Shown: positions 1 through 33,515 of the stretch, one piece after another
Position numbering within the stretch: position 1 is the first letter of the stretch
Layout of the letters: each line of letters opens with the position of its first letter
Source of the DNA: a virus
Virus record (IMG/VR): IMGVR_UViG_3300048121_000571
Span: 1-33,515 of that record
DNA: 33,515 nucleotides
Strand: one strand, 5' to 3'
Translations under genes and position numbers: made by a program
The notes under the pieces: model-generated
The model's database searches: none
Told to the model about the DNA's origin: nothing
What the model saw: only the letters and a program-made list of their open reading frames with translations

Positions 1-155
1 TACTCCCTCGTCAATAAATTGATAGTATGGTGGCATTGATATCTGTACTTTAAATCCACTTGCAGTAATTGTTACTGGCTGCTGATTTAATTCGCCTATA
101 CTTTGTACAGTCTTACCACTTGCTACCTTATTAGCTATATATAGATTTTTTTCTA
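1..155. repeat. Left copy of 155-bp terminal direct repeat
   Basis: These bases recur at 33361-33515 with one difference (C at 127, T at 33487). The gp10-like reading frame continues correctly across the join, which indicates a circular or circularly permuted genome assembled with an overlap. The mismatch changes codon 32 of that gene from AAG to AAA, both Lys. Confidence 0.95.
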
Positions 156-222
156 GCTCATCTACGACCTTTTGCCAATAATCTAAAAGGCTGTCAAATA
201 ATTTATCTTGAATTTTTCTCAT
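1..222 (-). CDS. HK97 gp10-like neck/tail-completion protein, N-terminal part
   Basis: This is the first 74 codons of a gene that leaves the left edge and resumes at 33360 (ending at 33013), giving a 189-aa protein when the window is circularised. The start is ATG at 222, beginning MRKIQDKLFD. The region around residues 40-75 (SGKTVQSIG, then PPYYQFIDEGVSG) is typical of small phage neck or tail-completion proteins of the HK97 gp10 type: a short helical N-terminus, a beta segment, then a YxxFIDxG-like motif. The start overlaps the end of the chaperone frameshift extension by 20 bases, so it sits at the end of the packaging/chaperone unit. The family assignment is by resemblance only; a generic minor structural protein is the alternative. 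Confidence 0.6.
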   Translation of the reverse strand, partial: MRKIQDKLFDSLLDYWQKVVDELEKNLYIANKVASGKTVQSIGELNQQPVTITASGFKVQISMPPYYQFIDEGV

Positions 223-445
223 AATCTTCTTTCTCTACCATATAAGCCCACCAGTTAAGGAATTCTATTGCTCCTAATTTAGTAGACTCGTTAATACTTA
301 TGTTGTGTAAATTAGCCATAGCTGATATTATGCTGAAGAGTCCCCATCTTTTCGCAAAATCTGCTTGGTCATCTCTAGCGTCTCCCCCATCCACTTGCTC
401 AAAGAGTCCTCTGTATCGTTCAAGTAATCGTTCCAAAGATTCCAA
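203..445 (-). CDS. Tail assembly chaperone, -1 frameshift extension (T domain)
   Basis: This frame is reached by a -1 shift at the U-run at 445-451 in the upstream 198-aa gene. The joined product would be 160 residues of the zero frame plus 80 residues here (about 240 aa). The extension starts LESLERLLER and contains FAKRWGLFSIIS and a C-terminal FLNWWAYMVEKE segment, which resembles the short second-frame part of tail assembly chaperones in other siphoviruses. An independent ATG at 466 exists but would begin inside the upstream gene and translate through the slippery run, so I treat this frame as the T part of a G/GT pair as in lambda. It overlaps the next gene (start 222) by 20 bases. Confidence 0.7.
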   Translation of the reverse strand: MESLERLLERYRGLFEQVDGGDARDDQADFAKRWGLFSIISAMANLHNISINESTKLGAIEFLNWWAYMVEKEDYEKNSR

Positions 446-924
446 AAAAAAACAAAGACATTCCAAACCTCTTGTAAATCTACTTGCTGAATTAGCTTAG
501 CCCTTTCCTCCAGGTTTAATTTATCGTCTCCATATTCACCCCCTTTAGGTCTGCTCATAGCTGCTAAAAGCAAGTGCATTACTTTAACTGCTTCGCCTTG
601 ATGGTTACTCCTAATATTTATAACATCTAAAAGCTGTCCACTGGTTAGCTTTTCTGGCTTATGTTCTAAATGATATTGAGTACCATTTAAATATACCTTA
701 CTTTTAATTCTTAGCTTTTCTAATAGCTTAACATTAAAGGCATTTAAATCGTCTACTATCTTTTTAAATTCAGACATCTTAATTTTTGAGGCTTCCTCGT
801 ATGTTATGTCTTTTATAGCCGCTACTGCGTAAATATTCTGCTCAACTAAAGACAAACTTTCGTCTATTGAGTTTAATTCTTGGTATTGTCCTACTGTTAT
901 TTTATACGACTGTGTATTGTCCAT
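328..924 (-). CDS. Tail assembly chaperone (gpG-like, zero-frame product)
   Basis: This 198-aa protein would bind the tape measure protein and help assemble the tail tube around it. The start (MDNTQSYKITVGQYQE), the central LTSGQLLDVINIR stretch (about residues 93-105) and the acidic, mixed-helix C-terminus fit tail assembly chaperones seen next to packaging or tail genes in Bacteroidota phages. The strongest evidence is the -1 slippery site near codon 160, with an open second frame beyond it. The gene overlaps the end of terL by 23 bases. Unusually, it is separated from the tape measure gene by four genes (gp10-like, 78 aa, 419 aa, 1004 aa). Identification is by layout plus frameshift, not by a diagnostic catalytic motif. 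Confidence 0.68.
   Translation of the reverse strand: MDNTQSYKITVGQYQELNSIDESLSLVEQNIYAVAAIKDITYEEASKIKMSEFKKIVDDLNAFNVKLLEKLRIKSKVYLNGTQYHLEHKPEKLTSGQLLDVINIRSNHQGEAVKVMHLLLAAMSRPKGGEYGDDKLNLEERAKLIQQVDLQEVWNVFVFFWNLWNDYLNDTEDSLSKWMGETLEMTKQILRKDGDSSA
445..451 (-). promoter_or_regulatory. Programmed -1 ribosomal frameshift slippery site
   Basis: On the minus strand the coding sequence runs GTT TTT TTT TGG, giving a T TTT TTT heptamer in zero frame within a run of nine T (444-452). Both tRNAs can re-pair after slipping back one base, which moves translation into the 80-codon extension ending at 203. The direction of shift (-1) is the one used by siphovirus tail chaperones. Confidence 0.75.
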
Positions 925-2059
925 ATCCTTTCTTACTAAATTTATGCATTATTAAATACCTCAAAGCATCTATTGCGTGATTATAATCGTCAATAGGTAC
1001 GTTAAGGCTATCTCCATTCTTATTTACTTTCCATTTATACTGCTCTAACTCTTTTATTAAGTTACGACTAGACGAATGTACATTAATTGCGTAACCTTTC
1101 AAAAGATTAATTCCAAACATAACAGAATCTTTGCCCTTTTTTACTCCATCTATTGTCCAACCATAACGCCTCAGCTCCTCAATACTTTTTGGCTCGGCTG
1201 AATCTGCCACTATTAAAGCCCCCTTGCTAACTCCAAGTGCTTCCATTCTATCGCTTATATCTTTATTTGTCAAACCAGTTTCGTATATTAACTCTTGTAC
1301 GTACAAATCTCCATCTTGCATACGTACTTCTATTAAGCTGGTAGGGTCATTAGTAAAACCAAAGTCTATTCCGTAGCCTATTAGCTTTTTATCTTCAAAC
1401 CCCTCCTTTAATATATACCATTTTTTGAAAATAAGTCCCTCTATTCGACCAGTCATTCCTCTGGCATATACTTTCCATAGGTCTAAATCTTTGCTTTTAA
1501 GGGCTTCTATCTTCTCTCTTATCTTATCACTTAAAAAAGGGTTATGTCTGTGGTCTGATATTATTAGCTCAGCATTTGTCAAGGGTATTACCTTGTCGTG
1601 TACCCAAAAGCTAGTGTCTGGGTTGTAATCAATATAGACTTGCTTTCTTGTCCTAAGACTTAATTGCTCAAATATATTGTAAGGTATTCCGTTTGCCTCG
1701 TTTACAAACAAATAATCCCTTTTACCAGACTTTGCATCCTGGTCATTATCGTAAGAATTAAACTCCATTATAGAGCCGTTAAGGAAACTAAACACCCTAT
1801 CTGACCTATTGTAGAATGTTACTTGCTGTTTTATAGCCTCATCGCCATTATGTATATCTATCGCATCTCTCAAAGCACCTACCTTTAAATTAGGTATATC
1901 TTGACCCACTACCGTAATTATACAAGTTTCTGAGATAGCCTTAGCGAACAATACTTGCAAAATAGCATAGGTCTTACCAGAAGATGTACCACCTTGATTG
2001 ACTACTATATCTGCATTAGATACAAAATTTTTACGATATAAAGCAGAGGTACTAATCAA
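902..2059 (-). CDS. terL: Terminase large subunit
   Basis: This is the DNA-packaging motor: an N-terminal ATPase that pumps DNA into the prohead and a C-terminal RNase H-fold nuclease that cuts the concatemer. Visible motifs are Walker A GGTSSGKT (residues 23-30), Walker B YLFVNEA (116-122), and nuclease acidic residues in GIDFGFTND (D232), VADSAEP (D286) and NHAIDALRY (D364). At 385 aa it is a little short but carries both domains. The start at 2059 overlaps the terS end (2052) by 8 bases, and the end overlaps the chaperone start, so the genes are translationally coupled. Nothing looks broken. Confidence 0.95.
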   Translation of the reverse strand: MISTSALYRKNFVSNADIVVNQGGTSSGKTYAILQVLFAKAISETCIITVVGQDIPNLKVGALRDAIDIHNGDEAIKQQVTFYNRSDRVFSFLNGSIMEFNSYDNDQDAKSGKRDYLFVNEANGIPYNIFEQLSLRTRKQVYIDYNPDTSFWVHDKVIPLTNAELIISDHRHNPFLSDKIREKIEALKSKDLDLWKVYARGMTGRIEGLIFKKWYILKEGFEDKKLIGYGIDFGFTNDPTSLIEVRMQDGDLYVQELIYETGLTNKDISDRMEALGVSKGALIVADSAEPKSIEELRRYGWTIDGVKKGKDSVMFGINLLKGYAINVHSSSRNLIKELEQYKWKVNKNGDSLNVPIDDYNHAIDALRYLIMHKFSKKGYGQYTVV

Positions 2060-2432
2060 CTATGTCCTTTTCATTAGACGCTAATGGTACGCCAGTATCT
2101 ATAATGTTAATATCTAAACTCTTGTGAGTAGTTTCTTGCTGTACCTCAGTACGTTCTACATATCCTCTTTTCTTGCCTTTAGTCTTTAGGTAAAAAATAG
2201 TACCAGCAGTATTACCTTTTTTTATCTGCTTATGCAGTTGGCTCTCTGCAAAGTCTAAGGCTATATTCTCTATATCATCTACGGCTTCTTTATATATATC
2301 GTCTTGCTTTAGCCAAGTGTAGTGAGTGTTCCTACTTATTCCAACTGACTTACAAGCAGAGGTAACTATCCCTAAAGACTTTTCTAAAGCCTCAAGCATT
2401 GCAGCCTTTTGTATGTCATTTTTTGTACTCAT
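2052..2432 (-). CDS. terS: Terminase small subunit
   Basis: This 126-aa protein should recognise phage DNA and load the large terminase. The N-terminal half has a helix-turn-helix (about residues 19-45: SACKSVGISRNTHYTWLK), the pattern of the phBC6A51-type small terminase family, followed by a helical oligomerisation segment (LDFAESQLHKQIKKGNTAG) and the FYLKTKGKKRGY motif common at the end of these proteins. It lies directly upstream of terL, overlapping it by 8 bases. It begins one base downstream of the stop of the ABC-GNAT gene (2434), so packaging genes appear to be transcribed with the upstream metabolic operon. Confidence 0.9.
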   Translation of the reverse strand: MSTKNDIQKAAMLEALEKSLGIVTSACKSVGISRNTHYTWLKQDDIYKEAVDDIENIALDFAESQLHKQIKKGNTAGTIFYLKTKGKKRGYVERTEVQQETTHKSLDINIIDTGVPLASNEKDIVD

Positions 2433-2433
2433 A

Positions 2434-3504
2434 TTATTTTAATTCAAATGATGCTGTTATTCTATTTTTTGATGTTTTCATATTACCCAAGGATGTACCT
2501 TTTGATTGTGATGAAGTTCTACCATATCTTGTTGTTATCCATTCGGTTGATTTTTTTAAGGCAAATATTAAACTTGGAGCAGAAGTTACTATATTATATC
2601 GTTCTTTTTGTTTTTTATAAATTTTCCCTATTTCATTTAAGAATTTAACACCAAACCCAGCACCTTGATAATCTGGCAAAATAACTAAACGATGCACTTT
2701 TTTCATATTTTTAACTTTTGGATGAGGAAAATGTAAAACACTTAAAAAGCCAGCTATTTCGTCATTAATAGTAGCAATAAAAACTTTTGCAGCGTTATTA
2801 TGAGTATGACTTAAATAATGGTGTTTAGCAAACATTTTCCAAATTGATTTGTTTTTTGTTTCGTATATTTTAAATTTAATTTTTGGTCTATTTTTTTTTT
2901 GCCCTTCAAGTGAATGAAAGGTCATTGTATCTGTGTCAAATATCCAATCTGGTAAAAGCCAATCTTCAACGTCTTTATGACAAGTAACAGCTATAAATTG
3001 TTTTTTGGTTTTTCTAATTGCCTTTTGCATAGCAAAAGAACCAATTTTAGCTACATTTCTATCAACCACACTTGTAAACTCATCAAAAACAAATAACTCA
3101 TTTTTTTCTAATATAGCTCTTGCTAAATCTACTCTCATTTTCTGACCATTTGATAAAACAGAATATGGTTTCAACCAACTTGGAGGGCTTGAAAAACCAA
3201 CAGAATTAAAAGCTGATGTTATTTGTTCAAGACTACATTCTTTTGGCATATCATCCAAAATGGTTTCTTTTTCGTATTTATAAGAAGTTACATAAGCTTT
3301 TTCAAATAATTGTTTTGCTATTGTAGTTTTTCCAGTACCACTTTTACCAACTATTAATCCTATTTGCCAATTATCTGAAATATCAATATTTCCTTTAAAA
3401 TGTTCTATAATATGTTCTGATTTTAAATCAAATTTTCCAACAACAGAAGCTACTCTGAAAGTCTGTTTTGGCTTAACTTCTTTTATAATGTCAAAAGTCG
3501 GCAT
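2434..3504 (-). CDS. ABC-type ATPase fused to GNAT acetyltransferase-like domain
   Basis: This 356-aa protein has two domains. Residues about 30-195 form an ABC ATPase: Walker A GKSGTGKT (53-60), signature LSNGQ (117-121), Walker B LFVFDE (137-142) and H-loop His176. Residues about 210-356 look like a GNAT acyltransferase: HHYLSH (228-233), a beta core, and the acyl-CoA-binding pattern LPDYQGAGFG (276-285). The architecture matches COG2401 (ABC-type ATPase fused to a predicted acetyltransferase domain). There are no membrane segments, so it is not a transporter. Phage Mu Mom, which modifies adenine, has an acyltransferase fold, so a DNA-modifying role is possible but is inference. The start overlaps the ParB-like gene by 22 bases, suggesting coupled expression and joint action. 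Confidence 0.88.
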   Translation of the reverse strand: MPTFDIIKEVKPKQTFRVASVVGKFDLKSEHIIEHFKGNIDISDNWQIGLIVGKSGTGKTTIAKQLFEKAYVTSYKYEKETILDDMPKECSLEQITSAFNSVGFSSPPSWLKPYSVLSNGQKMRVDLARAILEKNELFVFDEFTSVVDRNVAKIGSFAMQKAIRKTKKQFIAVTCHKDVEDWLLPDWIFDTDTMTFHSLEGQKKNRPKIKFKIYETKNKSIWKMFAKHHYLSHTHNNAAKVFIATINDEIAGFLSVLHFPHPKVKNMKKVHRLVILPDYQGAGFGVKFLNEIGKIYKKQKERYNIVTSAPSLIFALKKSTEWITTRYGRTSSQSKGTSLGNMKTSKNRITASFELK

Positions 3505-4001
3505 TCGTATCCTTGTTCTATTAATTTATTATATGTTTTTTCTTGTTGTTCTTCATCATTACAAATTACCTCAATTCTATATAAATTTTCTATTGTTTCT
3601 GATAAATCTTTTAAATCTTCTTCCAGCTCAGTAGCATCCTCAAAAGGAAATGCATTTAAACCCCAATCTGCCAACTCTTCAGAATCCCACTCATTAGCCA
3701 ACATCTCCCAATCGTGCTGCCCGAAGCCTACGTTATCAGCAATAATAAATCTTCTTGCTTCTTCTTCTGTTAAGTCCTCTGCTCTTTTTACCCAATCATC
3801 TGGTAGCTCAGTATATCCTAACTCTTTTAATGCTTTTAAACGCATATTACCTCCTAAGACTATATTATCTTGGTTTATAACCATAGGACGCAAAGCCATC
3901 ATTTTAGGAAACTCCTTAATAGACTTTTTTAACTTTTCAAACTTCTCGTCTTTTATAATACGAGGATTATTTGGATTGCTTTTAATATCTTTTATATTCA
4001 T
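3483..4001 (-). CDS. ParB/Srx-fold nuclease-like protein
   Basis: This 172-aa protein has an N-terminal ParB-like domain: NPNNPRIIKDEKF (residues 9-21), then RPMVINQDNIVLGGNMRLKAL (split around 38-58), where the VLGGNMR motif corresponds to the GxxR box that binds nucleotide in ParB/Srx folds. There is no long central helix-turn-helix as in chromosomal ParB. The rest (about 75-172) is acidic and ends in a small alpha/beta segment (LYRIEVICNDEEQQE). In phages such short ParB-like proteins are often next to DNA-modifying enzymes. Here it overlaps the ABC-GNAT gene by 22 bases and the 61-aa gene by 4, so the three look like one functional set. Nuclease, CTPase or DNA-specificity roles are all possible. 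Confidence 0.85.
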   Translation of the reverse strand: MNIKDIKSNPNNPRIIKDEKFEKLKKSIKEFPKMMALRPMVINQDNIVLGGNMRLKALKELGYTELPDDWVKRAEDLTEEEARRFIIADNVGFGQHDWEMLANEWDSEELADWGLNAFPFEDATELEEDLKDLSETIENLYRIEVICNDEEQQEKTYNKLIEQGYECRLLTL

Positions 4002-4183
4002 TTTAAAAATTTATCATATAATTTAACAACGTGTTTGTATATACACTTGCCACAGCTTACATCTGGTCTGTATCTAAAGTTCTCTTGGCATATCTCTGTA
4101 AACTCATTATAAAATTTAGGGTCTAATCTGCCTCCTTTCATATTATAAATGGCTCGTATTCTTGTTTCTAATTCCTCACTCAT
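3998..4183 (-). CDS. Small conserved-looking protein with CxxC
   Basis: This is a 61-aa protein of unknown function. It has a helical N-terminus (ELETRIRAIYNMKGG) and a C-terminal segment with cysteines at about positions 32, 44 and 47 plus a His (CGKCIYKHVVKLYDKF), which could form a small metal-binding site. It overlaps both neighbours by 4 bases (ATGA type), joining the fusion gene upstream to the ParB-like gene downstream. I do not recognise a family. Confidence 0.7.
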   Translation of the reverse strand: MSEELETRIRAIYNMKGGRLDPKFYNEFTEICQENFRYRPDVSCGKCIYKHVVKLYDKFLK

Positions 4184-5532
4184 AATGATTGTATCCTTTT
4201 TTCGTTCTCTTTGCTTAAATCGTGCTTTATTGTTATATCCTCTTTGAGCTTTAAACCTAAATCGACTTGCATCGTATGATTTCCTTTTATCTTCTTAATT
4301 GCAGCAGCCCAATCATTATTATATACTTTTAAGCTGTTTTTATTTGTTGCAAGTAATGTGTAAGGGTCTATTGCCGATACCATTACTGGCTTGGCAAAGT
4401 GTCCAGCCTCAATCATTTTTAGCTCAGATTTGCAGCTATTAAATACATTATCTTGCAGAGGTATAACACATATACCGCAATCCTCATAATCCTTAGCGTA
4501 TTCTTGTATATCGCTTATCTGTACCTTTGTGCCTTTCATTCGTTTTGGCAGCTTTGGGGTTTTAACAAAAAAGGTTTCATTATCAAAAGCATTACCTAAT
4601 AGTTTTAAATCTCTCAAATGGGTACTACCTCCAGAATAAAAGAACGTATCAAAGTCTAAAGACAAATCCTCATAAGCATATTGTTTTTCTAAAGGGTCTA
4701 AAGCATTCTTAATTATAATGATATTTTTATTATAAGGTCTTATCTTATCTGCTAGTATTGGAGTGGTTGTCCATATTAAGTCAGCAAGTTTTAAGTTCTT
4801 AATAACGCACTTTGTTAGGTTAGTCTTTTTATAGTAGTAACTCATTGGGTGCTTATCGTCTAACTCCCAGTAGTCATCTATATCACAAATAACTTTAATT
4901 CCTTTTGCTCTAAGTTTTAAGTACGTTTCCTCTGGCTGCATTAGCCCAGATATATTTCTATTGTAAACAACGTGAGTAACCCCATCCAGGTTATTGAAAA
5001 ACTCATCGTCCTTATTTAAAAGCACTACTATTTCTATACCATAATCTCGTTTCATCTTTGCAAACGGCATTAAAAGTCTGTGATAACTTACGCCGTTTAT
5101 GTTACGGATAATTACTGCTATTTTTATTTTGTTTTCGTACATTATCTTAAATTCTTTTTTGGCTTTCTTATAGTCTGCTTTTAGCGTTCTATAACCTATT
5201 GAAGCTCCCTTATGTATTTGTGTTAATGTTTCTCCGTTGCTGATTGCTCGGAGTATGTTTGCATAGTAGCTATTCATTCTGTTAAGCACTTGCTCAACGT
5301 CTTGATGTTCTGAGTTATCATTGTCAAAAAAAGGGTCTTTCTTATTGCATTTTTTTAGCCATTGGTTACGCATAACCATAGCAAAATATCCCTTTAAGTT
5401 TTCAAGTGGTGGTTTTTCTAGACAGATTTCATACGCAATAGAAATAAGCTCCTCAGCCTCCACCTTGTCATTGGTAAGCCGAAGAGCATAATCTCTAATG
5501 CTTTGGTCAAAATAGACAGACTCTAGTTTCAA
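4180..5532 (-). CDS. Sigma-70-like N-terminal domain fused to GT-B glycosyltransferase
   Basis: The 450-aa frame has two unlike parts. Residues 1-130 resemble a minimal sigma-like protein: a region-2-like helical part (RDYALRLTNDKVEAEELISIAY, split; then GYFAMVMRNQWLK at 48-60) and a helix-turn-helix-like end (GETLTQIHKGASIGYRTLK, 100-118). Residues 131-450 resemble GT-B, family-4-like glycosyltransferases: IAVIIRNINGVSYHRLLMP, then the CDIDDYWEL motif (216-224), ADLIWTTTPILADKI and IKNALDP. Met131 (base 5142) begins the transferase domain and could be an internal start, so the gene may make both a fusion and a free transferase. It overlaps the SSB-like gene by 4 bases. The sugar acceptor (DNA or protein) cannot be read from the sequence. 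Confidence 0.75.
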   Translation of the reverse strand: MKLESVYFDQSIRDYALRLTNDKVEAEELISIAYEICLEKPPLENLKGYFAMVMRNQWLKKCNKKDPFFDNDNSEHQDVEQVLNRMNSYYANILRAISNGETLTQIHKGASIGYRTLKADYKKAKKEFKIMYENKIKIAVIIRNINGVSYHRLLMPFAKMKRDYGIEIVVLLNKDDEFFNNLDGVTHVVYNRNISGLMQPEETYLKLRAKGIKVICDIDDYWELDDKHPMSYYYKKTNLTKCVIKNLKLADLIWTTTPILADKIRPYNKNIIIIKNALDPLEKQYAYEDLSLDFDTFFYSGGSTHLRDLKLLGNAFDNETFFVKTPKLPKRMKGTKVQISDIQEYAKDYEDCGICVIPLQDNVFNSCKSELKMIEAGHFAKPVMVSAIDPYTLLATNKNSLKVYNNDWAAAIKKIKGNHTMQVDLGLKLKEDITIKHDLSKENEKRIQSL

Positions 5533-5789
5533 AAGGGTAGTCCGTCTGTGCTTTCTGCCATTACTGGCTCAGTTTTAGTTTCTGGCTTCCAAGTGTCTAG
5601 TTCAACATAAGGTTTACCACTTTTGCCGATGTTAATTTTTAGGTTAACCCAGCCTTTGTCTGTGTGTTTCTGAATAAAGGTAATAGCATCCTCTGCTTTT
5701 AAGCTAAGGCTACCTACTACCCAATCTGGTGAATTAGGATTCATTTTAAACATAAATCCATCTGCAAATACTTTTTCTGTTTTGTTCAT
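5529..5789 (-). CDS. SSB-like small DNA-metabolism protein
   Basis: This 86-aa protein has a compact beta-rich body (DWVVGSLSLKAEDAITFI; then WVNLKINIGKSGKPYVELD) and a disordered tail ending DGLPF. The tail resembles the acidic, Pro-Phe C-terminal tip that single-stranded-DNA-binding proteins use to recruit partners. The body is shorter than a full OB-fold SSB, so it could be a small SSB or a partner protein. It starts one base downstream of the Nmad1 gene and overlaps the fusion gene by 4 bases. Confidence 0.55.
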   Translation of the reverse strand: MNKTEKVFADGFMFKMNPNSPDWVVGSLSLKAEDAITFIQKHTDKGWVNLKINIGKSGKPYVELDTWKPETKTEPVMAESTDGLPF

Positions 5790-5790
5790 T

Positions 5791-6093
5791 TTACTTATTT
5801 TCGTTTATTATCATTGACAAAAGTACAGCATAATTAGCTAAATCTAAAACGCTGTCCTCTATACTTTCATTGTTAGGCTCTTTATCTGTATTGATTAACA
5901 CCCCTAATCTTGCCACTTTAGTAGCTATAAGGTTTAAGCAGTTAGTCCTGGCATCTCCTCCAGCAATAGCTCCAGCTAATTTAAAGTTAGATAATCTATC
6001 TTCATTTGCATAGTCATCTCCCTTGCTAAATAATGTCTTTTCCATCTGCTCGGTTATGTAACCGAAGTGAGCCATTTGTTCTTTTTTAGTCAT
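5791..6093 (-). CDS. DUF1599 / Nucleotide modification associated domain 1 protein
   Basis: This 100-aa helical protein shows the DUF1599 pattern: KGDDYANEDRLSNFKLAG (residues 24-41), then a KVARLGVL helix (59-66) and NNESIEDSVLDLANYAVLL (74-92). The acidic EDSxxD helix and the GDDY motif resemble MazG/dUTPase-like all-alpha nucleotide pyrophosphohydrolases. DUF1599 is also called Nmad1 because it co-occurs with enzymes for hypermodified bases. It probably acts on a nucleotide. It overlaps the upstream 61-aa gene by 8 bases and is followed by the SSB-like gene. Confidence 0.78.
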   Translation of the reverse strand: MTKKEQMAHFGYITEQMEKTLFSKGDDYANEDRLSNFKLAGAIAGGDARTNCLNLIATKVARLGVLINTDKEPNNESIEDSVLDLANYAVLLSMIINENK

Positions 6094-6271
6094 TTATTTC
6101 CTTATTTAATTTTACTTCTTGTAATTTCCATTCGTGCCGTCTTGCGTGTGGGATTTTGTGTCTTGTCATTAACCGATTAAATAGCGTATCTTTCTCAGCT
6201 ATATTGCCATAGACCTCTGAGCTAATTACTTTCTTAGCTCTCATTGCTGTAACTTGATATAATCCTTTCAT
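6086..6271 (-). CDS. Hypothetical 61-aa basic protein
   Basis: This small, Lys/Arg-rich protein starts MKGLYQVTAMRAKKVISS and has a central helical stretch with HKIPHARRHEWKLQEVKL. The start is one base beyond the stop of the PP-loop enzyme gene (6273), and the end overlaps the Nmad1 gene. The charge and packing suggest a DNA- or nucleoprotein-related accessory, but no family is recognised. Confidence 0.65.
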   Translation of the reverse strand: MKGLYQVTAMRAKKVISSEVYGNIAEKDTLFNRLMTRHKIPHARRHEWKLQEVKLNKEIND

Positions 6272-6272
6272 A

Positions 6273-7022
6273 TTAATCTATATTACAAAAACACTCAAAC
6301 GATGGGTCGCCATCAAATAAACCTTTTTGCAACTCGCTTTTTTCTTTTATTTGTTTGTAAGTTATTTCTTTTTTAAATTGATTTTTATTTTCTTTATCTA
6401 TCCACCATTGAAATAAGTCTGGGCGTTCTTTTGCAATTATAGATAATTTACCTTTACCTTTTAAAAAACACCCATCACAATTTCCATAAGGGTCATTTAC
6501 ATTTAGATTAAAATCTTGATTACTCCACCATTTTAATACATCATCCTTTGTTGTTTTCCATTTAACAAGAGGGTGTTCTATTTCCATATATTGTGGCAAC
6601 TTAGATGTTTTCCCCCATCTTCTCGGCTCATCATACCTTATACCGACATAATGACTCCATTCTTTAACATCTATACTTTTTGCCCACCTTTTAAGTGTAT
6701 TAATTTTCATCTCCTTTGTGCAAAACCTCATCATTGTATTTGGTAATACACCTTTATTCCAAGCAATCAACTCATCAAATGGTCTACCATTGCGTGACGC
6801 AGTTTTATAATCTACCACCTCAAAATTATTCCCATATCTATACTCAAGCCAAACTATATTTAAATTCCAACGCTTATCGCATTCATTTATAAAGTCTAAA
6901 GTTTCTGGCATTTCTTTGCCAGTATTTTGAAAAGTTACAATATAATCAGACAAACCCTCATTAATCAAACGCTTTGTCATATATGCAGAAGTTCTACCAC
7001 CACTAAAATTTATTATATTCAT
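6273..7022 (-). CDS. PAPS reductase-like PP-loop enzyme
   Basis: This 249-aa protein belongs to the adenine nucleotide alpha hydrolase superfamily: the N-terminal NFSGGRTSAYM carries the PP-loop SGGRTS (residues 7-12) that binds the ATP or PAPS phosphate. Further features are RFCTKEMKINTL (Cys101), a Cys pair in GNCDGCFLKGKGK (182, 185) and a C-terminal Cys pair (244, 246), which could hold a metal or Fe-S cluster. Phages often carry such enzymes; known relatives act in sulfate reduction, tRNA thiolation, or DNA phosphorothioation (DndC). No dnd-type partners are visible, so the substrate is open. It overlaps the HNH gene by 4 bases. Confidence 0.85.
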   Translation of the reverse strand: MNIINFSGGRTSAYMTKRLINEGLSDYIVTFQNTGKEMPETLDFINECDKRWNLNIVWLEYRYGNNFEVVDYKTASRNGRPFDELIAWNKGVLPNTMMRFCTKEMKINTLKRWAKSIDVKEWSHYVGIRYDEPRRWGKTSKLPQYMEIEHPLVKWKTTKDDVLKWWSNQDFNLNVNDPYGNCDGCFLKGKGKLSIIAKERPDLFQWWIDKENKNQFKKEITYKQIKEKSELQKGLFDGDPSFECFCNID

Positions 7023-7315
7023 AATTTATCGTGCTTTCTGTGGCATTCTCTACACCTTACTTTAATATTATTTACATCCCAAGCTAGTTCTGTTCTTCTG
7101 GTTTTTTGGGCTTTATCAACTGAGATATTATGTGAGCAATCCAATATTCCTCTTGATGTCAAGCAATCTTCACAAAAGTTATATCCAAACTCCCAAAATT
7201 GTTCGCTAAGAGCATTTGCCTTTGCCTCTCGTATCTTTCTATCAATGACGCTCTTTGCTACTCGTTCATCGTCTGATGTATAGTAGTGGTTCATATTGTA
7301 TGCAAATTTATACAT
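7019..7315 (-). CDS. HNH-type zinc-binding endonuclease-like protein
   Basis: This 98-aa protein has a C-terminal HNH-like module: FCEDC (Cys48, Cys51), LDCSHNIS (His62), an Asn-bearing loop VNNIKVRC and CRECHRKH (Cys88, Cys91, His92, His95). Two CxxC pairs suggest a zinc site around the nuclease core. It may nick or cut phage or host DNA. Start choice: ATG at 7315 follows the upstream stop by 4 bases; a second ATG at 7294 is preceded by a TAAATTTG promoter-like box at 7303-7310 and would give 91 aa. It lies between the coiled-coil gene and the PP-loop gene and overlaps the latter by 4 bases. Confidence 0.72.
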   Translation of the reverse strand: MYKFAYNMNHYYTSDDERVAKSVIDRKIREAKANALSEQFWEFGYNFCEDCLTSRGILDCSHNISVDKAQKTRRTELAWDVNNIKVRCRECHRKHDKL

Positions 7316-7319
7316 TTGT

Positions 7320-7592
7320 TTAAAAGTTTTTTAATTTGTTTTCCACATTAATTTTATTCTGTAAGTTATCTATGTGGTTTTCAAGCATCTTAATTCTTTC
7401 TAACTGCCTTGTAAATTTATCATAAAACTCATCATTCTGCTTCTCTAAATAACAAGTATAGTGCATTAAACTATTAAGTTTGTCTACGCTATTTTGTTTA
7501 TTCTTATTTGGTGGCTGCTTCATTAATTTAAGCTCTATGCTTGATATTACTTGCCTTGCCTCGTCTATTATTTTACTATCGTTATATCTCAT
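7320..7592 (-). CDS. Hypothetical coiled-coil protein
   Basis: This 90-aa, charged, mostly helical protein has a likely coiled coil in its second half (FYDKFTRQLERIKMLENHI and on, about residues 56-88). No catalytic motif is visible. It overlaps the helicase gene by 11 bases, so it may be a partner of the helicase, such as a loader or adaptor, but this rests only on position. Confidence 0.65.
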   Translation of the reverse strand: MRYNDSKIIDEARQVISSIELKLMKQPPNKNKQNSVDKLNSLMHYTCYLEKQNDEFYDKFTRQLERIKMLENHIDNLQNKINVENKLKNF

Positions 7593-8490
7593 ATGTTTTG
7601 TGTGTTGTAATTAATGGGTCTTTAATTATTTCCTCTTTGCCATAAGCGTAAGTCTTTTTATTATAAACTGGGTCATACTGATAAAATCTTTGTTTAGCCC
7701 AATCCATTTGTAATGAAACTTCGCCTATACTTCCGTAATGCTTTGGCTTTACCTTATCTATATTTATGCTGTAAGGTTGATTATTTTCTTTTGAGCCTTT
7801 ATGTACTACTAAAATATTTCTACCATTATTGTTCCATTCTGAGCCTCCCATTAAATCATAAACGCTAGGTCTTTTAACATTACCGTCTTTAACTTGTTTT
7901 GGGTCTGGGTTTTTAGGGTGTATAATAATAAAGCTGTGCATATTATTAACCTCCATAAACCTATTTCGAGTAGATAATATCTTGCGTAGATAATCTGGAC
8001 TTGTTGGCTCTCCTTTATGTGCTAAATAATTCCAACTGTCTATAACTGCTGAGTGGCAATTATTTTCTTTTGCATAATTCCAAAAAGCCTCTGGCTCAAT
8101 GCTATGCTCTGCTGAAATAAATTTAAATCTATCAAGTAGAGTGCTTGAATGTTTTGCTATTTCTTTTTCTGTAATAGTGTTTGGATATCCTTTCTCAAAG
8201 GTTTTGCCAGTCATTTTATGTAGCAAGTTTGATATTACGTCTGTGTCGCTTCCGTCGTCTGGCATATAAACGCAATGCCTCCAATTCTCTTTAATAGTTA
8301 AGCCCATAATTATTTCTTTTAAAAATAATGATTTACCATAAAAAGGATAACCAGTTATATCTGTACAACCACCCTTAACAAATGTTAATTGTTCATCAAA
8401 ATTAGTATGACCTATTTTACTTCCCTCTGGTATTCCATTCTTATGTAAGCTCATAAGTTGGTCTAAAATTTCGCTGTTCTTTTTTATCAT
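7582..8490 (-). CDS. DnaB/RecA-like replicative helicase ATPase
   Basis: This 302-aa RecA-fold ATPase shows Walker A as GYPFYGKSLF (residues 47-56), Walker B HSAVIDSWNYL with Asp151, a sensor-like HSFIIIHPKNP (185-195), and DLMGGSEWNNNGRNILVVHK (212-231), the pattern at the end of the DnaB/Twinkle core. It lacks the DnaB N-terminal primase-binding domain and is shorter than the usual 450 aa, so it may work with a host primase or be a single-domain phage helicase. It starts in a 4-base overlap with the initiator gene, which fits an initiator-helicase pair. Confidence 0.82.
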   Translation of the reverse strand: MIKKNSEILDQLMSLHKNGIPEGSKIGHTNFDEQLTFVKGGCTDITGYPFYGKSLFLKEIIMGLTIKENWRHCVYMPDDGSDTDVISNLLHKMTGKTFEKGYPNTITEKEIAKHSSTLLDRFKFISAEHSIEPEAFWNYAKENNCHSAVIDSWNYLAHKGEPTSPDYLRKILSTRNRFMEVNNMHSFIIIHPKNPDPKQVKDGNVKRPSVYDLMGGSEWNNNGRNILVVHKGSKENNQPYSINIDKVKPKHYGSIGEVSLQMDWAKQRFYQYDPVYNKKTYAYGKEEIIKDPLITTHKTYEI

Positions 8491-9095
8491 ACTAAAGCTC
8501 TCTTGATTTTATAATTATTCATATTAACAAATCTTTCAAACTTATCTGGTCTTGATATAAATTCAAGCGTTACATATTTATAATTGGTGTCTATATGGTA
8601 TGAATCTTTAGAGGCGTTTATCAAAGCTGTAATAATATCTTCTTTATTGTAACCCTCTTTTAATCTGTCTCTTATTTGTTTCTTAGCCTTATCTGGGATT
8701 ACTCTAGCTTTTTTTCCTAATATATCGTTAAATGCTTCTAATAATTTATTAAAATCAACATATATACTCTTCTCTTTCTCTTTCTCTTTCTCTTTCTCTT
8801 GCTGCAAGGGTCCCCCTAAGCCCCCCTCTATGCCCCCCTTAGGGGGGTCTGTGTAGGGGGTAAGTTTTTTACCAACTGCATCCTCGTAGCCCTTGACTTG
8901 TAAATCAATAGAATGCTCCTGGCTTAAGTAGGCAAACATTACCATACCAGTTAACTTCTTTGGCTTTACGCCTTGAAATTGTCTGTCTAGTAACGCCTCA
9001 ATAAATTTTAATTTGTCTTTATCATTTAGCTCATTATAAACATCATAATAGCTGCGATAAAATTTGAATGCTTTGCGTTTTGTCTCTTTTTTCAT
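8487..9095 (-). CDS. Replication initiation protein (lambda O / DnaD-like architecture)
   Basis: This 202-aa protein has an N-terminal domain (1-75; KAFKFYRSYYDVYNEL, then AYLSQEHSIDLQ, DUF6291-like), a low-complexity linker (about 78-110; glycine/proline-rich, then five EK repeats) and a C-terminal helical domain (DFNKLLEAFNDILGKK; DRLKEGYNKEDIITAL; FISRPDKFERFV) like the conserved phage C-terminal domain of initiators and helicase loaders. It should bind the origin and recruit the DnaB-like helicase encoded next. The DNA for the linker holds a hexamer tandem repeat and strong inverted G/C runs, so the origin may lie inside the gene as in lambda O. It is the first gene of the leftward unit, just after the divergent promoter region. 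Confidence 0.78.
   Translation of the reverse strand: MKKETKRKAFKFYRSYYDVYNELNDKDKLKFIEALLDRQFQGVKPKKLTGMVMFAYLSQEHSIDLQVKGYEDAVGKKLTPYTDPPKGGIEGGLGGPLQQEKEKEKEKEKSIYVDFNKLLEAFNDILGKKARVIPDKAKKQIRDRLKEGYNKEDIITALINASKDSYHIDTNYKYVTLEFISRPDKFERFVNMNNYKIKRALV
8767..8800 (-). repeat. GAGAAA-type hexamer tandem repeat in initiator gene
   Basis: About five copies of TCTCTT (plus strand) encode the EK repeats of the initiator linker. The tract is pure purine on the coding strand. It could be slippage-prone, an iteron-like binding array or simply a flexible charged linker. Confidence 0.85.
8808..8862. repeat. Inverted G/C-run cluster, possible origin structure
   Basis: CCCCCTAAG (8812-8820) pairs with CTTAGGGGG (8838-8846), and CCCCCC (8833-8838) faces GGGGGG (8842-8847) over a three-base gap. 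C runs also lie at 8821-8826 and a further G run at 8856-8860. Such runs are exceptional in this AT-rich genome. They fall in the linker of the replication initiator, beside the hexamer repeat, so origin or strand-structure roles are plausible. Confidence 0.7.
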
Positions 9096-9156
9096 TTGTT
9101 TTGTGAGGGCAAATATTAAAAATTAATACATAAAATAAAAAATATATTTTTGTAAA
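9096..9156. promoter_or_regulatory. Divergent early control region
   Basis: This 61-bp AT-rich gap separates the leftward initiator gene and the rightward RusA-like gene. Rightward, TATTTTTG (9145-9152) fits the Bacteroidota -7 box TAnnTTTG and ends four bases before the ATG at 9157, implying a leaderless or near-leaderless transcript; no clear -33 TTG is seen. Leftward, a near match (TA-N3-TTTG, 9110-9118 reversed) lies 14 bases ahead of the ATG at 9095. Both assignments are by pattern only. Confidence 0.6.
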
Positions 9157-9483
9157 ATGGAAATAATTTTAAAAGACCTACCTAAAATATCACTCAATAA
9201 ATGGTACGCTGGGATGCATTGGACAAAGCGTAAAAAGATAAAAGATAATTATACTTTAATAGTAAAAAGCCAGTTCAATAAAACGCTGCCAAAGACAAAT
9301 ACTTATAACACAGAATACCATTTTACATTTAAATCAAGAGCCTTAGACGCTTCTAATTGCGTGGCTATGGTTAAAATGATTGAGGATATAATCTTTGAGA
9401 ACGATAGCTATAAAGTAGTAAAGAGCATACTAATTACAAGCAATAAAGGTTTAGAAGATTCAGTTAAAATTAAAGTTTTTTAA
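9157..9483 (+). CDS. RusA-like Holliday junction resolvase
   Basis: This 108-aa protein resembles the RusA family: a short N-terminal beta part (IILKDLPKISLNKWYAG), a middle beta hairpin, and the segment RALDASNCVAMVKMIEDII followed by ENDSYKVV. Asp64, Asp77 and Asp83 match the positions of RusA metal-binding aspartates. It would cut branched DNA made during recombination-dependent replication or before packaging. It is the first gene of the rightward unit, with a promoter box directly before the ATG, so it should be among the earliest genes expressed. RusA proteins are normally about 120 aa, so it is near full length. Confidence 0.75.
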   Translation: MEIILKDLPKISLNKWYAGMHWTKRKKIKDNYTLIVKSQFNKTLPKTNTYNTEYHFTFKSRALDASNCVAMVKMIEDIIFENDSYKVVKSILITSNKGLEDSVKIKVF

Positions 9484-9488
9484 AATAA

Positions 9489-9521
9489 TTTGTTTGGTAT
9501 TTAATATTTTGTATATATTTG
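9489..9521 (+). promoter_or_regulatory. Bacteroidota-type promoter
   Basis: TATATTTG (9514-9521) is an exact TAnnTTTG match. TTTG at 9489-9492 (21-base spacer) or 9493-9496 (17-base spacer) serves as the -33 box. It would drive the 52-aa gene at 9545 and the coupled genes after it, with a short A-rich leader. Confidence 0.72.
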
Positions 9522-9544
9522 CAATACAATTAACACAAAATAAA

Positions 9545-9703
9545 ATGATAAATAAAGTAACAAAAGAAGAAGTATTAGATGCAATTCAATATTTGCATAC
9601 TGAAGGTTTCGTAGAGGAAATGTCATCAGACAAACAATATTATACAGAAATATTGTTGAAGAAAGTAGCTAACATTTATAATATAAACTTAGGTTTAGAC
9701 TAA
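9545..9703 (+). CDS. Hypothetical 52-aa protein
   Basis: This small acidic, helical protein begins MINKVTKEEVLDAI. The frame is open upstream to 9494, but that longer form would begin upstream of the promoter's -7 box (9514-9521) and read through it, so the ATG at 9545 after an A-rich leader is the better start. No family is recognised. It is the first gene after the promoter at 9489-9521 and lies 19 bases ahead of the 116-aa gene. Confidence 0.65.
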   Translation: MINKVTKEEVLDAIQYLHTEGFVEEMSSDKQYYTEILLKKVANIYNINLGLD

Positions 9704-9722
9704 TAAAATTAAACCCTTCAAT

Positions 9723-10073
9723 ATGAAAGAAACAATTAAAAAAGAATTATCAAGTCATATTTTAGATATGATACAAGATAATGTTATTACGAATTATAAT
9801 ATAGAAGATTGGCACCACCTATGCTTTAATGAAGATTATTATATTATCGGTTATTATCAAGCAGAACAATGGTTAAAGCGACATAACTTATCTGCTTTTA
9901 AAGCAATAAATATTTGTCAAGAATATGAAAAAGAAAATTTTGGAGAAATAGATATTTATGATAACGCCGAAGTTACAGTTAATATGTTAGCTTATATTTA
10001 TGGTTATGATTTATTAAATGAATTAGGTTCAGAAACTATCGAAGATTTAAAAGAAAAATTACAAACAATATGA
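9723..10073 (+). CDS. Hypothetical 116-aa acidic protein
   Basis: The protein is rich in Tyr and Glu with segments such as YYIIGYYQAEQWLKRH (about 39-54) and a C-terminal VNMLAYIYGYDLL (86-98). It looks like a conserved small early protein of Flavobacteriia phages, but I cannot assign a function. The stop overlaps the next start by three bases (ATGA), so the 48-aa membrane peptide is likely translated by coupling. Confidence 0.7.
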   Translation: MKETIKKELSSHILDMIQDNVITNYNIEDWHHLCFNEDYYIIGYYQAEQWLKRHNLSAFKAINICQEYEKENFGEIDIYDNAEVTVNMLAYIYGYDLLNELGSETIEDLKEKLQTI

Positions 10074-10216
10074 AAGAATCAATTTTAAAAGTAACCTCAG
10101 CACTTATGCCAATGTCGGTATGGTGCTGGGCAGTAGAAGAGCCACAAGCAGCAGCTATTCTATTTGTTATAGGTTTATTTGCTGCATTAGAATTAACATA
10201 CATAAAAACAAGATGA
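10070..10216 (+). CDS. Small membrane peptide, 48 aa
   Basis: This short gene sits in the gap between its neighbours, overlapping both by ATGA (start 10070, stop 10214-10216). The product starts MKESILKVTSALMPMSVWCW and has a hydrophobic segment (AAAILFVIGLFAALELTYI, about 27-45) that should span the inner membrane, followed by a basic end (KTR). The double coupling supports it as real. The function is unknown; small early membrane proteins of phages can act in exclusion or host takeover. Confidence 0.7.
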   Translation: MKESILKVTSALMPMSVWCWAVEEPQAAAILFVIGLFAALELTYIKTR

Positions 10217-10491
10217 AATTAACAAAACAAGAAATCTGGGAGATACAACACATCCTAAGAAAAGAGAGAGATTTAATGGAGCAAAAGTCACAAGAGTGGT
10301 ACAATGATAATGAGGACGATAAGTCTATCAGTCTTATGTGTGACAACAAGGCTAATATGATTGATGCTTTAATTAACAAGCTAGACGAGATATTAAAGTA
10401 TGAATATCTTACAAAGTCTATTGATAATTTTAACGAGTCAATTAATACAGACAATAACATCAACGAAGATTTTAAGAATTTATTTATATGA
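10213..10491 (+). CDS. Hypothetical coiled-coil protein, 92 aa
   Basis: The start is ATG at 10213 (MKLTKQEIWEIQHIL); a longer frame from 10120 would overlap the membrane peptide almost fully and is rejected. The product is highly charged and helical (LRKERDLMEQKSQEWYND; MIDALINKLDEILKYE). No motif is recognised. It overlaps the genes on each side by four bases. Confidence 0.68.
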   Translation: MKLTKQEIWEIQHILRKERDLMEQKSQEWYNDNEDDKSISLMCDNKANMIDALINKLDEILKYEYLTKSIDNFNESINTDNNINEDFKNLFI

Positions 10492-10742
10492 AATACACCA
10501 AAACAATATCGCCAGAATTAAAAGACATACTGAAGTCTTGTACAAGCGTAGAACAGAGAAGACAAGTTGCCAGTAAACACGAAATATCTATACATACTTT
10601 AAATAGCGTTATAGAGGGCAACAGAAAAGTTAATTTAAACAACCAAAATTGCATAACTGAGCTATTAAGAATATCTATTGTTAATGCTCGTAATATGCAC
10701 TACTCACTATTAGACTATTATCAAGAATTAAAACAGCTATAA
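10488..10742 (+). CDS. Small HTH-like protein, 84 aa
   Basis: Residues 20-45 (EQRRQVASKHEISIHTLNSVIEG, split) read like a helix-turn-helix followed by a basic NRKVNLNN loop, as in small phage DNA-binding regulators. It is the last gene before the hairpin at 10747 and so ends this early sub-operon. It may regulate early transcription, but no close family is recognised. Confidence 0.62.
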   Translation: MKYTKTISPELKDILKSCTSVEQRRQVASKHEISIHTLNSVIEGNRKVNLNNQNCITELLRISIVNARNMHYSLLDYYQELKQL

Positions 10743-10746
10743 AAGA

Positions 10747-10772
10747 AAAGCCCTCTTGGTCTTGAGGGCTTT
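10747..10772 (+). terminator. Hairpin terminator after 84-aa gene
   Basis: AAAGCCCTC (10747-10755) pairs with GAGGGCTTT (10764-10772) over an 8-base loop, five bases after the stop codon. There is no further U run beyond the stem's own TTT. The site ends one sub-operon just before the ERF promoter. Confidence 0.75.
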
Positions 10773-10780
10773 GTAACAAT

Positions 10781-10858
10781 ATGAAGAAACAAATAATGTT
10801 TCACACAAAACAGTACAAAGCAAACGAAAAAAAAATGACCTTAATAAACATTATCTAA
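10781..10858 (+). CDS. Possible 25-aa peptide before ERF gene
   Basis: An open frame of 26 codons (MKKQIMFHTKQYKANEKK at its start) runs from the terminator to just before the ERF promoter box. It is very short and Lys-rich, as random AT-rich sequence would be. It is recorded as a weak candidate; the stretch may be plain spacer. Confidence 0.2.
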   Translation: MKKQIMFHTKQYKANEKKMTLINII

Positions 10859-10868
10859 ACATTTTAAT

Positions 10869-10876
10869 TATATTTG
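10869..10876 (+). promoter_or_regulatory. TAnnTTTG box, leaderless promoter for recombination genes
   Basis: TATATTTG is an exact -7 match ending four bases before the ATG at 10881, the same distance as the box before 9157. No good -33 TTG is seen. It would drive the ERF-exonuclease-DnaA-like unit after the terminator at 10747-10772. Confidence 0.6.
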
Positions 10877-10880
10877 TAAT

Positions 10881-11375
10881 ATGAATTTATACACAAAACT
10901 AAACGAAGTCAAAAAAGAGATAGGAGCTATTTCCAAAGACTCAACAAATCCATTTTTTAAATCAAAGTATTTTGATATTAACTCACTACTAAAACACGTC
11001 GAGCCATTACTACAAAAGAATGGTCTATTATTATTGCAGCCTATAATTTCTAACGAAGTATTTTCTGAGATTGTAGACATAGAAACTGAGGAAAGCGTAA
11101 CAAGTTCTATTTCTTTGCCAGAAATGGACGACCCACAAAAGCTCGGAAGTGCTATAACATACTACCGAAGATACACTCTGCAATCATTATTAGGCTTACA
11201 AGCTGAGGATGACGACGCTAACTCAGCCAGTCAAGCTACAAAGAGTCAAAAGCAATGGGTAAACAAAGACGATAAGATATGGAGTGCAGCAGTAGACAAA
11301 GGTATAACCCTTACAGAGCTAAAAAAGCATTATTCAATAAGTAGAGTTAACGCAGAGCTATACCCAATTAAATGA
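10881..11375 (+). CDS. erf: ERF-family single-strand annealing protein
   Basis: This 164-aa protein follows the ERF pattern: an N-terminal MNLYTKLNEVKKEIGAISKDS, FKSKYFDINSLLKHVEPLL (27-45), a beta segment, and the signature KLGSAITYYRRYTLQSLLGL (92-111) with ADDD acidic residues after it. ERF proteins coat single strands and anneal homologous DNA, often circularising phage genomes. The next gene is an exonuclease, giving the usual exonuclease-annealase pair; the two overlap by four bases. The C-terminal ~40 residues may bind partners. Confidence 0.88.
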   Translation: MNLYTKLNEVKKEIGAISKDSTNPFFKSKYFDINSLLKHVEPLLQKNGLLLLQPIISNEVFSEIVDIETEESVTSSISLPEMDDPQKLGSAITYYRRYTLQSLLGLQAEDDDANSASQATKSQKQWVNKDDKIWSAAVDKGITLTELKKHYSISRVNAELYPIK

Positions 11376-11977
11376 AAAAATTTAAGATAAGAGCTTCTGC
11401 AAGTGGTAAGTTAATGACAAAGCCTCGTTCTAAGAGCGAGTTTTTGTCAAAGACTACTAAAAGCTATTTAGAGGAGTGGACAAAAGAGCAGATATATGGA
11501 GTGCGTAAAAACATCCAATCTAAATATCTAACTAAAGGTAACCAAGTTGAGGACGATGCTATTATGTACGCCTCTGCTGAAAAAGGCTGGTTATTTGCTG
11601 AGAAAAATGAGGAGTATTTTGAGGATGAGTATTTCTGTGGTACGCCAGATGTTATACTAGAGGATAAGATTATAGACATTAAGTCTAGCTGGGACTGCTT
11701 TAGCTTCCCTTTATTCTATAACGGAGTGCCAAATAAAGATTATTACTACCAGCTTCAGACATATATGCACCTAACTCAAAAGGATAAAGCCCAGTTAGTG
11801 TATGTTTTAATGAACACACCAGAGGAGTTAACCTTAGAAGAGTCCCACGACTACTCAGAAATAGAAAGCAAATACAGAATAAAGTCATTTGATATAGATT
11901 ATGACGAAGAGGTAATATATGAGTTACAACATAAAGTAATAGAATCAAGAGAATACATAGAACAATTATGGAGCTAG
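11372..11977 (+). CDS. YqaJ/RecB-like recombination exonuclease (PD-(D/E)XK)
   Basis: This 201-aa nuclease would resect DNA ends to feed the ERF annealase. Motifs: GNQVEDDA (Glu60), FCGTPDVILEDKIIDIKSSW with Asp93 and the D-x-K pair Asp102/Lys104 (the core PD-(D/E)XK site), and YYYQLQTYMHL (about 124-134), the motif with Gln seen in lambda Exo and RecB-type nucleases. It lacks additional domains. It overlaps erf by 4 bases and the DnaA-like gene by 10. Confidence 0.88.
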   Translation: MKKFKIRASASGKLMTKPRSKSEFLSKTTKSYLEEWTKEQIYGVRKNIQSKYLTKGNQVEDDAIMYASAEKGWLFAEKNEEYFEDEYFCGTPDVILEDKIIDIKSSWDCFSFPLFYNGVPNKDYYYQLQTYMHLTQKDKAQLVYVLMNTPEELTLEESHDYSEIESKYRIKSFDIDYDEEVIYELQHKVIESREYIEQLWS

Positions 11978-12567
11978 TTAAAGACTACAAAACAGAAAAT
12001 CAAGACTACCTATTTATTAGGAACACCCTTAAAAAAGGGTACACCCACCTTAATACTATCTTAGGATTATGCAGAAAGGTCGGTATAGTAGAAGCAAATA
12101 GAAAGATAACTGACCTGGTTAAGATGGGTCAGATAGAACAAGTCACTATAAAGGACGAGGACGGAGATATTAAATACAAATATTTTCCAAAGCAAGGTAA
12201 ACCCTCTTATTATTCGGCTGCTGGTATTGAGAGTTTAGGGGGATGGCAAAGCGATAGCTTTTTAAAAGGTAGATTAACTTTTGATAAGCTACTAAATTGC
12301 ATATCTAAATATTACAACATTCCTAAAAAAGAAATAACTGGAGTTAAAAGACAACGAGAGAAAGTTATATGTAGGCAAATGTTTTGCTATATTGCTAGAG
12401 ATAATATGCCTAATTACTCTCTTAAAACTATTGGGAGTGCTTTAGGGGGGCGTGACCATTCAACAGTAATACACTCAATACAACAAGCTGCTGATTTAAT
12501 GCAGTACGACAAACAATTTAAAAAAGATTACACTAGATTAAACGAATTTATAAAAACAAACTTATGA
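11968..12567 (+). CDS. DnaA domain IV-containing DNA-binding protein
   Basis: This 199-aa protein has at its C-terminus (about 105-190) the DnaA box-binding domain: LLNCISKYYNIPKKEITGVK, then RQREKVICRQMFCYIAR, SLKTIGSALGGRDHSTVIHS with the hallmark GRDHSTV (161-167). There is no AAA+ ATPase domain, so it cannot be a complete DnaA. Residues 1-60 look like a winged helix (LFIRNTLKKGYTHLNTILG). It may bind DnaA boxes or phage origin sites to steer host or phage replication, or act as a regulator. It overlaps its neighbours on both sides (10 and 4 bases). Confidence 0.88.
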   Translation: MELVKDYKTENQDYLFIRNTLKKGYTHLNTILGLCRKVGIVEANRKITDLVKMGQIEQVTIKDEDGDIKYKYFPKQGKPSYYSAAGIESLGGWQSDSFLKGRLTFDKLLNCISKYYNIPKKEITGVKRQREKVICRQMFCYIARDNMPNYSLKTIGSALGGRDHSTVIHSIQQAADLMQYDKQFKKDYTRLNEFIKTNL

Positions 12568-12836
12568 ACATCACAAAACAAGTAAAAAAGCTATTGACTA
12601 CGAATCCAGAAATGAGAGATAACCCTAAGAAACTGATTAGACGAGCCTTACAAAACGCTTATGGCGTTAACGTATTGTCTGCTATGATTATCGCTGAGTA
12701 TTACAAAAATGTTTTAACAATTACCAGAGCCAGTCGTAAAATTCAGCAAGATAACGAAGAGCTGAGGGGTAAAGAATGGGCAAAGCGTAAAGGCATAAAA
12801 GCCGATATAGTCAAAGCTAAATTAGGTTACAAATGA
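12564..12836 (+). CDS. Hypothetical phage protein with RASRKIQ motif
   Basis: This 90-aa basic helical protein opens with VKKLLTTNPEMRDNPKKLI and ends with ITRASRKIQQDNEELRGKEWAKR. This pattern (RxxRKIQxxxxELRG) occurs in many small phage proteins near replication genes, with no known function. It overlaps the DnaA-like gene and the transglycosylase-like gene by four bases each. Confidence 0.72.
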   Translation: MNITKQVKKLLTTNPEMRDNPKKLIRRALQNAYGVNVLSAMIIAEYYKNVLTITRASRKIQQDNEELRGKEWAKRKGIKADIVKAKLGYK

Positions 12837-13231
12837 AATTATTTTTTATTGTGTTAAATGTTGGTTTATTCCTTTCCACTTCCTCTATGGGGGTGGTTAG
12901 GACTATTCCTAAAAACAATTTAATTGAAGCGATTATTTACGTTGAAAGCAGAGGAGATATAAACGCATATAATGCAAAAGAAAACGCAGTAGGTTGCTTA
13001 CAAATTAGACCTATTATGTTACGAGAGGTTAACAGACTTTTAGGATATAACAAATACAAGTTAACAGACAGATGGAATAAAGAAAAATCTATCCAGATGT
13101 TTAACGTAATTAAAAAACACACAACTAACCCAACAGACGAAAAGTTAGCTAGAAACTGGAACGGAGGTTGGAATGGATACAAGAAACAATCAACACTTAA
13201 ATACTGGCACAAAGTCAAGGAACAATTATGA
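12833..13231 (+). CDS. Exported lytic transglycosylase-like protein
   Basis: This 132-aa protein has a hydrophobic N-terminus (KLFFIVLNVGLFLSTSSMG, 2-20) that looks like a signal peptide or signal-anchor, then an SLT/lysozyme-like domain: LIEAIIYVESRGD with Glu38 as likely catalytic acid, NAKENAVGCLQI (47-58) and a C-terminal LARNWNGGWNGYKK. It would cut glycan strands in the periplasm without a holin, as signal-arrest-release endolysins do. Its genes downstream encode two membrane proteins, which suggests an accessory lysis set, away from the holin/M15 pair. Alternatively it could serve peptidoglycan passage during entry, but it is not fused to a tail protein. Confidence 0.78.
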   Translation: MKLFFIVLNVGLFLSTSSMGVVRTIPKNNLIEAIIYVESRGDINAYNAKENAVGCLQIRPIMLREVNRLLGYNKYKLTDRWNKEKSIQMFNVIKKHTTNPTDEKLARNWNGGWNGYKKQSTLKYWHKVKEQL

Positions 13232-13503
13232 ATAAAAACTTTACTATTTACGTCATAGCGATTATGATAATCCAGTCAATAATAATTATGGACTTGCTAA
13301 ATAAACGTAGCCAACTGGATACAAAAAAAGAAATTATCGAGCAACCAGAGTTAAGCGATATTGACGGACTGCTTAATGAGATTGACACTTTAGAATTAAA
13401 ATCAGATACAATCAAGTTATATTATGAAACAAAGGTTTATAACTACCATATTTTGCCTCGTTCTGAGCGTATTAAGTTATTCGCAGATAGAATTAATAAA
13501 TAA
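13228..13503 (+). CDS. Membrane-anchored protein, spanin-subunit-like
   Basis: This 91-aa protein has a membrane segment at residues 5-24 (FTIYVIAIMIIQSIIIMDLL) and a charged periplasmic-type part ending YETKVYNYHILPRSERIKLF. This is the topology of an inner-membrane spanin or Rz-like protein, but the family match is weak. It overlaps the transglycosylase gene by four bases, and the next gene starts 80 bases inside it in another frame, a layout similar to Rz/Rz1 pairs. Confidence 0.55.
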   Translation: MNKNFTIYVIAIMIIQSIIIMDLLNKRSQLDTKKEIIEQPELSDIDGLLNEIDTLELKSDTIKLYYETKVYNYHILPRSERIKLFADRINK

Positions 13504-13804
13504 AGATAACGATACATTAGTTTGCATCACATATTCTCAAATGGATAAAATTTACATTGAGTTGCTGCAAAAAGATAGTTTAATGGCTCAATCTCAAATT
13601 AGCCGTTCTAAAGAGTTTAAATATATCGAGTTAATAGATAGCACCAAAAAGGATATAAGTACGCTTAAAACGCATATAAATGCCCTTGAGAGCGATTATT
13701 ATGAGTTATTGCAAGTTACTGAAAAGAAACAAGAGAAAATTATACGCAATAGAAAGATAGGACTGGTTATGCTTGGAATAATAGTTTTACAAGCGTTATT
13801 ATGA
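13424..13804 (+). CDS. Signal-peptide/coiled-coil/TM protein, u-spanin-like topology
   Basis: This 126-aa protein has an N-terminal signal peptide (MKQRFITTIFCLVLSVLSYSQ is the first 21 residues; cleavage after SYSQ is plausible; no lipobox), a coiled-coil middle (about 75-110) and a C-terminal membrane segment (KIGLVMLGIIVLQALL, 111-126). A protein anchored at its C-terminus and spanning the periplasm resembles a unimolecular spanin, although the lipid attachment is missing. It starts within the previous gene in another frame. The alternatives are an unrelated membrane protein or part of a two-gene spanin. Confidence 0.55.
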   Translation: MKQRFITTIFCLVLSVLSYSQIELINKDNDTLVCITYSQMDKIYIELLQKDSLMAQSQISRSKEFKYIELIDSTKKDISTLKTHINALESDYYELLQVTEKKQEKIIRNRKIGLVMLGIIVLQALL

Positions 13805-14190
13805 GCTTGATTAGAAACAGCAAACAGGTAAAACAATCAATAGATTTTAGTGGTATTGAGAACGGTAAAATACACCCATCTGATATAGATGCAGTTTTAG
13901 AGTTTGATAATGAGGTATTAATACTTATAGAAGTAAAAAGGCAAGGTAATATAATACCAACTGGACAGAGATTACTTCTGGAGCGTATATGCGATTCGTG
14001 GCATACAAAAAAAAGTATAGTTTTAAAGGTAACTCATAATTTTAATAACGACGATTTAGATATACCATTAAGATTATGCACCCTAGAAAAATATTACTAT
14101 AATAAAAAATGGGCTTATAAAGAAAAACCTCTAAAAGATGTGCTAATTGATATTGGTAAAAATTGGAATATAAAAAAAATGATATTATAG
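13801..14190 (+). CDS. PD-(D/E)XK nuclease-like protein (rightward)
   Basis: This 129-aa protein has the core of a PD-(D/E)XK nuclease: SDIDAVLEF with Asp30 and LILIEVKRQG with Glu44/Lys46. A second part has LPQ-like and GQRLLLERICDSW segments. It is likely a small resolvase or endonuclease. The start overlaps the previous stop by four bases. Its end overlaps the end of the leftward nuclease gene by six bases (tail-to-tail), and no terminator is visible between the two units. Confidence 0.7.
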   Translation: MSLIRNSKQVKQSIDFSGIENGKIHPSDIDAVLEFDNEVLILIEVKRQGNIIPTGQRLLLERICDSWHTKKSIVLKVTHNFNNDDLDIPLRLCTLEKYYYNKKWAYKEKPLKDVLIDIGKNWNIKKMIL

Positions 14191-14580
14191 CTCTAATTTA
14201 ATACCCTCTTCAATATCTAAAAAGGCTACTTTCTTTAGTACGCTTTTATTGTTGGCAAATTGAGTTGTGGCTCTTAAGGTTTTAAATATCCATTCTGGCT
14301 CAATGTCCAATAAATCAAACGAATATACACCCTCTGGTGTAGAATTAATGTAAATGGGTCTATCTAAGTGTTTGCCAGACTCAAATATCATAGCATCATA
14401 TTTGCTTTTCTCTAGCAATAAACTATCATAATGCTTCCGTCTGCATTTAAGCTCAATACGGTGTTTAAATTTAGGAGAATAGCAATCCCAACGGCTCATC
14501 TGATTTTTTGACTTTACTAAATCAAAATAAACAAATTCTTTGAGCCAATTAAATAGGTCAGCTTCCTCCCAGTTGTACAT
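14185..14580 (-). CDS. PD-(D/E)XK endonuclease-like protein (leftward)
   Basis: This 131-aa protein carries RWDCYSPKFKHRIELKCR: Asp32, Glu43 and Lys45 fit the PD-(D/E)XK metal site, and DSLLLEKSKYDAMI follows as in phage endonuclease VII-independent resolvase-like proteins. It is the last gene of the late leftward unit. It starts within the last bases of the endolysin gene (overlap of one base at 14580), so it is expressed late, perhaps for DNA processing during packaging. It is unrelated in sequence to the rightward nuclease apart from the fold. Confidence 0.7.
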   Translation of the reverse strand: MYNWEEADLFNWLKEFVYFDLVKSKNQMSRWDCYSPKFKHRIELKCRRKHYDSLLLEKSKYDAMIFESGKHLDRPIYINSTPEGVYSFDLLDIEPEWIFKTLRATTQFANNKSVLKKVAFLDIEEGIKLEL

Positions 14581-14984
14581 TACCAGTTTCTATATTTACC
14601 AATATCGTAGTGCGTAAAAGTAGCATATCTACCTAATCCACCTTGCTTTATCTTTTCGTCTTTTTGTAGTTGCTCTATTGCGTCTTGTAAGATACTTTGC
14701 GTTACGCTCATTCTAATATCAGCAGCACTTGCAGTCAAATGTTGGCTTTTAGCAGCCCCACCTACTTTTTTATTGTATTCTGACGTTCTATACCCACTAT
14801 TTATTCTCATTGGGTATAAGCCTCCGAAATGCTCTCTAATAACTTCTAGGTTATCCATAAGCTCTTGAACGTTGTCGTAAAATTCCTCTGGTACTGGTGT
14901 TCCATCATTGCAATGAAACTCCTCTAATTTAAAATGCTTAGAGCTTGGAATTTTTACGCTTTTAGACTTCTTACTTTTTTTCAT
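14580..14984 (-). CDS. Peptidase M15A-like endolysin
   Basis: This 134-aa enzyme should cleave peptide cross-links of the host wall at the end of infection. The M15 pattern is clear: FKLEEFHCNDG near the N-terminus, RINSGYRTSEYNKKVGG (60-76), SQHLTASAADI (80-90) with His82 and Asp89 as zinc ligands, and FTHYDIG with His125. The usual Gly after SxHL is replaced (TAS), but the ligands are kept. The lysine-rich N-terminus lacks a signal peptide, so it needs the holin encoded upstream. Its start is overlapped by the end of the TTG-start gene. Confidence 0.9.
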   Translation of the reverse strand: MKKSKKSKSVKIPSSKHFKLEEFHCNDGTPVPEEFYDNVQELMDNLEVIREHFGGLYPMRINSGYRTSEYNKKVGGAAKSQHLTASAADIRMSVTQSILQDAIEQLQKDEKIKQGGLGRYATFTHYDIGKYRNW

Positions 14985-15123
14985 AATTTATAGTAATTGT
15001 GAATATGAACATATACAAAGTTATAGAATTATAGCTGAATTCCTCATCAGCACCCACATACTCCCATCCTAAAGCGAATCTATCGTGTGGATAATGTCCT
15101 ACAATGTATATTTCGTAATTCAA
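14971..15123 (-). CDS. Small TTG-start gene between holin and endolysin, 50 aa
   Basis: A 50-codon frame begins with TTG at 15123, directly after the holin stop (TAA TTG), and ends 14 bases inside the endolysin gene. The product has NYEIYIVGHYPHDRFALGWE and TLYMFIFTITINYEKK. It fills an otherwise empty 139-base gap, is coupled on both sides, and looks like the small proteins found beside phage lysis genes in Bacteroidota. No ATG start is available. Its function is unknown; the hydrophobic end is more like a beta structure than a membrane helix. Confidence 0.6.
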   Translation of the reverse strand: MNYEIYIVGHYPHDRFALGWEYVGADEEFSYNSITLYMFIFTITINYEKK

Positions 15124-15543
15124 TTATAGTTGTTTTTTAACGTCTTTTAGATTGTTGATAATTTCAAGCAGCTTTGCGATTAGTGAATATCCCTTAACTG
15201 CCTCAAAACTCTCATCTATACTCTTTGCCTCGTTTATTATTAGCGTCAAGGCAATAACCTTTGTAGCCATAAACTCTACATCAACAACATTAGAAACAAG
15301 TGAGTTAATTATAAAGACATCTGAGCCGTAAACCATCATTACTGTACCAACATACGACAATAACTTTGGTACTAATCCAGACCTAAACGCCTTACTTGAT
15401 AATTTCTCACCTAATTTCTTAGCTTTCCATATACCAAAAGCAGTATCTATCATTGTAGATAAAGCTACGATTACGATAATGCCCTTTATTGGAGCAAAGA
15501 ATAATAGCAAAGAATAAAATATACTACTCAGCCAAATCTTCAT
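15124..15543 (-). CDS. Holin, phage_holin_4 type
   Basis: This 139-aa membrane protein has hydrophobic segments at about 5-24 (LSSIFYSLLLFFAPIKGIIV), 21-37, 61-84 and 88-104, with basic linkers (WKAKKLGEKLSSKAFRSG). It resembles the toxin-secretion/phage-lysis holin family (PF05105-like): IVIVALSTMIDTAFGIWKAKK near the N-terminus is typical. It would permeabilise the inner membrane and release the M15 endolysin. The gene overlaps the end of the 121-aa gene by 20 bases. Confidence 0.82.
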   Translation of the reverse strand: MKIWLSSIFYSLLLFFAPIKGIIVIVALSTMIDTAFGIWKAKKLGEKLSSKAFRSGLVPKLLSYVGTVMMVYGSDVFIINSLVSNVVDVEFMATKVIALTLIINEAKSIDESFEAVKGYSLIAKLLEIINNLKDVKKQL

Positions 15544-15889
15544 CGCTCTCAGGTATTATGCAGTATTCGCTCTCAGGGTATTTAATGCAGTAAGCCTTTA
15601 GATACAAGCCACTATCACCAGCGAAAGTATGCACACCAGTAGGGTCAGGATAAACCTCATATTTCTCTAAACTTTCAACTTCGTCATTTAATAACATATC
15701 CACGCTATATTTAGGCGATAGGTCAGTACATTCGCCTTCCTCATCAAATGCTTTGCAAATGTGTCCTATCTCAACGATTGCATTGATTGCTGGTATCAAA
15801 GTTTCATTACCTTCCTCATCTTCACTGTATAGGGTTGGTCTAATGGTTTCCCATTGCTTGTCTGTAAATTCGTATTTTTTAAAAATCAT
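15524..15889 (-). CDS. Hypothetical acidic protein between fibre and holin
   Basis: This 121-aa, Glu/Asp-rich protein begins MIFKKYEFTDKQWETIRPTL and has VEIGHICKAFDEEGECTDLS in the middle. It lies after the fibre genes and overlaps the holin gene by 20 bases. Similar small proteins are often found at this place in Bacteroidota phage genomes, possibly as fibre chaperones, but there is no direct evidence. A TTACTCTTAT direct repeat (15891-15900 and 15921-15930) sits just upstream. Confidence 0.68.
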   Translation of the reverse strand: MIFKKYEFTDKQWETIRPTLYSEDEEGNETLIPAINAIVEIGHICKAFDEEGECTDLSPKYSVDMLLNDEVESLEKYEVYPDPTGVHTFAGDSGLYLKAYCIKYPESEYCIIPESDEDLAE

Positions 15890-15926
15890 ATTACTCTTAT
15901 TCTTTTTATAGGTGTAATTGTTACTC

Positions 15927-17645
15927 TTATATTGTTGTTAATGTTGCTAATTCGCTATTTGATAATCTTGTGTTGTAAATTTGGGCTTGATTTACACTCT
16001 CTTTTACAACCATATTTGCAGACGTTACGCTATCTCCCAAAGATACACTATCAAGCGAAGGGATAGTTCCGCTTGTACTTACTGATTTTTGGATTCCGTT
16101 CGCATAAAAAGCAAAGTCATTTTCTTTGTAAGCCAAAGCTAACTTGTACCTTGTTCCAACAACACCACTAAAGCTGCTATCAAATTGATTTGTCGTGTCG
16201 TTAACATAAGCTCTAATATCTCCGTTTGTCATTCCAACAAATACCCAATTGTTAACGCTATTATTTCCATATAATTGAAACCTAAAATCTAAAGTTCCAT
16301 CTACTGAATCCAAAACAAAATCTAAAAACATTGTCCCCTCTGTTTGTCCTATTCTATCCGCAACGTTTGTTAATTCACACGCATCCGCATTTCTTGTGAC
16401 GGATGAGCCTGATGTATTTATTATCGAGGTGGGGTAGCTGCCTTGTTCAAACATAGCACCCCAGATGTAAATACCACTTGTTCCATCTCCATTGTAGGTG
16501 TAATTATCTGATGTAGTAGTAAATCCATCTGCAATAGGTTGAATGTTTGGTGCAACTGATGATGTTGCTGTAAAAACTGCATTAATTTTATACCATCCGT
16601 TACTAAAATCTTTAATAGAAAGACTTATAAATCCTTGCTGACTAACAACAGAACCATTTAAAAGATTAATGACAGCCATAGGTTGAGTACTATATCCACT
16701 ACCCCCAATTCGTATTGCTGTCTTTGTATATTCTTTGGCTTTAGCAAAGAATGAATAACAATAAGATGTGCCAGACGATGTTGATGATGAAAGTGAAACA
16801 AATGCAGAGTGTGAGCTATTTGTTGCGGTAGCAATTATCTTATCAGCATTTAAACTACCATCTGGGGATATAGCATTATTACTTACTATACTTGAATTTT
16901 GTTTAGTCCAATACGATTGGCTAAAATCCTCGCTATAGGTAATTAAATTCGTTCTCTGAGGCTCCAAAATTAGTGAGCCATTGGAGTTGTTAAGGTAGTC
17001 AACGCGTGGCATATTTAACCTCGTTGTGGTTGGAAAATATGTCTTTGCGGATGTGCCTTTGACTGCTTGAAATCCCCAAAGATAAATAGTTGCAGTATTT
17101 GGTACACCAGAAATACCATAACCATCTCTCAACCCAACTTGAACACCATTACCAGTGTCAGTTTTATCTATTCTTTGCCATTCAGTAGTAACATCTACAA
17201 GTTGCCAATTTGTTGAATTTCTAAAAACTATCTTTTGAGGACTATCTGCTTTTATATAAAAACTTGCGGTATTTGTTTGAGTTGTAAAACTACTTGATGC
17301 AATTACACTTAAATCAGAAGTTGAAACCCCAGTGCCTTTATTAAATACTATTTTATCTGCATTTTGAGTACCATCTGGAGATATTGCAGAATTAGAAGTA
17401 ATAATTGGTGCTGAACCAGTTCCACCACTTTGCGTTACCCATTCACTAAAATCCTCTGAATAAGTCAAAAGGTTGTACGGCATCTCTTGAATATAGCCGT
17501 CTGAATCTGTATATGTTCCTGTTGTGCTTCTTGAGAATGTAAATTCTTGCTTGTAGAATCGTTCACCCTCTTTGTAGTATCCGAGTAGGTTGTCTGTCTT
17601 TCCAGCCCAGTTGCCGCCTCCTAATTGTATTGTTGGTTCTGCCAT
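15927..17645 (-). CDS. Tail fibre / receptor-binding protein with two lectin-like modules and LamG
   Basis: This 572-aa protein has a short N-terminus with EFTFSRSTTGTYTDSDG, then two copies of a carbohydrate-binding-like beta module: first NLLTYSEDF...ISPDGTQNADK (about 57-210), second LEPQRTNLITYSEDF...ISPDGSLNADKI (about 228-415). A LamG/concanavalin-like domain ends it (about 430-570; FYANGIQKSV, QAQIYNTRLSNSELATL). The neighbouring 555-aa gene is a related protein with one module. Such fibres mediate host binding. It begins one base after the 555-aa gene's stop, so the two are expressed together. Confidence 0.78.
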   Translation of the reverse strand: MAEPTIQLGGGNWAGKTDNLLGYYKEGERFYKQEFTFSRSTTGTYTDSDGYIQEMPYNLLTYSEDFSEWVTQSGGTGSAPIITSNSAISPDGTQNADKIVFNKGTGVSTSDLSVIASSSFTTQTNTASFYIKADSPQKIVFRNSTNWQLVDVTTEWQRIDKTDTGNGVQVGLRDGYGISGVPNTATIYLWGFQAVKGTSAKTYFPTTTRLNMPRVDYLNNSNGSLILEPQRTNLITYSEDFSQSYWTKQNSSIVSNNAISPDGSLNADKIIATATNSSHSAFVSLSSSTSSGTSYCYSFFAKAKEYTKTAIRIGGSGYSTQPMAVINLLNGSVVSQQGFISLSIKDFSNGWYKINAVFTATSSVAPNIQPIADGFTTTSDNYTYNGDGTSGIYIWGAMFEQGSYPTSIINTSGSSVTRNADACELTNVADRIGQTEGTMFLDFVLDSVDGTLDFRFQLYGNNSVNNWVFVGMTNGDIRAYVNDTTNQFDSSFSGVVGTRYKLALAYKENDFAFYANGIQKSVSTSGTIPSLDSVSLGDSVTSANMVVKESVNQAQIYNTRLSNSELATLTTI

Positions 17646-17647
17646 AA

Positions 17648-19315
17648 TTATAATATTGTATATCCGTAGAATGTTGCTAAATTATTAAAACTCAAGTTTA
17701 CCTGACCAGTCAAATCCGATAGTTCCTCATCACTTAAAGCCTCGTTAAAGACCATTAGTTGTTTTGTTTTGCCGTAGAAGTTCTCAAATCCGTCACCTCT
17801 TGAAAAAGATAAGGTATCAATAGTATCTGCTGGAAGCATTGTTGTATTAGTGTCCGAATCAATTAAATTGCCATCAACATACATTTTAAAATCACCACTT
17901 TTCCATTTAAATGCTACTTTCGAATAATTGGTTATATTAGTTAAACTTGCAACAAAGCTAACCACTGTACTTCCACTTACTCTATAATTTACTGCAATGT
18001 CATTTGATTGAGACCAATAAAATAAATGAATTCTATTAGTATTTGTGCCATCTGATAAACTTATAATTCTTGTAGTTAAGTCATCATTCAACGCTGCTCC
18101 CTCAAAAAATAACACCCCTGATTCTGAATTAAACGTCGCAGAAGTCCCAGCATTGGTGCAGACATCTGCTGAACGTGTCGTTTGTGAGCCACTATTAGAA
18201 GGGATGTAGCTTATTGCGTAGCTTCCGAGTTCTGCTTGAGCTCCCCATAGATAAAGCCCACTCGTTCCGTCACCTTGATATGAAGCCGACCTTGAAGCAG
18301 TAGTTGAGTTTTGCAAAGTAAATAATGGTGTCCCTGTTGCTGACGAAGTAGCTGTAAATGTTATTTGACACCTAAACCAGTCATTTCCGTAATCATCAAT
18401 TTTAGTGGTAACGTTACCACTACTTGCAGAAACAAGACCATTATCTAAATCATAATTTGCGTGGGATGATGGTAAAAAATTTGTGCTTAAATTAATTTGT
18501 AAAACACTTCTTTCTTTCTTTTTTGCAAAAACACTAATAGTATATGAGTTACCACTTGTGACTGTAATTGCATCACCTATCCAATGCAAAGCGTTTGCGT
18601 CAGATTCTTTGATTAAGTCTGCATTTGTAGTTCCATCTGGGCTTGTGGCAACATCTGCTTGTACACTTACTTCAGGTTTTGTCCAAGCCACATTGTCAAA
18701 AGATTCTGAATAGATAACCAAATTGGTTCTCTGTGGTTCAAGTAATAAACTCGCACAACTTCCATCGCTATAATCCAAGCGAGGTACATTGTTTTCGATT
18801 ACTTCTTTGACTGATACGTTGTCGACTGCACCATTAAAAGCTTGTGATATAATATAAAAACTTGTGCTTGGTGTTGCGGTTTGATAAAACGTATAAGTAC
18901 CATTAGCGTTCATCTCGCCTCTTGGACTTGCACCTGCTGATACTTCAACAGTACCGCTTACATATTCCGAAACAGTAATTGTTATTTTGTAAATTTTTCC
19001 TACTGTTAAAATACCGCTTTGAGTTAGGTTATTACTACCACTAACGCCACTTGCTCTCGCTTTTCCCCCACTAATTGTCCAACCACTTCCTTTACTCCAA
19101 TCACTATCCGTATCAAAATCCCCATTTGTTACTTCCTCTGTTGTGCTAACTACTGAAGCAGTCTCAATCAACCCCTCACTATTTACCCTCGTTCCGCTTG
19201 ATGAACGAGCAAAGGTGAAATCACCAGTTCCGTTGGTCGGCTCTATTGAGTATAGCTTTGTTGATTTATACCCACTTGGTATCTGTATTAAACTTGCTTT
19301 ATCTATCGTACTCAT
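17648..19315 (-). CDS. Tail fibre / receptor-binding protein with lectin-like module and LamG
   Basis: This 555-aa protein begins with TKLYSIEPTNGTGDFTFARS, followed by a jelly-roll-like segment (about 62-170), a LEPQRTNLVIYSESF...TSPDGTTNADLI module (about 195-375) and a C-terminal LamG-like domain (about 395-535; FKMYVDGNLIDSD, LMVFNEALSDEEL). It is a paralogue of the next gene. These modules match those in phage fibre and head-spike proteins that bind sugars on the cell surface. The start overlaps the stop of the 50-aa gene (ATGA type). Confidence 0.78.
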   Translation of the reverse strand: MSTIDKASLIQIPSGYKSTKLYSIEPTNGTGDFTFARSSSGTRVNSEGLIETASVVSTTEEVTNGDFDTDSDWSKGSGWTISGGKARASGVSGSNNLTQSGILTVGKIYKITITVSEYVSGTVEVSAGASPRGEMNANGTYTFYQTATPSTSFYIISQAFNGAVDNVSVKEVIENNVPRLDYSDGSCASLLLEPQRTNLVIYSESFDNVAWTKPEVSVQADVATSPDGTTNADLIKESDANALHWIGDAITVTSGNSYTISVFAKKKERSVLQINLSTNFLPSSHANYDLDNGLVSASSGNVTTKIDDYGNDWFRCQITFTATSSATGTPLFTLQNSTTASRSASYQGDGTSGLYLWGAQAELGSYAISYIPSNSGSQTTRSADVCTNAGTSATFNSESGVLFFEGAALNDDLTTRIISLSDGTNTNRIHLFYWSQSNDIAVNYRVSGSTVVSFVASLTNITNYSKVAFKWKSGDFKMYVDGNLIDSDTNTTMLPADTIDTLSFSRGDGFENFYGKTKQLMVFNEALSDEELSDLTGQVNLSFNNLATFYGYTIL

Positions 19316-19464
19316 ATTAATTTATTTAAATCTCTAATTACGCAGCTTCTATTTTCTACGACTCCTCCGTCAGCTTCTACCCTTTCTTTATAGTCATCGA
19401 ATATCAGTTGCCCCTCAGATATTCTCTTGGCTTTACTTGGGTAGTGATATCCGTAACTATACAT
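19312..19464 (-). CDS. Small 50-aa virion-region protein with RVEADGG motif
   Basis: This short gene fills the gap between the 19466 stop and the fibre gene, ending in an ATGA overlap with the fibre start. The product opens MYSYGYHYPSKAKRI and contains FDDYKERVEADGGVVENRSC followed by VIRDLNKL. The RVEADGG...C pattern recurs in small proteins of Bacteroidota phages next to fibre genes. Tight packing on both sides supports it. Function unknown; a connector or fibre-attachment role is possible. Confidence 0.72.
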   Translation of the reverse strand: MYSYGYHYPSKAKRISEGQLIFDDYKERVEADGGVVENRSCVIRDLNKLI

Positions 19465-19465
19465 A

Positions 19466-19738
19466 TTATCCGAATATTGCTAAAACACTTCCAGACGATA
19501 CGTTTACTCTCTTCATCATTCCGCCATTTTTAGCAGAAATAATCATTCCAGTAGATAGCGTTACGCCACCTAAAGCACTTTCGGTTAATACGTTGTTATC
19601 GCTTTGGTCGGTTAGATTTGCGAAGGTAGCGTCTGCGTTTACTACGAGATAAGCTACTTTGTCTGAGGCAGTAAAGGTAACGTCTCCAGTTACGCATTTC
19701 TGTCCATTTCTTGATAAGGTTAATTCAGTTGTTGTCAT
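19466..19738 (-). CDS. Small beta-rich structural protein
   Basis: The chosen start is ATG at 19738 (MTTTELTLSRNGQKCVTGD), seven bases after the upstream stop and with an A-rich leader; an in-frame ATG at 19777 would give 103 aa and overlap the upstream gene by 32 bases. The 90-aa product is Ser/Thr/Val/Gly-rich with no charged helices (VAYLVVNADATFANL; GMMKRVNVSSGSVLAIFG), typical of a capsid decoration or small tail protein. No catalytic motif is seen. Confidence 0.62.
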   Translation of the reverse strand: MTTTELTLSRNGQKCVTGDVTFTASDKVAYLVVNADATFANLTDQSDNNVLTESALGGVTLSTGMIISAKNGGMMKRVNVSSGSVLAIFG

Positions 19739-19745
19739 TTTTTTA

Positions 19746-20216
19746 TTAAGTTGGTATTTTACATCTTGCGTAGCCATAAGCCGAGCTTAGCGACATACTT
19801 ATCGCTGCTCCACTATAAAGACTATCGAATCTTTCGGTAAATGGTTGTATGCTCCAAGTTTTATTCAAAACTAAAGCTAAATCTTTGTCGGCGTAAGTTG
19901 CCTTGTTATAATTCTCAAATATGCTCATAATATCCAGAGCGATTAAGCAGCACTCATTTTGTACGCTTACCTCGTTTGACTCTGTGTTAATCTCCGTTAC
20001 ATTATCGCATAAAAATATATCAAGCGAGTAATCTATTCCGTTAAACCCATTAGGAGTGATATTGACAATATCGTATATAAGGTAGCTTCCAGTAACATCT
20101 TTTGTTAAATCTACGTCCCAAATATTACCTTTTAGGATTGTGTTTATTTGTGGATGTTCTGACTTTATGCCCTCCATTATTGTCCTTATGTTCTTTATGG
20201 TTAAACTTTTCGACAT
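19746..20216 (-). CDS. Head-tail joining / tail terminator-like protein
   Basis: This 156-aa protein begins MSKSLTIKNIRTIMEGIKSE and has a beta-rich middle (GSYLIYDIVNITPNG, YSLDIFLCDNV) and an end WSIQPFTERFDSLYSGAAIS. Its size, position two genes after the portal and fold pattern fit tail-terminator or neck proteins. The evidence is from context; no diagnostic motif is visible. It starts 24 bases after the adaptor-like gene's stop. Confidence 0.5.
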   Translation of the reverse strand: MSKSLTIKNIRTIMEGIKSEHPQINTILKGNIWDVDLTKDVTGSYLIYDIVNITPNGFNGIDYSLDIFLCDNVTEINTESNEVSVQNECCLIALDIMSIFENYNKATYADKDLALVLNKTWSIQPFTERFDSLYSGAAISMSLSSAYGYARCKIPT

Positions 20217-20240
20217 ATTTCTGTAATTTCTCTTCCTTTC

Positions 20241-20744
20241 TTATAATATAAATTGACTTCGCCATTTAGTGTCGTGTTCTGGGTGTACCACATCTAATCC
20301 ATCTGGTGGGGTTTTATAGAGTGGGTAATCATTCTCATTCTCTTTCAAATATAACTGCAATTTTCTACGATAAAAATCAGCGTTATCCTTATATATGTTT
20401 TTAGCCACTACAAGCTCACCCTCGCTTAGTGGTGTAAAGTTATCCCCAGACTTTGTACCAGCACCTTTATTTCTCAATTTATAAGTACCGATACGAGTAT
20501 ATTTATGGCAAACCTCCCATTTTAAAGCATCTCTCATATACTCTTTAATTAATGTTTCATTTAGAGAAGTTACAGTACCATTTTTTATTTGCGTTTGTAT
20601 CTCATCAAATAAAGCACTACCCACAATAGGGCGAATAAAGGTATTTTGAATGCTATCAATTAACGGCTTTAAGTAGCCATCGTCTACATTGTAATGTAGT
20701 ACCGTATTTTCTTTTATAAATGCTGGGCTTACTATTAATATCAT
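20241..20744 (-). CDS. Head-tail adaptor-like protein (gp6-like)
   Basis: This 167-aa helical protein contains LKPLIDSIQNTFIRPIVGSAL (about 25-46), which is the pattern of phage head-completion adaptors that sit under the portal (DUF6712/gp6-type). The rest has a helix with EYMRDALKWEVCHKYTR and a C-terminal HPEHDTKWRSQFIL. It directly follows the portal gene with a 4-base overlap, which agrees with a portal-adaptor pair. Confidence 0.62.
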   Translation of the reverse strand: MILIVSPAFIKENTVLHYNVDDGYLKPLIDSIQNTFIRPIVGSALFDEIQTQIKNGTVTSLNETLIKEYMRDALKWEVCHKYTRIGTYKLRNKGAGTKSGDNFTPLSEGELVVAKNIYKDNADFYRRKLQLYLKENENDYPLYKTPPDGLDVVHPEHDTKWRSQFIL

Positions 20745-23182
20745 TTCTTTCTAACGATTACTTGTTTCCATATATGACGGCAATAAGGTACAGATACATC
20801 TGTGTTAGGCTTTCTATACCAACCACCTCTAGCTAACCAAACATCTGTAACGTCTGCTATGCCACTAGATTTCATATCATTTCTTAAAACATCAATTTCT
20901 TTTTTTGAATATAGCTTCTTTTTAGCCATCATTTTCTTACAGAAGTCTCTTGATTTACCTCCTGGTTTTAAAGGTGGTGCATCTGGTCTTAATTCATATC
21001 TATACTTTACCTCTGTTTCTGGTACGTCTATTGTTTTTGCTACTCTTTCCCCTATATTGGTTAAGCCTATATCGCTACCCTCTACTGTAATTAAATCAGA
21101 AGTATTTAGGATATTTATTGCACCTACTAACTGCTCAAAATTAAGACCTAATGCGTCAGATATACCAGTAGCAGCTATTAAGGGGTTTGTAAGTATTGTT
21201 TTAAGCACTCTTTGTAATATCCCTTGCTCTTCGGTAGCAAACTCAATAGGGCTTCCGTCAGAATCAAAATTAATATTAAAATTTTCAACTATTTCGTAAT
21301 CCTTTTCTGGTACTCCTATTTTATCAAATAAGTGGCTTATATCCTCGTCATTAGAAAAACAGCTACAAGCAGACATCTTTTCAGCATCTATTTGCTTTAG
21401 CTTTCTCTGAGCCCAAGCGATACCAGCATCGCCTCCCCAAGCTAACCAAGCTAATCTACCACATCCATCGCCTAACTTTTTCTTAGAGTTCTTTCTATGT
21501 CTTTCAAAAGCTGCCATACGAGCTATTGTTTCTCGACTGATATTATCTCCCTTTGCGAGTTGGTTTGCACGACGTTTTCCAGTAGCCTCTAGGCAAGACC
21601 CCCATCCGTTCTTTTCAGCCCAATTTAAGGCTGTCTGTGCGTTTCTCCTAGCTGCTTTTGGGTAATCGTTATACGTCTCAAATTTAGTTATAGCATCAAA
21701 CCCCTCTAAATTCTTGTCATTAATTTCTGAATGAGTAGAACAAGGCATATACCAGGTCTGTCCGTCTATTTCGTGTTCGTGATAACCCTCGCAACCTATT
21801 TGCTGAGCTACACTCTCTGCTTCCTCTATTGTATCAAATAAAGGCTTGTCATCTCTTACAATTTTAGCTAAGTCTTGCGACATCTTTTCTGGTACGCAAT
21901 TAGGTACTAAAACTCCATTTTTTAGTTTCATCCCTATCATTTCATACCCATTCCAGCAAGGCTCTTTAAACTCACCACAACCACAATCCTCATTCATCTC
22001 TACTGGCTCTTCAATAGCTTCTTTAAGCTCTAATCCAGTTTGGTCTGTAATAAGCTCTCTAATCTCTTCTCTATCAAGGTTAGCTAAAATAATATCACTA
22101 GTTAAGTCTATAACGTCAATAGGTTTAAGAGGTATAATCTCAATATCTGTTCTTTGTATCTCGTAAAAAGCTAATTTCTTTATAGTTCTAAGTAAAGTAT
22201 TTTGTCTTTCAGCTATGTAAGTGTTGGTAAATATTTCGTAAGCTAAATCAAGCTCATTTCTTGCACCTAATTGCCCCTCCTCTTTTACTCCAAACAATAT
22301 AGGGTTAGTAACTCGATGTCCAATAAAGATAGACTCTTTAACCCTTTTAGACATCTCTATATATCTTTCGTGTAAGTCATTGCCATTAAGGCTCGTAATC
22401 TCACTACTATTGTCTTTAGCTGGACTGAATAAGTGTACTATTTTTGTGCCAGTAGCTTTACCAAATTTCTCTTGGAATGCTTTCTCAAATTTCTCTGCCT
22501 CTTCTTTGGTTTCTGGTACTCCGTTATTATGTTGTATTAATGTACCACCTACAAAGCCGTTTTCTACCTCGTTTAACCAGTAATCGCCTATCTGTACGTC
22601 AGTCTTAATCTCTGCAAGTGAGCCGACATAAACTGGTAAAGGATAGTATTTAAGATTAGGTCTGTAATCAACGTGGTAAATAACACCTCTTTTTTGTTCT
22701 AAATCTCTAGGGTTATATCTTTCTAAATATTGAATATGAGGTTTTGAGTTTTTTAAACCCTTATCAGTAATCCAATCATCTGCATACTGAATAGAGCCGT
22801 CTAAACCTACTCTAATATTTGCAAAGTCTATATGGTGGTATTGATTACCTACCTTAGTTCTGATAACTTCAATAGCGTATCCGTTAAATATCTCATAATC
22901 AAGCGACAAACTCTTCATTAAAGATGTCCAGTCTTGGTCTATATTAGCTTGGCTCAGCCATTTTTTAGTTTCTATATCTTCTCCCTCTAATCCATTACCA
23001 ACAGTATAGCCTACTTTACCATTAATAATAGCGTTATGAGTGCTACTATCGTTGTACAAGTCTATAAGCTCGTAAGGGTACATATTATCTACCCCAAACC
23101 ATACTATATTTTTATTCTTTTTCTCTAAGAATTTAGGCACCTCTTGCGAAGCAAATTCCGTTATAATTGGAAACTTATTCAT
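20741..23182 (-). CDS. Portal protein with large multi-module C-terminal extension
   Basis: This 813-aa protein has a portal core at 1-385: MYPYELIDLYNDSSTHNAII, YEIFNGYAIEVIR, QYLERYNPRD, HRVTNPILFGVKEEGQ and NELDLAYEIF. A chain of small modules follows: Cys-rich GCGEFKEPCWNGYEMIGMKL (401-420), GCEGYHEH...WYMPCSTH (463-484), an AARRNAQTALNW...WGGDAGIAWAQRKL helical module (510-595), a winged-helix-like part (650-715) and an end with FCKKMM (747-752), ARGGW (784-788) and CRHIW (801-805). Similar modules occur in phage morphogenesis proteins, including portal and MuF-like ones. A normal portal has 400-550 aa, so roughly 400 aa are extra. It overlaps the 120-aa gene by eight bases. Confidence 0.82.
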   Translation of the reverse strand: MNKFPIITEFASQEVPKFLEKKNKNIVWFGVDNMYPYELIDLYNDSSTHNAIINGKVGYTVGNGLEGEDIETKKWLSQANIDQDWTSLMKSLSLDYEIFNGYAIEVIRTKVGNQYHHIDFANIRVGLDGSIQYADDWITDKGLKNSKPHIQYLERYNPRDLEQKRGVIYHVDYRPNLKYYPLPVYVGSLAEIKTDVQIGDYWLNEVENGFVGGTLIQHNNGVPETKEEAEKFEKAFQEKFGKATGTKIVHLFSPAKDNSSEITSLNGNDLHERYIEMSKRVKESIFIGHRVTNPILFGVKEEGQLGARNELDLAYEIFTNTYIAERQNTLLRTIKKLAFYEIQRTDIEIIPLKPIDVIDLTSDIILANLDREEIRELITDQTGLELKEAIEEPVEMNEDCGCGEFKEPCWNGYEMIGMKLKNGVLVPNCVPEKMSQDLAKIVRDDKPLFDTIEEAESVAQQIGCEGYHEHEIDGQTWYMPCSTHSEINDKNLEGFDAITKFETYNDYPKAARRNAQTALNWAEKNGWGSCLEATGKRRANQLAKGDNISRETIARMAAFERHRKNSKKKLGDGCGRLAWLAWGGDAGIAWAQRKLKQIDAEKMSACSCFSNDEDISHLFDKIGVPEKDYEIVENFNINFDSDGSPIEFATEEQGILQRVLKTILTNPLIAATGISDALGLNFEQLVGAINILNTSDLITVEGSDIGLTNIGERVAKTIDVPETEVKYRYELRPDAPPLKPGGKSRDFCKKMMAKKKLYSKKEIDVLRNDMKSSGIADVTDVWLARGGWYRKPNTDVSVPYCRHIWKQVIVRKK

Positions 23183-23537
23183 AAATGTATGTATTCTGTT
23201 CGTCTGTGTACGAATATACTGTTTCTTTTGGTTGTTTTAACCTTAATATTCCTCTATGTATCTCAATCCCCTCTGTTCCTCCCAATGTAGTGGCATTTAT
23301 TATCTTATACGGATAATCTCCGTTGTTAGGTAGTTCTATTGTAGCATTAGGGAGGTCTTGAGTCCCCTCAACTAACGTAAATTTAACGTACCTATTATTT
23401 ACTCCAGATGGAGCTGCTAGAGTAGCGTTTACTTCGTACTCAGCACTTTGAATGGACATAGTGTAGTAAGTGTTCTCTACCTCGTTAGAGATATTGCAAT
23501 AAATGTAATTTGTAGCGTCTTTATCTATTATGTCCAT
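23175..23537 (-). CDS. Hypothetical beta-rich structural protein, 120 aa
   Basis: The protein is beta-rich (YYTMSIQSAEYEVNATLAAP; RYVKFTLVEGTQDL) and ends YTDEQNTYIYE, an acidic, Tyr-rich tail. It lies after a terminator-like hairpin and before the portal, overlapping it by eight bases. It may be an auxiliary structural protein. No known family is recognised. Confidence 0.62.
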   Translation of the reverse strand: MDIIDKDATNYIYCNISNEVENTYYTMSIQSAEYEVNATLAAPSGVNNRYVKFTLVEGTQDLPNATIELPNNGDYPYKIINATTLGGTEGIEIHRGILRLKQPKETVYSYTDEQNTYIYE

Positions 23538-23548
23538 TTTAATATTTT

Positions 23549-23580
23549 AAAAAAGCCCACCCCAATTAAGAAGTGGGCTT
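23549..23580 (-). terminator. Terminator after the tail tube gene
   Basis: On the minus strand AAGCCCAC pairs with GTGGGCTT (23573-23580 with 23553-23560) over a 12-base loop and is followed by a T run. It lies between the tail tube gene stop (23607) and the next start (23537). It may let the capsid and tail tube genes be made in larger amounts than the portal, by partial termination. Confidence 0.8.
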
Positions 23581-23606
23581 GTATTTCTATTTAGAGTTAG
23601 ATTCTC

Positions 23607-24119
23607 TTATAATTCTGGGATAGTAGCAGTTACTATCGGCATTGGCTCTGGCTCTTGAGCTTGGAAAGAAAGGCTGTAACCATTTCTATCTCCTAAAGCT
23701 GTTCCAGTTCCGTTATCGCCAGAAACTAATCTCACTCCGTTAGTTTCACCCATTAGCCAGTAAGTACCGTTATTATCCTTGATAATAATACTCATCTTGG
23801 CTCTTGCTATCATTTTAACCTCATTACGCTTAGCTTTCTCCATTTTGTTGAGAACGTAAGTTGCAGTTTGGTCAAAAAAGCTTGTTCCGTTTGCATCGTT
23901 TACAGTCGGATTATCATTCATTACAGAAGCAGCACCTTGAGCATTAGTACACTCAAATTTGTGGTAATCTAGTCCAGTTCCACTAAGACCAGTTACCTCT
24001 CCACTTCCATCAGCCGCAGCAGCAAAGTCAGACGGCATATTTGCTATCCAAAATTCTGCTACACCACCGATTGAATCATTACATCCTACCGTAAAACCTT
24101 GATAAAGTTGACAACTCAT
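23607..24119 (-). CDS. Major tail tube protein
   Basis: This 170-aa protein begins with a beta-rich N-terminus (GFTVGCNDSIGGVAEFWIAN), has KMEKAKRNEVKMIARAKMSI (92-111) and ends with NGTYWLMGETNGVRL and a GDRNGYSLSFQAQEPEPM tail. This follows the pattern of the tail tube protein of Bacteroidota siphoviruses. It directly follows the major capsid gene and is before a terminator, as expected for a gene made in many copies. An A-rich leader lies just ahead of the start. Confidence 0.72.
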   Translation of the reverse strand: MSCQLYQGFTVGCNDSIGGVAEFWIANMPSDFAAAADGSGEVTGLSGTGLDYHKFECTNAQGAASVMNDNPTVNDANGTSFFDQTATYVLNKMEKAKRNEVKMIARAKMSIIIKDNNGTYWLMGETNGVRLVSGDNGTGTALGDRNGYSLSFQAQEPEPMPIVTATIPEL

Positions 24120-24137
24120 AATTTTTTTTTATTTTAA

Positions 24138-25073
24138 TTATGCTAATGTAAATTCAACTATCTCGTCTGGGTATGCTACTTGTAATCCTCTTTTAAATTT
24201 AACTCGGTAATATACCTTATCGTCTTTCTTGTCGTACCACATATCAAACTCTTCCTCATCGTTTTGTAAGTCAAAACCTAAGAAGAAGTTTTCTTGTGTT
24301 CCTAAGAACATTCTGTTAGTTCCGTCTAATCCAGCTACACCTACCAAAGTAACGTTTTTGCCTGGAATAGAAACTGTATAGTTTGCCCAATCAGTAGCGT
24401 TAATGTGATAAAGGTTTTTAGCGTTTAAAGTATCTACGTATTTGTCAAAAGTATCTTGACCTACGAATAACACTTGGTTAGCAGCAGACTTAACTTTTGC
24501 TGGACGTGCATTACAGATATCAGTAATCAATCCGTCTACGTTACCAGAAGCACCAGAAGTGATTGCAGTAGCAGAAGAAGTGTTACCATCTACCGCAGTA
24601 GTAGCAGCATCAATAATCTTAATAAGACCATCATAACGATTAATATAAACGTTAGCAGAAGTAGTATCTCCTTGCCAGTCAGCAGTTTCGTTATGCTCCA
24701 TAATTGTTTTAATTACAGACTCAGCAACCTCAGCTTCAAAAGCCATATCCTCAGTTTCACCATTTCCAGCTCTAAGCAAGATTTGAGTGTACTTAGGGAT
24801 AAGGTCTTTCATACAAAATCCACTAAAGTAAGTGATTTGTCCAACAGTTAAGTTTCTGTCAGAGAAAGTTACATCACCAGAAGCAGACACAGCACAACTA
24901 GACCCATCTTGTGGAAATGCACTAACTGCTAATAGATGCAAAGCATCAGTCTTTTTTACTCCAGATTGAAGTGTGAAGTAGTCACTTGACGTCTTCTCAA
25001 AATATAATCTTGAGATTAAGTCTGTCGATTGTTCGTTAACGTAATTCGTTAAACTTGATACATCAAAACTCAT
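24138..25073 (-). CDS. Major capsid protein (HK97-fold)
   Basis: This 311-aa protein has the layout of an HK97-fold capsid subunit: an N-arm, a helical spine (AFEAEVAESVIKTIMEHNE, 111-129), a beta/alpha P-domain with YINRYDGLIKIIDAA and ICNARPAKVKSAANQVLFVG, and a C-terminal E-loop/A-domain part (FFLGFDLQNDEEEFDMWYDK; YYRVKFKRGLQVAYPDEIV). It lies just after the protease-scaffold gene, which fits the usual protease-capsid order. The start (25073) follows a 14-base A/T leader. Confidence 0.85.
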   Translation of the reverse strand: MSFDVSSLTNYVNEQSTDLISRLYFEKTSSDYFTLQSGVKKTDALHLLAVSAFPQDGSSCAVSASGDVTFSDRNLTVGQITYFSGFCMKDLIPKYTQILLRAGNGETEDMAFEAEVAESVIKTIMEHNETADWQGDTTSANVYINRYDGLIKIIDAATTAVDGNTSSATAITSGASGNVDGLITDICNARPAKVKSAANQVLFVGQDTFDKYVDTLNAKNLYHINATDWANYTVSIPGKNVTLVGVAGLDGTNRMFLGTQENFFLGFDLQNDEEEFDMWYDKKDDKVYYRVKFKRGLQVAYPDEIVEFTLA

Positions 25074-25087
25074 TTTTCTATTTTATT

Positions 25088-26236
25088 TTATTTGTTTGCT
25101 CTTAAAATAGCACCCATTTGAGCAGCTCTTTCAGCTCTAGTTAGTGCTTTAAATTCTTGTGGCTTAGAAGCAGTAGACGGCTCAGACTTGGCAATCTCTT
25201 CTAATTCCTCTCCTACTTTGTTGAGTGTAGCAGAAAACTCATTTTTTAACTCTTCTTTAGAATTCTTAACCTCAGCTAATTCAGCTTTAAGGCTTTCGTT
25301 CTCAGACTTAACAAGGTCAAGAGATGCAGTAAAAGCTTCAGCATATTTAGCTACAGCTTTCTCGATTAACTCATTTACCATTTCAGTAGTAAACTCATTG
25401 TCGTACATTTCCTCTTCCTCTTCTTTCTTTTCTTGGTCAGCAGCAGCCTCGATATTTACAACAAGTCCACCAGCAGTCTCAATTAAAGTTCCGTCTGATA
25501 ATTCGTGAATTCCGTCTGGAGCAGCAACTTCACCCTCTGGCATAACTACTACTAGAGCAGTTCCGTCAGCTAATTCGCCTTCCCATTTTACGATAGTTCC
25601 ATCAACTAAAGTAGCTTCTGCGAAGTTATCCTCCGTAGTTTCTTCTACCTCAGCATCCGCGAACACAGATTTTAAAGTGCTTATAACACTCTCTAAGTTT
25701 AATTTATTCATCTTTTTAAATTTATACGGCTCTAAATCAAATACACCCTCAACACTAAATCCTTTTAATATACCTTCCTCTTTAACCTTTGCCCAAGCTT
25801 CGTCATTCTCTACTTTAGCTGCGATAAACCAAGTACCGTCAGCTACATTCTCAAAACCTGAGGGGGCTGAAATGCCTAACTCTGCATCAGTTATAAAGCT
25901 CTGATATATATAAACTCCGTCAAGTATTTTAAAAGCGTTATGCTCTTCATTAAATACGTTATGCTTATTCTCTTTGAATAGCTTTTGTACAAGTGCTTTG
26001 ATAGTCTCTTTTTTAAAGATAGCGTAATACTCACCTCTCTCGTCTCTTCTGTAAATGGGTAAATCTGGCACCATTGCAGCACCCATTACAATTCGCTTAT
26101 CTTCATTTATTACCTCAAATTTGTGAGGAGCAAAAGCCTGGTAGTTTAACCCTATTGCTGGTTTATCTACTAAAGCTATCGCTTGAAGCCCTTCGACCTC
26201 GTCAGTTAACTTAAATTCTATAAAAGGTAAGTCCAT
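25088..26236 (-). CDS. XkdF-like prohead protease fused to scaffold domain
   Basis: This 382-aa protein should cleave the capsid precursor and scaffold during prohead maturation. Residues 1-170 are an XkdF-like serine protease (PF14550 type): VDKPAIGLNYQAF, MVPDLPIYRRDERGEYYAIF, KHNVFNEEHN (His92 or His99 as candidates), and GILKGFSVEGVF with Ser161. Then follows a DGT-repeat linker (about 208-260; LVDGTIVKWEG, LSDGTLIETAGG) and a Glu/Lys-rich coiled coil (about 285-350) that acts as scaffold. The end has a capsid-binding-like RAERAAQMGAILRANK. The gene starts a new unit: an upstream element resembles the one ahead of the tail gene at 32574. Confidence 0.85.
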   Translation of the reverse strand: MDLPFIEFKLTDEVEGLQAIALVDKPAIGLNYQAFAPHKFEVINEDKRIVMGAAMVPDLPIYRRDERGEYYAIFKKETIKALVQKLFKENKHNVFNEEHNAFKILDGVYIYQSFITDAELGISAPSGFENVADGTWFIAAKVENDEAWAKVKEEGILKGFSVEGVFDLEPYKFKKMNKLNLESVISTLKSVFADAEVEETTEDNFAEATLVDGTIVKWEGELADGTALVVVMPEGEVAAPDGIHELSDGTLIETAGGLVVNIEAAADQEKKEEEEEMYDNEFTTEMVNELIEKAVAKYAEAFTASLDLVKSENESLKAELAEVKNSKEELKNEFSATLNKVGEELEEIAKSEPSTASKPQEFKALTRAERAAQMGAILRANK

Positions 26237-26273
26237 CTACTTATATATACCTATACTGCTAAAAAAGGGTAAT
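26237..26273 (-). promoter_or_regulatory. Late promoter-like element A (before protease gene)
   Basis: On the minus strand ATTACCC (26267-26273) is followed 16 bases on by GTATATATAAGTAG (26237-26250), which abuts the ATG of the protease gene. The same pair precedes the tail gene at 32574. This shared element is a candidate late promoter or translation signal; it does not fit TAnnTTTG. Confidence 0.55.
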
Positions 26274-26283
26274 TAGTCCTTTT
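26263..26283 (-). terminator. Weak terminator-like hairpin after tape measure gene
   Basis: On the minus strand AAAAGG (26278-26283) pairs with CCTTTT (26263-26268), followed by T's. The stem is short and AT-rich, so this is weak. It lies in the 73-base gap between the tape measure stop and the protease start. Confidence 0.35.
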
Positions 26284-26309
26284 ATATAATAGTCCACTAT
26301 TTGTCCAAG

Positions 26310-28307
26310 CTATTGTACTACGGTTGCTCTGCTATAAACTCCGTCTACGTTTCTAGACACATTTCTGATATCTGTTTCAGTAACAATAACTTTTGTAGTC
26401 GGTACGTCTGTATCTGTAAGTGGGCTTGTAAATCCTCTAGGCTGTATCCCAGCTAATCCACCACCAAGAGCTTGACTAACTTGTGAAGTGCTAGGCTTCT
26501 CAACTCCTTGTCCTCCTCCTTGAAATTTAGTTTTAGCTATTGTAGCGATTTGTGCAGCACCAGCAGCAGCTACCAAACCACCAGTAACAAAACCAGCAAC
26601 ACCACCTTGACCAAAAGCCTTAGTAACACCTTGTGCAGTATTTTGTATTGCTTGACCTATACTAACAGCCTTATTTATTTTAAACGCTTTTTTCTGGTCT
26701 TTCTCATTGCCAGAAGCGAGAAGGTTTGCTATATTGGTTATTGCACCTAAAGCAGCTTCTGCAAGTTCTTTTTTTCTTTCTTGCTTTTTCTTTTCGTCAT
26801 CTATTATTTTATCGTTTGCAGTTTTCTCTGCTGCTACCGTTGCTTCAAGTACTGCTTTGTTAGCTTCTATGTTCTTTTGCCTACTCTCTTCTAAAAAAGC
26901 ATCTAATTCGATTTGTGCGTCTACCTTAGCTTGAGTTTCTACCTTTGCATTATCTACTATTTCTTGAAGCCTCATTCTCTCCTCTTCTTGCCTCTCCATT
27001 TCCAAGTCTCTAATAGCCTCTGCTTGTTTGACTTTATCCTCTATTTGTTGTGCGTCAAATAATTCTCTCTGGTAAGCTAATTCAGATTCAGATTGAGCTA
27101 AAGCCTTATCCATCTCCATACGTTCTCTGTCTAAAGCTAAGTCATTTACCTTTTGCTCAGACCTAAAGCCCTCTACTTGTGCTAATACTCCTTGCTTATT
27201 TGCTAACGCCTCTATTAATGCAGTTTGTGTTTCAGTATTTTTGTTGGCAGCTACTGCTTGTTGTGCTGCTGCTACTTGCAAATCAGCTTGAGCAATCATT
27301 GCTTTTTCTTGCTCGTCTAATATTTTACCTAACTCGTCATTAGCTTTCTTACGTTCTGATAAACTATTACGCTCCTCGTCTCTTATCTGTCTTTGTTTCT
27401 CTGCTTGTATATCAAATTTTTCAACTAATAAACCTTGTTGAGCTGCTGCAATCGCTGCTGAGTTTTTAAGCTCTGTATTTGCTTTGGCTATCTCGTAAGC
27501 ACCCTTAACGGTAATCTCTTGCACTCCCTCTACGACACCACCTACAACGCTACCTACCTCAGATACAGCTTTGCCCATATTATCGACTACACTCTTACCA
27601 GATTTAACTGCTTCCTCTGCTGTCTTTTTGATTGACTCTTGGGTATCTTTAACATCTTTTGTGAGTTGTTTTATTTTTTCTTGGTCTTTACCACCGAAAG
27701 GAGATTGCTCCCAAGCTAACTGGGCTTGTTTTAGAGTTAGTACAATAGCATCAAACGCAAGTTTTAAAGGAGTTACAGCAATAGTTAGTAGCCCTTTCAT
27801 AACAGCAGTTAATCCACTAAAGCCATTACTTGCTTTAGATACAGCCTCAAAAGTATTAAATACAACTCCAAAAAGTTTCTCAAACAATACACCGACAGTA
27901 CCTAAAGCTGTACTGAGTGCATCCATTATCTTTTGATTTTTAGAGATAGCATCATAAAATAGCTTAATAGCACCAACTACGATACCAATACCTAACGCTT
28001 TTAAACCAGTCCCAACAGCTTTTAATCCTTTAGAAAATATATTGCTACCTTGCCCAGCTTTTTTCTGTGCATCGGCTGTATCTTCAAAACCTTTTTTGGT
28101 CTTTTTCAACTCGCCATTCATATTCTCTATCTGCTTTTCTGTATCAGATGCAGCTTGGCTCAAGGCTTTGAATTCATCGCTGCCATCATCGCCCATATCA
28201 TCTAATAACTTTTTAGCCTCTTCTAACTGCTCGTTAAGTTCCTCTATTGTCATATCTCCTTTCTGGAGATTGATTATTAAGTCTAATGCTACTCTTTTAT
28301 CTGCCAT
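26310..28307 (-). CDS. Tail tape measure protein
   Basis: This 665-aa, almost fully helical protein sets tail length; at about 1.5 angstroms per residue it would predict a tail near 100 nm. It has long coiled-coil segments (EELNEQLEEAKKLLDDMG, 22-39; the 280-540 region is rich in Ala, Glu, Lys and Gln), hydrophobic helices (LKALGIGIVVGAIKLFYDAI, 102-121; AVTPLKLAFDAIVLTL) and a Gly/Ala-rich stretch near the C-terminus (AGFVTGGLVAAAGAAQIATI). No lytic domain is visible. It shares one base with the end of the 1004-aa gene (TAATG). Confidence 0.9.
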   Translation of the reverse strand: MADKRVALDLIINLQKGDMTIEELNEQLEEAKKLLDDMGDDGSDEFKALSQAASDTEKQIENMNGELKKTKKGFEDTADAQKKAGQGSNIFSKGLKAVGTGLKALGIGIVVGAIKLFYDAISKNQKIMDALSTALGTVGVLFEKLFGVVFNTFEAVSKASNGFSGLTAVMKGLLTIAVTPLKLAFDAIVLTLKQAQLAWEQSPFGGKDQEKIKQLTKDVKDTQESIKKTAEEAVKSGKSVVDNMGKAVSEVGSVVGGVVEGVQEITVKGAYEIAKANTELKNSAAIAAAQQGLLVEKFDIQAEKQRQIRDEERNSLSERKKANDELGKILDEQEKAMIAQADLQVAAAQQAVAANKNTETQTALIEALANKQGVLAQVEGFRSEQKVNDLALDRERMEMDKALAQSESELAYQRELFDAQQIEDKVKQAEAIRDLEMERQEEERMRLQEIVDNAKVETQAKVDAQIELDAFLEESRQKNIEANKAVLEATVAAEKTANDKIIDDEKKKQERKKELAEAALGAITNIANLLASGNEKDQKKAFKINKAVSIGQAIQNTAQGVTKAFGQGGVAGFVTGGLVAAAGAAQIATIAKTKFQGGGQGVEKPSTSQVSQALGGGLAGIQPRGFTSPLTDTDVPTTKVIVTETDIRNVSRNVDGVYSRATVVQ

Positions 28308-31300
28308 TATAATTTTATTATTCTGTAAACTAAGTTAATTATTAAAGACGTATCTGGCTCGAACGTCATATTATTGTTGGTTGTTACTTTAAGCCCACTA
28401 CCAAAGTGTATAGGGGTTGTATTATGGGCTGCTATTTCTAATAAGTCTGTATTGTTGTCTGTACCAAAGAAAGCTGCTGGTACTTTAGCTAATAAATGTT
28501 CTGTTTCGTCATCTTCCACTATATCTACTTGATGCGTTCCTCCAATTGCAGCGTTTCCTTTTAACCTTACATATCCTCTTGTCACTTCATAAAATTCATT
28601 ATCTGGCAAAGGAGGTAATACTTCTAATTCTGTTTCTAAGTTTGTTAATACATCAAATGGCAATACAAGTGTTTTTAACTTTTCTGCAAATAATCCGTTT
28701 ATATACGTTTCATCTGGTCTATTACTTTCTATAAGTGGGCTATTAATTAAAGCTAAATTATCCGCCATAGCACTAACATTATCGCTACCCACTATCAGAG
28801 AGTTTTTAGAGTTAAGGCTCTGTTTAACATTACTTGAAGCTACAATAGAACGAGTGCCACCCTTAACACTATCTCCAAATTGTAAAGTATCTTGTCCAGT
28901 TCCACTATTTCCATTAGGACTTACAAGCATATCTCCAGTAGGTACTGGCGTATCGTCTGTAAAATCGTCCTTACCTCTATTGATATTTTTTACCTCTGGT
29001 ACAAAAGCATCTTTTGGCTCTACCTTTAAGAACATACATTTAGTAGTATCTTCAGACATTGCGTCAAAGTCCTCTACCTTTAACAATCTCCAGTAGCTGC
29101 CATCAATATAGTAATTCTTTCTAAAATTAAGTTCTTGATAATCGTATGGTCTAAGAGATAAAAAGCACTCTAATATCTTGCTATTTTTGTCAGTAATCTC
29201 CTCTATATATTTTTTCCAATATATATTGTAACAATTATTATTGCTATAAGCCAGAGTAAATTTATTTCCGTAACTGAAGTCATAATATAGTTGTTTTGGC
29301 ACAAACCAGTTTAAATCAAAAGTAGGGTTGTAGGGGTTGTCTAGATGTCCAGCATAAGGGTATGTAAATGTTAATTGACCAGCAAAACTCCAAACGTCTT
29401 TAGGGTCTAATAATCCACCCCAATATAATAGACGTATTTTAGCTGTTGCATCTACTTGTTGATTTTGCTCATTAACAAATCTCATTGAAGATATTATCCT
29501 ACCTACATTTGGAATACTTTCTAATGGAGTAGGTGCAAATATTGTTGTAATCTGCTTATCAGCATCTATAAAATCATTCTCTACATTTAAAGTTAACTGT
29601 CCATAAACTTCATCATTAACCTTATTGTAAGCGTCGTTATGATAATCTTTGTCTAATTGGTCTTTGAATATAAACCTATTTGAGTTTAATGCTCCCATAG
29701 GGACAATCTTATAATCTTTTGACCTATCGACTTTACTATCTAAATTGACTCTCTCATCTGTAAGGAATCCATCTCTAGTTTCTATTATTAATTTATTAGC
29801 ATCAATAGCATCATATTCCACATAAAGATTAAAACGCTTAATAATACTGCTTAATAAATCTGTTTGTTTTATTTGCTTAGGAATAACTGCTTTGGTAAGC
29901 ATAGTGTCTCCTATACCTATTTCTGTTTCTAAAAATGTGCTAGCAAATGTAGAGTCAGCTTGTATTAATACTTGAAAATCTGCACTATTAACTCTTGTAA
30001 TTAATCGATTGAGTACAAGACTATTAACATTAAGTAATTGTGTTGCATATACCTCTAATCCACCAAAAGCTAAAAAGTATTTTCCTCCAGCTTGTACATC
30101 TATTTGTCCAGTCTGAAAAGGTAAGTCGCCTATTGTTATACCAACTGGTACACCACTTAAAGGATTAGACTCCAGCTCTGTGGTAATATCGAATTTCATA
30201 GAGTCAACTATTTTATAAGCTCCATTTAATTCCTCTACTAAATAAGCGTTTAAATAACCTCTAAAGCTATCTGTCAATATATCTGGACTAGGTTGTGAAA
30301 AGTAGTTTAATTGGTCTGTTTCGTTTTGACTTGACTCTGTATATAGTAGGTTTAAATTCAAAAGACCTTGAAACGACATTTTATTAGGGTCTGTCGCAAC
30401 ATATTTACCAGTTGCCGTATCAAACTCATCTGTACAAGTATTGTAAAAATCTTCTGTAAAATCAAAAACAGCTTCTGCACAAGCTAAACTTTCAACTACC
30501 CCTCCATCTGCAATAACTCTTTTTTGATAGCCAGATAAGCTATTATCCTCATCAAATAAAACAATACTATTTTGTAGGTTAGAAATATCGTTTATGTTCT
30601 GACATTGTATAGTCTGTGTGGTATTCCTTTTTACATTAAACTCCTTACATAATATATCTGCATTATCAAGTAGGATTTTACCACTACCATAGGGTATAAT
30701 AAGTCGTTTGAATAAATCACTATTAAAAAATGTACTATCGTATGTAAATCCAGCCTCTGTAAGTATTGTATCAATATATTGCTTAACATAAATTGCTGGT
30801 TTAAAATCTTCTAAAGCCCAATTACCATAGCTTGTTCTACCACCTAAGTCAATCATAGGATAAACGTACCCTTGACCTATTGTAGCTGTCCAGCTATTTT
30901 GTATGTTAGTTCTATTCCAAGTATGGTTTAAACTAGACAAATCTAAATCCTCTAAATACTTGCCTCTTATCTTTTCGAATAAATCTCCAATCTTTCCAGT
31001 AGCTTGTATCTCGTAGTTAATTAAACCATCTACATTTTTAATAGACTTTAATTGACAATAACCATCTATTGCAGTAACACCATCTTGTATTATCTGATAG
31101 CTAGTTTTTAAATTAGGATTAAATGTCTGTAGGTATATATTGACATCAAAGGCGTGTTCAAAGATTTGATTAACTACTTTGTTCTCTGGTATTGTAATAG
31201 TCTTACTGAAGTCCGTTAAACGCTTCTGAGGGTCATTTACATCGTATGCTTCCTTTGTCAAAGGTACAGCACCCTCGTTATGTGGTATTGAATACCCAGC

Positions 31301-31321
31301 AATTATATGTTCTATTACCAT
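28307..31321 (-). CDS. Large tail / tail-tip structural protein, 1004 aa
   Basis: This is the largest gene. The N-terminus (EHIIAGYSIPHNEGAVPLTK, then DVNDPQKRLTDFSKTITIPE) and beta-rich body match the large tail proteins found before the tape measure gene in Bacteroidota phages, probably forming the tail tip or baseplate hub. The C-terminal part (850-1004) is beta-rich and Asn/Ser-rich (KQSLNSKNSLIVGSDNVSAM), as in fibre-attachment regions. It overlaps the 419-aa gene by 7 bases and the tape measure gene by one. No enzymatic motif is seen. Confidence 0.72.
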   Translation of the reverse strand: MVIEHIIAGYSIPHNEGAVPLTKEAYDVNDPQKRLTDFSKTITIPENKVVNQIFEHAFDVNIYLQTFNPNLKTSYQIIQDGVTAIDGYCQLKSIKNVDGLINYEIQATGKIGDLFEKIRGKYLEDLDLSSLNHTWNRTNIQNSWTATIGQGYVYPMIDLGGRTSYGNWALEDFKPAIYVKQYIDTILTEAGFTYDSTFFNSDLFKRLIIPYGSGKILLDNADILCKEFNVKRNTTQTIQCQNINDISNLQNSIVLFDEDNSLSGYQKRVIADGGVVESLACAEAVFDFTEDFYNTCTDEFDTATGKYVATDPNKMSFQGLLNLNLLYTESSQNETDQLNYFSQPSPDILTDSFRGYLNAYLVEELNGAYKIVDSMKFDITTELESNPLSGVPVGITIGDLPFQTGQIDVQAGGKYFLAFGGLEVYATQLLNVNSLVLNRLITRVNSADFQVLIQADSTFASTFLETEIGIGDTMLTKAVIPKQIKQTDLLSSIIKRFNLYVEYDAIDANKLIIETRDGFLTDERVNLDSKVDRSKDYKIVPMGALNSNRFIFKDQLDKDYHNDAYNKVNDEVYGQLTLNVENDFIDADKQITTIFAPTPLESIPNVGRIISSMRFVNEQNQQVDATAKIRLLYWGGLLDPKDVWSFAGQLTFTYPYAGHLDNPYNPTFDLNWFVPKQLYYDFSYGNKFTLAYSNNNCYNIYWKKYIEEITDKNSKILECFLSLRPYDYQELNFRKNYYIDGSYWRLLKVEDFDAMSEDTTKCMFLKVEPKDAFVPEVKNINRGKDDFTDDTPVPTGDMLVSPNGNSGTGQDTLQFGDSVKGGTRSIVASSNVKQSLNSKNSLIVGSDNVSAMADNLALINSPLIESNRPDETYINGLFAEKLKTLVLPFDVLTNLETELEVLPPLPDNEFYEVTRGYVRLKGNAAIGGTHQVDIVEDDETEHLLAKVPAAFFGTDNNTDLLEIAAHNTTPIHFGSGLKVTTNNNMTFEPDTSLIINLVYRIIKL

Positions 31322-32574
31322 TGTCGCTTATCGCTATTATCAACTTCCATACTAACTTCCATACTATACACTTGACCATTTTCGCTTTTAGCGTGTTCAA
31401 ATGTGCTACCAGTTACGTTAACTGCCATAAAGTTGCTACCATTTTTCCAGAAAACCTCTGGAGAAGAAAACAAGTCCTCTAAGGCAGTTACCTCAAAGTC
31501 CTTTAGTAATCTACTATTTAATCTGTAATTGTCTTTTAAAGACGTATGGAATGCTCTCTTACGTTGCGCATAGGTATTATGAGTTATGCTACTTGCTCCT
31601 ATTGTGCGAGTATTGTATTTAGCAAAGTTCTTTGTAATATTTGTAGTCTGGTTTGATTTGCCACTAAATGTAAAGCTATCATATCCACCCTTTCTATTTA
31701 ACCAATGTAGCTCATAATCTGTATAGGTATTTTCGCAGTCATCTATTTCAAACATTATGGTTTTAGTAGCCCATACGTCCTCAGTAAAGTTTAATATCCT
31801 TAAAGCATAATATTTTACATTTGTCATTACTGGTGTTGTACCCCAACTATGCGAAGCAATCTCAGAAGCACCCACATCAAGCGTATATAACCCAGCAGTA
31901 TTTGCAGCAGTCATTGTAGTCGATAGAATAGTTGTAAATGTACTATCTAATGTTTGTAGGTATATTTTATATGCGTCAGTAAGACCTCCCCTCATAATCC
32001 AAGACGCTTGATATTTTTGTGTAGACCTTACCTTTAAAAAGTTGTTAGACTTACCTAAATTAAACCACTCAGCATCTTGCTCAAATCCATTTAGAAACTC
32101 TTTGTCAGTTTCAGCAGAAGCGTCTTCAATACTCCAGTTATAATAGTCTTTTGTACTACCAGATAAGTCTGCCCATTCAATATACTTAGGTGACGAGTTC
32201 CAGCTATCAAAAGTATTGCCACTTACTGCACTACCTTGTAACGCACCACTATAATACTCTTGAAAAGCTATTTTAAAGTCATTTAAGGCACTTTGTGATA
32301 TATCTACAGTATCTCCAGTTAGAATAGAGTAATCGCTGCTTACAAACGATTGTATGATATTCTGTATATCTGTTACAACTTGTGTAGCAGAGGGTATTGT
32401 ATTTAGCTGAAGAGTAGCAATCTTTGTATTATCTCCAGTCGGGTCAGTAAATAAACTTGCTATTACCTTAAATCCACTCTCAGAAGTATTTGTACTATTG
32501 ACTAGATATTCAATAGGGGCAAAGCTAGGCTCTGGTATATTGGTTGTCGGTTGGTCTTGTATTGTAAGTGCCAT
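31315..32574 (-). CDS. Tail / baseplate structural protein, 419 aa
   Basis: This beta-rich 419-aa protein begins MALTIQDQPTTNIPEPSFAP and has DYELHWLNRKGGYDSFTFSG (about 287-306), a motif of distal tail or baseplate proteins in Bacteroidota phages. The end (LFSSPEVFWKNGSNFMAVNV) resembles parts of distal-tail proteins. It is the first gene of the tail unit, after a terminator and directly after the late element at 32575-32616. The next gene overlaps it by seven bases. Confidence 0.68.
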   Translation of the reverse strand: MALTIQDQPTTNIPEPSFAPIEYLVNSTNTSESGFKVIASLFTDPTGDNTKIATLQLNTIPSATQVVTDIQNIIQSFVSSDYSILTGDTVDISQSALNDFKIAFQEYYSGALQGSAVSGNTFDSWNSSPKYIEWADLSGSTKDYYNWSIEDASAETDKEFLNGFEQDAEWFNLGKSNNFLKVRSTQKYQASWIMRGGLTDAYKIYLQTLDSTFTTILSTTMTAANTAGLYTLDVGASEIASHSWGTTPVMTNVKYYALRILNFTEDVWATKTIMFEIDDCENTYTDYELHWLNRKGGYDSFTFSGKSNQTTNITKNFAKYNTRTIGASSITHNTYAQRKRAFHTSLKDNYRLNSRLLKDFEVTALEDLFSSPEVFWKNGSNFMAVNVTGSTFEHAKSENGQVYSMEVSMEVDNSDKRQW

Positions 32575-32616
32575 CTATTTATATATACTAAAATAGACAG
32601 ATAAATTTAGGGTAAT
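32575..32616 (-). promoter_or_regulatory. Late promoter-like element B (before tail gene)
   Basis: On the minus strand ATTACCC (32610-32616), 21 bases, then GTATATATAAATAG (32575-32588) abutting the ATG at 32574. It matches element A with one difference in the 14-base part. The element sits just after the terminator at 32618-32643. Confidence 0.55.
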
Positions 32617-32617
32617 A

Positions 32618-32643
32618 AAAAAACCCCCATATCTGAGGGCTTT
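32618..32643 (-). terminator. Terminator after the 78-aa gene
   Basis: On the minus strand AAAGCCCTC pairs with GGGGGTTTT over a short loop (with G-U pairs) and is followed by a run of T. It closes the one-gene unit and lies 67 bases beyond its stop codon. Confidence 0.78.
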
Positions 32644-32709
32644 CTAAACGTATTACTTGTGGGGCTTCCACTTTTTCATACGTTAATTTGTTTTAGGTTT
32701 TAGGTTTTA

Positions 32710-32946
32710 TTATATCCAGTTCATTTCTAAAAAATAATGATAAGCTAATACGTGACTATGAAAAGTCCATAATCTATCAGTTGGGCTAAAACATCTCGTC
32801 ATACCATATCTACTATCGCCTTTGTCATCACAAGTTCTAATGTATAGACCATTTAGTTTAAAGATACTTTCAATATCTTCTTTCGTAAAATTATCTCTAA
32901 TTTCTCTTACAGTCATTTCTTTTGGTTGTTTAATTGTGTTGTTCAT
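32710..32946 (-). CDS. Hypothetical 78-aa protein in an independent cassette
   Basis: This acidic to neutral 78-aa protein starts MNNTIKQPKEMTVREIRDNF and has GLYIRTCDDKGDSRYGMTRC and a C-terminal WTFHSHVLAYHYFLEMNWI. No family is recognised. It has its own consensus promoter (32975-33005) and terminator (32618-32643), and is placed between the neck gene and the tail gene, like a 'moron' inserted in a structural block. It is likely expressed early from the host polymerase rather than with the structural genes. Confidence 0.75.
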   Translation of the reverse strand: MNNTIKQPKEMTVREIRDNFTKEDIESIFKLNGLYIRTCDDKGDSRYGMTRCFSPTDRLWTFHSHVLAYHYFLEMNWI

Positions 32947-32974
32947 TTTGTTATTGTGTTTGTTATTATGTGTA

Positions 32975-33005
32975 CAAAGTTAATACAAAATATTAGAATA
33001 CAAAA
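32975..33005 (-). promoter_or_regulatory. Consensus Bacteroidota promoter of the 78-aa gene
   Basis: On the minus strand TTTTG (33001-33005) is followed by an 18-base spacer and TAACTTTG (32975-32982), a full match to TTTG / TAnnTTTG. The ATG at 32946 lies 28 bases after the box, giving a short leader rich in A. Confidence 0.82.
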
Positions 33006-33012
33006 CTTTTTT

Positions 33013-33515
33013 TTAATCTTCAAGGGCTACATTCAAAACATACTTTCTAAACTCAGCTAATAATTCAGCTTCTAAATCTAGTATAGTTTGGTCATTTATT
33101 GCTTTACTATAAAAGTCTGTTTTATCCAAACCATAATTATATATGCTTCTTGCTATAACAAAAGCTATTGACTTTCTTATATCCTCAGCATCTCTACGCT
33201 TACCAGATTTTGTATTTGTGCCAGAATAATTTCTTTTAGGCTTTATGTCTGAAAATTTACTTATACCTCTGTTAAGCATAAATTTGCGTATAGCTGAGAT
33301 AGGTGGCATTTTGTTAGTATATTTAAACCTACTTATACCAGTATTGTATTTAGCTCCGCTTACTCCCTCGTCAATAAATTGATAGTATGGTGGCATTGAT
33401 ATCTGTACTTTAAATCCACTTGCAGTAATTGTTACTGGCTGCTGATTTAATTCGCCTATACTTTGTACAGTCTTACCACTTGCTACTTTATTAGCTATAT
33501 ATAGATTTTTTTCTA
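33013..33515 (-). CDS. HK97 gp10-like neck/tail-completion protein, C-terminal part
   Basis: The frame is open from the right edge to the stop at 33013 and joins the part at 1-222. The second copy of the terminal repeat (33361-33515) duplicates bases 1-155. The full protein is 189 aa. Residues 63-75 read MPPYYQFIDEGVS, followed by MPPISAIRKFMLNRGI (about 92-107) and a basic/helical C-terminus (GKRRDAEDIRKSIAFVIARS). The proline-rich turn and helix match small neck proteins. It ends just before the promoter of the 78-aa gene. Confidence 0.6.
   Translation of the reverse strand, partial: EKNLYIANKVASGKTVQSIGELNQQPVTITASGFKVQISMPPYYQFIDEGVSGAKYNTGISRFKYTNKMPPISAIRKFMLNRGISKFSDIKPKRNYSGTNTKSGKRRDAEDIRKSIAFVIARSIYNYGLDKTDFYSKAINDQTILDLEAELLAEFRKYVLNVALED
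33361..33515. repeat. Right copy of 155-bp terminal direct repeat
   Basis: This is identical to bases 1-155 except T at 33487 in place of C at 127. It marks the closure point of the circular genome. Confidence 0.95.

Follow-up and report, generated by a model that had tools for sequence, protein, structure and literature searches.

A ParB and ABC ATPase–GNAT gene pair in an exchange slot upstream of phage terminase genes is a probable DNA-modification cassette

Introduction

Does a run of eight tightly packed phage genes, several of them encoding enzymes of DNA or nucleotide chemistry, form a single DNA-modification pathway, or does it contain a smaller functional module? The question is raised by IMG/VR virus record IMGVR_UViG_3300048121_000571, the whole 33,515 bp of which constitutes the window analysed here. 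The closest isolated-phage records to its terminase large subunit (902..2059, minus strand) are those of Flavobacterium phages, at 38% identity, and a Bacteroidota host is therefore likely. Between positions 2434 and 7022 lie eight ORFs, all on the minus strand (2434–3504, 3483–4001, 3998–4183, 4180–5532, 5529–5789, 5791–6093, 6086–6271 and 6273–7022), with adjacent members overlapping by 22, 4, 4, 4 or 8 nt or lying 1 nt apart.

A preliminary description of the locus had read this block as an island of five enzyme types serving DNA modification, with no DNA methyltransferase among them. The eight genes and their domains are real, as judged by ORF calls and by Pfam and PHROG matches, and profile scans of the window proteins, covering part of all window ORFs, likewise found no DNA methyltransferase. 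Two features had been missed, namely a sigma-70-like domain on the glycosyltransferase (GT) protein and a match of the PP-loop enzyme to SspD.

Results

Domain structure and conservation of the ABC-GNAT protein

The ORF at 2434..3504 (minus strand) encodes a 356-aa fusion of an ABC ATPase (approximately residues 1–205) to a GNAT acyltransferase (approximately residues 207–356). Pfam matched both domains within the one protein (ABC_tran, 2.9e-10; GNAT, 1.3e-6) and PHROG 11143 matched it over its full length (5.7e-98). The AlphaFold2 model is a confident two-domain structure (pLDDT 89, pTM 0.82), in which VIA-align assigned residues 1–209 to ABC ATPase domains and residues 210–356 to RimI (Z 14.7, rmsd 2.3 over 128 residues). 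The Foldseek and VIA matches were mostly transporter ABC domains and tell nothing of the substrate. Across 51 relatives the Walker A, signature, Walker B, D-loop and H-loop motifs are complete and invariant (G53xSGxGK59, LSxG at 117–120, DE at 141–142, D148 and H176, respectively). The acyl-CoA-binding Q/RxxGxG/A motif is near-invariant in the same set, with Q280, G281 and G283 conserved at 90% or more, and residues His229, Tyr230, Arg272 and Trp322 are conserved alongside these motifs. The gene is under purifying selection, with dN/dS values of 0.11–0.22.

The modification had previously been suggested to be either a Mom-like acyl group or a sugar. An acyl group is the better of these two options, but by sequence the GNAT domain does not belong to the Mom family (PF25680), having no match to it above the Pfam cutoff. 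Mom was absent among the Pfam matches listed for the window protein, the six further matches all having E-values of at least 0.086; on the same scale, Mom genes from related phages reach values between 1e-34 and 1e-55. Alignment of the GNAT domain to Mom with hhalign was weak (probability 12.8%) and comprised 33 columns around a short common HHY motif. A PADLOC match to mad3 (5e-12), confined to residues 103–188 within the ABC domain, was regarded as generic. In one subtype of the family, present in Porphyromonas, Pseudomonas and Gordonia phages, a Formyl_trans_N gene follows ABC-GNAT, and it may be speculated that its product further decorates an installed amine.

Contents of the slot between s61b and TerS

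The ABC-GNAT gene is accompanied by a gene for a 172-aa ParB-domain protein (3483..4001, minus strand), consisting of a constant N-domain (approximately residues 1–118) and a C-terminal tail specific to ABC-GNAT. Its match to ParB_N (1.6e-5) lies just short of the Pfam cutoff, and it matches PHROG ParB families with E-values down to 3e-23. On the left the pair is bordered by s61b (3998..4183, minus strand), a 61-aa backbone protein kept with every cassette, and on the right by the terminase small subunit TerS (2052..2432, minus strand), assigned by PHROG and conserved in position.

Phages that are near-identical to the window on both flanks hold different contents between s61b and TerS. These relatives, mostly metagenome contigs, came in through reverse searches with the PP-loop, Nmad1 and GT genes, and provided 52 non-identical slots with the s61b and terminase borders in common. 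ParB stands alone in 24 of these and is joined by an N6/N4 methyltransferase (MTase), fused or separate, in a further 10. The remainder hold TAGT (4), Mom (4), an FkbM methyltransferase with TET/JBP (4), TAGT with TET/JBP (3), TET/JBP alone (1) or, not counting the window, ABC-GNAT (2). All 26 of the filled slots other than those with ABC-GNAT thus carry DNA-modification families. These assignments were confirmed on representatives by Pfam matches to Mom (PF25680, 4.7e-43), TAGT (PF20691, 3e-35), Tet_JBP (PF12851, 3.2e-9) and N6_N4_Mtase (PF01555, 1.5e-17), and the Mom-like protein of the slot is 31% identical to Mu Mom itself (4e-16). Small unrelated ORFs are also present in a few slots. Given that ParB lacks an effector in approximately half of the sampled slots, it may have another role.

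When close relatives were compared to the window using blastn, homology stopped within the ParB gene, at approximately nt +341 to +381, and restarted at the start of TerS. The closest examples have flanks of approximately 90–96% DNA identity, and between the breakpoints homology was undetectable by blastn. Flank identities were 96/90% for a slot with ParB only (L251), 94/93% for TAGT with TET/JBP (L333), 96/94% for Mom (L410), 95/91% and 94/90% for two MTase slots (L334 and L408) and 92/89% for FkbM with TET/JBP (L331). The position of these breakpoints indicates that the swapped piece consists of the C-terminal tail of ParB together with the enzyme (2434..3660 in the window, minus strand), the ParB N-domain remaining constant. 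In near-identical phages the same ParB domain and the same borders therefore accompany other DNA-modifying effectors, which describes an exchangeable cassette led by ParB. Because the enzymes that occupy the slot of near-identical phages modify DNA, the ParB and ABC-GNAT pair most likely tags phage DNA also.

Effector-specific tails of ParB

The relationship between the ParB tail and the neighbouring enzyme was assessed with a profile HMM of the last 34 residues of ParBs paired with ABC-GNAT. As this profile was built from the positives, it is the negatives that carry the information. The ABC-GNAT-type tail was present in 203 of the 212 ParB ORFs of ABC-GNAT loci and in 7 of the 104 of other loci. 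Six of these seven exceptions are genome loci fetched for ABC-GNAT in which the simple gene caller had missed the ABC-GNAT gene, and once they are removed the tail occurs outside ABC-GNAT loci in approximately 1 of 98 cases. A different tail accompanies Mom and is common to slots L410 and L434 and to a Psychrobacter phage; the ParB N-domain of the latter is very different, yet its gene order is the same (ParB-Mom-TerS-TerL). As judged from these sequences, the tail of ParB tracks the enzyme and not the phage lineage.

Extent of the module within the eight-gene block

Searching viral contigs with the window ABC-GNAT recovered 80 near viral relatives, all 80 of which have ParB immediately upstream. 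ParB is also adjacent in 68 of 71 more distant viral loci, in 9 of 17 GenBank phages and in 40 of the 62 cellular loci that could be called. Isolated phages of laboratory hosts also carry ABC-GNAT, among them Gordonia phages Jace and BiggityBass, Arthrobacter phage EastWest, Pseudoalteromonas phage SL25 and Lactococcus phage P335, in which the ABC and GNAT parts are encoded by separate ORFs. The 22-nt overlap of the two reading frames (3483..3504, minus strand) is identical in 178 adjacent pairs, the runner-up overlap value being found in three. With several ABC-GNAT subtypes (T4-like, Mu-like and P12024S) ParB was undetected, and it is therefore not obligatory. Among the 80 ABC-GNAT loci, the PP-loop gene occurs in 3, Nmad1 in 3 and the GT gene in 6, and in the reverse searches ABC-GNAT was found in 1 of 80 PP-loop loci, 4 of 80 Nmad1 loci and 1 of 50 GT loci. 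High linkage to ParB coupled with low co-occurrence of the other three defines the functional module as two genes, ParB and ABC-GNAT.

The same counts bear on the proposal that the whole block is one hypermodification pathway, in which the PP-loop enzyme, Nmad1, GT, ParB and ABC-GNAT would act in sequence. Tight packing on the same strand is in keeping with such a pathway, as is the earlier discussion of every family involved in connection with DNA modification or nucleotide chemistry. However, co-occurrence had been named beforehand as the test of the five-enzyme island, and by this test the PP-loop, Nmad1 and GT genes are scattered. Close relatives retain GT and Nmad1 next to a Mom, an MTase or a TET/JBP cassette, and also next to an empty one, and most of them are without the PP-loop gene. 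A single pathway spanning the block is accordingly highly improbable.

These neighbours do not all have the same standing in the genome. The GT gene (4180..5532, minus strand) encodes a fusion of a sigma-like domain to a GT-B-type glycosyltransferase, matches PHROG 7162 (6.6e-42) and is retained as a fusion in 87 related loci. No glycosyltransferase hit was obtained for the protein in Pfam, TAGT included; its N-terminal sigma-70-like domain has a weak Pfam hit and in the model matches sigma-factor structures. The AlphaFold2 model is of low confidence (66.8) and was used for the broad GT-B/sigma assignment only; it resembles GT-B enzymes of the metabolite or cell-surface type. Nmad1 (5791..6093, minus strand) matches DUF1599/Nmad1 below the Pfam cutoff (6.6e-4) and PHROG 1485 (1.6e-14). 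A search by sequence for solved-structure relatives of the GT and Nmad1 proteins gave no meaningful match. Sigma-GT and Nmad1 are backbone genes of the clade to which the window phage belongs, and with GT present whatever the cassette, and with a low-confidence fold of that type, the earlier option of a sugar modification through this GT is not supported.

The PP-loop enzyme (6273..7022, minus strand) is PAPS-reductase/SspD-like, with matches to PAPS_reduct (3.2e-6), PHROG 424 (4.9e-46) and, in PADLOC, SspD (9.4e-23). Where the gene is missing from close relatives, the gap has the gene's own length, and it is an optional gene gained or lost separately from the cassette. The SspD match recalls the Ssp/Dnd phosphorothioate systems, but the SspD-like gene is unlinked to ABC-GNAT, and of the window proteins compared with PADLOC it was the only such component, with no SspA, SspB, SspC or dnd genes found.

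A second exchange in Mu-like Porphyromonas phages

An independent replacement of Mom was found in Porphyromonas phage008a, which is Mu-like in possessing a transposase, a MuB-like protein and Gam. At its right end this phage carries ABC-GNAT followed by a Formyl_trans_N gene, and in the related phage012a a Mom-like gene occupies the corresponding position. The two phages are 87.9% identical over the 3108 bp leading up to the border, and homology restarts in the last 93 bp. In Mu, mom is located at the same end of the genome (35985–36554 of 36717). Taken together with the slot beside TerS, this shows that in two phage types unrelated to each other ABC-GNAT has been swapped with enzymes known to modify DNA, and given such substitution a role for ABC-GNAT in DNA modification is very likely.

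These exchanges also allow two other functions to be weighed. ABC-GNAT could act on a host protein or on RNA, such as tRNA, during host takeover or anti-defence, with the slot being a general cargo site. GNATs often acetylate proteins and RNA, the GNAT part has RimI among its closest structural matches, and TmcA is a solved ATPase-GNAT enzyme with a tRNA substrate. The slot, however, does not behave as a general cargo site, as shown by the contents of its 26 filled examples, and Mom is replaced in the same manner in the unrelated Mu-like group. The partner of ABC-GNAT is itself linked to DNA, ParB being found elsewhere with DNA methyltransferases, Mom and ADDT, and a protein or RNA substrate is therefore unlikely. 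TmcA (2zpa) does match both ABC-GNAT domains weakly (E 1e-7), and like TmcA/NAT10 tRNA cytidine acetyltransferases the window protein combines an ATPase and a GNAT in one polypeptide. The ATPase of TmcA is helicase-like and not of the ABC type, and its substrate is tRNA. As the superposition is poor (rmsd 13.3), the resemblance is one of analogy and not of membership.

Alternatively, the pair could serve DNA transactions without modifying bases, for instance as an ATP-dependent clamp for packaging or segregation in which the GNAT domain is regulatory. The cassette does lie directly upstream of the terminase, an ABC fold is suited to clamping DNA and ParB proteins act in partition. Such a role is very unlikely given that catalytic DNA-modifying enzymes take the place of the cassette at one locus, that ABC-GNAT of phage008a is at the right end, far from the terminase, and that the acyl-CoA motif is conserved.

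Discussion

The evidence, which is comparative throughout, favours a reading in which ParB and ABC-GNAT form a two-gene DNA-modification cassette whose slot lies immediately upstream of the terminase genes, and we consider this reading probable. From the pattern of sequence exchange, the pair most likely tags the DNA of the window phage chemically. A role in DNA modification, as first proposed for the block, is thus strongly supported for these two genes by enzyme substitution, which goes beyond gene order, and does not extend to an island of five enzymes. The group added is probably an acyl, placed on a base amino group.

A possible mechanism begins with ParB, whose constant domain would engage phage DNA and whose C-terminal tail would serve as the docking site for the enzyme that matches it. 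Once docked, the ABC ATPase would dimerise on the DNA and grip it in an ATP-dependent cycle, allowing the GNAT domain, with an acyl-CoA-type donor, to acylate a base at its exocyclic amino group, either N6 of adenine or N4 of cytosine. The acylated base could shield phage DNA from host nucleases before packaging. A broader and more tentative proposal is that the ParB N-domain may be a general DNA-targeting adaptor that receives interchangeable base modifiers on enzyme-specific tails, of which ABC-GNAT might be an ATP-driven member with a base modification not yet described.

Several known systems resemble parts of the cassette. Mom of phage Mu (PF25680), which produces N6-methylcarbamoyl adenine, is also of the GNAT superfamily and trades places with ABC-GNAT at two unrelated loci, but unlike the window protein it has no ABC ATPase. 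Phage ParB-DNA methyltransferase fusions (PHROG 498) share their N-terminal ParB domain and their slot with the window pair, which has, where the fusions have the methyltransferase part, a specific tail followed by ABC-GNAT as a gene of its own. COG2401 is presumably a cellular ABC ATPase-acetyltransferase family. A literature search on ABC-GNAT with ParB or COG2401 found one relevant paper (PMC7824862), section 3.4.7 of which restates a prediction, credited there to Iyer and colleagues, that a GNAT coupled with an ABC ATPase makes an acyl modification, as yet uncharacterised, on a DNA base. Of the examples named in it, QAX98348.1 of Aeromonas phage AsFcp_2 is 35.5% identical to the window protein (81% coverage, E 1e-45), and Tenacibaculum phage pT24 is matched also. 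The window protein belongs to this published family by homology, ABC motifs and GNAT fold, and differs in having a ParB partner, a matching tail and an exchange slot. ParB has zero occurrences in PMC7824862, and against that paper, with the 2013 source paper of Iyer and colleagues outside the comparison, three features appear to be new: the exchange slot headed by ParB, the pairing of tail with enzyme, and the substitution for Mom.

A prediction made from gene order has in this way become one made from functional substitution. Because closely related natural phages differ in the DNA-modifying enzyme behind ParB, the chemistry of ABC-GNAT should be readable by mass spectrometry of virion DNA. 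Were ParB an adaptor common to these enzymes, with tails that can be exchanged, this would explain how phages swap their DNA chemistry rapidly against host restriction. Any unknown gene in the slot would then become a candidate DNA-modifying enzyme, examples being a SAM-decarboxylase set and an amino acid:DNA transferase set.

Variants of the ABC-GNAT gene

The ABC ATPase-GNAT fusion gene of the window differs unevenly from that of its closest relative, L002, with the GNAT half (positions 2434-2890) far more diverged (dN 0.124, dS 0.44) than the ABC half (dN 0.006, dS 0.12). From this contrast, internal recombination within the gene is possible. A second ABC-GNAT subtype, 32-33% identical, occurs without ParB in phages of the window's clade, where it is flanked by a replication gene and an HNH gene (L259:1902-3044 and L371:1330-2478). 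The two domains are also found unfused, as adjoining ORFs, in Oenococcus, Streptococcus and Lactococcus phages (L082:4001-5061, L084:4001-5070 and L086:4001-5055).

Immediately 3' of ABC-GNAT, a Formyl_trans_N gene is present in Porphyromonas, Pseudomonas and Gordonia phages (L088:5122-5595, L097:4984-5601 and L092:1823-2473), and these three loci have one ABC-GNAT subtype in common. In Gordonia phage Jace, the ParB and ABC-GNAT genes are followed directly by an aspartate decarboxylase (L099:5074-5499; PF02261, 2e-33), which could serve as a source of beta-alanine as an attachable group.

Neighbouring genes of the window

Two other enzymes encoded in the window were observed. The gene at 4180-5532 joins a GT-B-type glycosyltransferase to a Sigma-70-like domain, an unusual fusion that is conserved in 87 related loci. 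The SspD-like PP-loop enzyme (6273-7022) is solitary, has homologues in more than 100 viral contigs, and its residues C101, C182, C185, C244 and C246 are invariant.

Slots with ParB alone or with other enzymes

Where the slot between the 61-aa backbone gene and the terminase small subunit holds ParB without an effector enzyme, ParB usually ends in a conserved CxKCG tail (L251, L264, L348, L384-L386, L387-L389 and others). A host factor might dock on this tail; alternatively, the tail may mark a slot that has been emptied.

Other ParB genes lead different enzyme sets. At L298:1150-4113, a candidate base hypermodification set comes after ParB. Its members are a protein with a glutamine amidotransferase domain, a GNAT, the amino acid:DNA transferase ADDT (PF18724, 9.5e-12) and a P-loop protein. 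The slot at L346:11165-12839, and likewise that of L345, combines ParB with an S-adenosylmethionine decarboxylase (PF02675, 1.4e-23 in L346), a DPPW protein weakly resembling N6_N4_Mtase, and a GNAT. This set suggests that an aminopropyl group from decarboxylated SAM is transferred to DNA, where it is possibly then acylated.
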